A stretch of DNA of 46,177 nt from Candidatus Eisenbacteria bacterium (GTDB taxonomy: Bacteria > Eisenbacteria > RBG-16-71-46 > SZUA-252). The stretch is from positions 1 through 46,177 of the forward strand of contig VBOW01000030.1 of the NCBI GenBank assembly GCA_005893275.1. Direction: 5' to 3'. Shown here piece by piece: positions 1 through 46,177 of this stretch (positions are counted from its first letter, which is position 1; each line of letters begins with the position of its first letter). The translations under genes were made by a program, and so were the position numbers. Below the pieces are notes generated by a model, which saw only the letters and a list, made by a program, of their open reading frames with translations, searched no databases and was not told where the DNA came from.

Positions 1-1113
1 CGCGGCGTCGGACGCACGCTCGAGCGACTCGAGGCTCGGGGTGAGCGTCACGACCCCTTCGAGCGCGTCACGAGGCGAAAGCCCGCCAAGCTCCGGCAAC
101 GCCTCGAGAGCGTAGAGCACCAGGGCGGTGCACCCCCGGTAGCGAATGTTCCTCACCGCGTGAAGGAATTCCGGATCGAGCCAGACCGGATCCACCCACT
201 CCAGAAACGTGCGCGCGGGGCTGGCGGTCGAGAGGACGAGCTTCGAATCAATCTCCTCGCCGCTCTCGAGCACCACCCCGGAGACGGCGTCCTCCCGCAC
301 GCGGACGCCGGCGACGGGTGCGCCCGCGCGAACGGTGACGCCCTCCGCCCGCGCGGCCTTTTCCGCTGCTTCGGTGAACGCAGCCGGCCCCGCGCGCCAG
401 GGAACGCGACCACGCACCGAGCCGGCCGGCGCACCAACCAGGTGGTGGAGCAGGACGAAGCCGGTGGCACCCGAGCGCGGCCCCTGCTGGAGGTCCTGCA
501 CTCCCCCCGCCGCCACGGCGGCCTTGAGGGGCGCGCACTCGAACCAATCGTCGAGTATTTCCCAGACCGACATCGGAAGCGTGCGGAGGAATTCGACCAT
601 ATCCACGCGTCCCAGCGCCCGGAACCTACGGCCGATCCCGAGAAGCGGAAGGATCTCGCCCAGCGACCGCGCGTCGATGTCGGGCGCTGGGGTTTGGTAG
701 AGGACCTCGAGGAACCCCGCCAGCTTTCTCAGGCGGGCTGTGAACGCGGGCCACTTCGAGGCATCCCTCCCGGAGTGGGCCCGGATCGCGTCCGCGGCCC
801 GGACCGCATTCCGCGAAAGGGTGAGGGCTCTGCCCGGTTCGAGGACCACCGACACCGGGGAGTCCAGGGCGGCTCGTGCCAGCGTGCGGAGACCCAGCGT
901 CCGGGCGACGACCGGGGGCACCCAGCCTGGATCCAGGCCGAGCGGAGCCGCGCGGAACCCGGGAGCGAATTCGACCAGCCGGCCCTGACCTCCGGGCGTT
1001 TCGTTGCGTTCGAGCAGCAGGACCTTGAGCCCGGCTCGTCCGAGCGAGGTCGCGGCCACGAGCCCGTTCGCGCCGGCGCCGATGACGACCGCTTCGAACC
1101 CGCGCATCGTCAT
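1..1113 (-). CDS. PYROXD2/phytoene dehydrogenase-like FAD oxidoreductase (C-terminus cut off)
   Basis: Open for 371 codons from ATG 1113 to the left edge, so the 3' end is missing; the family is usually about 500 residues. The N-terminus is a Rossmann FAD/NAD(P) motif, VIGAGANGLVAA, with the glycines at residues 12, 14 and 17, followed by an acidic residue after the second strand (LLLER). Members are NAD(P)/FAD-dependent amine-oxidase/phytoene-desaturase-fold enzymes; the substrate cannot be read from sequence. The start ATG shares ATGA with the stop of the upstream oxidoreductase and has a GAGGGA ribosome binding site about 7 bases upstream, so it is probably translationally coupled. A second ATG at 1107 is possible. 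It is clearly a diverged paralogue of the neighbouring gene; both contain WFE(F/C)(G/A)PLKA and LLHH.(M/V)G segments. Confidence 0.85.
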   Translation of the reverse strand, partial: MTMRGFEAVVIGAGANGLVAATSLGRAGLKVLLLERNETPGGQGRLVEFAPGFRAAPLGLDPGWVPPVVARTLGLRTLARAALDSPVSVVLEPGRALTLSRNAVRAADAIRAHSGRDASKWPAFTARLRKLAGFLEVLYQTPAPDIDARSLGEILPLLGIGRRFRALGRVDMVEFLRTLPMSVWEILDDWFECAPLKAAVAAGGVQDLQQGPRSGATGFVLLHHLVGAPAGSVRGRVPWRAGPAAFTEAAEKAARAEGVTVRAGAPVAGVRVREDAVSGVVLESGEEIDSKLVLSTASPARTFLEWVDPVWLDPEFLHAVRNIRYRGCTALVLYALEALPELGGLSPRDALEGVVTLTPSLESLERASDAA

Positions 1114-2693
1114 CGCGAGTCCCTCAAAATCTCGAGGGCGGCCAACCGTCCCGAGGCGCCCATGATCCCGCCTCCAGGGTGCGTCCCGGCTCCGCATTGC
1201 CAGTAGCCCCGGATGGGGGTCCGGTATTTCGCCCATGCCGGAACAGGCCGGAGAAAGAAGAGCTGCTGCAGCGCGAGCTCGCCCTGGAAAATGTTCCCCT
1301 CGGAGAGCCCGGTGATGCGCTCGATGTCGGCCGGCGTCAGCACCTGCCGGTGGAGGATGAGCGATTCGATGTTGGGCGCATAGCGCGCCAGCGTCCGCAC
1401 CACGGCGTCGCCAAACGCCTCGCGCCTGGCGTCGGTCCAGCCCCCGTTGAGATGGTAGGGAGCGTACTGGACGAAGATGCTCATGACGTGCTTCCCGGGC
1501 GGCGCCATGCCTGGATCGATCATGGACGGGATCACGATGTCCAGGTAGGGATGCCGGGAGAACTCGCCGTATTTTGCGTCGTCGTACGCCCGCTCCAGAT
1601 ACTCAACGCTCGGGCTGATGGAAACGGCCCCTCGCAGGTGGCGGCCGGGGCCCGGCAGGCACGTGAAGTCGGGCAGCCCCGCGAGGGCGAGGTTCACCTT
1701 CCCCGACGAACCTCGGAACTTGTATCGACGCACGCCCTCGAGGAGCTCGGCGGGTAGCGTCTCGGCGTCGACCAGCCGGGTGAACGTGAGGCGCGGGTCC
1801 AGCCCCGAAACGACCAGGTTGGCGGCGATCTCTTCCCCGCTTGCGAGAGCCACCCCCACGGCCTGACCGCCGCGCACGAGCACGCGCTCGACGGCCGCGT
1901 CGGTGCGAATCTCGGCCCCCGACGCGCGTGCCGCGCCGGCGATCGCGTCGCTGATCCCCCCGGTTCCCCCTTTCTGGAACCCCCACGCCCGGAAGGCACC
2001 ATCGATCTCCCCCATGTAATGGTGGAGCAGGACGTAGGCCGAGCCGGGCGAGCGCGGACCGAGAAACGTCCCGATGATTCCGCTGGCGGACTTGGTGGCC
2101 TTGAGAGGTCCAAACTCGAACCACTCGTCGAGGTAGTCCGCGCTGCTCATGGTCATGAGCTTGTGGAGCGCGTGGAACCGCTCGGCGCCGAGCGAGCGGA
2201 AATGTCTTCCCAGCCGGAGCAGGCCTCGTAGATCCGACGGCGAAAGCGACGCCGGGTCGGGCGGAACCATGCCGATGATCGGTTTCACGGCCATGGCCAT
2301 GTGATGCATCAGTCGTCCGAAGAGCGCCATGGCGTCCGCGTCGCGCGGCGAGTGGCGGCGGAGCTCGCGGCGCGCTTCGTCCGGATCCGCCCACGACCCC
2401 AGATAATCGCCGTCGTCGAGCGGGGTGATCGTGCTCTCCAGGGGCAAGATCTGGAGCCCGTGCCGCGGGAGATCGAGATCTCGGATGATCTCCGGACGCA
2501 AGAGACTCACGACGTACGAAAAGACCGAGAACTTGAACCCCGGGAAGACCTCCTCGGTCACGGCGGCGCCGCCCACGATCGGGCGCCTCTCGAGCACGAG
2601 GGTCTTTCTGCCCGCGCGCGCGAGATACGCGGCCGCCACGAGTCCGTTGTGTCCGCCGCCGATCAGGATGGCGTCGTATCGCCGGACGCTCAT
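1110..2693 (-). CDS. PYROXD2-like NAD(P)/FAD-dependent oxidoreductase
   Basis: Full-length 527-residue flavoprotein. The start MSVRRYDAILIGGGHNG places the dinucleotide-binding glycines at residues 12-17, then LVLERR and the VGGAAVTEE segment typical of phytoene-desaturase-like oxidoreductases. The C-terminus (CGAGTHPGGGIMGASGRLAALEIL) is the second FAD-contacting region of this fold. The frame is open well upstream, but the chosen ATG overlaps the stop of the GcvT-like gene as ATGA and begins exactly at the Rossmann strand. The closest general match I recognise is the PYROXD2 type, whose reactions are poorly defined. Co-transcription with a folate-type aminomethyltransferase suggests oxidation or demethylation of an N-methylated or carotenoid-like compound; this is inference only. 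Confidence 0.88.
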   Translation of the reverse strand: MSVRRYDAILIGGGHNGLVAAAYLARAGRKTLVLERRPIVGGAAVTEEVFPGFKFSVFSYVVSLLRPEIIRDLDLPRHGLQILPLESTITPLDDGDYLGSWADPDEARRELRRHSPRDADAMALFGRLMHHMAMAVKPIIGMVPPDPASLSPSDLRGLLRLGRHFRSLGAERFHALHKLMTMSSADYLDEWFEFGPLKATKSASGIIGTFLGPRSPGSAYVLLHHYMGEIDGAFRAWGFQKGGTGGISDAIAGAARASGAEIRTDAAVERVLVRGGQAVGVALASGEEIAANLVVSGLDPRLTFTRLVDAETLPAELLEGVRRYKFRGSSGKVNLALAGLPDFTCLPGPGRHLRGAVSISPSVEYLERAYDDAKYGEFSRHPYLDIVIPSMIDPGMAPPGKHVMSIFVQYAPYHLNGGWTDARREAFGDAVVRTLARYAPNIESLILHRQVLTPADIERITGLSEGNIFQGELALQQLFFLRPVPAWAKYRTPIRGYWQCGAGTHPGGGIMGASGRLAALEILRDSR

Positions 2694-3877
2694 GCCTTCT
2701 TGCGCTCGGGCTCGAAAAAGGGAAGCTTGCGCACCACGGCGTCGGCCGTCTTCCTCTGGTGCTCCACCGTGATCTCCAGCTCGACCCGGGTGCCGGGCTC
2801 GAAATGGGGCGCCCTCAGGTGCGCGAGCGCGAGCGATTTCTTGAGGAGCGGCGACCAGCACCCGCTGGTCGCATAGCCGACCTGGCGGCCTGCCCGATAC
2901 ACGGGGGCGCTGGCCCGCCAGGCGATGCCGGAGAGCTGCGGCGGAAGGTGATGCGCGCGGAACAGGCGCTCGAAGGAATCCCACTCGACCTCGAGGCCCA
3001 CGAACCCCCATGCGGCGCCTCGGGCCCGTTCCGCCGCGAGCGCCCGCCGGCCGTTGAACGGCCCCTTCGTGGAGCTGACCGCCCAGCCGAGGTTGATCTC
3101 GTAGGGCGAGGACTTGCGCGACTCGATCAGCGCGTGATGGGCGGAGAAATAGTCCACGTCGAGCATGATGAGGCCCGCCTCGATGCGGGCGATGTCCATC
3201 GCCCAGACCCCCGCCGGCGTGATCCCGTAATGCGTCCCCGCTTGGATGAGGCTGTCCCACAACGCTTCGGCCCGCGGAGCCTCAACCCAGATCTCGTATC
3301 CCAGATCTCCGGTGTATCCGGTGCGAGAGACCGTCACGGGAACACCGCCAACCGTGGTCTCGACGAGGCGAAAGTACTTGAGCCTGGCAAAGTCCGCCGG
3401 AGACGCCTCGTTCAGGATTGCCAGAGAGAGGGGCCCCTGGAGGGCGAGCGCTCCGACCCGCTCGGAGACATCGTCGATTTGTACCTTCATCCCGACCGCG
3501 TTCATGTAGAGCCAGCGCAGCGATGAGTCCGCGCTGGTGAGGCGGTAGGCGGCCTCGGCGAGCCGGCTCACCGTTCCGTCGTCGATGACCTTCCCCGCCG
3601 CGTCGCACCACGGCGTGTAGTAGACCTGCCCCACCGCACACCTGGCCATGTCCCGGGTGATCATCCGGTCGAGAAGCCGGCCGGCATCCGCTCCCGTCAG
3701 CATGTACTTGTGGAGGGGCGAGACGTCGATCAAGGCCGCCGCGTTCCGGATCGCCGCGTACTCGCGGTCCGGGTGCGGGTCGTATGCGCTCGCCATCTGG
3801 TAGCCCGACCAACGACGCCACGTTTGGGCGCGCACCAACGGGGCCGTGCGGGAATGGAAGGGGGTGGTTTTCAGCAT
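2690..3877 (-). CDS. GcvT/YgfZ-family aminomethyltransferase-like protein
   Basis: A 395-residue relative of the glycine-cleavage T protein. It opens MLKTTPFHSRTAPLV, close to the canonical T-protein start, and has AALIDVSPLHKYMLTGADA, YTPWCDAAGKVIDDG (tetrahydrofolate-site region) and the SRTGYTGDLGYEIWV motif of the family. The GcvT_N domain covers roughly residues 20-280 and the C-terminal barrel about 300-390. The frame extends 13 codons further to a TTG at 3916, but the ATG at 3877 fits the family start. No other glycine-cleavage gene (gcvH, gcvP) is visible, so it probably is not the housekeeping T protein. It more likely uses folate to accept or donate a one-carbon unit with the two downstream flavoproteins, as in sarcosine- or dimethylglycine-type oxidation. 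The stop overlaps the next start by ATGA. Confidence 0.87.
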   Translation of the reverse strand: MLKTTPFHSRTAPLVRAQTWRRWSGYQMASAYDPHPDREYAAIRNAAALIDVSPLHKYMLTGADAGRLLDRMITRDMARCAVGQVYYTPWCDAAGKVIDDGTVSRLAEAAYRLTSADSSLRWLYMNAVGMKVQIDDVSERVGALALQGPLSLAILNEASPADFARLKYFRLVETTVGGVPVTVSRTGYTGDLGYEIWVEAPRAEALWDSLIQAGTHYGITPAGVWAMDIARIEAGLIMLDVDYFSAHHALIESRKSSPYEINLGWAVSSTKGPFNGRRALAAERARGAAWGFVGLEVEWDSFERLFRAHHLPPQLSGIAWRASAPVYRAGRQVGYATSGCWSPLLKKSLALAHLRAPHFEPGTRVELEITVEHQRKTADAVVRKLPFFEPERKKA

Positions 3878-3896
3878 AAGGAGGCAGAGTCTAGGC

Positions 3897-3922
3897 GCCA
3901 CGTAGGAATCTGGCAACGTGGC
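3897..3922. repeat. Inverted repeat between beta-helix gene and gcvT-like gene
   Basis: GCCACGT (3897-3903) and ACGTGGC (3916-3922) form a perfect 7-bp inverted repeat with a 12-base loop. It lies in the 80-base gap downstream of the beta-helix gene and just upstream of the GcvT-like start. There is no U-tract on either side, so it is a weak terminator candidate; an operator for the three-gene unit is also possible. Confidence 0.3.
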
Positions 3923-3957
3923 ATCTCCCGCCTCTCAAGCTGGCGGCGCGGCCTCTT

Positions 3958-6660
3958 TTACTTGAGAAGAGTCATCCGCCGGATCATCTCGTGGCCGGCC
4001 CACTCCAAGCGAAGGAAGTAGGTTCCTGATGAGACGGAACGTCCGGTGGCATCACGCCCCTCCCAGGTGACGTCGTGCCAGCCCGCGGGCGTGACACCGT
4101 TGACCAGCATCGCGACAAGCCGTCCGTCGACGCCGTAGATACCGAGCCGGATGTCTTGTTCCACGGGAAGGTCGAATGAAATGGTCGTCGCCGGGTTGAA
4201 CGGATTCGGATGATTCTGCTCCAGCGCAAGGGCGGGCAACGCCGCGCCGACTCCGGCTGGTTGGGCGCTGTGCTTACTGATCCGGACGGTGGTCGTTGCG
4301 CGTCCCGAAAGGCCGTTGGCAGCTGTGAAAACGATATCGTAGTGTTTCGCGGTGGCCTTATTCGCCGTCCAACTGAGAACGCCGGACGTGTTCGTGGAGT
4401 CCGTCACGAAGGAAGCGTTGTTGCCGGGAGGCAGTTTGGAGAGATCCGCCGTGAGAGAGGCGATGGGGTCCCCGTCCGGGTCTTGGGCCGTCACCCTGAT
4501 CGTCAGCACGGCGCCCTGCCTGACGGAAACGTCGCTCGGCGCCTGCACGACAGGCGCACGATCCACGTTGGAGACCGCGATGCTGGTCGTCGCCGATCCC
4601 GACAACGCGTTCGAGGCGGTAAAGGTCACCGAGTAGGAACCGGCGTCCTGAAATCCAGGGGTCCATCTCAGCGTCCCGGAGGTGTTCCCGGTCGCCTTTG
4701 TGAACGTGGCCAGATTGCCGGCTGGAAGGCCGGAGAGGTCGGCCGTCAGGGAGCTGATGGAATCCCCGTCCGGATCCGAGGCGGACACAACCACGGTCAG
4801 CTGGGACCCCTCGAATCCCGAGACGGCGGTCGGCGCGGTGACCGACGGCGGGCGATCCACCCGGGTGACGGTGACCGTCGCTGTCGCGGAGCCGGTGCCC
4901 CCCGCATTGTCCACCACCGTGACCTTCACGCGCCACGTACCCCCCTGGAACGTGTGCGTGGCAACGGCCTGCTCCTGAGGGCCCACCACCCATCCGTCGC
5001 CGAAATCGAAGGTATAGGAAGAGATCGTGCCGTCCGGGTCGCTCGAGCCGCTGGCATCGGCCGTGACGGAGAGCGGTGCAACGCCCGTCGATGGAGTGAC
5101 CGACAAGGATGCCACCGGAGGAATATCGTTCGAGGCAAACTCCAGCGCGCCGCGGTCGGAATAGCTGATCGGCCCCAACCCTGTGTTCGGCGTGGACGGG
5201 TCGTCAAAGCGGGGATTCCCCTCGGCATCCGTCGAGGGCCACCGGGACGGCGACGAGTTTCCAGAATCGATCGCGGGCGAGCCCGGCGACAGGTGGAAGT
5301 TGCCCCCAGCCGGATCGATGAACCGCGGATCCGCTTGGATCGAGCGCCTGTCCTGCCCGCTCGCCGCCGAGTAGGCCGCGACCGTCGGATAGACGGTGGA
5401 GATGTATTTGACCGGAGCCTGGGCCGTGCTGTTCCAGAAGATGTTGTCATCTGAGACCAATCCCGGCGCGGACCCCGAATCCACCCAGAGATCGAACTCG
5501 TTGGTCGTCAGACCGTTGTCGACCCCGATGCAGTTGCGAAAGGTGGTGCTGGCAGAGCCCCCCTCGACGGAAAATCCGTCTTTGTAGTTCCCCCAGGCCA
5601 CATCCCCCAGATGGACGGTCCCGGTCGAAAGGAGCTCGTCGAAGCCGTGATCGCCGTTCTTCCAGGATCGATTTTGAATGCAGATGTTGTTATTGGACGA
5701 GGAGCCGAAGTCGAGGCCCGTATCCTGGTTGTCATGGAGCCGGTTTCCTTGGAACGTATTCCCGGATGAGCCGCGGACGTAGATCCCGTTCGCCTGGCGC
5801 GCCGGCGGGTATGCGTTACGGTACGAATCGTTGTTCTCAAAGGTGGATCCCGAAACGCCGGAGGTGACCCCGATTCCGTGAAAGTTATTGTCCGAGGTCA
5901 CATTCGAGGCCACCAGAACGCCCGACGACCCGGTGACCTGGATGCCGTACCGGTTGGCGAACGTCACGGTGTTGTGGCTGATCGTCGTGTTGTTCGAGCC
6001 GGTATTGGCGAAGACGGCCTTGTCCTCCGTGCGCGTGACGGAGAATCCGTCTATCGTGACCCAGGAGCGCCCGGGCAGATAGATGCCGAAGTTCCGGTGT
6101 CCCACGTGTGCTTGATGCGTCCCGGGATTCCCGCCGCCTGCGTTGACGTACAACCCTTGGCCGCTCACCCATACGTAGGTCCGCGGGGGCAGGGAAGCCG
6201 GAGCCGCCGTGGACGCGGCGAGTCGCAGCCCGTCCGCGAAGACCTGCTTCGGGCTCCAGCTCACGCTAGACGCGAGCCATACATTTCCCGAATACGGTGT
6301 CCATCGGGCCGTGGAGGAAAAGTCGTCGGAGCCATCTACCACGGCCCCCGGTCCCGCCGCCTGAATCACGAAGGCGTTCCCGGAAACCCCGGATGAAGGC
6401 ACCGTCACCTCCTCGGGATACACGCCAGGCTGCACGACGATCGTCGTTCCTGGGCCATTGTGCGCCGCGAGCGCGGCGCTGATCGTGCAGTACGGGTTGG
6501 CTTGCGTGCCGGGGCCGGAATTCGAGCACGCCGGGCTCGTTGAGTCGACGTAGTAGGTCCCGGCCGCCCAGGCGCCGGTCACCAAGCCGAGCGAAAGCAG
6601 GAAGAAAAAAACGACCAGGCCCGTCGCTCGCAGGCCGCTTGCAACGTTCCGACGCATCAT
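3958..6660 (-). CDS. Secreted beta-helix/PKD/Ig-like protein with FlgD-type sorting domain
   Basis: A 900-residue exported protein. A signal peptide (about residues 1-32, ending VTGAWA) precedes TYYVDSTSPACSNSGPGTQANPYCTISAA, the start of a right-handed parallel beta-helix (about 35-515) with many N-rich turns (NTTISHNTVTF, NNDSYRN). This fold is common in polysaccharide lyases and surface adhesins. A PKD domain (about 515-605, DPDGTISSYTFDFGDG), two near-identical cadherin/Ig-like repeats (about 610-705 and 706-800, each with ASDPDGD or AQDPDGD and SLTADLS.LP) and a C-terminal FlgD-like domain with NHPNPFNPATTISFDLP follow. The last resembles type IX secretion sorting domains. ATG 6660 is preferred over an upstream TTG because AGAGGGG sits about 7 bases before it. 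The substrate is unknown; I see no diagnostic lyase triad. Confidence 0.88.
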   Translation of the reverse strand: MMRRNVASGLRATGLVVFFFLLSLGLVTGAWAAGTYYVDSTSPACSNSGPGTQANPYCTISAALAAHNGPGTTIVVQPGVYPEEVTVPSSGVSGNAFVIQAAGPGAVVDGSDDFSSTARWTPYSGNVWLASSVSWSPKQVFADGLRLAASTAAPASLPPRTYVWVSGQGLYVNAGGGNPGTHQAHVGHRNFGIYLPGRSWVTIDGFSVTRTEDKAVFANTGSNNTTISHNTVTFANRYGIQVTGSSGVLVASNVTSDNNFHGIGVTSGVSGSTFENNDSYRNAYPPARQANGIYVRGSSGNTFQGNRLHDNQDTGLDFGSSSNNNICIQNRSWKNGDHGFDELLSTGTVHLGDVAWGNYKDGFSVEGGSASTTFRNCIGVDNGLTTNEFDLWVDSGSAPGLVSDDNIFWNSTAQAPVKYISTVYPTVAAYSAASGQDRRSIQADPRFIDPAGGNFHLSPGSPAIDSGNSSPSRWPSTDAEGNPRFDDPSTPNTGLGPISYSDRGALEFASNDIPPVASLSVTPSTGVAPLSVTADASGSSDPDGTISSYTFDFGDGWVVGPQEQAVATHTFQGGTWRVKVTVVDNAGGTGSATATVTVTRVDRPPSVTAPTAVSGFEGSQLTVVVSASDPDGDSISSLTADLSGLPAGNLATFTKATGNTSGTLRWTPGFQDAGSYSVTFTASNALSGSATTSIAVSNVDRAPVVQAPSDVSVRQGAVLTIRVTAQDPDGDPIASLTADLSKLPPGNNASFVTDSTNTSGVLSWTANKATAKHYDIVFTAANGLSGRATTTVRISKHSAQPAGVGAALPALALEQNHPNPFNPATTISFDLPVEQDIRLGIYGVDGRLVAMLVNGVTPAGWHDVTWEGRDATGRSVSSGTYFLRLEWAGHEMIRRMTLLK

Positions 6661-6997
6661 CGACGATCCCCTCTTCAAAGATGTGGTTGGACGCGGTGCG
6701 TTTGAGGGTCGGCGAACAAGCGAAGGGCTCGGGGGGTGAAGCGCGAGGGGAGGTCGTACCTCTGGGCACGATCATCGATACAGATTACGGCTCATCGTGC
6801 TTGAGTGGCTCCCCCCCATGGGCGCCCTAAGCCTCAAGCTAGTCTTACGACCTTAGAATACATTCTAGCATGTCGCCCTATGGATTCAAGCGATTCCAAG
6901 CCTCGGCCGGCGGCGAGCGGCGAGGTCTCGCCGCCTGAGATGCCCCCTTGTGCTGTCCGCGCTTGCCCACCGGATCTGTTTGCGAGAAGCTCGGACG
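6661..6997. other. Divergent intergenic region, 337 bases
   Basis: This gap separates the minus-strand beta-helix gene from the plus-strand TPR gene and must hold promoters for both. I see no credible gene, tRNA or terminator in it. The only structured element is the TAGAAT-AC-ATTCTA palindrome reported separately. A plus-strand frame opens here, but it runs into the TPR gene in the wrong frame and looks like noise. Confidence 0.5.
6854..6867. promoter_or_regulatory. Palindromic operator candidate TAGAATACATTCTA
   Basis: The arms TAGAAT and ATTCTA are perfect inverted repeats separated by two bases, in an otherwise GC-rich divergent gap. The AT-rich symmetric shape resembles binding sites of dimeric repressors such as Fur/PerR-type or MarR-type proteins. 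The 2-base spacing does not match the classic 7-1-7 PerR box, so no regulator is named. Confidence 0.35.
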
Positions 6998-7918
6998 ATG
7001 ACACGGGCGGACGCGGATCGGTTGCTTGCTCTGGGGCGGCAAGCCAAGCTCACCGGAGAGGACGCGGACGGTTGGGCCAAGCGGCTCGACCCGGAGCGGA
7101 GCGCCCTGCGCGAGGCTGTCGAGTGGCTCGCTGCGAACGGCGAGGTCGATGCGGGTGTGGAGCTCGCGGCGGCGGTATGGCGTCTCTGGCACCGCAGCGG
7201 CGCGATTGCGGAGGGACGGGCGCTTCTCGCGGCCGCGCTCGACCGGCCGGGTGCACCAACGGCGGCGCGATCGCGGGCGCTCTACGCGGACGGCCTCCTG
7301 GCTTTCCGCGCCGGGGACCAGGCACGCTCGCAGGCGCGGAACGAGGAGGCGCTGCGGGTCGCGCGCGAGATCGGAGACCCCGAATCGGAGGCCCTGGCCC
7401 TGGTGGGCCTCAGCCGGGTGGCACTCCGAGCCGGCGAATACGACTCTGTATGCCGGTTGGCCGAGGAGGCACTGCGAGTCACGCGGGATCTCGAACGGGA
7501 CGCCCAGGTGATGCCGCTCCACCTGCTCGCGGCCGGGACGCGGCTGTCCGGTGACTACCCCCGGGCAACGACTCTCTACAAGGACAGCCTCACGCTCAAC
7601 CGCGGGCTTCGGGATCTCGGGATGGTCCGCACGGAGCTGCACAATCTCGGCCACGTAAGTCTTCACCTGGGCGATGTCGCGGCGGCGGTGCAATATTTTG
7701 GCGAGTGCAGCGAGCTCCGACGCGGGAGCGAGAACCCGTATGACCGGGCGATGGAGCTTTTGAATGGCGCCGCTCTCGCGTACCACCGCGGGGAAACGGA
7801 GAGAACGGCTGACCGGGTGGCGGAGGTGGAATCGACCCTGAACCGTGCCGGTATTGTGCTCGACCCCGATGATCGGTTCGAGGTCGACTGGCTCCGCGAG
7901 CAACTCGCCGCCAAGTAA
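6998..7918 (+). CDS. Orphan AfsR/LuxR-type TPR domain protein
   Basis: A 306-residue helical repeat protein. The first 90 residues (LDPERSALREAVEWLAANGEVDAGVELAAAVWRLWHRSG, then EGRALL) match the winged-helix/TPR junction found after the NB-ARC ATPase in AfsR- and LuxR-family regulators and BTAD proteins. Five or more tetratricopeptide-like hairpins follow, including SRALYADGLLAFRAGDQARS and LHNLGHVSLHLGDVAAAVQYF. The ATPase and DNA-binding parts that normally precede this domain are absent. The frame continues upstream to a GTG at 6950, but the ATG at 6998 is the better start; even with the extension there is no room for a P-loop. The protein may act as a stand-alone scaffold, or be the remains of a larger regulator. 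Confidence 0.7.
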   Translation: MTRADADRLLALGRQAKLTGEDADGWAKRLDPERSALREAVEWLAANGEVDAGVELAAAVWRLWHRSGAIAEGRALLAAALDRPGAPTAARSRALYADGLLAFRAGDQARSQARNEEALRVAREIGDPESEALALVGLSRVALRAGEYDSVCRLAEEALRVTRDLERDAQVMPLHLLAAGTRLSGDYPRATTLYKDSLTLNRGLRDLGMVRTELHNLGHVSLHLGDVAAAVQYFGECSELRRGSENPYDRAMELLNGAALAYHRGETERTADRVAEVESTLNRAGIVLDPDDRFEVDWLREQLAAK

Positions 7919-7963
7919 CGCCGGCGAGATGTTCCGCCTCTCTCCGGCAAAACAGCGCTGGCC

Positions 7964-8875
7964 TTACTTCGCGATCAGAGGACGCTCGAGCGCGGCCCGA
8001 TCCCATCCGGCGAGGGTCGCGGCCTGGCTGTAGGTGGTCTCGACAAAGAGTCGAATCGCGCCGTCCGGATCCGCGGCCCTCCGGACCGCCTCGTACGGGA
8101 GAATGAACTCGCCGAGGTCGCCGCGATAAGACGCCGCGACCGGTTCCACCGGCGCCTCACGAAACCCCCGGGGCTCCGGCACGGCGTACGCGTAGAACAC
8201 GGGCTCCGGAAGAGGTTCGCCGCCCGGCCAGAAGCCATGGCTGATGACTTCGTGGGAGTAGGCGTCGCGCATGAAGGCGGGGCCGTCACGGGGTGGAGCC
8301 GTTCGGCCCGAGAAACGCGTGACCGCCAAATCGAAGCTGCCCCAGAAGAAATGCACGGGGCTGCACTTTCCGATGAACTGGCACCGGACCTCGTTCAACA
8401 CGCGCTCGCTCTGGGCGAGAATGCGCCAGACGCGGTTCGCGTACTTCCGATCGTACGAGTGGTGGACCCTATCCTCGTCGAAGCGAATCGGTGAAGGGAT
8501 CTCGACCGGCATCGGCCAGATCTTCACCGCGAAGCCCATGTCTCCCAGCAAGTCCATGACATCGCGGTAGAATTCCGCGACCGATCGTGGCTTGAGCGGC
8601 AGCGTTCGCACCGGCCCGTCCGACGCCCGGACCACGAGCTGGTGGTCGATGAAGTCGAACTCGATCGTGAACGACCTTCGCCCGTGCGGGAGGGTGCGCG
8701 TGGAAAGCCCGCGGGGTGTAATTTGCATGGCGATCGCCCACGAATGGTTGAGGGGCGGCGCCTGCGCGAGCGCCACCTTCCCCACGACCTGCGTCCACAT
8801 GTGGAGCGTCGCGTAGGTGTCCTTCCAGTCCTCATACGCCAACGCCGGCCACCGCTCCCCTTCCATGAGGACCAT
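7964..8875 (-). CDS. DUF5996 family protein
   Basis: A 303-residue cytosolic protein. The N-terminal signature WPALAYEDWKDTYATLHMWT, followed by QVVGKVALAQAPPLNHSW, is characteristic of the DUF5996 family, whose function is unknown. The middle has IEFDFIDHQLVVRASDG and the conserved PVHFFWGSFDLAVTRFSGR segment; the C-terminus has GEFILPYEAVR. There is no signal peptide or membrane segment. An ATG at 8866 would remove three residues and is an equally good start; neither has a clear ribosome binding site. The gene is divergent from the zinc-finger gene with only 14 bases between the two start codons. Confidence 0.85.
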   Translation of the reverse strand: MVLMEGERWPALAYEDWKDTYATLHMWTQVVGKVALAQAPPLNHSWAIAMQITPRGLSTRTLPHGRRSFTIEFDFIDHQLVVRASDGPVRTLPLKPRSVAEFYRDVMDLLGDMGFAVKIWPMPVEIPSPIRFDEDRVHHSYDRKYANRVWRILAQSERVLNEVRCQFIGKCSPVHFFWGSFDLAVTRFSGRTAPPRDGPAFMRDAYSHEVISHGFWPGGEPLPEPVFYAYAVPEPRGFREAPVEPVAASYRGDLGEFILPYEAVRRAADPDGAIRLFVETTYSQAATLAGWDRAALERPLIAK

Positions 8876-8889
8876 GATACACTGACGCG

Positions 8890-9156
8890 ATGATCGAAGC
8901 CTGTCCCCACATAACCGCGATTACCGACGTCAAGCGGCCGACGCGCAGGGTGTGCGAGGAGTGCGTCAAGATCGGGGCGCAGTGGCTGCACCTACGCACA
9001 TGCCAGCAGTGCAGCTCCACGCTCTGCTGCGACTCCTCACCGAACCGTCACGCGAGCAAGCACGCGCGCTCGACCGGCCATCCGGTCGTCGCGTCAGCGG
9101 AGCCCGGCGAGCAATGGCTCTACTGCTTCTTGGACGACGCCTTCGTGGAGTATTGA
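8890..9156 (+). CDS. UBP-type zinc finger protein
   Basis: An 88-residue protein consisting of one ZnF-UBP domain: C5-P-H, then C-E-E-C, C-Q-Q-C, CC and H..KHAR.TGHP, closing with EQWLYCFLDDAFVEY. In eukaryotes this fold binds the ubiquitin C-terminus. Bacterial stand-alone versions are common in GC-rich genomes, without a defined partner. All zinc ligands appear intact. There is no Shine-Dalgarno sequence near the ATG; with the opposing start only 14 bases away, the transcript may be leaderless or nearly so. It converges with the sigma-factor gene 17 bases downstream. Confidence 0.87.
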   Translation: MIEACPHITAITDVKRPTRRVCEECVKIGAQWLHLRTCQQCSSTLCCDSSPNRHASKHARSTGHPVVASAEPGEQWLYCFLDDAFVEY

Positions 9157-9173
9157 CGCTCGGGAAGGCCCGA

Positions 9174-9845
9174 TCATGCGGCGGTCGTGAAGTGACATCC
9201 CGCCTCGACCAGCCGCTCGCGCAGGTAGTTGCGCGCTTGCTCGAGCATGTGCTGCAATTCCGACTCCGGCCGACCGACGGCCTCGGCGAGCTCGGCGCCT
9301 TCGAGCCCTTCAATGTGATGTAGCATCAAAGTCCGCCGCCATTCTCTGGGCATGTGCGTCAGAGACGCCTTCACGGACGAGCGCAGCTCCCTGGTCTCCA
9401 TTTCCTGCTCGGGCGTCGGCACGGTGAGGTCCGGAATGACCTCTTCCAGCTTCAGGTCTTCCTCCGGCTCGTAGAAATAGAGAATCTCCTCGCCCAGCGT
9501 GGATACCTCCTCTTGAGGCGGTGTTTCCGCCAGGTCCTCCTCGATTTGCACCGAGCGTTCCCGCTCCTCTTTCAGCCTTCTCACCTCGGTTTCGAGCTGC
9601 TCCCTGGCCAGCCGTATCAGCCAGCCTCTAACCCTGCGCCCGGACGGTTCGGTAACGAACTCGCGATACGCTCGGAGCACCACGGCATCCACCACATCCT
9701 CCGCGGTCACCTCGCCCGTTACCAAGTCCCCCACGGCCTCAAAACAGCCGATCTCCTGACGGACAAAGTGATACAGCTGCTTCAGGTGCTTGCTCATCAG
9801 GGAGAAGAATGTCTCTCGGCTACGCTCTTCGGACGACGTATTCAT
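9174..9845 (-). CDS. ECF-like sigma-70 family factor
   Basis: A 223-residue protein. The N-terminal half has a region-2-like helix pair (TAEDVVDAVVLRAYREF, about residues 48-64). A long acidic linker (about 95-150, rich in E) is unusual for ECF factors. The C-terminal half is a region 4 helix-turn-helix (LTHMPREWRRTLMLHHIEGL, then LAEAVGRPESELQHMLEQARNYLRERL, about 165-215). No anti-sigma gene is adjacent. The ATG is preceded by GGGGGGAAG about 3-10 bases upstream. Its targets are unknown. A short 5-bp hairpin, TCGGG-AAGG-CCCGA at 9160-9173, lies in the convergent gap with the zinc-finger gene but has no U-tract. Confidence 0.78.
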   Translation of the reverse strand: MNTSSEERSRETFFSLMSKHLKQLYHFVRQEIGCFEAVGDLVTGEVTAEDVVDAVVLRAYREFVTEPSGRRVRGWLIRLAREQLETEVRRLKEERERSVQIEEDLAETPPQEEVSTLGEEILYFYEPEEDLKLEEVIPDLTVPTPEQEMETRELRSSVKASLTHMPREWRRTLMLHHIEGLEGAELAEAVGRPESELQHMLEQARNYLRERLVEAGCHFTTAA

Positions 9846-10302
9846 CTGCTTCCCCCCTGTAGTTCCATCCTCCCGGGCGCAACACGAGCTTGCCGGGCGT
9901 TTTGTGTCGTTTCGTCTACGCGGCCGTCGCGGTCAGGACGCGGCACCCTTGATGGGCCACACCTCCTGTGGCTGATAGACGCGGTGATCGCCGCTGTCGA
10001 GCGCGAACTCGAGCGCAGTTGGTGTGCGTGTCGTAGGTGATTCCGAGCAGGCGGGCGCTGTCGCGGGCATTTCTTTTCCCTCCCTGGGAGTCTGGCATTC
10101 CTTGCGTGGTGGCGGTCCGTCGCCGGTTGCAAGCATCAAGCAGGCCACGGGCCCCGCGGGCGTACCTTGCTGCCGTTCCGCACCTTGATGACGATGGACC
10201 GGACCCGGTCCTCCCGCCTTTGCAAAACCGGGTAGGACTTACAATCGCCCGAGGATCGGCCCGTGGGCGCGGAGGAGCGGATTTGCGCCCGCAGCGGCGA
10301 GA
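9846..10302. other. Intergenic region with a decayed gene remnant
   Basis: These 457 bases lie between the DUF72 stop and the sigma-factor start. The only coding-like signal is the DUF5335-like remnant on the minus strand reported next. Other open frames here lack start signals and similarity that I recognise. I see no tRNA or clear terminator. Confidence 0.45.
9933..10098 (-). pseudogene. DUF5335-like remnant split over two frames
   Basis: One minus-strand frame reads ARLLGITYDTHTN and the next frame continues ALEFALDSGDHRVYQPQEVWP to a TGA at 9933. Joined, they resemble the C-terminal half of DUF5335 proteins (pattern LLGITYDxxxxxLEVALxGLDHLIRHPREI). This suggests a frameshifted remnant. 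Alternatively, the second frame is a live 45-codon gene: ATG at 10070 has GGGAGGGAAAAG just upstream, a good ribosome binding site. The N-terminal half of the family is not visible. A sequencing error of one base is a third possibility. Confidence 0.4.
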
Positions 10303-11007
10303 CTAACGTTCCTCGCAGGCCTCCATGAATTTCGCGGCGAGCTTGGGGCCTGTCCCCGCTTCCTCGTGCTTGAAGAACACGAAGACTTCGCCCCAGGTCT
10401 GGCCGCGGACCCGGTCCGCCCAGGACCGCAGATCGTCCGTCGTATATTCGACACGCCGCAGCCGCATGTAGCCCCAGTCGGCGGTGGAGACAAAAGGAGG
10501 GTCGCCCTCCTCGCCCGTGTCCGCGACGCACCACGCGGCTCCTCGCTCCCGTAAGGCCGCGTACACTTCGTCGTCGAACCACGAAACATGGCGAAACTCG
10601 AACGCGGCGCGCGCGGGCGTCTCGAGCAGCGCGAGGAAATCGCGCAGCCTCGGAACGTCCTTTTTCATGTTCGGCGGAAGCTGCACCAGGAAAGGTCCGA
10701 GCTTCGGCCCGAGCGCGGCCGCGGTGCGCAGCAGGTACGCCACGGAATCGCCGACTTCTTTGAGGCGCTTGTCGTGCGTGATCCGCTTGGACGCCTTGAG
10801 CACGAACGCGAAATCGCTCGGCACCTCGGCCGACCAGCTCTCGAGCGTCGCGGGGTTCGGCATCCGGTAGAAGGTGTTGTTCACCTCGACCGTGGGAAAG
10901 CGCTCTGCGTAGTAGTGCAGCATATCCTTCGCGGCGAGCTTCTCGGGATAGAAGTGTCCCTTCCATTCCTTGTACGACCACCCGCTGGTGCCGACCCGGA
11001 TTCGCAT
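10303..11007 (-). CDS. DUF72 family protein (TIM-barrel)
   Basis: A 234-residue DUF72 protein: IRVGTSGWSYKEWKGHFYPEKL at the start, VEVNNTFYRMPNPATLESW, PSDFAFVLKASKRITHDKRL, a VQLPPNMKKD strand, AFEFRHVSWFD and VFFKHEEAGTGPKLAAKF at the end, all family hallmarks in the usual order. The fold is a TIM barrel; no enzyme activity is firmly known for the family. The ATG has GAGGAG about 6 bases upstream. It follows the alpha/beta hydrolase gene by 21 bases and is probably co-transcribed with ligD. DUF72 genes are often found near repair or NHEJ genes, but the link is unproven. Confidence 0.9.
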   Translation of the reverse strand: MRIRVGTSGWSYKEWKGHFYPEKLAAKDMLHYYAERFPTVEVNNTFYRMPNPATLESWSAEVPSDFAFVLKASKRITHDKRLKEVGDSVAYLLRTAAALGPKLGPFLVQLPPNMKKDVPRLRDFLALLETPARAAFEFRHVSWFDDEVYAALRERGAAWCVADTGEEGDPPFVSTADWGYMRLRRVEYTTDDLRSWADRVRGQTWGEVFVFFKHEEAGTGPKLAAKFMEACEER

Positions 11008-11028
11008 TCGCGCTCCTCGTCTCGTTTT

Positions 11029-11706
11029 CTAGGCCAACGGTTCCGCCCACCCCGCCACTGTCTGCGCCAGCTCCTCGAGCACATCGGTCACGCTCCGACC
11101 TGAGCGCTTGGGCACCTCGAACGAGTGGTCGCCTCCCTCCACCACGTGGAGCGTGGCCTTGGGGCCGAGCCGCTCGATCACCGGGCCCAAGAGCCCGAGA
11201 TCCGCGAGCTTGTCCCGCGTGCCTTGGAGGAAGAGCATCGGCGTGGGGACACGCTCGAGGTGCTCCGCCCGCCCGATTCCCGGCGCCCCCGGCGGATGGA
11301 GCGGAAAGCCGAAAAATACGAGCCCGCGCACGTCGGGCAGACCGCCCTCGGCGGAGGACAGAGAGGTCATGCGCCCGCCCATGGACTTCCCGCCGGCGAG
11401 GAGGGGCAGGTCTTGGGCTGCGCCGCGCGCCGCGGCCACCGCCGACCGCACGGTGGCGAGCAGCACCGGTTGCGGATCCGGGCGTGAGGTCCGCTTCTCC
11501 ATGTACGGGAACTGATACCGGAACGTCGCAATCTGGCGGGAGGCCAACGCGGTCGCGGCAGCATCCATGAAGCGATGGCGCATACCCGCCCCGGCCCCGT
11601 GACCCAGCACCAAGAGCCAGCGCGCGGCGTCGGGCCGCTCGAGCAGCGCGGAGACTTCCCCCGAGGAGCGGCTCGCCTGGAACCGGAGCTCGGTGGCGGT
11701 CGTCAC
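11029..11706 (-). CDS. Alpha/beta hydrolase (KANL3/TEX30-like)
   Basis: A 225-residue hydrolase. The strand LLVLGHGAGAGM is the oxyanion-region motif, GGKSMGGRM holds the nucleophile serine (G-K-S-M-G), GTRDKLAD supplies the probable acid and GGDHSF the histidine. The compact size and GHGAG motif match the KANL3/TEX30 branch of dienelactone-hydrolase-like proteins; the substrate is unknown. The open frame runs far upstream inside ligD, but GTG 11706 overlaps the ligD stop as GTGA, which is the usual coupling pattern in this genome. Placement directly after ligD and before the DUF72 gene makes an NHEJ-linked operon. Confidence 0.85.
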   Translation of the reverse strand: MTTATELRFQASRSSGEVSALLERPDAARWLLVLGHGAGAGMRHRFMDAAATALASRQIATFRYQFPYMEKRTSRPDPQPVLLATVRSAVAAARGAAQDLPLLAGGKSMGGRMTSLSSAEGGLPDVRGLVFFGFPLHPPGAPGIGRAEHLERVPTPMLFLQGTRDKLADLGLLGPVIERLGPKATLHVVEGGDHSFEVPKRSGRSVTDVLEELAQTVAGWAEPLA

Positions 11707-14342
11707 GACCGGCCTCGCTTCCCAGGGGTTCCCTTCCGGGGCGTTCGCTTCGCGGCGGCAGGAGGGTTCATCCGCCGCTCGATCGCCGCGATCGCCGCGG
11801 CCACGTCCACGCCCTCCCCGAGCACCTCGCTCATCGGATCCGCCATGGACTCGAAGCGCTTCGGCAGCGTCTGGATCGTGAAGCGCGCCGGGTCGAGCCG
11901 CGCCGTGACCTCGTCCCAGCGCAGCGGGCAGGAGGCCGGCGCCCCGGGCAAGGGACGTAGCGAATACGGCGCCACGATCGTGTTGCCGTGCCCGTTCTGT
12001 CCGAAGTCCACGTAGACCTTCCCGCCCCGCCCCTTGATCGCGCGCGCCACGGTCGAAATCTCCGGAACGGAGTCCACGGTCAGCATCGCGAGCAGTCGGG
12101 CGAAGGTGCGGGTTTCCTCGTGCGTGTAGCGCCGGCCCATCGGGATCAGGACGTGCAAACCGGTCGCGCCCGAAGTCTTGACGTAGCTCGGCAGCTTGGT
12201 TTCGTCGAGGATCGCCTTCAGGGCGCGCGCCACCTGCACGACGTGCGCGAACGGCGCCCCCTTGGGATCCAGGTCGAGGATAAGCCAGTCGGGCTTCTCG
12301 AGGGAGCCGGCGCGCGCGCTCCAGACATGGAGGGGAATCGTGCCGAGGTTCGCCACGTATCGCAGCGACTCGAGGTCGTCGATCACGAAATAACGGATGT
12401 CGCGCTCGGTGTCGTCGGAATGCACGGTCTCGGTCCGCACCCAATCGGGCACGTACACGGGCGCGTCTTTCTGGAAGAAGGATTTGCCCTCGATACCGTC
12501 TGGATAGCGCGTCAGCACGACGGGACGGTCGCGCAGGTAGGGCAGGAGCAGGGGCGCCACCGTGTCGTAGTAGCGGATGAGGTCGCCCTTCGTGTAGCCC
12601 TCCGGCCAGAAGACCTTCTTCAGATTCGTGAGGCGGACGTCGCGGCCTGCGGCCGGAGCGGCGCCATCGCCGCGCCGGGGGACGGCGGTGGGAACCGGCG
12701 CCGGCACCTCCTTCGGATCCGCCGTGATCCGCATCGCTTCCTCGCGGCGGCAATCCTCGCGCTTCTTGTCGGGGCGCAGTCCCATGAACGTCGGGTGCCT
12801 CAGCCCGCCATCGTCGGTCCACTCGGTGAATCGAATCTCGCACACGAGGCGCGGCTCCACCCAGGTATGCCCGCGGCCGGGGGGACCGCCGGTCTGAAAC
12901 GGCGAGGTTGCGCGCCGGAGCGGCGCGAGGGCCTGCGCGATTTCCTCGAGCCCCGCCGTGTCGAAGCCGGTGCCGACCTTCGTCACGTACACGAGCCGCG
13001 TCCCCTCGTACCGCCCGACGTGGAGCGCGCCGAACCGGGCGCGCGAGCCCTGCGGTTCGCTATAGCCGCCGATCACGAACAGCTCCCGGCGATCGCACTT
13101 GACCTTGACCCAGTCCTGCGAGCGGCGGCCGGAATACCGGCTGGCGAGCCGCTTCGCCACGACCCCCTCCAGCCCCATCTCCGACGCCGCCGCGAAGAAC
13201 GCTTCGCCGTGCTCGAGCACGTGGTCGCAGCGCTGGACGGTCCCTAGCGGCGGGACCACGCGGGCGAGAAGCTCCTTCCGCTGGACGAGCGGGAGGTTTC
13301 GAAGGTCGCAGCCCAAAAGACCCGGGCAGTCGAAGAACATGCCGCGGACCGGCACCCGCGCCATCGCGGCCTCGACGTCGCGCGGGCGGGTGAGCCCCAT
13401 GCGCGCCTGCAGGCGCTGGAAGCTGGGATGACCGCTTTCGTCCTCGGCGATGATCTCGCCGTCGAGCAAGAACCGCGGCACGGCGAGGGCGCGCAACGCG
13501 GCCGCGACCTCGGGATAGCGGCCCGTGATATCGTCGCCGCTCCGGCCGGTCAGCCGGACCTCGTCGTCCTTGCGCCAGGCGAGGACCCGCACGCCGTCGT
13601 ACTTGATCTCGAAGCACCACTCGGGACCCGACGGGGGGCGCGTGGCCAGGGTCGCCAGCATGAGCGGAACCTTGCGCGCCGACGCCTCACCCTTCGGCGC
13701 GTCCAGCGATCCAACCCGCTCCCGTACGGCGGCGATGGTACCGCTCACGTCACGCATCTCCTCGACCGTTAGGCCGGAAATCACCGACTCCGGATAGCGG
13801 TCGATCGCCTCGTACTCGGTGACGGCGCCGTCGGCCTTCTTGAGAAGGAGCCATTCCTTTTCCTTCTTCCCCATGCGCACGAGCGTCCACCGGCCGCGCA
13901 GCTTGAACCCGTTGAGCTCCAACTCCAGCTTCCCGCGCGCGTACTGCTCGAGCGGATCCTCGGGCTTGAACGAGCGAAACGAACCGCGATCCCAAACGAT
14001 CACCGATCCCGCCCCGTAGTTGCCCGAGGGAATCACTCCCTCGAAGTCGCCGTACTCCAGCGGATGATCCTCGACATGCACGGCGAGACGCTTTTCCTCG
14101 ACGCGGGTCGACGGCCCTTTGGGGACCGCCCAGCTCTTGAGCGCGCCGTCCAGCTCGAGCCTGAGGTCGTAGTGCATGTTGCGCGCCCAGTGCTTCTGAA
14201 CGACGAACCGGGGGCCGGGTCCGGGGATGGGGATGGCCCGGCCGGCTGGCGGGGCGTCGCCCGCGCCGAACGGCTCCGGAGTGCGGACGGGGTCCCGCTT
14301 GCGGCGGTAATCCTCGAGATGGGGGTCGCGGGCTGAGCTCAC
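11703..14342 (-). CDS. ligD: DNA ligase D (phosphoesterase-ligase-polymerase)
   Basis: An 879-residue multifunctional end-joining enzyme. The 3'-phosphoesterase module is at about residues 40-185 (VVQKHWARNMHYDLRLE and VEDHPLEYGDFEG, with metal-site histidines). The ATP-dependent ligase is at about 225-530, with motif I FEIKYDGVR and the nucleotidyl lysine at about position 247; LLDGEIIAED and GVVAKRL are motifs III and IV. The archaeo-eukaryotic primase-type polymerase is at about 570-860 (VFWPEGYTKGDLIRYY; LDLDP metal aspartates). The module order is the Pseudomonas type, not the mycobacterial one. The start is GTG 14342; I see no better ATG nearby. It works with Ku, encoded divergently 127 bases away, to seal double-strand breaks. 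The stop is coupled to the hydrolase start. Confidence 0.96.
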   Translation of the reverse strand: MSSARDPHLEDYRRKRDPVRTPEPFGAGDAPPAGRAIPIPGPGPRFVVQKHWARNMHYDLRLELDGALKSWAVPKGPSTRVEEKRLAVHVEDHPLEYGDFEGVIPSGNYGAGSVIVWDRGSFRSFKPEDPLEQYARGKLELELNGFKLRGRWTLVRMGKKEKEWLLLKKADGAVTEYEAIDRYPESVISGLTVEEMRDVSGTIAAVRERVGSLDAPKGEASARKVPLMLATLATRPPSGPEWCFEIKYDGVRVLAWRKDDEVRLTGRSGDDITGRYPEVAAALRALAVPRFLLDGEIIAEDESGHPSFQRLQARMGLTRPRDVEAAMARVPVRGMFFDCPGLLGCDLRNLPLVQRKELLARVVPPLGTVQRCDHVLEHGEAFFAAASEMGLEGVVAKRLASRYSGRRSQDWVKVKCDRRELFVIGGYSEPQGSRARFGALHVGRYEGTRLVYVTKVGTGFDTAGLEEIAQALAPLRRATSPFQTGGPPGRGHTWVEPRLVCEIRFTEWTDDGGLRHPTFMGLRPDKKREDCRREEAMRITADPKEVPAPVPTAVPRRGDGAAPAAGRDVRLTNLKKVFWPEGYTKGDLIRYYDTVAPLLLPYLRDRPVVLTRYPDGIEGKSFFQKDAPVYVPDWVRTETVHSDDTERDIRYFVIDDLESLRYVANLGTIPLHVWSARAGSLEKPDWLILDLDPKGAPFAHVVQVARALKAILDETKLPSYVKTSGATGLHVLIPMGRRYTHEETRTFARLLAMLTVDSVPEISTVARAIKGRGGKVYVDFGQNGHGNTIVAPYSLRPLPGAPASCPLRWDEVTARLDPARFTIQTLPKRFESMADPMSEVLGEGVDVAAAIAAIERRMNPPAAAKRTPRKGTPGKRGRS

Positions 14343-14469
14343 GGGATGGGCCTCGGCGCCGGCCCGGCAGCCTTAAGGCCGAGGCCTGAGCGGTCGATAT
14401 TGGACTTAGCGTTGAGTATAGCAGAGCATGGTGATAGCCTCGTGCCATCCAGTATTGGAGGGACTACGC
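14343..14469. promoter_or_regulatory. Divergent ligD/ku promoter region
   Basis: These 127 bases separate the ligD and ku starts and must carry both promoters. AGTATAGC at 14415-14422 offers a TATAGC-like minus-10 on the plus strand and TATACT on the minus strand, but neither has a convincing minus-35. Shared control of the two genes is likely from the layout alone. Confidence 0.35.
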
Positions 14470-15336
14470 ATGCCGCCACATTCCATTGGATCGGGGATCC
14501 TGTCGTTTGGCCTGGTCTCGATCCCGGTCAAAATGTACACAGCCGCCACGTCGGCTGGGGTGTCCTTCAACCTGCTCCACGAGAAGTGCGGTGGCCGGAT
14601 CAAGCAGCAGCAGATCTGCCCGGCCTGCAACGAGGTCCTGGAGCGCTCCTCCCTCGTCAAGGGGTACGAGTTCGCCAAGGACCAGTACGTGCGCTTCACC
14701 GAAGAGGAGCTGAAGGGGCTCGAAGGCGAGGCCTCGAAGGTGATCGACATCGCGGAGTTTGTGCCGCTGGAACGGGTCGACCCGATCTACTTCGAGAAAA
14801 CGTATTATCTCGGCCCCGACAAGGGGGGCGAGAAGCCCTACCGGCTCTTGTGCGACGCCATGGTCAAGACCGGCCGGGTCGCCCTCGCGAAGTTCGTCAT
14901 GCGGGGGAAGGAGAGCCTCGTGCTCATCCGCCCCAGTCAGGACGGCCTGATGTTCCACACGATGTATTTCGCCGATGAGGTGCGGGATTTCGGCGAGATC
15001 GACAAGGGGGCGAACGCCGCGATCAAAGCCGGCGAGCTGGATCTGGCCCAGCGCCTGATCCAGGAGCTTTCCGGAAAGGAGTTCCAGCCCGAGAAATACG
15101 AAGACGAATATCGCCAGCGCGTGCTGGCGGTCGTGGAATCGAAGGTCGAGGGCAAGGAAATCACGGCCATCGGTCCGCAAGTCCAGCGAACGCAGGTCAT
15201 CGATCTCATGGAGGCGCTCAAGCAGAGCCTCGAAGGCCGTGCCTCCAGGGTCGGCCAAGCCGAGGGCAAGAAGCCGGCTGTCAGGGCGAAGCGCACGGAG
15301 CCCTCGGCGAAGGAGAGCAAGCGGGCGTCGAGATAG
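14470..15336 (+). CDS. ku: Non-homologous end-joining protein Ku
   Basis: A 288-residue bacterial Ku. It opens MPPHSIGSGILSFGLVSIPV, the standard start of the family, followed by the core beta-barrel (FNLLHEKCGGRIKQQQICPACNE, with a CxxC pair, and KGYEFAKDQYV) and the ring region (FEKTYYLGPDKGGEKPYRLL). The C-terminus is short and lysine-rich (about residues 255-288), as expected for DNA and LigD contact. The frame extends 14 codons upstream, but ATG 14470 has TTGGAGGG about 7 bases before it. The homodimeric ring binds DNA ends and recruits LigD. Confidence 0.96.
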   Translation: MPPHSIGSGILSFGLVSIPVKMYTAATSAGVSFNLLHEKCGGRIKQQQICPACNEVLERSSLVKGYEFAKDQYVRFTEEELKGLEGEASKVIDIAEFVPLERVDPIYFEKTYYLGPDKGGEKPYRLLCDAMVKTGRVALAKFVMRGKESLVLIRPSQDGLMFHTMYFADEVRDFGEIDKGANAAIKAGELDLAQRLIQELSGKEFQPEKYEDEYRQRVLAVVESKVEGKEITAIGPQVQRTQVIDLMEALKQSLEGRASRVGQAEGKKPAVRAKRTEPSAKESKRASR

Positions 15337-15354
15337 CGGGGGAGGCGGTGGAGC

Positions 15355-16191
15355 ATGGACGCGACGAAGCATTTTTCCACGCGCGACACGGCCCGGATCC
15401 TCCAGTCCAGCGAAGCCAGGCTCAGGACCCTGGCTCGCCTGGGAGGGGTCATCCCGGAGCCCGGACCCGGCGGCCGTCCCGAATTCACCTTCCAGCAGCT
15501 CCTGCTGCTCCGCACCACCAAGGGCCTGCTCGAGGCCGGGATCCCGGCGCGCCGGGTGCGGCGCATCTGGTCCTCGCTCCGCCGCCAGCTCGCGGAAGAC
15601 CTGCCGCTCACGAGCATAAGAATTCTCGCCGACGGCGATCGCGCCGTCGCCTGGGACGGGAACGCACCCTGGCAGCCTGACTCCGGCCAGTTCCTGCTCG
15701 ATCTGGATGCCGGTGAGATCGCCGCGGAGGACCCGACCCTCCCCGATGTGGCCGAAGCTCCGAGGCTCACCGCCGACCAGTGGTTCCATCTCGGATCCGA
15801 GCTCGAGGGCACGTCACCGGTCGAGGCACGGCAAGCGTACATGCAGGCCCTCGAGGCGGACCCGGACTTCGCGGACGCCCACCTGAACCTGGGAAGGCTC
15901 GATCACGAAGCCGGCGAGCTCGGGAAGGCGGAGGCGCATTACCGCGACGCGGTGCGATGCGCGCCCGAGGACGCGATCTGCCGCTTCAATCTCGCCGTGC
16001 TCCTCGACGACCGCGGCCGTCCGGACGAGGCGATCCTCGCCTACGAACAGGCGATCGCGCGTGACCCGGACGCGGCCGACGCCCACTACAACCTCGGGCT
16101 GTTGCTGGAATCGCGGGGCCGGCGCTCCGATGCCATGCGACACCTGATGACCGCGCGCCGGCTGTACGCGCTGGCAGGTCGCGGACAGTAG
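15355..16191 (+). CDS. MerR-like helix-turn-helix plus TPR protein
   Basis: A 278-residue protein. Residues about 5-75 (FSTRDTARILQSSEARLRTL, then PEFTFQQLLLLRTTKGLLEAGIPARRVRRI) match a MerR-type winged helix with dimerisation helix. Residues about 140-275 hold three or four TPRs (DFADAHLNLGRLDHEAGELGKAEAHYRDAV; AVLLDDRGRPDEAILAYEQAI). There is no metal- or drug-sensing cysteine pattern. It starts 18 bases after ku with GGGGGAGG upstream, so it is probably co-transcribed with ku. Its stop is one base from the stop of the convergent peptidase gene, leaving no room for a terminator. Such MerR-TPR proteins appear beside NHEJ genes in some lineages; a regulatory role is inferred. Confidence 0.8.
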   Translation: MDATKHFSTRDTARILQSSEARLRTLARLGGVIPEPGPGGRPEFTFQQLLLLRTTKGLLEAGIPARRVRRIWSSLRRQLAEDLPLTSIRILADGDRAVAWDGNAPWQPDSGQFLLDLDAGEIAAEDPTLPDVAEAPRLTADQWFHLGSELEGTSPVEARQAYMQALEADPDFADAHLNLGRLDHEAGELGKAEAHYRDAVRCAPEDAICRFNLAVLLDDRGRPDEAILAYEQAIARDPDAADAHYNLGLLLESRGRRSDAMRHLMTARRLYALAGRGQ

Positions 16192-16192
16192 C

Positions 16193-17344
16193 TCAGGGGC
16201 GAATCCCGAGAAATCGCCTCGCGCTTTCGTGGAGAACCCGGGCGCACGAAACGACCGAATCCGCATCGACCCACTCAACCGCCTCATGGGCCCCGGCCCC
16301 CGTTGGGCCATAGTTCACGCTCGGGATGCCCGCCGCGGCGAAGACCGCCGCGTCCATCCAGTACCCGACGCCGGCCTCCTCGGGAGCCGTCCCCACCACC
16401 GCCGCGACGGATTCACGCGCGCACTGGGCGACTCTGGCGTTCCGATCGGTGAGAAGAGGAGGTCGGGAGAACCGAAGCTTGACTTCCCCATCTTCCCCGG
16501 CGCCTCGGAGGAGTCGCTCGAGCTCATCGATCACCTGCTCCGGAGTTTCGCCGGGCAGCGTGCGCCGCTCGACTTGCATCCGGCACTCAGGTGCGTAGGT
16601 CGAAACACCCACGCCACCCTCTATGAGCGAGCAATGCATCGATGCCGGGCCGACCAGGGGATGGACCCGGCCCCTGAGCTCGCTGGAATCAAACTCCTCG
16701 AGCGCCGCGATGATCCGCCCCATCCTGCCAATCGCGCTACGGCCCAGGTCCCACCGGCTGCCGTGCGCGGCCCGACCCCGGGTGACGACATCCACCCAGA
16801 CGAAGCCCTTGTGCGCCAGGATCAGCTTCCCTTCGCTGCCCTCGGTGAGAATGCAGCCGTCCGCGGCGTATTTCCGGACGAAGTGTTCGGCGCCTTCGCT
16901 CGCATACTCTTCGTCGGCGACGAGCGCGACAAGAACCCGCCCCCGAAGCTTCTCGCGCGCGAGCGCCACGGCGGCACACATGACCGCCGCGACGCCGCCT
17001 TTCATGTCGTAGGATCCGCGACCGTACACGCGTCCGTTCTCGAGGACCGGCTCGAATGGAGGGATGGTCATCCCGGCCGTTCCAACCGTGTCGAGATGCG
17101 CACAGAGGATGAGCTGGGGCCCGCCGGGATCCCCCACCTCGCCCACGACGTTGGGCCGGTCCGGACCGACTTCGTCGAGCCATGCGTGAACGCCGCGGGC
17201 CCGGAGCCATTCCGCCGCGAATGCGGCGATTCTTTGCTCCCCGTGCGCCTCCTCCGACGCGAGCCGGGGGTTCACGGAAGGAATCCGAATCAGGTCGCGC
17301 AGAAGGCCGACGACCTCCTCCGGGCCGAGCGGGTCTGCCTTCAC
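16193..17344 (-). CDS. M20 family metallopeptidase (ArgE/DapE/CPG2-like)
   Basis: A 383-residue di-zinc amidohydrolase/peptidase. LILCAHLDTVG gives the first metal histidine and nearby aspartate, GRGSYDMKGGVAA the bridging aspartate, ALVADEEYASEG the catalytic Glu-Glu pair and YGPTGAGAHEAVEWVD the late metal histidine. The lid/dimer domain lies at about 180-290 (AHKGFVWVDVVTRGRAAHGSRW). Family members cleave N-acyl amino acids, succinyl-diaminopimelate or small peptides; the exact substrate is unclear. GTG 17344 overlaps the GntR stop as GTGA. The frame is open further upstream but only within the GntR gene. Confidence 0.9.
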   Translation of the reverse strand: MKADPLGPEEVVGLLRDLIRIPSVNPRLASEEAHGEQRIAAFAAEWLRARGVHAWLDEVGPDRPNVVGEVGDPGGPQLILCAHLDTVGTAGMTIPPFEPVLENGRVYGRGSYDMKGGVAAVMCAAVALAREKLRGRVLVALVADEEYASEGAEHFVRKYAADGCILTEGSEGKLILAHKGFVWVDVVTRGRAAHGSRWDLGRSAIGRMGRIIAALEEFDSSELRGRVHPLVGPASMHCSLIEGGVGVSTYAPECRMQVERRTLPGETPEQVIDELERLLRGAGEDGEVKLRFSRPPLLTDRNARVAQCARESVAAVVGTAPEEAGVGYWMDAAVFAAAGIPSVNYGPTGAGAHEAVEWVDADSVVSCARVLHESARRFLGIRP

Positions 17345-18051
17345 GGCCGGCGGGATCTCTTCCGCCGCACCGGAGGTGGCGCGGCCGCCTGGTCGCGGAG
17401 CCAGGGAAGCAGGAACTCCTGACTGATCTTCCAATTGGCCTCGAGGAGCCGGGCCGCCGCTTCGATATCGCCCCCGCGCAGGGCGCGCAGAATCGCCCGA
17501 TGCTGGGCGACCGACTGGATGAGGGTCCCGGAATGGCGCATGTAGGCGCTCTCGTAGCGCTGCGCGTGGTACTTGAGCGCGCGGATCGTTTCCCGAAGCC
17601 TCTCGTTGCCACACCGGGAGAGAAGCGCCTCGTGCCAGCTCTCGTCCGCATTCAGCGCGGTCGCCCAGTTGTCACGCTCCGCCGCGAGCTTTTGATTGAG
17701 CTCCACCAGCCGTCGGATCTCGATCGCGGACGGCGGCGGAGAGGAGCGCAGCGCGAGGCTTTCGAGCGCGGCGAGGATCGGATAGATCTCTTCCGCTTCC
17801 TTCACGCTCAGCGGGAGCACGAAGAAGCCCTTTCCCGGCGTCGCTCGCAGGAATCCCTCCCCGACGAGACTGAGCAGCGCCTCGCGAAGCGGCGTGCGAC
17901 TCACGCCCAACAGCGCGGAGAGCTCGGATTCGTTGATAGAAGATCCGGGAGCGGGATCACCCCGAAGCATGCCCTCGAGGAGCATGCGGCGCACTTCGGA
18001 GCGAATCGGGACCCGGACGATGGGCCGGACGGCGCTTGCGGCCAGACTCAC
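17341..18051 (-). CDS. GntR family regulator, FCD subfamily
   Basis: A 236-residue regulator. The winged helix is at about residues 15-80 (INESELSALLGVSRTPLREALLSLVGEGFLRATPGKGFFV), then an all-helical FCD ligand domain (about 85-215) with the metal-site pattern of this class (D..WHEALL, H...Y, QHRAIL). It probably senses a small carboxylate or amino-acid-like ligand and represses its own operon. A GTG at 18090 in the same frame would overlap the upstream gene by 43 bases; GTG 18051 gives the GTGA coupling used elsewhere here. The operator candidate upstream of this operon matches FCD-type sites. Confidence 0.88.
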   Translation of the reverse strand: MSLAASAVRPIVRVPIRSEVRRMLLEGMLRGDPAPGSSINESELSALLGVSRTPLREALLSLVGEGFLRATPGKGFFVLPLSVKEAEEIYPILAALESLALRSSPPPSAIEIRRLVELNQKLAAERDNWATALNADESWHEALLSRCGNERLRETIRALKYHAQRYESAYMRHSGTLIQSVAQHRAILRALRGGDIEAAARLLEANWKISQEFLLPWLRDQAAAPPPVRRKRSRRP

Positions 18052-18503
18052 GAGCGCGCTTCTTGGCTCGCCCGAGTCCGCTGACCGCACCAGGCGTACA
18101 GGGCGTCGTACAGGGGCGACTCGAGCTTGATCTTTGCCTGATCGTCGGCTCCGTGGAGGAGGGAGAAGCCGTGGGCGATGGCCCGCAGGCCCGCGCCCTC
18201 GGGGGAGACCGAATCATCCTCGGGTATGTCGGCCGCGTGGACGATCCGCCCGAGCGCGACCAGCGCGGGATCCTTGGTCAGGCCGTGATGCACCAGGAGG
18301 CTCTCGAACGAGCACCGACCCTCCTCGTGGCCGAACCGGACTCCGGGCACATCGTACGGAATCGCCCCCTCGTCCCGCGCGACCGCGGTGACACGATTTG
18401 CGGGAACGAACAAAAACTCAGCGGCCGTGTCGATGAACCGGCGAATCAGCCACGGGCAAGCGACGCGATCTACCTTCGCGTTCTCACGCGTAATCCACTT
18501 CAT
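18048..18503 (-). CDS. ChrB C-terminal-domain protein (chromate resistance-like)
   Basis: A 151-residue protein made only of the ChrB C-terminal domain: MKWITRENAKVDRVACPWLIRRFID, then FLFVPANRV, IPYDVPGVRFGHEEGRCSFESLL, and DPALVALGRIVHAADI, then LRAIAHGFSLLHGADD. It lacks the N-terminal ChrB part and no chromate transporter (chrA) is nearby, so resistance to chromate cannot be assumed. ATG 18503 has GGGAGGG about 6 bases upstream; an upstream extension has no signal. It is the first gene of the three-gene unit with the regulator and the peptidase. Confidence 0.85.
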   Translation of the reverse strand: MKWITRENAKVDRVACPWLIRRFIDTAAEFLFVPANRVTAVARDEGAIPYDVPGVRFGHEEGRCSFESLLVHHGLTKDPALVALGRIVHAADIPEDDSVSPEGAGLRAIAHGFSLLHGADDQAKIKLESPLYDALYAWCGQRTRASQEARS

Positions 18504-18557
18504 AGGTCCCTCCCGTTCACGTGGAACCGGGGCTCCGGTCCTGGGCCGTAACGATGC

Positions 18558-18572
18558 TGTATACAATATACA
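18558..18572. promoter_or_regulatory. FCD/GntR-type operator TGTATACAATATACA
   Basis: Perfect 6-bp inverted repeat TGTATA/TATACA with a 3-base centre, 55 bases upstream of the first gene of the ChrB-GntR-M20 operon. FCD-type GntR proteins commonly bind short palindromes such as TTGTATACAA, and this site contains TGTATACAA. On the minus strand the same bases offer TATATT or TATACA as a minus-10, so binding would block transcription. Autoregulation is the natural inference. Confidence 0.6.
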
Positions 18573-18590
18573 AATGGATCCCCGGCGGCC

Positions 18591-18630
18591 AAACAAAATC
18601 GCCCCGCGCGGGCCCGAGCCCGGCGGGGCG
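18591..18630 (-). terminator. Intrinsic terminator of the exported-protein gene
   Basis: Minus-strand hairpin at 18630-18600 with long GC arms (CGCCCCGC-CGGGC and GCCCG-CGCGGGGCG around a TCGG loop), followed by ATTTTGTTT. It lies about 28 bases after the stop of the gene at 18658-19422. It also separates that gene from the ChrB operon promoter. Confidence 0.75.
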
Positions 18631-18657
18631 AGATACGGTCAGCTTGACCTCGTCGAG

Positions 18658-19422
18658 CTACTTCCCTACCTTGACTCCCACTCCCAAGCCGCTCGAGGCA
18701 CCCACGCTCGTCTTGCCGGCGCTCACGCTGGTTTTCGTGCCCGCGCCGACGCGCGCTCCGCTGTGGATCCTGGCGGCCTTACCGTCAGCCTTGGCCATCC
18801 CCGTCGCGACTCCCCCTTCGCTCTTGACGGCCGCCTCGACCTCGCCGAGGCGGAGGTTGAGGCCGTACGCGATCTGACCCCAGCCCATTCCCGAGCGATG
18901 CAGCGAATAGAGCTGCTCGGTGCTCAGCCGGGTCTTTGCGTTCGCAAGAAGCGTGTGGGCGATCACGAGGTCGCCCCAACCGGTGTTGAGCGTGTTCTGC
19001 TCCGACACGAGGCTCTCGCCCGTCAGGCCGAATTCCCCTGCCACGCGATCCGCCACGACGGCACCTCCCTGTGCGGCCGCCTCGGCATCAATCTCCTTGG
19101 AGATCTCCGCGAGCCTCTTCTCAAGAGCGACTCGCGCCTTGGAAGGAGCCTCCTTCGCTCGATCCCGGACCGTCTTGAAAGACGCGCTGCCATTGGCGTC
19201 GGCGTTTGCCTCGGCGCTTGCTTCCGTCTGCGCCTGGCCCTGTGTCTCGGCTTGCATCTGCGTCCGCGTCTCCTTCTGCTGTCGGGCCTCGAGAGACGTT
19301 TGTGCTCCGGCAGTGGTGGATGCGGCGCCGGACGAAGCAGGATCGCTTCCCTGCCCCAACGCAGCCCCCTGTGAAGCGAGAATCAGGACGCCGCCCAGGA
19401 ACGCACCGGTGATCGCTTTCAT
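18658..19422 (-). CDS. Exported protein of unknown function
   Basis: A 254-residue protein with a signal peptide (MKAITGAFLGGVLILASQ, cleavage near residue 24). A low-complexity stretch rich in Ala, Gln, Thr and Ser follows (about 25-80, QMQAETQGQAQTEASAEAN). The conserved-looking core is at about 95-205 (RVALEKRLAEISKEIDAEA; WGDLVIAHTLLANAKTRLS; GMGWGQIAYGLNLRLGEVEAAV), and the tail is glycine/serine-rich (SAGKTSVGASSGLGVGVKVG). ATG 19422 has AAGGAGG 8 bases upstream, one of the best ribosome binding sites in the window. I do not recognise a named family. An envelope or periplasmic location is likely. Confidence 0.75.
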   Translation of the reverse strand: MKAITGAFLGGVLILASQGAALGQGSDPASSGAASTTAGAQTSLEARQQKETRTQMQAETQGQAQTEASAEANADANGSASFKTVRDRAKEAPSKARVALEKRLAEISKEIDAEAAAQGGAVVADRVAGEFGLTGESLVSEQNTLNTGWGDLVIAHTLLANAKTRLSTEQLYSLHRSGMGWGQIAYGLNLRLGEVEAAVKSEGGVATGMAKADGKAARIHSGARVGAGTKTSVSAGKTSVGASSGLGVGVKVGK

Positions 19423-19482
19423 CTCAGGACCTCCTTTCGCGCGCACCGCAGGGGTTGCACGCTGTGGGACCCCCCCAGCACC

Positions 19483-20232
19483 TCACGGAATCAGGAACCG
19501 AACGCCGACTTGACTGGTGACCATGACGTGGCGATCGGGTCCCGACCGCGTGGACGACCCTCCGTTTCCCAGGCCGTTGGCGATGGGAAGCCCTCCCAAG
19601 ATTCCACCGCTCGATGGGCCGGCCGCCGAGGTCGAGGTGACGTTTCGGCCGACGTGGACCTCGCCCAGGAGCTGAACCCGGACCCCCGCGCGCCATGTTC
19701 CAGCGAGGGTCGCCTGGGCGGTGGTCTCGCCGCCGTTCCATTTCCCGTACGAGGATCCGACCTGACCCGACAGGTCCCGGGCAACCGGGAGGCTCAACTC
19801 AACGCCCGCGGCGTCAAAATCTCCGGGGGAATTGTCGTGAGCGCGGAGGTAATACGCTCCGAGACTCACCTCTGGAGTCAAGTAGAGCTCCGGACCGGCG
19901 CGCCATCGCCAGGCGCGGTAGGCACCGTCACCGATCGTGCGCAGGCCGATCACGCGAAGCCGCGTCCCAGAAGAGACCCGCACGGCGGCATTCGCAAACC
20001 CACTCGTGCCCGGCCCGGCGCGGCTGTCGCCGAACCGAATCGCGGCGACCGTGCAATCTCCGTGCGCGAGTTCGGCCGAGCCGAACAGGAGGGCGCTCCG
20101 GAAGGACTGCGCCTCCGGCCCGGTCTGGTAGTCGATCCCGGCCCCACCCGACAGCGTGCCCGCGCCCGCGGGGGGCGCGGCTAGGAAGATAACGCTTGCG
20201 AGCACTAGATCCCTGAGTCGTCGCGTTCGCAT
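19483..20232 (-). CDS. Predicted outer-membrane beta-barrel protein
   Basis: A 249-residue exported protein. The signal peptide ends near PPAGAG (about residue 24). The rest alternates polar and hydrophobic residues with many Gly and aromatic positions (LSGGAGIDYQTGPEAQSFRS, GAYRAWRWRAGPELYLTPEVSLGAYYLRA, GVRVQLLGEVHVGRN) and ends VMVTSQVGVRFLIP, consistent with a small barrel of about ten strands. No named family is recognised. ATG 20232 has GGGAGG about 8 bases upstream; a longer frame to 20370 has no signal. It precedes the other exported-protein gene by 60 bases and may share its transcript. Confidence 0.72.
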   Translation of the reverse strand: MRTRRLRDLVLASVIFLAAPPAGAGTLSGGAGIDYQTGPEAQSFRSALLFGSAELAHGDCTVAAIRFGDSRAGPGTSGFANAAVRVSSGTRLRVIGLRTIGDGAYRAWRWRAGPELYLTPEVSLGAYYLRAHDNSPGDFDAAGVELSLPVARDLSGQVGSSYGKWNGGETTAQATLAGTWRAGVRVQLLGEVHVGRNVTSTSAAGPSSGGILGGLPIANGLGNGGSSTRSGPDRHVMVTSQVGVRFLIP

Positions 20233-20473
20233 GGGGCAAGCCTCCCCATCGTGGAATCGGCATGGCGCGGCTCTGTCTTGAGCAAGAACCTCGCAAAGAA
20301 AGCGAGCCCACCCGCCTTCGGTTGGGCGAATCCCGGGCCTGCGGCTCGATTGGACCAGCCGCGAACTCACCGGTCCGCCTTCGAAATGGAGAGCCTATCA
20401 CCCCCGCGGCCGGAGGTGGTCGGATCGAATCGCGCTTCAGCCGGCCGGCGCAAGCGCCGATACCTATTCCATT

Positions 20474-23400
20474 ATGTGGAAGGGTGATACCGCCATATCA
20501 GGATGCCCCGAAACAGGGCGCGCGACCGCGATCGGAACCTTCTCACGCGGCGTGATCACCTTCCTATATTTTTCGGTGGCGCTCGCGGCGCTGCCCGCCG
20601 CCGCACCGGCGGTCACCGTCACGGTAAGCGGGTCGCAGAATTTTCAAACGCTGATGCCGGGGCACGCCGACGCGCTCTGCTTCACGCTCACGATCAGCTC
20701 TTCGCTCCCCGTGACGCTCCAGTCGGTCCGTTTCAAGAACAGGTCCTTGGGACCGGGCAATCAGCCCCGGCTCGACGCGGAGCTCGGTCAGCCGCGTCTC
20801 TACCGCGACTCGAACGGCGACTCCGTGTTCCAGTCCACGGTGGACACTCTTCTCGAACAGAGCTCCGCATCCGGCGGGGTCCTTCGATTCTCCGGGCTCA
20901 ACGTCGCGATACCCGCATTGGGCTCGGTCACGCTCTTCGTCGGAACCAACATTCCCCTTACCGTTCGCGACAGCGACAATCTGGATCTGGCCATCCAGTC
21001 TGCCTCCGATCTGACCTTCGATCAGGTCACGACCACGACCAACGCATGGCCGGTCGACCCCGCCGGATCGATCGTCCTGGATGGCGCTTCCGCGGCGCAG
21101 ATGCCGGTCGCGTCGATCGGCCCGGCGAAGCTCCTGGCGGGTTCGATCGATAACCTTGCGCTCAACGTTTCGCTTCCTTCGAACGGGTACCAGGCCGATC
21201 GCCTCGAAAGGCTGGCCGTCATCAATGAGGGGACCGCGACGATGGGATCCGACATCGCGGCGGTTCGAGCTTGGGTGGACGATGGGGATGCGCTGTTCGA
21301 CCCGAGCGTGGACCGACCCCTCGGAGAGCTTTCGTTCACCGGGGACCGTTGGCAGCTCACCGGACTCTCCGAAGTCGTCCCGGTCGGCGGCCTCCGGGTC
21401 TTCTTCTCGGTCGACCTGAAGGACTTCGCCACCGACGGGCACACGATCCGCCTGGCGCTTCCGACCCTGCCGGAGCTCGGCGTTGGAGTGAGCAGCGCGA
21501 ACGACGGGCCGCTCGATCGCGTCGTGGAGAACCCGTACTTCCTCAGCGTCAGCACCGCCGATCGGATCACGCTGACCGCGGTTTCCGTTCCGTCTCAATC
21601 CGCGTCTCCGGGCCGCGCGGACGTGCCGCTGGCCCATATCCTCCTCACAAACTCCTACACAAACCCGCGTTCGCTCGCCGAGATCGACTTCAGCAACGAA
21701 ACGACAGGCCCCGGGTCCCGTTCCGAGCTCGACGCGGAGATGGACCGGCTCACCCTGCGATTCGACGGAAACGGCGACGGAGCGCTGGGCAGTCTCACGG
21801 AAGATCCGATGCTCGGGACGGCGCACTTCAAGGATGGCGAGGCGCGGTTCGGCGGCCTGGCGTGGCAGCTCGCGGCCGGCGAGAGCCTGCACCTCTTCCT
21901 GACCGGCGACCTGTCCCTCGCCGGCGCGAGGGACGGCGATGCCCTTTCCGTCTCGGTCCGCGGCGCGGCGCAGGTCCGCTTCGATGATTCCACCCGGATC
22001 TTCGCGGCCTGGCCACTGGACTCCGGCGCCCGGATCACCGTCGACGGAATGACCTCGGCGCAGATCGCGATCTTTGAAACTCCGGCCATGACGCTCGGGC
22101 GCAACGAGGGGCCGGCCCTGGTCATGGATTTTCTCCTGCCGCGGAACGGCTACGCAGACGACGTCCTGGACGGGCTCCGCCTCCTCAACCTTGGAACGGC
22201 GGGCCCCGGCGACGTCGCGCAGCTCGAGCTCTGGCGCGACGGCGGGGACGGTCAGTTCACGCCAGGCTCCGGGGACGATCGCGATCTCGGGCCGATGACC
22301 TGGCAGGCGGACCACTGGGAGAGCGGAGCGCTCGCGGAGGCGCTGACGGGCGCGGGGGCGCGTCTCTTCGTCTCGCTCACGGTGTCGAGCGCTCCGACCG
22401 ATTCCGCCACCCTCCGCCTCGCGATACCCCTGGGCGGGGTGTCGGTGGGCTCGGGGAACGACGGGCCGCTGGACGGCCTCGTTGTGTGTCCGAACGCCGT
22501 TCTCTTGAGCAACGCGCCGCTCCTTGCCTCGATCGCGATCTTGCCCCCCGCGAGCACGGTCGGGCAAACCGTATCCGCGACGATGATCGTGCGAAACGTC
22601 GGCGGAGAATCGGTGACAGGGATCACCCCATCCTCCCTTTCCCCGGCCGGGAGCGGGAGCCTCACGCCGGCCTCCGGCCCCGCGCCCCCCTCGTTCGACC
22701 TCGCTCCCGGGGCGCAGGACTCGTTCTTCTGGGTCTACACCGCCTCCGCCGCCGGCGATGTGCGGGTGACGGGGGACGCCGGCGGAACCGGGTCGCCGAG
22801 CGGCATCGCCCGGAACGCGCTCCCGTCCTCTTCGAACACGCACCAGGTGTTCACGCAGGCACAACGCGTGGACTTCGAGGCGACTTCTTCTTTGCCGGCG
22901 GAGGTCAATCGCGGACAGGTCGACGTCGCAGCGATGACGCTCACCTTCACCAACCCCGGTTCCCAGGCCTCGACGGTTCGTCTTCTCGGATTTCGTGTGC
23001 AGGTCCAGAACGAGACCGGTGCGGGCATCATTCCTTCCGCCCTCGTGGCGCAGGTCATCGTGCGCGATGGAGCGAACATCGTTCTGCGAAAATCCTCGAT
23101 CGAAACCTCCGGCAGTGAAATCGGGCTGACGTTCGCCTCCCCCGTTTCGATCGCCGCGGGGGGGAGCACGGCGCTCACCGTCGGTCTCGACATCGTGTCG
23201 TCTACGACGGTCCGCGCGTTCCGGCTCGCGATCCTCGACAGCACAGTCTTCTCGGCGGTGGACGCGAACACCGGCGCGCCGGTCTCGGTCGCGCTGCGGA
23301 GCGGGAGCTACCCCGTTCGGACCGGGGTGGCACGGGTGGTGGCGCCGGCCACGGAGATCGATATCGCGGCAGACAGTGTCCTCGTCGACCGGGTCGGACG

Positions 23401-25132
23401 GGGCGCGACGGGCGTTGAGCTTCTGGGCATGCGGCTTCAGAGCCCGGGGATCGTGGGCATCACCTCCGATGTCCGGGTCTTCGGCTTCTCGGTGGTTCTC
23501 GAGGACACGAACGGCGCGGCGGTTCCCAGGCCGGCGGATTTCCTCAGCCTCCTGCGGGTCGAAACGCCTTTCCAGACTCTGGCCGCCCGGGTGCTCACGC
23601 CGAGCGACGGTCCCGCGCTCGACCTTGTCCTGAGCCTGCCGCTCAGCGTTCCGGCCAATACGCCGGTGGATCTCTTCGTCCGGGGCGACATCTCGGGCAC
23701 GAGCCCGCTTGGCGCGATTCGACTCCGTCTCCTCGACCCGACAACGTTTGACGCGCGGGACGCCAACACGCGCGACCCGATCCCGGCGGTCTACGCCGGG
23801 GGCCAGGTCCTGGGGAACACGATCGTCGTGGAAGCTCGGGCCGATACGCTTCGCGTCCAGGGAACTCCCCTCTTCCCGCAGAGGTCCACGGTCGGGGCCT
23901 CGGGAGTGCAGGCCCTGAGGATCAGGCTGCGTCATCCGGGCTCGGCCGGCACGGCACGAATCGCCTTGGACGAATTGACCGTCCAGTGCCGGGATGAATC
24001 GCGGCGTCCCCTAATACCTTCCGCATACCTCGACCGCGTCGGCGTGACCTGGAACGGCGCGCCGATGGCCGAAGTCACGAACCCACCTTCCTCGGGAAGC
24101 AGCGTCACGATCACGCTCCCGCGCCCTCTGCTCGAGGCGTCCGACAGCGCCACCATCGAGGTGGTCGCCGGCTTTTCGGCCGCGGCGCCCGCGGGATCGA
24201 TCGAGCTCATGATCTTCGGGGACGGAATCCACGCCGAGGACGCGAACCTTGGAACCGCGGTCTCGCCCGCGCCGGACGCGGGCGCCGAGCTGCCCCTCGT
24301 CTCCGGCCTCTGCCGGCTCGAGTCACCCCCGCGGGAGCTGGTCGCGGAGCTGGTGAGCCGGATGCCCGCGGCCTTGGCGCCCGACGGTCGTTCGGTCGTG
24401 GCCGGTTTCCTCACCCTGACCAATACGGCTCCTGCGGGTTCCGACTCGATCCTCGTCGACCACCTAGTCCTACGAGGCGGCGACAGGCAGGAGAACGCGG
24501 TCCCCGTGGGGAGCTCCGCGGCGCGCGTGGAGGTCTATCGGCAGGGAGCGTTATGGGCGCAAAGCGGAGCGCTTTCGCCCGACTCGGCCCTGGCCGCGAT
24601 TTCGGCGCCGTCCCCCTTGGGCGTTCCGCCCGGGAATCCCGTCACCCTCGAAGTGCGCTGGATCACGACGCTCGCCGGATACCCCTCGAGCTTCCGCCTC
24701 GGATGCGACGCTTCGGGAATCGGCGTTGTTCAGCCCTCGAGCGCGCTCCTGCAAATCCGGGTCGCGCCGGCGCAGGGTGGTGCGTTTCCCCTCTGGACCA
24801 ACGCCGGGGTCTTCGGCAGCGCCGCCCTGCATGAGAGCTATTCCAACTTTCCCAACCCCTTCGCCGCGGGGCGTGCGACGACCGCGTTCGCCTATTACCT
24901 CCACGACGCGGGTCGCGTGACCCTGAGGATCTCGACACCAGGGGGCGACGGGGTCCGGACCCTGCTTCTCGACGCGGCACGCCCGGCGGGTGTGAACCAG
25001 AGCGACCTCTGGGACGGGCGGAACGGGAACGGGAGCGTCGTGCGAAACGGCGTCTACATCGCGGAGCTCACCGTCACGTTCTCCGACGGCTCCCGCGAGC
25101 GCGTGCGCCGGAAGGTGGCCGTCGTCCGATGA
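20474..25132 (+). CDS. Giant secreted repeat protein with FlgD-like C-terminal domain
   Basis: A 1,552-residue protein. The hydrophobic segment VITFLYFSVALAALPAAAPA (about 27-46) is a signal peptide; GTG 20552 would give a shorter, more usual leader than ATG 20474, and neither has a clear ribosome binding site. Two long tandem units of about 310 residues (about 48-365 and 370-680) share D.NGD, WP.D.....(V/L)DG..(S/A)AQ, (L/S)P.NGY..D.L..L and NDGPLD elements. The D.NGD sites look calcium-binding. A CARDB-like linker (about 685-790) precedes further beta-sandwich repeats of about 150 residues (about 796-1310), each ending in DAN(T/L). The C-terminus (about 1450-1552) has SNFPNPFAAGRATTAF and DLWDGRNGNGSVVRNGVYIAEL, a FlgD/type-IX-like sorting domain. 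It probably acts at the cell surface; the exact role is unknown. It is coupled by ATGA to the PorV-like gene. Confidence 0.82.
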   Translation: MWKGDTAISGCPETGRATAIGTFSRGVITFLYFSVALAALPAAAPAVTVTVSGSQNFQTLMPGHADALCFTLTISSSLPVTLQSVRFKNRSLGPGNQPRLDAELGQPRLYRDSNGDSVFQSTVDTLLEQSSASGGVLRFSGLNVAIPALGSVTLFVGTNIPLTVRDSDNLDLAIQSASDLTFDQVTTTTNAWPVDPAGSIVLDGASAAQMPVASIGPAKLLAGSIDNLALNVSLPSNGYQADRLERLAVINEGTATMGSDIAAVRAWVDDGDALFDPSVDRPLGELSFTGDRWQLTGLSEVVPVGGLRVFFSVDLKDFATDGHTIRLALPTLPELGVGVSSANDGPLDRVVENPYFLSVSTADRITLTAVSVPSQSASPGRADVPLAHILLTNSYTNPRSLAEIDFSNETTGPGSRSELDAEMDRLTLRFDGNGDGALGSLTEDPMLGTAHFKDGEARFGGLAWQLAAGESLHLFLTGDLSLAGARDGDALSVSVRGAAQVRFDDSTRIFAAWPLDSGARITVDGMTSAQIAIFETPAMTLGRNEGPALVMDFLLPRNGYADDVLDGLRLLNLGTAGPGDVAQLELWRDGGDGQFTPGSGDDRDLGPMTWQADHWESGALAEALTGAGARLFVSLTVSSAPTDSATLRLAIPLGGVSVGSGNDGPLDGLVVCPNAVLLSNAPLLASIAILPPASTVGQTVSATMIVRNVGGESVTGITPSSLSPAGSGSLTPASGPAPPSFDLAPGAQDSFFWVYTASAAGDVRVTGDAGGTGSPSGIARNALPSSSNTHQVFTQAQRVDFEATSSLPAEVNRGQVDVAAMTLTFTNPGSQASTVRLLGFRVQVQNETGAGIIPSALVAQVIVRDGANIVLRKSSIETSGSEIGLTFASPVSIAAGGSTALTVGLDIVSSTTVRAFRLAILDSTVFSAVDANTGAPVSVALRSGSYPVRTGVARVVAPATEIDIAADSVLVDRVGRGATGVELLGMRLQSPGIVGITSDVRVFGFSVVLEDTNGAAVPRPADFLSLLRVETPFQTLAARVLTPSDGPALDLVLSLPLSVPANTPVDLFVRGDISGTSPLGAIRLRLLDPTTFDARDANTRDPIPAVYAGGQVLGNTIVVEARADTLRVQGTPLFPQRSTVGASGVQALRIRLRHPGSAGTARIALDELTVQCRDESRRPLIPSAYLDRVGVTWNGAPMAEVTNPPSSGSSVTITLPRPLLEASDSATIEVVAGFSAAAPAGSIELMIFGDGIHAEDANLGTAVSPAPDAGAELPLVSGLCRLESPPRELVAELVSRMPAALAPDGRSVVAGFLTLTNTAPAGSDSILVDHLVLRGGDRQENAVPVGSSAARVEVYRQGALWAQSGALSPDSALAAISAPSPLGVPPGNPVTLEVRWITTLAGYPSSFRLGCDASGIGVVQPSSALLQIRVAPAQGGAFPLWTNAGVFGSAALHESYSNFPNPFAAGRATTAFAYYLHDAGRVTLRISTPGGDGVRTLLLDAARPAGVNQSDLWDGRNGNGSVVRNGVYIAELTVTFSDGSRERVRRKVAVVR

Positions 25133-26976
25133 ACGCCCCCGGGGGAGGATGGGCAAGGCTGGTCTGCCTGGCGGCGATTCTGCTCTCGGGAATCCCGGCC
25201 GCCGATGCGGCCGAGGACGGCGGGACGCGCTCCATCTTCGCCTCGGGCGCGGGCAATCGCGCGCTCGCCATGGGCGGCGCCTTCGTCGGCGTCGCGGACG
25301 ACGCGAGCGCGATGATCTGGAACGCGGGCGGCCTCGGCCGTCTGCAGCGTCTGGAGCTCCAAGCCACCCACTCCGGGTACGTCGACCTCGAGTCGCGAGA
25401 GGACTACCTTTCGGTTGTGCTGCCGAGCTGGCGGTGGGGGGCCGCGGGACTCTCCGTTCGCCGTTTCGGCATCGACGGCATCGAGAGTCGCGACGACGGG
25501 AATCTTCTCCTGAACGACAAGCTCTCGGACTCGGAGACCGAGATCGCCCTGGGCTTCGGACGGCCGGTCTCCGAGGGGCTCAGCGTCGGCGGGGCGGTCA
25601 AGCTCCAGCGCCAGAGCCTCGCCGGTTTCAGCGGGACCGGCCTCGGCGCGGATCTGGGGGTCTGGGCGCAGCCCTACGCCCTCCTGCGATCTCCGCCGGA
25701 GTGGATGGAGCGCCTCAGCTGGGGCATTTCCGTTCGAAACGTGGCCCAGCCATCCGTCCGTCTCGACCGGGAGAGCGTCCGCGATCCGAGCGTGGTTCGA
25801 ACGGGGATCGCCTACCAGCAGCCGTCCCTCGGCGGGCGGCCGGCGCTTCTGGCCCTGGACCTCGAGAAATCCCCGGGCGTTGGCGCCAAGGTGCACGCCG
25901 GACTCGAGGTCCGGATTCATCCGCTCCTCGCAATCCGGACCGGCTGGAACCACGGCCGTTTGGCCGCCGGCATGGCCGTGGCTTGGCGGGACTTCGTCGT
26001 GGATTACGCCTTCGGCGCTGGGGAGGTCTCGACGGTGCATCGCGTCGGCATCTCCCGCTCCCTGGGGCGCACCGTGGAGCAGCAGCGTGAGGCGGCCGCA
26101 CGCGCCCGGGAAGCGGATATTCAGGCGACGCTAGAGGATGCGTTCCAGAAGCGCCAGGCCGAGCAGCTCGAGAATCTCCTAGGGCAGGTGAAGGCAGCCC
26201 AAGCCGACTCGGACTTCGACAAGGCGCTGGAGGTCCTCGCGACGATCGGGATTCTCTACCCGGGCCAGCCTGAGGCTCGAACGCTCGAAGCGCTCTGCCA
26301 CCGCGAGAAGGGCCGTCAGCTCGAGGCGAATGCCGACTACGCCGCGGCCGCCGCCGCATACGGGCGCGCCCTCGCGATCGCTCCCGACGATACGGCTGCC
26401 GTGGCGGGGCGGCTTCGCTGCCGGGCCGAGAGCGAGCGCCGTGTTGCCCGCGGCGTGAACCTCCCGCGCCACTCCCCGGCCGCCTCGGACACGGTCGCAG
26501 AGGACTCCCCAGAAACAGACCCCGGCCCCGCTGAGGCACGCGGCACGGCCATGGGGAAGGGTTTCCCCAAGAAGGGGGCCGGGACGCCGGAACGGCGCGT
26601 GGAGGCCGAATCCCGACGCGCCGCGACCCCGGCGCCCGAGAGGCCGCGGCTCTCCCCCGAGCGCGAACGAGAGATCGAGAAACTGTACGCCGCGGGGCTG
26701 GCCGCCATGTCGGAACGACGACTCGACGACGCGCTTCGCTACTGGGAGCTCGCGTGGTCGATGGAGCCCGGCTACAAGAGGCTCGCCGAGTACCTGAAAC
26801 GCGAATACCTCATCCGAGGCATGGAATTCTTCGCCTCGGGCAAGCTCGATGAGGCGATGGGCTATTGGCAAAAGGCGCTCCAGGTCGATCCGAACGATGC
26901 GCGCGCGGCCAGCTACATCGCCCGTGCCCGCACGCAGCAGGCGAGGACGCGCGAGATCATGAGCGGGGGCCGGTGA
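25129..26976 (+). CDS. PorV/UPF0164-like outer-membrane protein fused to TPRs
   Basis: A 615-residue protein. After a signal peptide (about 1-27), residues about 30-310 match the PorV/PorQ/UPF0164 barrel family: GAGNRALAMGGAFVGVADDASAMIWNAGGL is the signature, and HRVGISRSLG is the last strand. Residues about 315-460 and 520-615 carry TPR-like repeats (DFDKALEVLATIGILYPGQPEA; RRLDDALRYWELAWSMEPGYKRLA; GKLDEAMGYWQKALQVDPNDARAA) joined by a Pro/Ala-rich charged linker. PorV shuttles type IX secretion clients, and the gene directly upstream encodes a protein with a FlgD-type C-terminal domain, so a client-shuttle pair is plausible. The start overlaps the previous stop as ATGA. Confidence 0.85.
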   Translation: MNAPGGGWARLVCLAAILLSGIPAADAAEDGGTRSIFASGAGNRALAMGGAFVGVADDASAMIWNAGGLGRLQRLELQATHSGYVDLESREDYLSVVLPSWRWGAAGLSVRRFGIDGIESRDDGNLLLNDKLSDSETEIALGFGRPVSEGLSVGGAVKLQRQSLAGFSGTGLGADLGVWAQPYALLRSPPEWMERLSWGISVRNVAQPSVRLDRESVRDPSVVRTGIAYQQPSLGGRPALLALDLEKSPGVGAKVHAGLEVRIHPLLAIRTGWNHGRLAAGMAVAWRDFVVDYAFGAGEVSTVHRVGISRSLGRTVEQQREAAARAREADIQATLEDAFQKRQAEQLENLLGQVKAAQADSDFDKALEVLATIGILYPGQPEARTLEALCHREKGRQLEANADYAAAAAAYGRALAIAPDDTAAVAGRLRCRAESERRVARGVNLPRHSPAASDTVAEDSPETDPGPAEARGTAMGKGFPKKGAGTPERRVEAESRRAATPAPERPRLSPEREREIEKLYAAGLAAMSERRLDDALRYWELAWSMEPGYKRLAEYLKREYLIRGMEFFASGKLDEAMGYWQKALQVDPNDARAASYIARARTQQARTREIMSGGR

Positions 26977-29054
26977 TGGTGATTGCCCCCGGCCGGCCCG
27001 TGCTCAGCATCCGCTGGATCGTCGCGGGCGCGGCCGCCGTCCTTACCACGCTCGCGGTGCTGGGCGTGACGGGCGTCATGGAGCGCAGGACGCGAAACGT
27101 TCTCGCGGACGAGATCGAGACGCGACTCCTGCTGGAGGCGAGGAATCTCGCTCTCGCGAGCTCCAGCGCCCTTCTCACGGACTATCCGGAGCTCCTCCTC
27201 GCCCCTCTGTTGAAGGAGATGCAGGCGCGGCAGCCCGAGCTCGCGGTGATCGTCGTGCTGGACCGATCCGGAATCATTCAGGGACACCCGGACGTCCGGC
27301 GGATCGGAACCACGTTCGCGCCCCCCAAGGATCTTCAACGCGTGCCCTATCCCGCCCCTAAGAGACGAAACGAATCCCTGGAGGGCAATGCAACGATCCT
27401 TCTCGTCTCGGCTCCCATACTCGACGCCAACGCGCGAATCCTGGGCACGGCGCTCGTTGGCATGAACCGGTCGCACATCGAGCGGGCGATCAATCAGATC
27501 GGCAAGCCGCAGCCTGTCATCCTCGCCGCCTTCCTCGGGACCGGATTTGCCGCCTCGTTCCTTCTCATGTCCGTTCTCCTCCGCCCCATCGCCGCCCTCC
27601 GCGCCGGCATCGAGCGAATCGGACGCGGAGACTTGAGCACGCCCGTCGATCTGGCCGACCGGACTGAGTTCGGGATGCTCGCGGTGGCGGTCAACGATAT
27701 GTCCTCGAAACTGCACAAGGCACAGGGGGAGATGGTGGAGCGCGCACGCTTGGCGCATGAGATGGAGCTGGCGCGGCAGATCCAGCGGTCCCTTCTCCCT
27801 TCGGAGCAAACGGTGGCCGGAGAATTCATCATCAACGGCGAGCAGTGGGCCGCTGCCGAAGTCGGAGGGGATTATTTCGACGTCCTTCCCCTGCCCGGCG
27901 GAAGGATCGCCCTGGCCGTCGCGGACGTGTCGGGCAAAGGTCTCGCCGGATGCCTTGTCACCTCCATGATCTTTTCCCTGCTTCGGGCGTACCACTCCAG
28001 CCACGCTTCCCCGGCCTCGCTCCTCTCCGCCCTGGATGAACGCCTCGGGGAGATCCTCCAGCGTGGCAATTTCGTGACGATGTTCTATGGGGTGCTCGAT
28101 CCCGAAACAGGCCGGCTGGTCTATTGCTCGGCGGGGCACAACCCCACGCTGGTCTACCGGAGGGAACCCGAACGGGTGGAGTGGCTCCGGTCCAAGGGCA
28201 TCCCCCTCGGCTCGATTCGCGGCGGCGCGGTCGGGCGCACGCTGGAGGATTCCGTTCTCCAGTTGGCACGCGGGGATGTTCTCGTCCAATTCACGGACGG
28301 CGTCAATGAAACGATGGCCCCGGCGGACGAAGAACAGTTCGGGTTCGAGCGGATGGAAGAGGTTGTTCTCGAAGCAGCTCGTGCCGGGGCCCGCAGGGTC
28401 CTCGACAGGCTGCACAACGCCGTCGGCTCATGGCGGAGGGATGGCCTCCCGATGGACGACGAAACGGTGCTCGTGGTCAGCCGTGAGCGGGTGGCCGACC
28501 GGGAGCGGCAGCCCTCAACAGGTCCGGGACATTCCTCGATCGAAGTCGCCGCCGCGCTTCGCCGCTTCGCCTTGGCCGAAGAGCGCGGAATTTGTCTCCG
28601 CCTCCAAGCAGATTTCGACTCCCTGAACCGCCTCCAGGTGTGGCTGGACCGATCCGGAATTCTCCAAGGACTTTCCGAAGCGGCCGCCGGAATGTTGAGC
28701 CTGGCTCTCTACGAAGCGTGTGCCAACGTCGTCGAGCACGGCTATGACGTCGATCCAGCCCAAAGCCTCGAGCTCTGGTGGGTCGCCGGGTCCGCCGGCA
28801 GCGACGACCAACCGGCACATGGTTCCTTTCTCATCCGCGACCGAGGAAAGCCGTTCCGGCCCGATCCGTGGAAGCCCACGGACTTTGAGGATCCGGGCGT
28901 GCGGAAGCGCGGCCGGGGGCTGGGACTGGACATCATCCACGGGACCATGACCGGGATCGCGTACCACCCTGGAACGGAGCAGGGAAACATCACCATCCTG
29001 GACTGGGACCCAAGGATGGCCCATGCCGGAGACGGGGAGCATCGCCATGCGTAA
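26976..29054 (+). CDS. Membrane SpoIIE phosphatase with HAMP and C-terminal HATPase
   Basis: A 692-residue signalling protein. Transmembrane segments at about 12-34 and 178-200 flank a periplasmic sensor region. A HAMP linker follows (about 203-255), then a PP2C/SpoIIE phosphatase domain (about 260-510: MELARQIQRSLLP, GGDYFDV, VADVSGKGLAGCL, GHNPTLV, FTDGVNE) and a histidine-kinase-like ATPase of the RsbW/SpoIIAB type (about 520-690: ALYEACANVVEHGYD as N-box, then RGRGLGLDII). Phosphatase and anti-sigma-kinase-like activities in one chain imply partner switching on a STAS substrate, encoded next. ATG 26976 overlaps the previous stop (TGATG); GTG 26973 is an alternative. Confidence 0.92.
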   Translation: MVIAPGRPVLSIRWIVAGAAAVLTTLAVLGVTGVMERRTRNVLADEIETRLLLEARNLALASSSALLTDYPELLLAPLLKEMQARQPELAVIVVLDRSGIIQGHPDVRRIGTTFAPPKDLQRVPYPAPKRRNESLEGNATILLVSAPILDANARILGTALVGMNRSHIERAINQIGKPQPVILAAFLGTGFAASFLLMSVLLRPIAALRAGIERIGRGDLSTPVDLADRTEFGMLAVAVNDMSSKLHKAQGEMVERARLAHEMELARQIQRSLLPSEQTVAGEFIINGEQWAAAEVGGDYFDVLPLPGGRIALAVADVSGKGLAGCLVTSMIFSLLRAYHSSHASPASLLSALDERLGEILQRGNFVTMFYGVLDPETGRLVYCSAGHNPTLVYRREPERVEWLRSKGIPLGSIRGGAVGRTLEDSVLQLARGDVLVQFTDGVNETMAPADEEQFGFERMEEVVLEAARAGARRVLDRLHNAVGSWRRDGLPMDDETVLVVSRERVADRERQPSTGPGHSSIEVAAALRRFALAEERGICLRLQADFDSLNRLQVWLDRSGILQGLSEAAAGMLSLALYEACANVVEHGYDVDPAQSLELWWVAGSAGSDDQPAHGSFLIRDRGKPFRPDPWKPTDFEDPGVRKRGRGLGLDIIHGTMTGIAYHPGTEQGNITILDWDPRMAHAGDGEHRHA

Positions 29055-29138
29055 CCGCGCCACGTCCATCCAGCTCCTCGCCGTTGCGGTTCAGTTTGCG
29101 GCAAAACCTGCCGATGATCAGGGGGGAAGGAGGCTACG

Positions 29139-29489
29139 ATGAACAACGACTTGGAAATCTCCAAGGTTGAGAATCGAGGTCGCACGGCGGTGCTTCGTTT
29201 GAGGGGCCGCCTGGACGCCAAGACCGCCCCCATCCTCCTTCAACGGGTCGCGGAAATTCAGGAGAGCGGCCAAAACCTTGTCTTGAACCTGGCCGAAGTT
29301 TCGTTCATGGGATCCAGCGGCATCGGCGCGCTCCTTGTGCTCGTGGAACAGTTTCAGGAGCAGGCCGGAACCGTGCGGCTGGCTTCCCTCTCTCCGGCGG
29401 TGCACTCCGTGGTCAAGCTGCTGAACCTCGACCGTTTCCTCACCATCGACCCCACCGAAGACGAAGCGCTCGCGGAGCTCGAGGCCTGA
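29139..29489 (+). CDS. STAS domain anti-sigma factor antagonist
   Basis: A 116-residue single STAS domain: RTAVLRLRGRLDAKTAPILLQRV, LVLNLAEVSFMGSSGIGALLVL and VRLASLSPAVHSVVKLLNLDRF. The serine in FMGSSGIG is the usual phosphorylation site. Such proteins are switched by a kinase (HATPase) and a PP2C phosphatase, both present in the preceding gene product. ATG 29139 has GGAGG about 7 bases upstream; the 84-base gap before it may hold a separate promoter. No cognate sigma factor is encoded next to it. Confidence 0.93.
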   Translation: MNNDLEISKVENRGRTAVLRLRGRLDAKTAPILLQRVAEIQESGQNLVLNLAEVSFMGSSGIGALLVLVEQFQEQAGTVRLASLSPAVHSVVKLLNLDRFLTIDPTEDEALAELEA

Positions 29490-29490
29490 G

Positions 29491-30792
29491 ATGGATGGCA
29501 TGCGTGCGGGCCAGGATCCGCCGCAGGCCGGGAGGAGCACTCAGGCGGTCGACGAAGGGGTGTCCGTCGCCGAAATGCGCTCCCGATTGGAGGCGGTATG
29601 GCAGCTGTCGAACGACGCCCTCTTTGCCGTCGGCCTGGACGGGATCATCGTTGCGTGGAATGCGGCCGCCGAGCGGATCTACGGCTATCCGGCCGAAGGG
29701 ATCATCGGGAAGCACCTGTCCATCCTAGTACCCGAAGACCGGCGTCATGAATTGTCGACGACGATCACGAGCATCGGGCGGGGAGCGACGGTCGAAGGCT
29801 TCGAAACCATCCGGCTGAGGCGCGACGGAGTTCCGATCGATGTTTCCTTGTCCATCGCCCCGACGCGCGACGAAAGCGGCCAGGCTACCGGCGTCTTGGT
29901 GGTCGCCCGGGATATTACGGCGATCCATCAGGCCCTCCGCCAGGCCGAGCAAAGCAGCGTCCAGCTCAGCGACCGGGAGAGGATGCTTCGGCGCGCGATC
30001 GTGGCGTTGCGGAAGTCTCACGAGGAGGGCAAGGCGACACAGCTGCAGCTCGTCCAGGCCGCCAAGCTCGAGTCGATCGGCCGGCTCGCGGCCGGGGTCG
30101 CCCACGAGGTCAAGAACCCCCTCGCCGTGATCCTGTTCGCCATCGACTATCTCGCCGAGACGATCCAGGCGCCGGACGCGAACATGGTCACCGCCCTCAA
30201 CGATGCGCGGGACGCCGTCGTGCGCGCCGACTCGGTGATCCGCGGCCTGCTCGAGTTCTCCAGGGCCACCGACTTGAACCCCACCCCTGAAGACGTGAAT
30301 TCGTTGCTCGAACGGGCACTCGCGCTGGTCCGTCACGCATTGACCAAGTCACACATATTCGTGGTCGAGGAGTTCGCGAGCGGCCTGCCCCAGGCCATGC
30401 TGGACCGAAATAAGATCGAGCAGGTGTTCGTCAATTTGATGATCAACGCGATTGACGCGATGCCTTCCGGCGGAACTCTGATCGTGGGGACCCGTCGCGA
30501 GCAATTGAAAGATACGGGACCGGATGTCGGATACCGGCAGAGTGATCGGTTTCGCATCGGCGAGAGCGCCATTGTCGTCTCCATCGAGGATACCGGCACC
30601 GGGATCAACGAAAACGTCCGCGAGAGGCTTTTCGATCCCTTCTTTACGACCAAGGCCCCCGGTCGAGGAACGGGATTGGGGCTCGCTGTTTGCAAATCGA
30701 TCATCGCGTTGCATGGGGGCACGATTCGCATCGCGAACCGGGAGAGCGGTGGCGCGCGGGCCACCGTCGTGTTCCACAGTATCAGGTCCTAG
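29491..30792 (+). CDS. PAS-domain sensor histidine kinase
   Basis: A 433-residue soluble kinase with no membrane segment. A PAS domain covers about 28-150 (SNDALFAVGLDGIIVAWNAAAERIYGYPAEGIIG; RDGVPIDVSLS). A coiled-coil linker precedes HisKA, with AAGVAHEVKNP and the phospho-accepting histidine at residue 205. The ATPase domain (about 300-430) has N (NLMINAIDAMPSGG), G1 (DTGTGIN), F (DPFFTT) and G2 (GRGTGLGLAVCKSI) boxes. It starts one base after the STAS stop and is followed 16 bases later by a receiver gene, its likely partner. Confidence 0.93.
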   Translation: MDGMRAGQDPPQAGRSTQAVDEGVSVAEMRSRLEAVWQLSNDALFAVGLDGIIVAWNAAAERIYGYPAEGIIGKHLSILVPEDRRHELSTTITSIGRGATVEGFETIRLRRDGVPIDVSLSIAPTRDESGQATGVLVVARDITAIHQALRQAEQSSVQLSDRERMLRRAIVALRKSHEEGKATQLQLVQAAKLESIGRLAAGVAHEVKNPLAVILFAIDYLAETIQAPDANMVTALNDARDAVVRADSVIRGLLEFSRATDLNPTPEDVNSLLERALALVRHALTKSHIFVVEEFASGLPQAMLDRNKIEQVFVNLMINAIDAMPSGGTLIVGTRREQLKDTGPDVGYRQSDRFRIGESAIVVSIEDTGTGINENVRERLFDPFFTTKAPGRGTGLGLAVCKSIIALHGGTIRIANRESGGARATVVFHSIRS

Positions 30793-30808
30793 GGGAGGGT
30801 TGACGCCG

Positions 30809-31228
30809 ATGGATAAGATCCGGGTGCTTCTGATCGACGATGAGCCGAGCTTCACGCGAATGCTGAAGATGAGCCTCGAGCGGCGGGGGGGCTTCGAGGT
30901 GATGGTGGAGAACAACGGAGCGTACGGGCTGACGGTCGCTCAGGACTTCAGGCCCGATTTCATTCTGCTCGATGTGATCATGCCGGATGTCGACGGCGGG
31001 GAGGTGGCGGCGAAGATTCGAGCCGACTCGAAGCTCAAGGACACCCCGATCGTATTCTTGACGGCGGGCGTATCGAAGGATACAACCAAGGCCAAAGGCA
31101 ACGTCATCGGCGGCCAGAAGTATCTCGCCAAGCCGGTCACGGTCGACGAGGTGATCCGGTGCATTGAAGCTCGGCTGGGAAAGACCCCGCGAGTGTCGAC
31201 GGGCTCGTCCCCCGTCCCGAAGTCATGA
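30809..31228 (+). CDS. Single-domain response regulator
   Basis: A 139-residue CheY-like receiver: acidic pocket IDDE at 9-12, phospho-aspartate D55 (FILLDVIMPDVDGG), switch threonine in VFLTAG and the conserved lysine in YLAKPVT. There is no output domain. A longer frame extends upstream inside the kinase gene, but ATG 30809 has GGGGAGGG about 11 bases before it. It probably receives phosphate from the adjacent kinase and acts on a protein target. Its stop lies within TCATGA shared with the opposing receiver gene. Confidence 0.92.
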   Translation: MDKIRVLLIDDEPSFTRMLKMSLERRGGFEVMVENNGAYGLTVAQDFRPDFILLDVIMPDVDGGEVAAKIRADSKLKDTPIVFLTAGVSKDTTKAKGNVIGGQKYLAKPVTVDEVIRCIEARLGKTPRVSTGSSPVPKS

Positions 31229-31639
31229 TCGACGTTCCGCGCGACTCAGCATCTCCGCGACCGTGCCGACGAGCTCGGATGTCGCGACCGGCTTTGTCAA
31301 ATAGACATCGGCCCCGTGACTAAAGCCCAGTAGCTTGTGCTTCGGTTGATCGAGCGCCGTGAGCATGACGACCGGCAGGATCCAGGGACGGTACAAGCGT
31401 CGCAGCTCCACACAGACGTCATAGCCGCTCATGTCCGGCAGCATGAGGTCCAGGACCACGAGATCGGGCCAATGCTCGGCGGCGAAGCCAATCGCGGCCT
31501 TCCCCTTTCCTTCCGTCCTCACTTCGTAGCCCGCGCGTTCCAAGTGCCTCTTGAGGAGCCTCGCCAGTGCCTCCTCGTCCTCGACGACGAGAATCCGTGC
31601 CCGGGTCTTGTCCCTTCCGGTCCACAAGGTTTCTGCCAA
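31223..31639 (-). CDS. Single-domain response regulator (TTG start)
   Basis: A 138-residue receiver: VVEDEEALARLL acidic pocket (D21, E22), phospho-aspartate D64 (LVVLDLMLPDMSGYD), VMLTALD and the conserved lysine in YLTKPVAT. No output domain. TTG 31639 is preceded by GGAGG 7 bases upstream; I see no ATG or GTG alternative giving a complete first strand. It faces the other receiver gene and overlaps it by 6 bases at the stop codons. Confidence 0.88.
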   Translation of the reverse strand: MAETLWTGRDKTRARILVVEDEEALARLLKRHLERAGYEVRTEGKGKAAIGFAAEHWPDLVVLDLMLPDMSGYDVCVELRRLYRPWILPVVMLTALDQPKHKLLGFSHGADVYLTKPVATSELVGTVAEMLSRAERRS

Positions 31640-31781
31640 GGGAGAGCCTCCGAGGGTGTCCCATGCGGCGGCAAGACATCGATTGGGGGACGTGCCACAG
31701 TCCGCTTTGGAGTTATCGGAAGGTTCGGCCGGCGGAATTAGGGGAAAATGGCGGAGGGTCGCCTCGGGTTGAATCGCGGCT

Positions 31782-33086
31782 CTACCGCCCCACCGCCTGG
31801 GGTTCGCGAGGATTGGCGTGCCGGCTCACGTTCTCATCCCGCCCCGAGCCGACCGACACCAGACGGATGGGCACGCCCGCGAGCTCCTCGAGACGGTCCA
31901 GATAGCGTCGCGCCTCGCGGGGCAAGTCATCCCATTGACGGGCCGTTGTGGTGGGCGCGCGCCAGCCCGAAAAGGTCTCGCAGATGGGTCGCGCCGCGTT
32001 CAGATCCGCGAGCGATTCCGGCATTTCGGAGACCCTGCGATTCCCGATCTCGTATTCCACGACGATCTTGATTTCGGGCATCGCGTCGAGCACGTCGAGC
32101 TTGGTGATGACCAGCTGGGTGAGCCCGTTGACGCGCACCGCGTGCCGGATGGCGACGACGTCGAACCATCCGCAGCGCCTCGGGCGCCCGGTGGTCGCTC
32201 CGTACTCGTTTCCCTCCTCGCGGAGCTTCGCCGCCAGCTCCCCTTCCAGCTCGGATGGAAAGGGACCGTTTCCGACCCGCGTGGCGTACGCCTTCGCGAC
32301 CCCGATCACGTCGGTGATGCGCGTCGGCCCGATTCCCACTCCGGTGCATGCCCCGCCCGCCGTTGCGCTCGAGGAAGTCACGTAGGGATAGGTTCCGTGA
32401 TCGAGATCGAGGTGTGTGCCCTGGGCGCCTTCGAGCAGGACGCGCTTCCCCCCTCGGATCGCGGCGTCGACGGCGTGCGATACGTTCACCGCCAGGGGCC
32501 GGAGCAGCTCCTCGTCCTTCGCGCAGCGCGCCAGAACCGCGTCGACCGGCTCGAGCGGGGTGCTCGGCCCCGCGATCCGCAGGGTGCGCTCCCGCAAGCG
32601 CCGCACGCGCTCTTCGCGGACGCCCGGATCCAAGAGATCGGCAACGCGAAGCCCGACGCGACCCGCCTTGTCGGTGTACGCCGGTCCGATGCCCCGTCCG
32701 GTCGTTCCGATGCGCGCGCCCTCCGGGCCGCCCTCGGTCAGCTGCTCGAGCGCGCGGTGGTCGGGCAGGATGATGTGCGCCGACAGGGAAACGAAAAGCC
32801 GCCCGTCCACGTGGACGCCCTGCGCAAGCAGCGTACCGCGCTCGTTGCGGAGCGCATCGCAGTCCACGACCACACCGTTCCCGATATAGCAAATGGTGTT
32901 GGGACGCAGGATGCCCGACGGGATGAGATGAAGGATGAATGTCCGATCGCCGACGACCACGGTGTGGCCGGCGTTCGGGCCGCCCTGATAGCGGGCGACC
33001 ACGTCGGCCTCTTCACTCAGGAGGTCGACGATCTTCCCTTTTCCCTCGTCACCCCACTGGGCGCCGACGACGACACGGCAGGCCAT
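31782..33086 (-). CDS. purA: Adenylosuccinate synthetase
   Basis: A 434-residue enzyme of normal family length that makes adenylosuccinate from IMP, aspartate and GTP, the first committed AMP step. VVVGAQWGDEGKGKIVD is the GTP loop with the catalytic aspartate at 13, GGPNAGHTV holds the second catalytic residue (H41), and GTTGRGIGPAYTDK, EGAQGTHLDLDHGTYPYVTSS and TGRPRRCGWFD bind IMP. ATG 33086 has GGAGGT about 9 bases upstream. The leader contains an intrinsic-terminator-like hairpin reported separately. Confidence 0.97.
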   Translation of the reverse strand: MACRVVVGAQWGDEGKGKIVDLLSEEADVVARYQGGPNAGHTVVVGDRTFILHLIPSGILRPNTICYIGNGVVVDCDALRNERGTLLAQGVHVDGRLFVSLSAHIILPDHRALEQLTEGGPEGARIGTTGRGIGPAYTDKAGRVGLRVADLLDPGVREERVRRLRERTLRIAGPSTPLEPVDAVLARCAKDEELLRPLAVNVSHAVDAAIRGGKRVLLEGAQGTHLDLDHGTYPYVTSSSATAGGACTGVGIGPTRITDVIGVAKAYATRVGNGPFPSELEGELAAKLREEGNEYGATTGRPRRCGWFDVVAIRHAVRVNGLTQLVITKLDVLDAMPEIKIVVEYEIGNRRVSEMPESLADLNAARPICETFSGWRAPTTTARQWDDLPREARRYLDRLEELAGVPIRLVSVGSGRDENVSRHANPREPQAVGR

Positions 33087-33100
33087 GCGTGAATTACCTC

Positions 33101-33134
33101 CAAACGAAAAGACCGCGAGTTCGGCCCTCGCGGT
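33101..33134 (-). terminator. Terminator hairpin abutting the purA ribosome binding site
   Basis: On the minus strand, ACCGCGAG (33134-33127) pairs perfectly with CTCGCGGT (33119-33112) around a 7-base loop and is followed by CTTTTCGTTTGG. It lies 90 bases after thrH but only 15 bases before the purA start, directly against GGAGGT. It may simply end thrH transcription, but then no room remains for a purA promoter, so control of purA by read-through is possible. Confidence 0.7.
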
Positions 33135-33223
33135 GGGTGCGGATGCAGCGGACTCGAAACCTTATCAGACGCCGTGGCGGGCGTCAATCGGGCGGGTCGG
33201 GCCCCTCGCGGACCGCCCGCGCC

Positions 33224-33841
33224 TCATACCCGCGCGCCGTTCATGCGGAAGATCTGGAGGAAGATCTGGAGCGCCTCGTCGAGGCCCTCCGCCGTGGGCG
33301 CCGAAGGCAACCGCTCCCGAAGCGCCGCGACGGGGCGGTAGAGAATGGGATAGTCCGCCGATTCCAAGAGCGTGAGGTCGTTCAAGCTGTCCCCCATTCC
33401 GATCACCTTGAACCCGGCGCCCTTCATCCCCTCGACGACCCGCGCCTTCTGGCCGCGAATCCTGAGCTTCCAGCCGACGATCCGTCCCTCTCCGTTCACC
33501 TCGAACTGGTTCGCGAAGAGGTTGTATCCGCCGAGACGCTCGATGACCGGCTCGGCGAACTCCTGAAACGTGTCCGAGATGATCATGATCTGGCACTGGC
33601 GGCGGATCCGATCGAGGAACTCGTGCGAGCCCACGTACGGCCGCACCTCGTGCGCCACCGCCTGCAATTGCGCGAGCGTCAGGCCGGCGCGATTCAACGC
33701 GTCCACGCGCCGCCGCATCAGGGCCTCGAAATCAGCGATATCGCGCGTCGTGAGGTGAAGCTCCTGGACCCCGAAGTGGTGCCCCAGATGGGGCCAGATT
33801 TCCGGCGCGAGGACGCCCTCTAGATCGATCGCGGCAATCAC
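33224..33841 (-). CDS. thrH: ThrH-type phosphoserine phosphatase
   Basis: A 205-residue HAD enzyme. It opens MIAAIDLEGVLAPEIW, and the DLEG form of motif I with APEIW is the signature of ThrH (phosphoserine phosphatase with homoserine phosphotransferase activity). TTRDIADFEALMRRRV, IISDTFQEF (motif II serine region) and GMGDSLNDLTLL (motif IV) complete the active site. Dephosphorylation of phosphoserine would complete the pathway begun by the upstream serA and class V aminotransferase genes. The start is GTG 33841 with no ribosome binding site. A TAGTAT minus-10 candidate at 33858-33853 would put transcription initiation within a few bases, giving a leaderless or near-leaderless mRNA. Confidence 0.9.
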   Translation of the reverse strand: MIAAIDLEGVLAPEIWPHLGHHFGVQELHLTTRDIADFEALMRRRVDALNRAGLTLAQLQAVAHEVRPYVGSHEFLDRIRRQCQIMIISDTFQEFAEPVIERLGGYNLFANQFEVNGEGRIVGWKLRIRGQKARVVEGMKGAGFKVIGMGDSLNDLTLLESADYPILYRPVAALRERLPSAPTAEGLDEALQIFLQIFRMNGARV

Positions 33842-33855
33842 AGGCTACCATGATA

Positions 33856-33893
33856 CTAAAAAGAGCGAGGGGAAGCGTCGCCGCTTCCCCTCG
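33856..33893 (-). terminator. Perfect 12-bp intrinsic terminator upstream of thrH
   Basis: CGAGGGGAAGCG (33893-33882) and CGCTTCCCCTCG (33877-33866) form a 12-bp stem without mismatch around GCGA, followed by CTCTTTTTAGT on the minus strand. It ends transcription coming from lon, the aminotransferase gene, serA and the short ORF. Just upstream GCTTC (33897-33893) could pair with the GAAGC of the 5' arm, a weaker competing structure. Confidence 0.85.
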
Positions 33894-33901
33894 AAGCCTC
33901 C

Positions 33902-33960
33902 GGTGGACTGTTGGGATTCGCCAGCAGGCACCAGGCTAGGGCGCTCTAGATGCCGCTAGC
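33902..33960 (-). ncRNA. Two consecutive hairpins of a structured RNA element
   Basis: Minus strand, 5' to 3'. Hairpin 1 (33960-33935) pairs GCTAG with CTAGC and overlaps the stop codon of the short ORF. Hairpin 2 (33932-33902) pairs GGTG with CACC and CTGCTGG with CCAACAG (one mismatch) around CGAATC, about ten pairs in all. With the terminator at 33893-33866 this makes three hairpins in about 95 bases. I do not recognise a known riboswitch. It could be an attenuator, a small regulatory RNA or simply a stable 3' end. Confidence 0.45.
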
Positions 33961-34009
33961 TACAGCCACCTCCGCAGTTCAGTACATCCATTAAGCCGTA
34001 CGTGTGCAC
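33956..34009 (-). CDS. 17-residue cysteine/glycine peptide ORF with strong SD
   Basis: GTG 34009 to TAG 33956 encodes MHTYGLMDVLNCGGGCS. AAAGGAGGT lies about 6 bases before the GTG, the most complete Shine-Dalgarno sequence in the window, which is unlikely by chance in a non-coding gap. An in-frame ATG at 33991 would give only MDVLNCGGGCS. The C-terminal run Cys-Gly-Gly-Gly-Cys-Ser lists serine and its two direct products, and the ORF lies between serA and thrH ahead of a terminator, so a leader peptide sensing Ser/Gly/Cys charging is conceivable. A small metal-binding or regulatory peptide is the alternative. I recognise no named family. Confidence 0.5.
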   Translation of the reverse strand: MHTYGLMDVLNCGGGCS

Positions 34010-34038
34010 TGGACCACCTCCTTTCCGCGATGTCTGAA

Positions 34039-34067
34039 TGCTCAGGCCCATGTGGGAGATCTGTCAA
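34039..34067 (-). promoter_or_regulatory. Possible promoter of the short ORF unit
   Basis: TTGACA at 34067-34062 is a perfect minus-35 and contains the serA stop codon. Seventeen bases later the minus-10 would be TGAGCA, a poor match. If used, transcription would start just before the short ORF and end at the terminator, giving an RNA of roughly 170 bases. Confidence 0.3.
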
Positions 34068-35059
34068 CGGGAAATCTTCTTGTGGGCCGGATTGCGGCTG
34101 GGGGTGGCGGTGCGCGGGCCAGACTCCCCGATCGCCCCGCTCTCGCGGAGCTTCCCCAGGAGGAGCGTCACGATCTCCTCCCCGACGGCCTCCTGCGCCT
34201 CCTGGGTCGCGGCGCCGATGTGGGGCGTGGCAACCACATTCTCCCGCTGTACGAGCGGCGAGCCGCCCGGCGGCTCCTGGGCGAAAACATCGAACACCGC
34301 CCCGCTCAGGTGCCCCCGCTCGAGAGCCTCGAGGACCGCGGCCTCGTCCACGAGGCCCCCTCGGGCCGCGTTGACGATCACCGCGCCCCGCGGGAGGCGC
34401 GCGATCTCGCCTGCCCCGATCATCCCTCGGGTCTCGGGCGAAAGCGGTACGTGAAGGGTCAGAATCTCCGACCGCGGAAGGAGCTCCTTCATGGGGAGCG
34501 GTTCCACGCCCAGCGCGCGGGTCGCCTCTTCCGAAAGCAGCGGGTCGTGGCCGACGCATCTCATCTCGAATGCCCGCGCGCGCTGCGCGACGGCGCGGCC
34601 GATCTTCCCGAGGCCCAGGATCCCGATCGTCTTCCCGCGAAGCTCACGTCCTTGGAAGCGGGCCTTCGCCCACTCGCCGCGTTTCAAGGAGGCATCGGCG
34701 GCGGGAATCTGGCGAAACAGGGCGAGCAGGAGACCGAACACGAGCTCGGCGACGGCGACCGCGTTCGCTCCGGGCACGTTGAGTACCAGGATCCCGCGCT
34801 CGCGCGCGGCGGCCGCATCGATGTTGTCGATCCCCGCGCCGGCGCGCGCCACCCAACGGAGCTTCGGAGCCGCCTCGATCAGGCGCCGCGTCACCTTCGT
34901 GGCGCCGCGCACGACCCAGGCATCGATATCCGCGACCAAGGGCAAGAGCTCGGGCTCGGAAAGCCCGCGGCGCTCCTCCACGGTGATCCCCGGGGTCCCG
35001 CGGAGGATCGCGACCGCGCCCTCGGGGAGCGGGTCGCTGACGAGAATCCTAACCGACAC
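34064..35059 (-). CDS. serA: D-3-phosphoglycerate dehydrogenase, short form
   Basis: A 331-residue D-isomer 2-hydroxyacid dehydrogenase. The NAD-binding motif is GILGLGKIGRAVAQRARAF. The catalytic arginine is in NAARGGLVDE, the glutamate in DVFAQEPP and the histidine in TPHIGAAT. The substrate-side segment WVARAGAGIDNIDAAAARERGI is typical of phosphoglycerate dehydrogenase. It lacks the ACT and intervening domains of long SerA, so serine feedback through an ACT domain is not expected. GTG 35059 overlaps the aminotransferase gene by 11 bases. It oxidises 3-phosphoglycerate, the first step to serine. The last residues (about 310-331) are basic and probably unstructured. Confidence 0.92.
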   Translation of the reverse strand: MSVRILVSDPLPEGAVAILRGTPGITVEERRGLSEPELLPLVADIDAWVVRGATKVTRRLIEAAPKLRWVARAGAGIDNIDAAAARERGILVLNVPGANAVAVAELVFGLLLALFRQIPAADASLKRGEWAKARFQGRELRGKTIGILGLGKIGRAVAQRARAFEMRCVGHDPLLSEEATRALGVEPLPMKELLPRSEILTLHVPLSPETRGMIGAGEIARLPRGAVIVNAARGGLVDEAAVLEALERGHLSGAVFDVFAQEPPGGSPLVQRENVVATPHIGAATQEAQEAVGEEIVTLLLGKLRESGAIGESGPRTATPSRNPAHKKISR

Positions 35060-36209
35060 GCGCTGCGGCGGAAGCCCGGGAGCTGCGGAAGGATTCCTGC
35101 GCGGCTCGGACCCCCGCGCCCGCCTCGACCGAGGCGCCGTGCTCGATCAGCGAGGCCTCGAACGCCCCCACGAGGCGGAGGATGTCCCCTTCGTCGTAAT
35201 AGCCGATGTGCCCTAGGCGGAAGATCTTTCCCTTCAGACGATCCTGCCCCCCCGCGATCTTGACGCCGTAGCGCTGCTCCATCGTCTTCACGACGGCGCC
35301 GGTATCCACCCCCGGCGGCACCCGAACCGCGGTGAGGGTATTCGAGGGCACCTCGGCGAAGAGGGATAGCCCGAGCGCGCGCACGGCCTTCCGCGTCGCC
35401 TCGCCGTTACGCTGGTGGCGCGCGAAGACCTCGTCGCGCCCCTCCTTCGCGAGCAGGAGCATGGCCGCCCGGGCGGCGAGCACGAGGCTGATCGCCGGGG
35501 TGAAGGGCGTGTCCCCTTTTTCGAGGGCGCTCTTCGCCTTCGCGAGGTTCCAGTAATACTTGGGGAGCTTCGACGCCTTCACGAGATCCCACCCACGCGG
35601 GCTCAAGCAGACGAACCCCAACCCCGGCGGGATCATCATTCCCTTCTGGGAGCCCCACACCACGCCGTCCACGTCCGAGCGGTCGAAGTGCAGGTCGTAG
35701 ACGCCGAAGCTCGTGACCGCGTCGATCACCGTCGCGACCCCACGCGCCCTCGCCGCCCGCGCCATGTCGTGGACCGGAAAGAGGGCGCCGGTCGAGGTTT
35801 CGCTGTGGGTGATGAACATCAGCTTGGCGCCGGGATGCGCCCCGAGCGCGGATTCCACTTCCTCCACCGTCGCGACCCGGCCCCATTCGACGCTCACCGT
35901 GTGCACCGCGACGCCGTACGCCTCGGCGATCAGCTTCCACCGCTCCCCGAACTTCCCCCCTTCGACGACGATCGCTTGATCGCCCGCCGAAAGCAGATTG
36001 ACCACGGCGGCCTCCATCGCGCCGGAGCCGGAGCAGGAAAGCGTGAGCGCTGGCTGTGCCGTGCCGAGATGCTCCTGCATCAGCCGCGTTGTCTCCAGGA
36101 AGTGCTGGCGGTACTCGTCCGTGCGATGGTGGATGAGCGGCTTCGCCATCGCTTCCAGGACCTCGGACGGAACTTCGGTGGGTCCCGGGGTGAACAACAC
36201 GCGTTTCAT
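35049..36209 (-). CDS. Class V aminotransferase, probable phosphoserine aminotransferase
   Basis: A 386-residue pyridoxal-phosphate enzyme. It opens KRVLFTPGPTEVPSEVL, typical of the alanine-glyoxylate/serine-pyruvate branch of class V, with HHRTDEYRQ, SGSGAMEAAVVNLLS, HSETSTG and the lysine in WGSQKGMMIPPGLGF. Enzymes of this branch act as phosphoserine aminotransferase in several phyla that lack SerC, and the overlap with serA supports that role here. The sequence alone cannot exclude serine-glyoxylate or alanine-glyoxylate activity. ATG 36209 has GGGAGACC just upstream. It follows lon by 37 bases with no terminator between. Confidence 0.88.
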   Translation of the reverse strand: MKRVLFTPGPTEVPSEVLEAMAKPLIHHRTDEYRQHFLETTRLMQEHLGTAQPALTLSCSGSGAMEAAVVNLLSAGDQAIVVEGGKFGERWKLIAEAYGVAVHTVSVEWGRVATVEEVESALGAHPGAKLMFITHSETSTGALFPVHDMARAARARGVATVIDAVTSFGVYDLHFDRSDVDGVVWGSQKGMMIPPGLGFVCLSPRGWDLVKASKLPKYYWNLAKAKSALEKGDTPFTPAISLVLAARAAMLLLAKEGRDEVFARHQRNGEATRKAVRALGLSLFAEVPSNTLTAVRVPPGVDTGAVVKTMEQRYGVKIAGGQDRLKGKIFRLGHIGYYDEGDILRLVGAFEASLIEHGASVEAGAGVRAAQESFRSSRASAAARVG

Positions 36210-36246
36210 CGTGGTCTCCCGTTAGCCTTCGGTCCAGCGGGGCGGA

Positions 36247-38649
36247 TCAATGCGTGTACGGATGCGGCTGCTCTTCCTGGTTGCGGCGTAGATACGTCGA
36301 GGACTCGCCCGGCTTCAACGAAACCTCCAAAACCTCGTCCATGGTCTCGACAAGCTTGAACTGGAGGTCCTCCCGTATGAAATCGGGGAGCTCCTGCAAA
36401 TCCTTCTCGTTCAGCTTGGGAATGATGACGGTCTTCACGCCCGCGCGCTTGGCGGCGACTACCTTTTCGTTCAGGCCTCCGATCGGGAGCACGTTGCCCA
36501 GGAGCGTGATTTCTCCGGTCATCGCGACGTCGTCGCGCGTCGGAACGCCTGTGAGCGCGGAGACGAGGGCGGTGGCCATCGCGATGCCCGCCGAGGGGCC
36601 ATCTTTAGGTATCGCTCCTTCAGGCAGGTGCACGTGGACATCGATCCCCTTGTAGAAGTCCTTGTCCAACCCGAGCGAGATCGCGCGGGAGCGGGAGTAG
36701 GAAAGGGCCGCCTGTCCGGATTCGCGCATCGTCTCCCCGAGCTTCCCGGTCAGCATGAGCACGCCGGTCCCGGCGAGAATGCTCACCTCGATATTCAGAA
36801 GGTCGCCCCCCGCCTCGGTCCAGGCAAGACCGGTCGCCACGCCGACTCGAGAACGGCGCTCGATCTGGCTGTCGAGGTATTTGGGAACGCCCAGGAACTT
36901 CGGAAGCTGCTTCTCCACGATCCGGAACACGCGCGGTTTCTTGAGCGTCGCCTTCCTGCGCGCGACCTTGCGGCAAATCGCCGCGATTTCGCGCTCGAGG
37001 TTCCGGACGCCCGCTTCCCGCGTGTAGGCGTTGATGACCGCCCGGATCGCGGCGTCGTTCATCTGAACATCCTTGGGGACCAGGCCGTTGGCCTTGAGCT
37101 CCTTCGGAATCAGGAAATTCTTCGCGATCTCGACCTTCTCGAACTCGAGATATCCCGGCAAGCGGATGATCTCCATCCGGTCGAGCAGCGCCGGCGGAAT
37201 CGAATAGAGGGTGTTGCTCGTGGTCAGGAACATCACCTGCGAGAGGTCGAAGTCCACTTCCAGATAGTGATCGTTGAAGGTGTGATTCTGCTCGGGATCC
37301 AAGACCTCGAGAAGCGCTGAGGCGGGGTCGCCGCGGAAATCGGTTCCGAGCTTGTCGATCTCATCGAGCAGAAGCACCGGGTTCATCGAGCCGGCACGCT
37401 TCATCGCCTGGATGATCCGCCCGGGCATGGAACCGATGTAGGTGCGCCGGTGCCCGCGGATTTCCGCTTCGTCGCGGACGCCACCCAGCGACATACGCAC
37501 GAACTTTCGTCCGAGCGCGCGGGCAATCGATTTTCCGAGCGAGGTCTTGCCCACGCCGGGGGGACCCACGAAGCAGAGGATCGGCCCCTTCAAGCTCCCC
37601 GACAGCTTGAGCACCGCGAGGTACTCGATTATCCTCTCCTTCACCTTCTTCAGCCCGTAGTGATCCTCGTCCAGGATCTTCTCGACGCTCTGGATATCCG
37701 GGTTGTCGTCGGTCTTGTGTGCCCAGGGCAGCGAGACCAGCCAATCGACGTAATTCCGCACGACGGTCGCTTCGGGCGACATGAAGGACATTTTCCCGAG
37801 CTTGTCGATCTCCTTGACGGCCTTGTCGTGCACTTCCACGGGCATCTTGGCCTTCTTGACGGCCTGGACCAGCTCGTCGATCTCGTTCGAAAACTCGTTT
37901 TGGTAGCCCAGCTCCTTGCGGATCGCCTTGAGCTGCTCGTTGAGATAGAACTCTTTCTGGTTCTTGTGGACCTGGCTCCGGACCTGCCCCTCGATCTTGC
38001 GTTCGAGCTTCAGGATCTCGAGTTCGTTCGCGAGTGTCTTGCTCAACTGGCGGAACCGCTCGGTCAGGTCATCCTCCTCGAGCACCGCCTGCTTCACGGC
38101 GACCTTCAAGATCAGGTGCGAGGCCACGGTGTACGAGAGAAGGACCGGGTTGCCGATGTTGTTCGCGGTCGAGAGCACTTCGTCGGGAACGCGCCGGTTC
38201 AGGTGCACGTAGTCGTTGAACGAGGCAAGGACGTTGCGCGTCATCGCTTCGAGCTGAGCGTCCTGACGCACCTTGTCCTCGATGATCGCGACCGAGGTGG
38301 ACATGTACTCCGATCCTCGGAAGAACTTCTTGGCGCGCGCGCGGCAGATCCCTTCGACCAGGACGCGCATCGTGCCGTCCGGCAGCCGGAAGAGCTGGAG
38401 GACCCGCACGACGGTGCCGACGCGATACAGATCCTTCGCGACCGGATCGGGCACGTCGGGACGGCGCTGCGCCAGCACGAACAGCACGCGGTCGCGCTGC
38501 ACGGCCGCCTCGATCGCGTTCACGGAGGGGACCCTCCCCACCAGGAGCGGGATGGTCATGTACGGGAAAATAACGACATCGCGAAGCGGGAGAAGCGGGA
38601 TCCGGTCCCGGATCTCGAAGACCTCTCCGTCGCGCTCGAGTCGAATCAT
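36247..38649 (-). CDS. lon: ATP-dependent protease Lon
   Basis: An 800-residue protease of normal length. The N-terminal substrate-recognition domain (about 1-210, IPLLPLRDVVIFPYMTIPLLVGR) precedes the AAA+ module with Walker A GPPGVGKTSLG (about 360) and Walker B LLLDEIDKL. The protease domain has the catalytic serine in PKDGPSAGIAMATAL (about 684) and the dyad lysine in NEKVVAAKRAG (about 727). It degrades misfolded and regulatory proteins in the cytosol. It lies 31 bases after clpX, completing the tig-clpP-clpX-lon order known from proteobacteria. Confidence 0.98.
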   Translation of the reverse strand: MIRLERDGEVFEIRDRIPLLPLRDVVIFPYMTIPLLVGRVPSVNAIEAAVQRDRVLFVLAQRRPDVPDPVAKDLYRVGTVVRVLQLFRLPDGTMRVLVEGICRARAKKFFRGSEYMSTSVAIIEDKVRQDAQLEAMTRNVLASFNDYVHLNRRVPDEVLSTANNIGNPVLLSYTVASHLILKVAVKQAVLEEDDLTERFRQLSKTLANELEILKLERKIEGQVRSQVHKNQKEFYLNEQLKAIRKELGYQNEFSNEIDELVQAVKKAKMPVEVHDKAVKEIDKLGKMSFMSPEATVVRNYVDWLVSLPWAHKTDDNPDIQSVEKILDEDHYGLKKVKERIIEYLAVLKLSGSLKGPILCFVGPPGVGKTSLGKSIARALGRKFVRMSLGGVRDEAEIRGHRRTYIGSMPGRIIQAMKRAGSMNPVLLLDEIDKLGTDFRGDPASALLEVLDPEQNHTFNDHYLEVDFDLSQVMFLTTSNTLYSIPPALLDRMEIIRLPGYLEFEKVEIAKNFLIPKELKANGLVPKDVQMNDAAIRAVINAYTREAGVRNLEREIAAICRKVARRKATLKKPRVFRIVEKQLPKFLGVPKYLDSQIERRSRVGVATGLAWTEAGGDLLNIEVSILAGTGVLMLTGKLGETMRESGQAALSYSRSRAISLGLDKDFYKGIDVHVHLPEGAIPKDGPSAGIAMATALVSALTGVPTRDDVAMTGEITLLGNVLPIGGLNEKVVAAKRAGVKTVIIPKLNEKDLQELPDFIREDLQFKLVETMDEVLEVSLKPGESSTYLRRNQEEQPHPYTH

Positions 38650-38680
38650 TCGATTCCGCCTCTTTCCGCCCTAACCCCGG

Positions 38681-39934
38681 TTAGGCCTCTTTGCGGCGGC
38701 GATCGCCGCGGAAGGTGAGGATCGGCTCCGCCTTGCGTCCGATGACATCGCGGGTGATCGTACAACCCACGACCTCGAGCCGCGAAGGAATCTCGTACAT
38801 GAGATCCATCATCGCTTCCTCGAGTACGGCCCTCAGTCCGCGCGCGCCGGTGCCCCGCTTCAGGGCAAGGTCGGCCACGGCTTCCAGACCGTCTTCGGTG
38901 AACTCCAGCTTCACCCCTTCCATTTCGAAGAACTTCTGGTACTGCTTCGTGATCGCGTTCTTGGGCTTCGTCAAGATCTCGATCAGCGACTGCTTGTTCA
39001 GGGAATCGAGCGCCCCGATGACCGGGAGCCTCCCCACCAATTCCGGGATCAAACCGTAGCGGAGCAGATCCTCCGGCTCCACGAGCGCCAGAAGCTCGCC
39101 GATGTTCCGGTCCTTCCGGCTTCGGATATCCGCGCCGAAGCCCATCGACTTCTGACTGACCCGCCGCTCCACGATCTTTTCCAGGCCCTCGAACGCCCCG
39201 CCGCAGATGAAGAGGATGTCCTTCGTGTTCACTTCGATGTATTTCTGCTGCGGATGCTTTCGTCCGCCCTGCGGCGGCACGTTCGCGATCGTCCCCTCCA
39301 GGATCTTGAGGAGCGCCTGCTGCACGCCCTCGCCGGAGACGTCGCGGGTGATCGAAGGGTTTTCGGACTTGCGCGAGATCTTGTCCAGCTCATCCACGTA
39401 GACGATGCCGTGCTCCGCGTTCACAACGTTGAAATCGGTCGCCTGGAGCAGGCGGACGAGGATGTTCTCCACGTCTTCGCCGACATATCCCGCCTCGGTA
39501 AGACACGTCGCGTCCACGATCGCGAACGGAACCTTGAGGGTCCGCGCGAGCGTGCGCGCGAGCAGGGTTTTCCCCGTTCCGGTGGGACCGACCAAGAGGA
39601 TGTTCGACTTTTCGAGCTCGACATCCTCGACGGCGCCGCCGGAATAGATGCGCTTGTAGTGGTTGTAGACCGCGACGCTCAGCGTCTTCTTGGCGCGCTC
39701 TTGCCCGATGACGTAGTCGTCGAGGACTTTCTTGATCTCCGCCGGCTTCGGGAGCGCGCCTTTGGGCGCGCCCGCCCCGCGATCGGTCTCGCCTTCGAGA
39801 ATGTCGTTACAAAGCTTGACGCACTCGCTGCATATGTAGACCGAGGGCCCCGAAACCAGACGCGAGACCTCGTCTTGGCCGCGCCCGCAGAAGCTGCACC
39901 GGATGGGGTGAGGCGAATTGACCCGTTTCTTCAT
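38681..39934 (-). CDS. clpX: ClpXP unfoldase subunit ClpX
   Basis: A 417-residue AAA+ unfoldase. The zinc-binding domain has cysteines 13, 16, 35 and 38 ([19 protein letters not shown]). Walker A is [14 protein letters not shown], Walker B is [11 protein letters not shown], and [18 protein letters not shown] and the IGF-type loop region (KSMGFGAD) needed to contact ClpP are present. It unfolds tagged substrates for ClpP. It starts 13 bases after the clpP stop; I see no strong ribosome binding site, so coupling to clpP translation is likely. Confidence 0.98.
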
Positions 39935-39947
39935 GCTGATGCGTGCC

Positions 39948-40571
39948 CTAGCCGACCGGTGCCGGCTCGGGCTTTCTCTCCTTGCTGGGTTCGAGTTTGG
40001 CGATGACCTTGTCCACGATGCGATACGCCTTCGCTTCTTCTGCCGACATGAAGAAGTTTCGATCCGTATCGTGCTCGATTTTCGCGAGCGGCTGCCCCGT
40101 GTGCTTCACGAGGATATCGTTGAGGGCCGAGCGCAGGGCGAGGATCTCGCGCGTGTAGATCTCGATGTCGGTCGCCTGCCCTTGGCTCCCGCCGAGAGGC
40201 TGGTGAATCATCACCCGCGAATGCGGAAGCGCGGAGCGCTTGCCGCTGGCGCCCGCGGCCAGGAGAAGCGCCGCCATGCTCGCGGCCTGGCCCATGCAGA
40301 TCGTCGCGACGTCCGGCCGGATGAACTGCATCGTGTCGTAGATCGCGAGGCCGGCCGAGACGATGCCGCCGGGCGAATTGATATAGAGATTGATGTCCCG
40401 ATCGGGGTCTTCCGCTTCGAGGAAGAGGAGCTGCGCGATGACGAGGTTCGCAATGACGTCGTCGATCGGCTGGCCGATGAAGACAATCCTATCCTTGAGC
40501 AGCCGGGAATAAATGTCGTAGGCCCTCTCCCCGCGCCCGCTCTGCTCGACCACCATCGGTACCAGCGACAT
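39948..40571 (-). CDS. clpP: ATP-dependent Clp protease proteolytic subunit
   Basis: A 207-residue serine protease. The catalytic serine is S98 ([14 protein letters not shown]) and the histidine H123 ([10 protein letters not shown]); the acid lies in [14 protein letters not shown] (about 167-170). [15 protein letters not shown] forms the substrate-binding loop. ATG 40571 has AAGGAGG about 11 bases upstream. It forms tetradecamers that work with ClpX encoded next. Confidence 0.98.
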
Positions 40572-40602
40572 GTGCTCGTTTCCTCCTTGCCTGTATATCG
40601 GG

Positions 40603-41889
40603 TTACGCTACCGCCATCTTAAGCCGGGCCTTCTCGCGGAGCAGTGCGAATACCTTTCGCTCCGCGAGATGCGCGCGTGCCCGCTCGCGGTGCTCGGCGC
40701 TCCGGAGCAGGCGCTCGGTCTCGGGCGGCGCGCCCTCCCCCTCCGCGGCACCCCGCAGGGCCCTCTCGATTTCGTCCTCGGTCACGGTTACCGACTCGGC
40801 GTGGGCGATAGCGTCCACGAGCAGGTCACGCTTGATGCGCCGCTCGGCCATCGGGCGATACTCGCCGCGGAAGCGGTTCTCCTCCTCGGGGCTCCATTCC
40901 CGGCCTTCCACCCTTAGACGCTGGACCAGCTCCTCCAGATACTCGCGGACCATGGATTCCGGAAGGTCCATCGGATTTCGGGCGATGATTTGGTCCACCA
41001 GGGCTTCTTCCTGCTCCCGCTGGGCCCTGAGCCGCGCCTCCCCCTCCATGTTCAACCGGACCCTGGCCCGGAGCTCGGCGGCGTCGCGCATCCCGGCGAC
41101 CTCCCGAGCGAATTCGTCATCGAGAGGCCGGACGCGCCGCTCCCGGACGCCCTGAATGTCCACGGAAAAGGCGGCGGTGCGCCCCCTGAGCTCCTCGTTG
41201 CCGAAGTCGGGGGGATAGGCCACCTCGAAATCGCGGTGGTCCCCCGCCTTGGTCCCGATCAGGTTCTTTCGAAACTCGGACAGGAGGCCCGGAGCCCCGA
41301 GCTCCACGAGCGCATCCTTCTGCTCGGTCTTCCGCAGCGGCTTCCCCTTCGCGTTGAGCCGGACGTAATTCACGAGAACCGCATCGCTCTCCCCGGCTTC
41401 CCGCTCGACGGGAACCCACTCGGCGGCGCGCTGACGCAGCTCCTCGAGCGCCCTGTCGACGTCCTGGTCCGGAACCTGGGTCTCCTTGGCGTCCACGTCC
41501 AGCCCCAGGTAGTCTTTCGGTGTAACTTTAGGCCGAAGTTCGACTTGCGCCTCATAGGTCAGGGGCTTCCCGCGCGAGAAATCGATCTTCTCGATCGTCG
41601 GGTAGGAGATCGGGTCTAGCTTCTGCTCCCGAACCACCGACTCGTAGGAGCGCTTGACCACCCTTTCCAATACTTCGTGCTCCATGGAGTGACCGAACTG
41701 GAGCTCGATCACGTTCCGGGGCACGTGCCCCTTTCGGAAACCGGGCAGCTGGACGCGATTGCGAAACTCCTCGACGACGTCCTGGAAGGCACGCTCAAGC
41801 TCCTCCGAAGGCACCTCGATCACGAGGAGCTTTCGCCAAGGGGATCCGTGGTCGCGAATGTCGACTTTCAAATAATGGCTCCCGGTCAT
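40603..41889 (-). CDS. tig: Trigger factor
   Basis: A 428-residue ribosome-associated chaperone and prolyl isomerase. The ribosome-binding domain has the signature [15 protein letters not shown] (GFRKG loop). The FKBP-type domain lies at about 150-240 and the helical C-terminal domain at about 255-428. The open frame extends into the tRNA gene, which must be spurious. ATG 41889 begins only 2 bases after the tRNA-Leu CCA, so no ribosome binding site is possible for it on a processed transcript. TTG 41871 (giving MKVDIRDHG) has GGGAG 8 bases upstream and matches the usual family N-terminus; it may be the true start. Confidence 0.93.
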
Positions 41890-41891
41890 GC

Positions 41892-41976
41892 TGGTGCGAG
41901 AGGGGGGAGTTGAACCCCCACGAGTTGCCTCACGGGATCCTAAGTCCCGCGCGTCTGCCAATTCCGCCACTCTCGC
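41892..41976 (-). tRNA. tRNA-Leu (anticodon TAG)
   Basis: An 85-base class II tRNA with encoded CCA. The acceptor arms GCGAGAG and CTCTCGC pair perfectly, the anticodon loop reads CTTAGGA with anticodon TAG, a long variable arm (GAGGCAACTC) is present and the T loop is GTTCAACTC. The anticodon identifies it as leucine, reading CUN codons. It is transcribed ahead of tig on the same strand. Confidence 0.95.
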
Positions 41977-41988
41977 GAAGGCAACCCC

Positions 41989-42017
41989 AGTCTAACAGCG
42001 AAGTGGTTGTGGTTCAA
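41989..42017 (-). promoter_or_regulatory. Sigma-70-like promoter for tRNA-Leu and tig
   Basis: TTGAAC (42017-42012), a 17-base spacer and TAGACT (41994-41989) on the minus strand, placing the start about 6 bases before the tRNA 5' end. It lies in the 55-base gap after the methyltransferase/reductase gene. This would drive tRNA-Leu, tig and probably clpP, clpX and lon. Confidence 0.55.
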
Positions 42018-42031
42018 GAACATTGCCCCGC

Positions 42032-43942
42032 TCAGGCGGGGGAGGCCGCCTTGGGGGCGCTCCGGACCACCTCCGCGACCCTGGCCACGACCTCGTAGCG
42101 GCCAAATGAGGGCATCAGATACGCCCCCTCGACCATGTCCTTCGCCTTGAGGAGGAGGGCGCGGCACATCTCGACCCCCACCTCGATCCCCTTCTCCCCG
42201 GCGTTCCTCATCGCTTCGCGCGCGTGCTCGGGAATGTTGATGCCCGGCACCTCGTTGTGGAGGAACTCGGCGTGGCGGTGGCTCTGGAGCGGCAGAAGCC
42301 CCAGGAGAACCGGAACGCGCTTTTTCCCGACCGCCTCGAGAAAGCGGGTGAGCGGCTCGAGCTCGTAGAGCGGCTGCGTCATCGTGAACTCGGCGCCGGC
42401 CTCGACCTTCTTGGAGAAGCGCTCGAGCTCGGCATGGATATCCTCCGAGGCCGGGTTCACCGCGCACCCGATGAGAAAGCGGGTCGGCTCCCCGATCGAG
42501 TTCCCCGCCAGATCGGTCCCCGCGTTGAGCTGCTTCAAGATCCGGATCAGCCCGACCGAATCCACATCGAACACCGCCGTGGCGTTGGGATAATCGCCGA
42601 TCCTCGGCGGATCGCCGGTCAAGGCGAGGATGTTCCGGATGCCGAGGGCATGCGCCCCCATGAGATCCGACTGGATGCCCATCAAGTTGCGGTCGCGGCA
42701 CGTGAAGTGGAGGATCGTCTCCACGCCGACCTGGTGCGAGATCATCGACGCGAGCGCGAGCGAGGACATCCTCACCCGGGCCATCGGGCTGTCGGCGACG
42801 TTGATGACGTCGACCCCGGAGCTTTTCAGGAATTGCGCGCCCTCGATCATCTTCTTGGGACGCGCGCCGCGCGGCGGGTCCACCTCCACGCTCACGACGA
42901 ATTCGTGATTGGAGAGCTTCCGCGCGAGGAGCGAGCGCGAAGCGGGATCGCCAGCCGCCGGCTCCTCCAGGACGACGTGGGGAGCCGGGGGCGGAGGCGG
43001 CGGTGCGGACGCGCGGTCCAAGGCGGCGGCCTCCGCGGCGCCGGCGCCTGGACGCGCGAGCGCCTCGCGCATGCGGCGGATGTGGGCCGGAGTCGTGCCG
43101 CAGCAGCCCCCGATGAGGTGCGCCCCCGCGGCCTCGAGCTGGATCGCGTAGTCCGCGAAATAGTCGGGGGAGGCGAGGTAGAGAAACCGGCCGCCCACGA
43201 ATTGCGGCAGCCCGGCGTTCGGCATGACCGAGATGGGAAGCTCGGTGCGCCGCCTTAGACGCTGCACGATCTCGAGGATCTTCTGCGGTCCGACGCTGCA
43301 GTTCGCGCCGAGGACGTTCACCCCGAGGCTCTGCGTGGCCCGCACCACGTCTTCCGGGTAGGCTCCGTAGAGCGTGCGTCCGTCCTCGGTGAAGGTCATT
43401 TCGGCGACGAGGGGAAGGTCGGTCACCCGACGCACCGCCTGGATCGCGAGCTTCATTTCCTCGAGGTCGGTCTGCGTCTCGATGATGAGCAGATCGACGC
43501 CGCCCTCCACGAGCCCCTCGACCTGCTCCACGTAGGCCGCGAGCGCTTCCTCTTTCGGGATCGTGCCGAGCGGCGCGACCGGTTTCCCCAGCGGTCCGAT
43601 GGCGCCCGCCACGAAGACCGCCTCCCCGACTTCCTCACGCGCGTTCCGCGCGAGCTGCGCCCCCGCGCGGTTCACGCGCCGCGCGTCCTCCCCCGCCCCG
43701 TGCGCCGCCAGGCGGACGCGGCTCGCGCCGAACGTGTTCGTCTCGATCAGCTCCGCTCCGGCGCGGATGTAGTCACGGTGGATCGATTGGACGAGCGCGG
43801 GCTCTTGGAGGTTCAGGAGGTCGAAGGAGCGGTCGAACGGGATTCCGCGCTCGTAGAGGAGGGTGCCCATGGCGCCGTCCGCCAGAACGACGCCCTCCTC
43901 GAGACGTTTGAGGAAGGGATGTTTCAAATTCGATGGCTCCAT
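42032..43942 (-). CDS. Bifunctional homocysteine S-methyltransferase/5,10-methylene-THF reductase
   Basis: A 636-residue fusion. Residues about 1-300 are a zinc-type homocysteine methyltransferase (LADGAMGTLLYERG; the zinc cysteine in GANCSVGP near 214 and the CC pair in GGCCGTTPAH near 281). A Pro/Ala linker (about 305-340) leads to a MetF-type FAD reductase (about 345-625: VSVEVDPPRGARP, LTGDPPRIGDYPNATAVFDVDSVGL, FTMTQPLYELEPL, LPLQSHRHAEFLHNEVPGI). It resembles Bacillus YitJ. There is no cobalamin-binding module, so the methyl donor for the first half is probably a methylated amino acid or methyl-THF without B12; this is not settled by sequence. ATG 43942 has no clear ribosome binding site. 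Confidence 0.93.
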   Translation of the reverse strand: MEPSNLKHPFLKRLEEGVVLADGAMGTLLYERGIPFDRSFDLLNLQEPALVQSIHRDYIRAGAELIETNTFGASRVRLAAHGAGEDARRVNRAGAQLARNAREEVGEAVFVAGAIGPLGKPVAPLGTIPKEEALAAYVEQVEGLVEGGVDLLIIETQTDLEEMKLAIQAVRRVTDLPLVAEMTFTEDGRTLYGAYPEDVVRATQSLGVNVLGANCSVGPQKILEIVQRLRRRTELPISVMPNAGLPQFVGGRFLYLASPDYFADYAIQLEAAGAHLIGGCCGTTPAHIRRMREALARPGAGAAEAAALDRASAPPPPPPAPHVVLEEPAAGDPASRSLLARKLSNHEFVVSVEVDPPRGARPKKMIEGAQFLKSSGVDVINVADSPMARVRMSSLALASMISHQVGVETILHFTCRDRNLMGIQSDLMGAHALGIRNILALTGDPPRIGDYPNATAVFDVDSVGLIRILKQLNAGTDLAGNSIGEPTRFLIGCAVNPASEDIHAELERFSKKVEAGAEFTMTQPLYELEPLTRFLEAVGKKRVPVLLGLLPLQSHRHAEFLHNEVPGINIPEHAREAMRNAGEKGIEVGVEMCRALLLKAKDMVEGAYLMPSFGRYEVVARVAEVVRSAPKAASPA

Positions 43943-43956
43943 AGGGGAAGGGGCTC

Positions 43957-44006
43957 TTCCATCGCTCCTGACATCGTACTATACTGCGCGGCCCGCCGTG
44001 GACGAA
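43957..44006. promoter_or_regulatory. Divergent promoter pair sharing one minus-10 region
   Basis: Plus strand: TTCCAT (43957-43962), 17 bases, TATACT (43980-43985), pointing to etfB. Minus strand: TTCGTC (44006-44001), 17 bases, TATAGT (43983-43978), pointing to the methyltransferase/reductase gene. Both minus-10 boxes are good and both minus-35 boxes weak. Overlap would make the two transcripts compete. Confidence 0.4.
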
Positions 44007-44026
44007 ATGAGGGAGCGCGCGACTTC

Positions 44027-44815
44027 ATGAACATTCTTGTCTTCGTGAAACAGGTCCTCGACACCGAGACGCGGATCCAGCTCAAGGACGGCGTCGTGGA
44101 CACGACGAACGTGAAATGGGTCGCGAACCCCTATGACGAGTTCGCGATCGAGGAGGCGCTGCGGATCCGAGAGCGTCTCGGCCAAGGCAAGATCACGGTC
44201 GTGAGTTTGGGACCCGACCGCGTTAAGGAAGCGATCAAGTATGCGCTCTCCCTGGGCGCGGACGAGGGCGTGCACGTCAAAGGAGACGGCGTGGCGCTCT
44301 GGGACCCGCTCGCCGTCGCCACCGTGCTCGCGGCCGCGGCGCGAAAGCTGGGGTTCGACCTCATTCTCACGGGGAAGCAGGGGGTCGACCACGACTGGTC
44401 CCAGGCCGGGATCATACTCGCGGAGCTTCTGGACCTGCCCCATGTGTCCGTGGTCGTGGGGCTCGAGCTCGATCCTCCCGGGAAGCGGGGCGTCGCCAAA
44501 CGGGAGGTCGAGGGAGGCGTCGAGACCGTGGAATTCGGGCTCCCCGCCGTGATCACCGCGCAGAAGGGCCTGAACGAGCCCCGGTACGCTTCCCTCAAGG
44601 GAATCATGGCCGTGAAGAAGAAGGTCATCCCCGAATGGACCCCGGCGGATTTGGGCGTCGATCCCTCCGCGGTCGGCGAGGGCGCCGCGGCCATCCGGTT
44701 CCTCGAGTTCTCGCTCCCGCCTCCCCGGCCCGCCGGCCGGATCCTCGAAGGGGAGCCCAAGGATACCGCCCGCGAGTTGGTTCGCATCCTGCACGAGGAA
44801 GCGAAGGTCATCTGA
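44027..44815 (+). CDS. etfB: Electron transfer flavoprotein beta subunit
   Basis: A 262-residue ETF beta: MNILVFVKQVLDTETRIQLKDG, WVANPYDEFAIEEALRIRE (nucleotide-contact region), LILTGKQGVDHDWSQAG and LPAVITAQKGLNEPRYASLKGIMAVKKK, with the recognition loop for partner dehydrogenases. It pairs with EtfA to carry electrons from acyl-CoA or related dehydrogenases to the quinone pool; no dehydrogenase or quinone reductase gene lies in the window. The frame extends upstream, but ATG 44027 matches the family start. The stop overlaps etfA as TGATG. Confidence 0.95.
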   Translation: MNILVFVKQVLDTETRIQLKDGVVDTTNVKWVANPYDEFAIEEALRIRERLGQGKITVVSLGPDRVKEAIKYALSLGADEGVHVKGDGVALWDPLAVATVLAAAARKLGFDLILTGKQGVDHDWSQAGIILAELLDLPHVSVVVGLELDPPGKRGVAKREVEGGVETVEFGLPAVITAQKGLNEPRYASLKGIMAVKKKVIPEWTPADLGVDPSAVGEGAAAIRFLEFSLPPPRPAGRILEGEPKDTARELVRILHEEAKVI

Positions 44816-45798
44816 TGGCCACGCTCGCCGTTCTGGCGGAATTGAAGGACGGCGCCGCGCGGAAAATCACCTTCGAGATGCTGGCCGAAGCGAGGCGGCT
44901 TTCGGACGCTTCCGGGGGGGGTACCGTCGGTCTCATCGCGCTGGGAGCGCTTGGGCCCGGGGAAAGCGACCGCCTCGCGCACCAGGGCGCGGACCATATC
45001 TACCACGTGGAAGGCGAGGCTCTCTCGGGATACGCCGCCGAGGCTTATGCCGAGGGAGTCAAGGTGGCGTTGGATCGAGCAAGACCGGATACGCTCTTCA
45101 TCGGAGCGACATCCCAGGGCAAGGATCTGGCGCCTCGCGTCTCGGCGCGGCTGCGCGTCGGGCTCGCCTCGGACTGCACCGAATTCGCCTTTCACAACGG
45201 CGACCTGACCGCCCGCCGACCCATCTTCGCGGGAAAAGCATTCGGCCGGGTTGCATGGAACGCGGCGCGCCCGCGGATCGCGACCGTTCGGCCGAATACC
45301 TTCACGCCCCTCGAGCCCGATACCTCCCGCAAGGCGAAGGTGGAGAACGTTCCAATCGGGCCGGTGAAGGCGCGCGCCCGCGTCGTGGGCTTCGAACGAT
45401 CCGAGGGAGAGATGCTCGATCTCACCGAAGCGAACATCATCGTGAGCGGCGGCCGCGCGATGCAGGGCCCCGAGAACTTCGAGCTTCTTCGCAGGCTTTG
45501 CAAGGTGCTGGGCGCGACCTTGGGAGCCTCGCGGGCGGCCGTGGACGCGGGCTGGATCGACCACAGCCATCAGGTCGGCCAGACCGGCAAGGTGGTCAAC
45601 CCGACGGTCTATTTCGCCGTCGGAATCTCGGGGGCGATCCAACACCTCGCCGGCATGTCCTCTTCCCGCACCATCGTCGCGATCAACAAGGACCGGGACG
45701 CTCCCATCTTCAAGATCGCGAGCTACGGCATCGTCGGCGACCTCTACCAGGTCGTGCCCCTCCTCACCGAGGAGTTCGAACGAGCCCTCAAGGAGTAG
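44815..45798 (+). CDS. etfA: Electron transfer flavoprotein alpha subunit
   Basis: A 327-residue ETF alpha. The N-terminal domain starts [21 protein letters not shown]. The C-terminal FAD domain (about 200-327) has [18 protein letters not shown], then [39 protein letters not shown], and [20 protein letters not shown], all FAD-binding elements of the family. ATG 44815 shares its A with the etfB stop. It forms a heterodimer with EtfB. Confidence 0.96.
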
Positions 45799-45804
45799 AC
45801 GACC

Positions 45805-46177
45805 ACGGATCCTGCGTACGAAACCTATTGGAAACGCAAACAGTTGCTTCGGGAGGGAGCGCCCCGCTTCCCCGTCCGCCGATGGTGGGAGACCGAAGAC
45901 CTTTGCGAGATCGAGCGCGTGTACTTCGACGCGATCCACGGCTCGGCCAGCCTGCTAGACGTGGGAGCGGGAGATCTCAGGATCATGCGCAAGCTCCAGC
46001 GCGCCGGCTATCGAGGTGAGTACCACACGCAGGACGTGGGAGGAGAAGGAAGCTACACCTACCGAGATGTAGACGAGATTCGGCGCCATTACGGAGCGAT
46101 CCTGTGCCTCGACGTGATCGAGCACCTCCCCCTTCGAGAGGGGCTTACGCTGCTCAAAAAAATGATCTCGCTCCTGG
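45805..46177 (+). CDS. Class I SAM-dependent methyltransferase (partial, unusual start)
   Basis: Open for 124 codons to the right edge, 3' end missing. The protein reads DPAYETYWKRKQLLREGAPR, then LLDVGAGDLRIMRKL (SAM motif I) and ILCLDVIEHLPLREG (motif II region), so a small class I methyltransferase. No ATG or GTG precedes this sequence in frame after the etfA stop. The best-placed codon is ACG 45805, 9 bases after AAGGAG; TTG 45844 would remove the conserved-looking N-terminus. Non-standard initiation, a base error or read-through of the etfA TAG in the same frame are all possible. The substrate is unknown. Confidence 0.65.

Follow-up and report, generated by a model that had tools for sequence, protein, structure and literature searches.

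A candidate translation-coupled small RNA of Candidatus Eisenbacteria homologous to the actinobacterial RNA Ms_IGR-5

SgrS and RNAIII are dual-function sRNAs, each with a small ORF, while in the trp and his leader attenuators a short ORF, a structured RNA and a terminator lie on one transcript. Ms_IGR-5 (RF02471), an sRNA of Actinobacteria (Mycobacterium smegmatis and others), is listed in Rfam as non-coding, drawn with a helix GGUGGU/GCUGCC and given no assigned function; an actinobacterial sRNA lacking an explanation is what was already known of the family. The RNA has been confirmed as a transcript in S. lividans and S. avermitilis (PMC8079986, PMC8780764), and MS_IGR-5 homologues in M. abscessus and M. 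smegmatis show significant ribosomal reads in Ribo-seq (PMC4974804). Here we describe a homologue in a 46,177-nt contig of Candidatus Eisenbacteria bacterium (the window, meaning the whole stretch analysed; the source assembly comprises 95 contigs). Somewhat better than evenly, we favour a free-standing, single-copy, translation-coupled RNA onto which a ribosome loads and which the ribosome unfolds. As in SgrS and RNAIII, the element forms an independent sRNA gene that also looks translated, although its ORF overlaps a conserved stem and encodes no conserved peptide. With the trp and his attenuators it shares the combination of short ORF, structured RNA and terminator, whereas no competing antiterminator was found and neither regulatory codons nor a downstream gene are conserved. 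The reach of the family beyond Actinomycetota, translation in the absence of a conserved peptide, the P1 core described below and the frame-switched variant of the window appear to be new; no statement of these points was found in openly licensed papers.

The element is an independent single-copy RNA gene on the minus strand, running from 34031 to about 33858 between serA, which encodes a 2-hydroxyacid dehydrogenase of the PGDH (SerA) type, and thrH; ThrH and, further on, PurA were likewise identified with Pfam/NCBIfam. It stands beyond chance by the fold of the whole gap (2.85 sd below dinucleotide shuffles, z -2.85), by its pairing with the 16S tail and by the matches of two covariance models (R1 and R2, below). 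All of the elements listed in the initial annotation were found at the coordinates given there, among them the -35 box TTGACA (34067-34062), which overlaps the serA TGA; TTGAC is kept in the aligned homologues, 39–41 nt 5' of GGAAAGG in 10/10 of the class homologues first aligned. A scan for sigma-70 promoters by strict consensus returned none, and the promoter is visible only by alignment, in which hexamers resembling a -10 box (GAGCAT, GAACAT, GACGAT, TACCTT, TAGTCT) follow at a spacing of 17–18 nt, each with A as its second and T as its sixth base. In the window the probable -10 box is GAGCAT (34043-34038) with an 18-nt spacer, and from its position the RNA is predicted to start at about 34031. 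At the other end the perfect 12-bp stem of an intrinsic terminator (33893-33866) is followed by five T residues within CTCTTTTT, the whole terminator occupying 33893-33858. Together with the R2 match (33898-34030) these boundaries give a predicted RNA of ~173 nt (34031-33858), and the fallback of the initial annotation, which allowed for an sRNA of ~170 bases or a small protein gene standing on its own, proved right. Promoter and terminator are its own and the neighbouring genes vary. The terminator tail CTCTTTT (33865-33859) is also complementary to AAAGGAG of the 5' block (34024-34018), a pairing that is predicted in the free RNA and is common in the family to which the window belongs.

The 5' end of the RNA is dominated by an extended Shine-Dalgarno sequence. 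The block GAAAGGAGGTGGTCCAGT (34025-34008, minus strand) is complementary over 18 nt, G-U pairs included, to the 16S rRNA 3' tail CUGGAUCACCUCCUUUC, with a duplex energy of -35.1 kcal/mol; the same comparison gave -8 to -18 kcal/mol for seven other gene starts in the window and -14 kcal/mol for a strong canonical Shine-Dalgarno sequence. It is the longest run complementary to the 16S tail in the 46 kb (next best, 15 nt). The 16S gene of the assembly itself is partial (G000:C5:18741-19629), its 3' end being cut off by the contig end, and the match was therefore made to relatives, whose 16S 3' ends were taken from seven class genomes, including one from the family of the window.

A DNA search found homologues in seven further genomes from the family of the window and in two from a second family. 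With small variations the aligned sequences share one order of parts: promoter, GCGGAAAGGAGGTGRTCCA, a start codon one base on, GCGGAGGTGGCTGT, the stop, GCGAATCCC, CAGNCCACCGG and the terminator. A covariance model built from these ten aligned sequences (R1) matched in 25/47 genomes of the class. A pattern, AGGAGGTGRTCC-N(14-42)-GAGGTGNCTG, run on 84,980 named species genomes returned at least 80 loci, and the matches listed are mostly from Actinomycetota, with others from Sumerlaeota, two 'Deltaproteobacteria', Nitrospinae, Zixibacteria, Acidobacteriota and Spirochaetia. A second RNA model (R2) was then made from 37 loci of Actinomycetota and other phyla, with none from the phylum of the window. 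R2 matched the window at 33898-34030 with 57.1 bits (E 1.3e-14; next-best match 7.6 bits), and it found exactly one match in each of 22/47 class genomes and, domain-wide, one copy per genome in 37/385 genomes. About half of the class genomes lack a copy detectable with R1 or R2. Near-identity of one copy on a contig labelled Acidobacteriota (L127) to Acidimicrobiia copies was also seen, and that contig is possibly misbinned.

The likeness to Ms_IGR-5 extends along the RNA: GGAAGGAGGUGGUCC at the 5' end, GAGGUGGCUG, GCUAG with the stop, GCGAAUNCC, CAGNCACC and a 3' terminator are common to both, the window differing in having CCACC with a bulge where Ms_IGR-5 has CACC. As in RF02471, a conserved promoter and terminator amid variable neighbours point to a free-standing transcript. 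The frame ...EVxxx* of RF02471 (GAGGTG, 9 nt, stop) is not that of the window ORF, which is read in a different frame owing to the loss of 1 nt ahead of the stop. At the Rfam gathering threshold no family matched in the gap; RF02471 was seen only in E-value mode, where its model gave 21.2 bits (E 0.3) on the window element (L016) against a threshold of 45, a threshold that the class relatives L036 (61.4 bits) and L033 (51 bits) do reach. Since R2, which contains no sequence of the phylum, matches at 57 bits, we regard the window element as homologous to RF02471, and at 21.2 bits we call it a homologue rather than a member as delimited by Rfam. Literature searches with the peptide strings gave no match, and these RNA families are absent from a 2017 survey of peptide-coding sRNAs.

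The micro-ORF of the window (34009-33956, minus strand) has 17 codons, MHTYGLMDVLNCGGGCS, with AAAGGAGGTGGTCC directly 5' of its GTG start at 34009 and a TAG stop (33958-33956). In 24/24 class homologues the start and stop share a frame, despite six ORF lengths and a 1-nt shift. Among the 80 matches listed, an in-frame stop lies exactly 9 nt after GAGGTG in 80/80, the search pattern having contained no stop codon. TAG (59), TGA (11) and TAA (10) all occur at this position and TGG never does; with G as the second base in 11 loci and as the third in 59, free variation of these bases would give TGG ~8 times, by an estimate that makes no correction for kinship. The start codons of the same 80 are TTG (41), ATG (24), GTG (8) and CTG (7), and the ORF is 12 codons long in 65 of them. 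Invariance of GAGGTG in this 80-locus set was imposed by its presence in the search pattern; the block is also kept in the loci found by covariance model. On Acidimicrobiia-type contigs (L082, L105, L122, L127, L136, L139) the ORF apparently starts with CTG at the conserved position.

In the window GAGGTG (33972-33967) precedes the stop by 8 nt, as it does in all 8 members of the family, compared with 9 nt in relatives from other families, and the frame ends in GGGCS* or GGGGS*. The block GAGGTGGCTGT carries Gly-Gly-Gly-Cys-Ser codons in the window where relatives of the same class read EVAVR*, so that the same nucleotides end in ...AEVAVR* in others and ...CGGGCS* in this family. The 1-nt deletion converted EVAVR* to GGGCS* while start and stop remained in a matching frame, and the Gly/Cys/Ser codons are thus a by-product of the frame.

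The 3' end of the ORF forms part of the structural core. The 5' strand of a long-range stem, P1 (GGTGGCTGT, 33970-33962, minus strand), lies inside the ORF and pairs with ACAG-T-CCACC (33911-33902), which has one bulged base. In its general form P1 joins GGUG-N-CUGN at the end of the ORF to NCAG-N-CACC ahead of the terminator. The terminal column pair beside CUG (64-145) is paired in 35/37 diverse loci as CG22/GC6/AU3/UA2/UG2, a signal that collapses in slid controls; the pair is formed in 91/102 loci against 61 in shuffles (maximum 75), and RNAalifold recovers it unaided. The strict pairs 57-152 and 58-151 fail in 7/37 loci because the bulge moves. P1 encloses P2 and an inner hairpin (33960-33919), supported by the consensus fold and the MFE structure; the 5' strand holds the stop codon, and 7 pairs show changes on both sides in the consensus fold of 10 homologues. 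Two hairpins of the initial annotation belong to this single long-range structure. A conserved, mostly unpaired motif, GCGAATCCC (33921-33913), is kept as far as Actinomycetota as GCGAATNCC. A further pairing, P0 (GUCC/GGAC), with 89% of cells paired and six both-side changes in one pair, has weaker evidence than P1. No covariation was found for the helix that Rfam draws. Whereas RF02471 is entered there as non-coding with GGUGGU/GCUGCC, in this comparison the RNA looks translated and P1 covaries.

The presence of a Cys-Gly-Gly-Gly-Cys-Ser ORF and a terminator on one strand with serine-pathway genes had suggested in the initial annotation an attenuator sensing Ser, Gly or Cys charging, in which a ribosome stalled on the leader codons would control the terminator before thrH. 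These codons are confined to the family of the window, the same nucleotides yielding EVAVR, EVTSS or EVPER elsewhere, and no conserved codons for a sensed amino acid, nor any conserved residue, occur among the homologues examined. The RNA was simulated in silico with no ribosome and with a ribosome at the start, in mid-ORF and at the stop. P(P1) is 0.96 in the free RNA and 0 once the ribosome has reached mid-ORF or the stop. The probability of the terminator stays at 0.986–0.993 across the four states, being 0.99 with the ribosome at the stop, and no competing antiterminator was found in any of them; being at least 0.986 in every state, the terminator is not gated by ribosome position. The neighbourhoods also argue against attenuation. 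In the family of the window the RNA gene lies 3' of serA and the next gene varies, being thrH, purA (in L018) or another gene (in L020). In another family of the class (L022, L024) it lies just 5' of an FMN riboswitch and ribD, the latter recognised by eye from its translated start. In mycobacteria the RNA is flanked by an aminotransferase class IV gene on one side and by a convergent gene of the THAP4-type heme-binding kind on the other, the M. tuberculosis copy presumably near Rv0812/Rv0813c, a region for which a literature search on sRNAs found nothing. Other homologues adjoin fur, acetyltransferase or MFS genes, and no recurring serine link was seen among the neighbourhoods compared. Directly 3' of the terminator, TATCAT (33855-33850, minus strand) lies 8 nt before the thrH GTG, and TATCGT or TATGAT stands at or near this position in the three other genomes of the genus; thrH may thus have its own promoter after the terminator and a leaderless mRNA. 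Attenuation of thrH by the element is not supported: given the frame switch, the varying neighbours and a terminator indifferent to the ribosome, we rejected it, and consider it very improbable.

Retention of start and stop in all homologues examined, the strong Shine-Dalgarno sequence and the ribosome footprints on the actinobacterial homologue (PMC4974804) could also be read as the marks of a micropeptide gene, with an 11–17-residue peptide as the active product and the RNA structure secondary. However, no residue is conserved across the set, and the EV motif is itself lost in the family of the window by the frame switch. At codons -6 to -4 only 7/44, 18/69 and 9/61 of single-nucleotide codon pairs are synonymous. 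In the matches listed, conservation of the islands GGAC and GAGGTG takes no account of codon phase: in the NGG-ACN island, position 1 of NGG (entropy 1.96 bits) and position 3 of ACN (1.89 bits) are both free, and by this analysis the conserved coding positions follow RNA pairing rather than codons. Of the two signs that the initial annotation had proposed to test in relatives, compensatory stem changes were found (P1 covaries) and peptide conservation was not, with little synonymous preference upstream. A peptide as the conserved product is disfavoured by the codon-phase analysis, and we regard it as improbable. The match to the 16S tail, at 17–18 nt far above a normal Shine-Dalgarno sequence, kept across phyla and present in one copy per genome, would also suit an RNA acting in trans on the 16S 3' tail as antisense or sponge, of the 30S-binding or hibernation type, with translation incidental. 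Incidental translation would not be expected to keep three different stop codons in 80/80 of the matches listed, nor to have its frame restored after indels; this reading is unlikely, if less so than the micropeptide gene.

What the genome comparisons show, at the level of sequence, is an independent unit with a 16S-tail match, start and stop, an ORF of 11–17 codons, P1 and unrelated neighbourhoods; the element looks translated, and it is being translated, rather than any peptide, that looks conserved. In the translation-coupled RNA that we favour, the very strong Shine-Dalgarno sequence would capture a 30S subunit, and the ribosome would translate some twelve codons before pausing at the stop codon. 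There GAGGUG would lie ~8 nt behind the P-site codon, at Shine-Dalgarno distance, and P1 and P2 would be melted, exposing the 3' strand ACAGUCCACC and the motif GCGAAUCCC. Since a resting ribosome would melt P1/P2, the RNA would alternate between a folded and a ribosome-opened state. It could serve as a sensor, regulator or sponge for ribosomes, or expose a pairing site for an mRNA, and its conserved output would be the act of translation rather than the peptide. Ms_IGR-5, entered in Rfam as non-coding, looks in this comparison translated wherever seen, with start and stop kept and a core structure other than that drawn. An unexplained sRNA would thereby offer a testable example of an RNA for which being read by the ribosome is itself the conserved act, and since homologues occur in genetically tractable actinobacteria it is practical to test.

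More tentatively, and at rather less than an even chance, the window element, Ms_IGR-5 and perhaps the Caulobacter sRNA CC2171 (RF01867) may be branches of one ancient, multi-phylum RNA class that is loaded with 30S by near-perfect antisense pairing to the 16S tail, read for about a dozen codons and unfolded at the stop, acting as a gauge or brake of free ribosomes, with translation selected and not the peptide. CC2171 resembles the window element in its 5' GAAAGGAGGUGAUCCAGUG, in the same 16S-tail match and in a start codon directly after it; its model gives 25.3 bits on the window against a threshold of 75, with the remaining alignment poor, and CC2171 is a lead only, which may represent a distant branch of the same RNA. 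RF01867 matches L016, L022 and L024 weakly through the 5' block, sharing the 16S-tail match followed by GTG, and by eye its consensus holds an open frame of ~22 codons. In a subgroup of the taxonomic class (L027-L031, L034, L035, L037) TTGACA is absent and a conserved hairpin, GGGAGGG-TTG-GGTCCCTCC, lies 5' of the 16S-complementary block; its CCCTCC could pair instead with the GGAGG of the same RNA, in the manner of a switch that masks the Shine-Dalgarno sequence.
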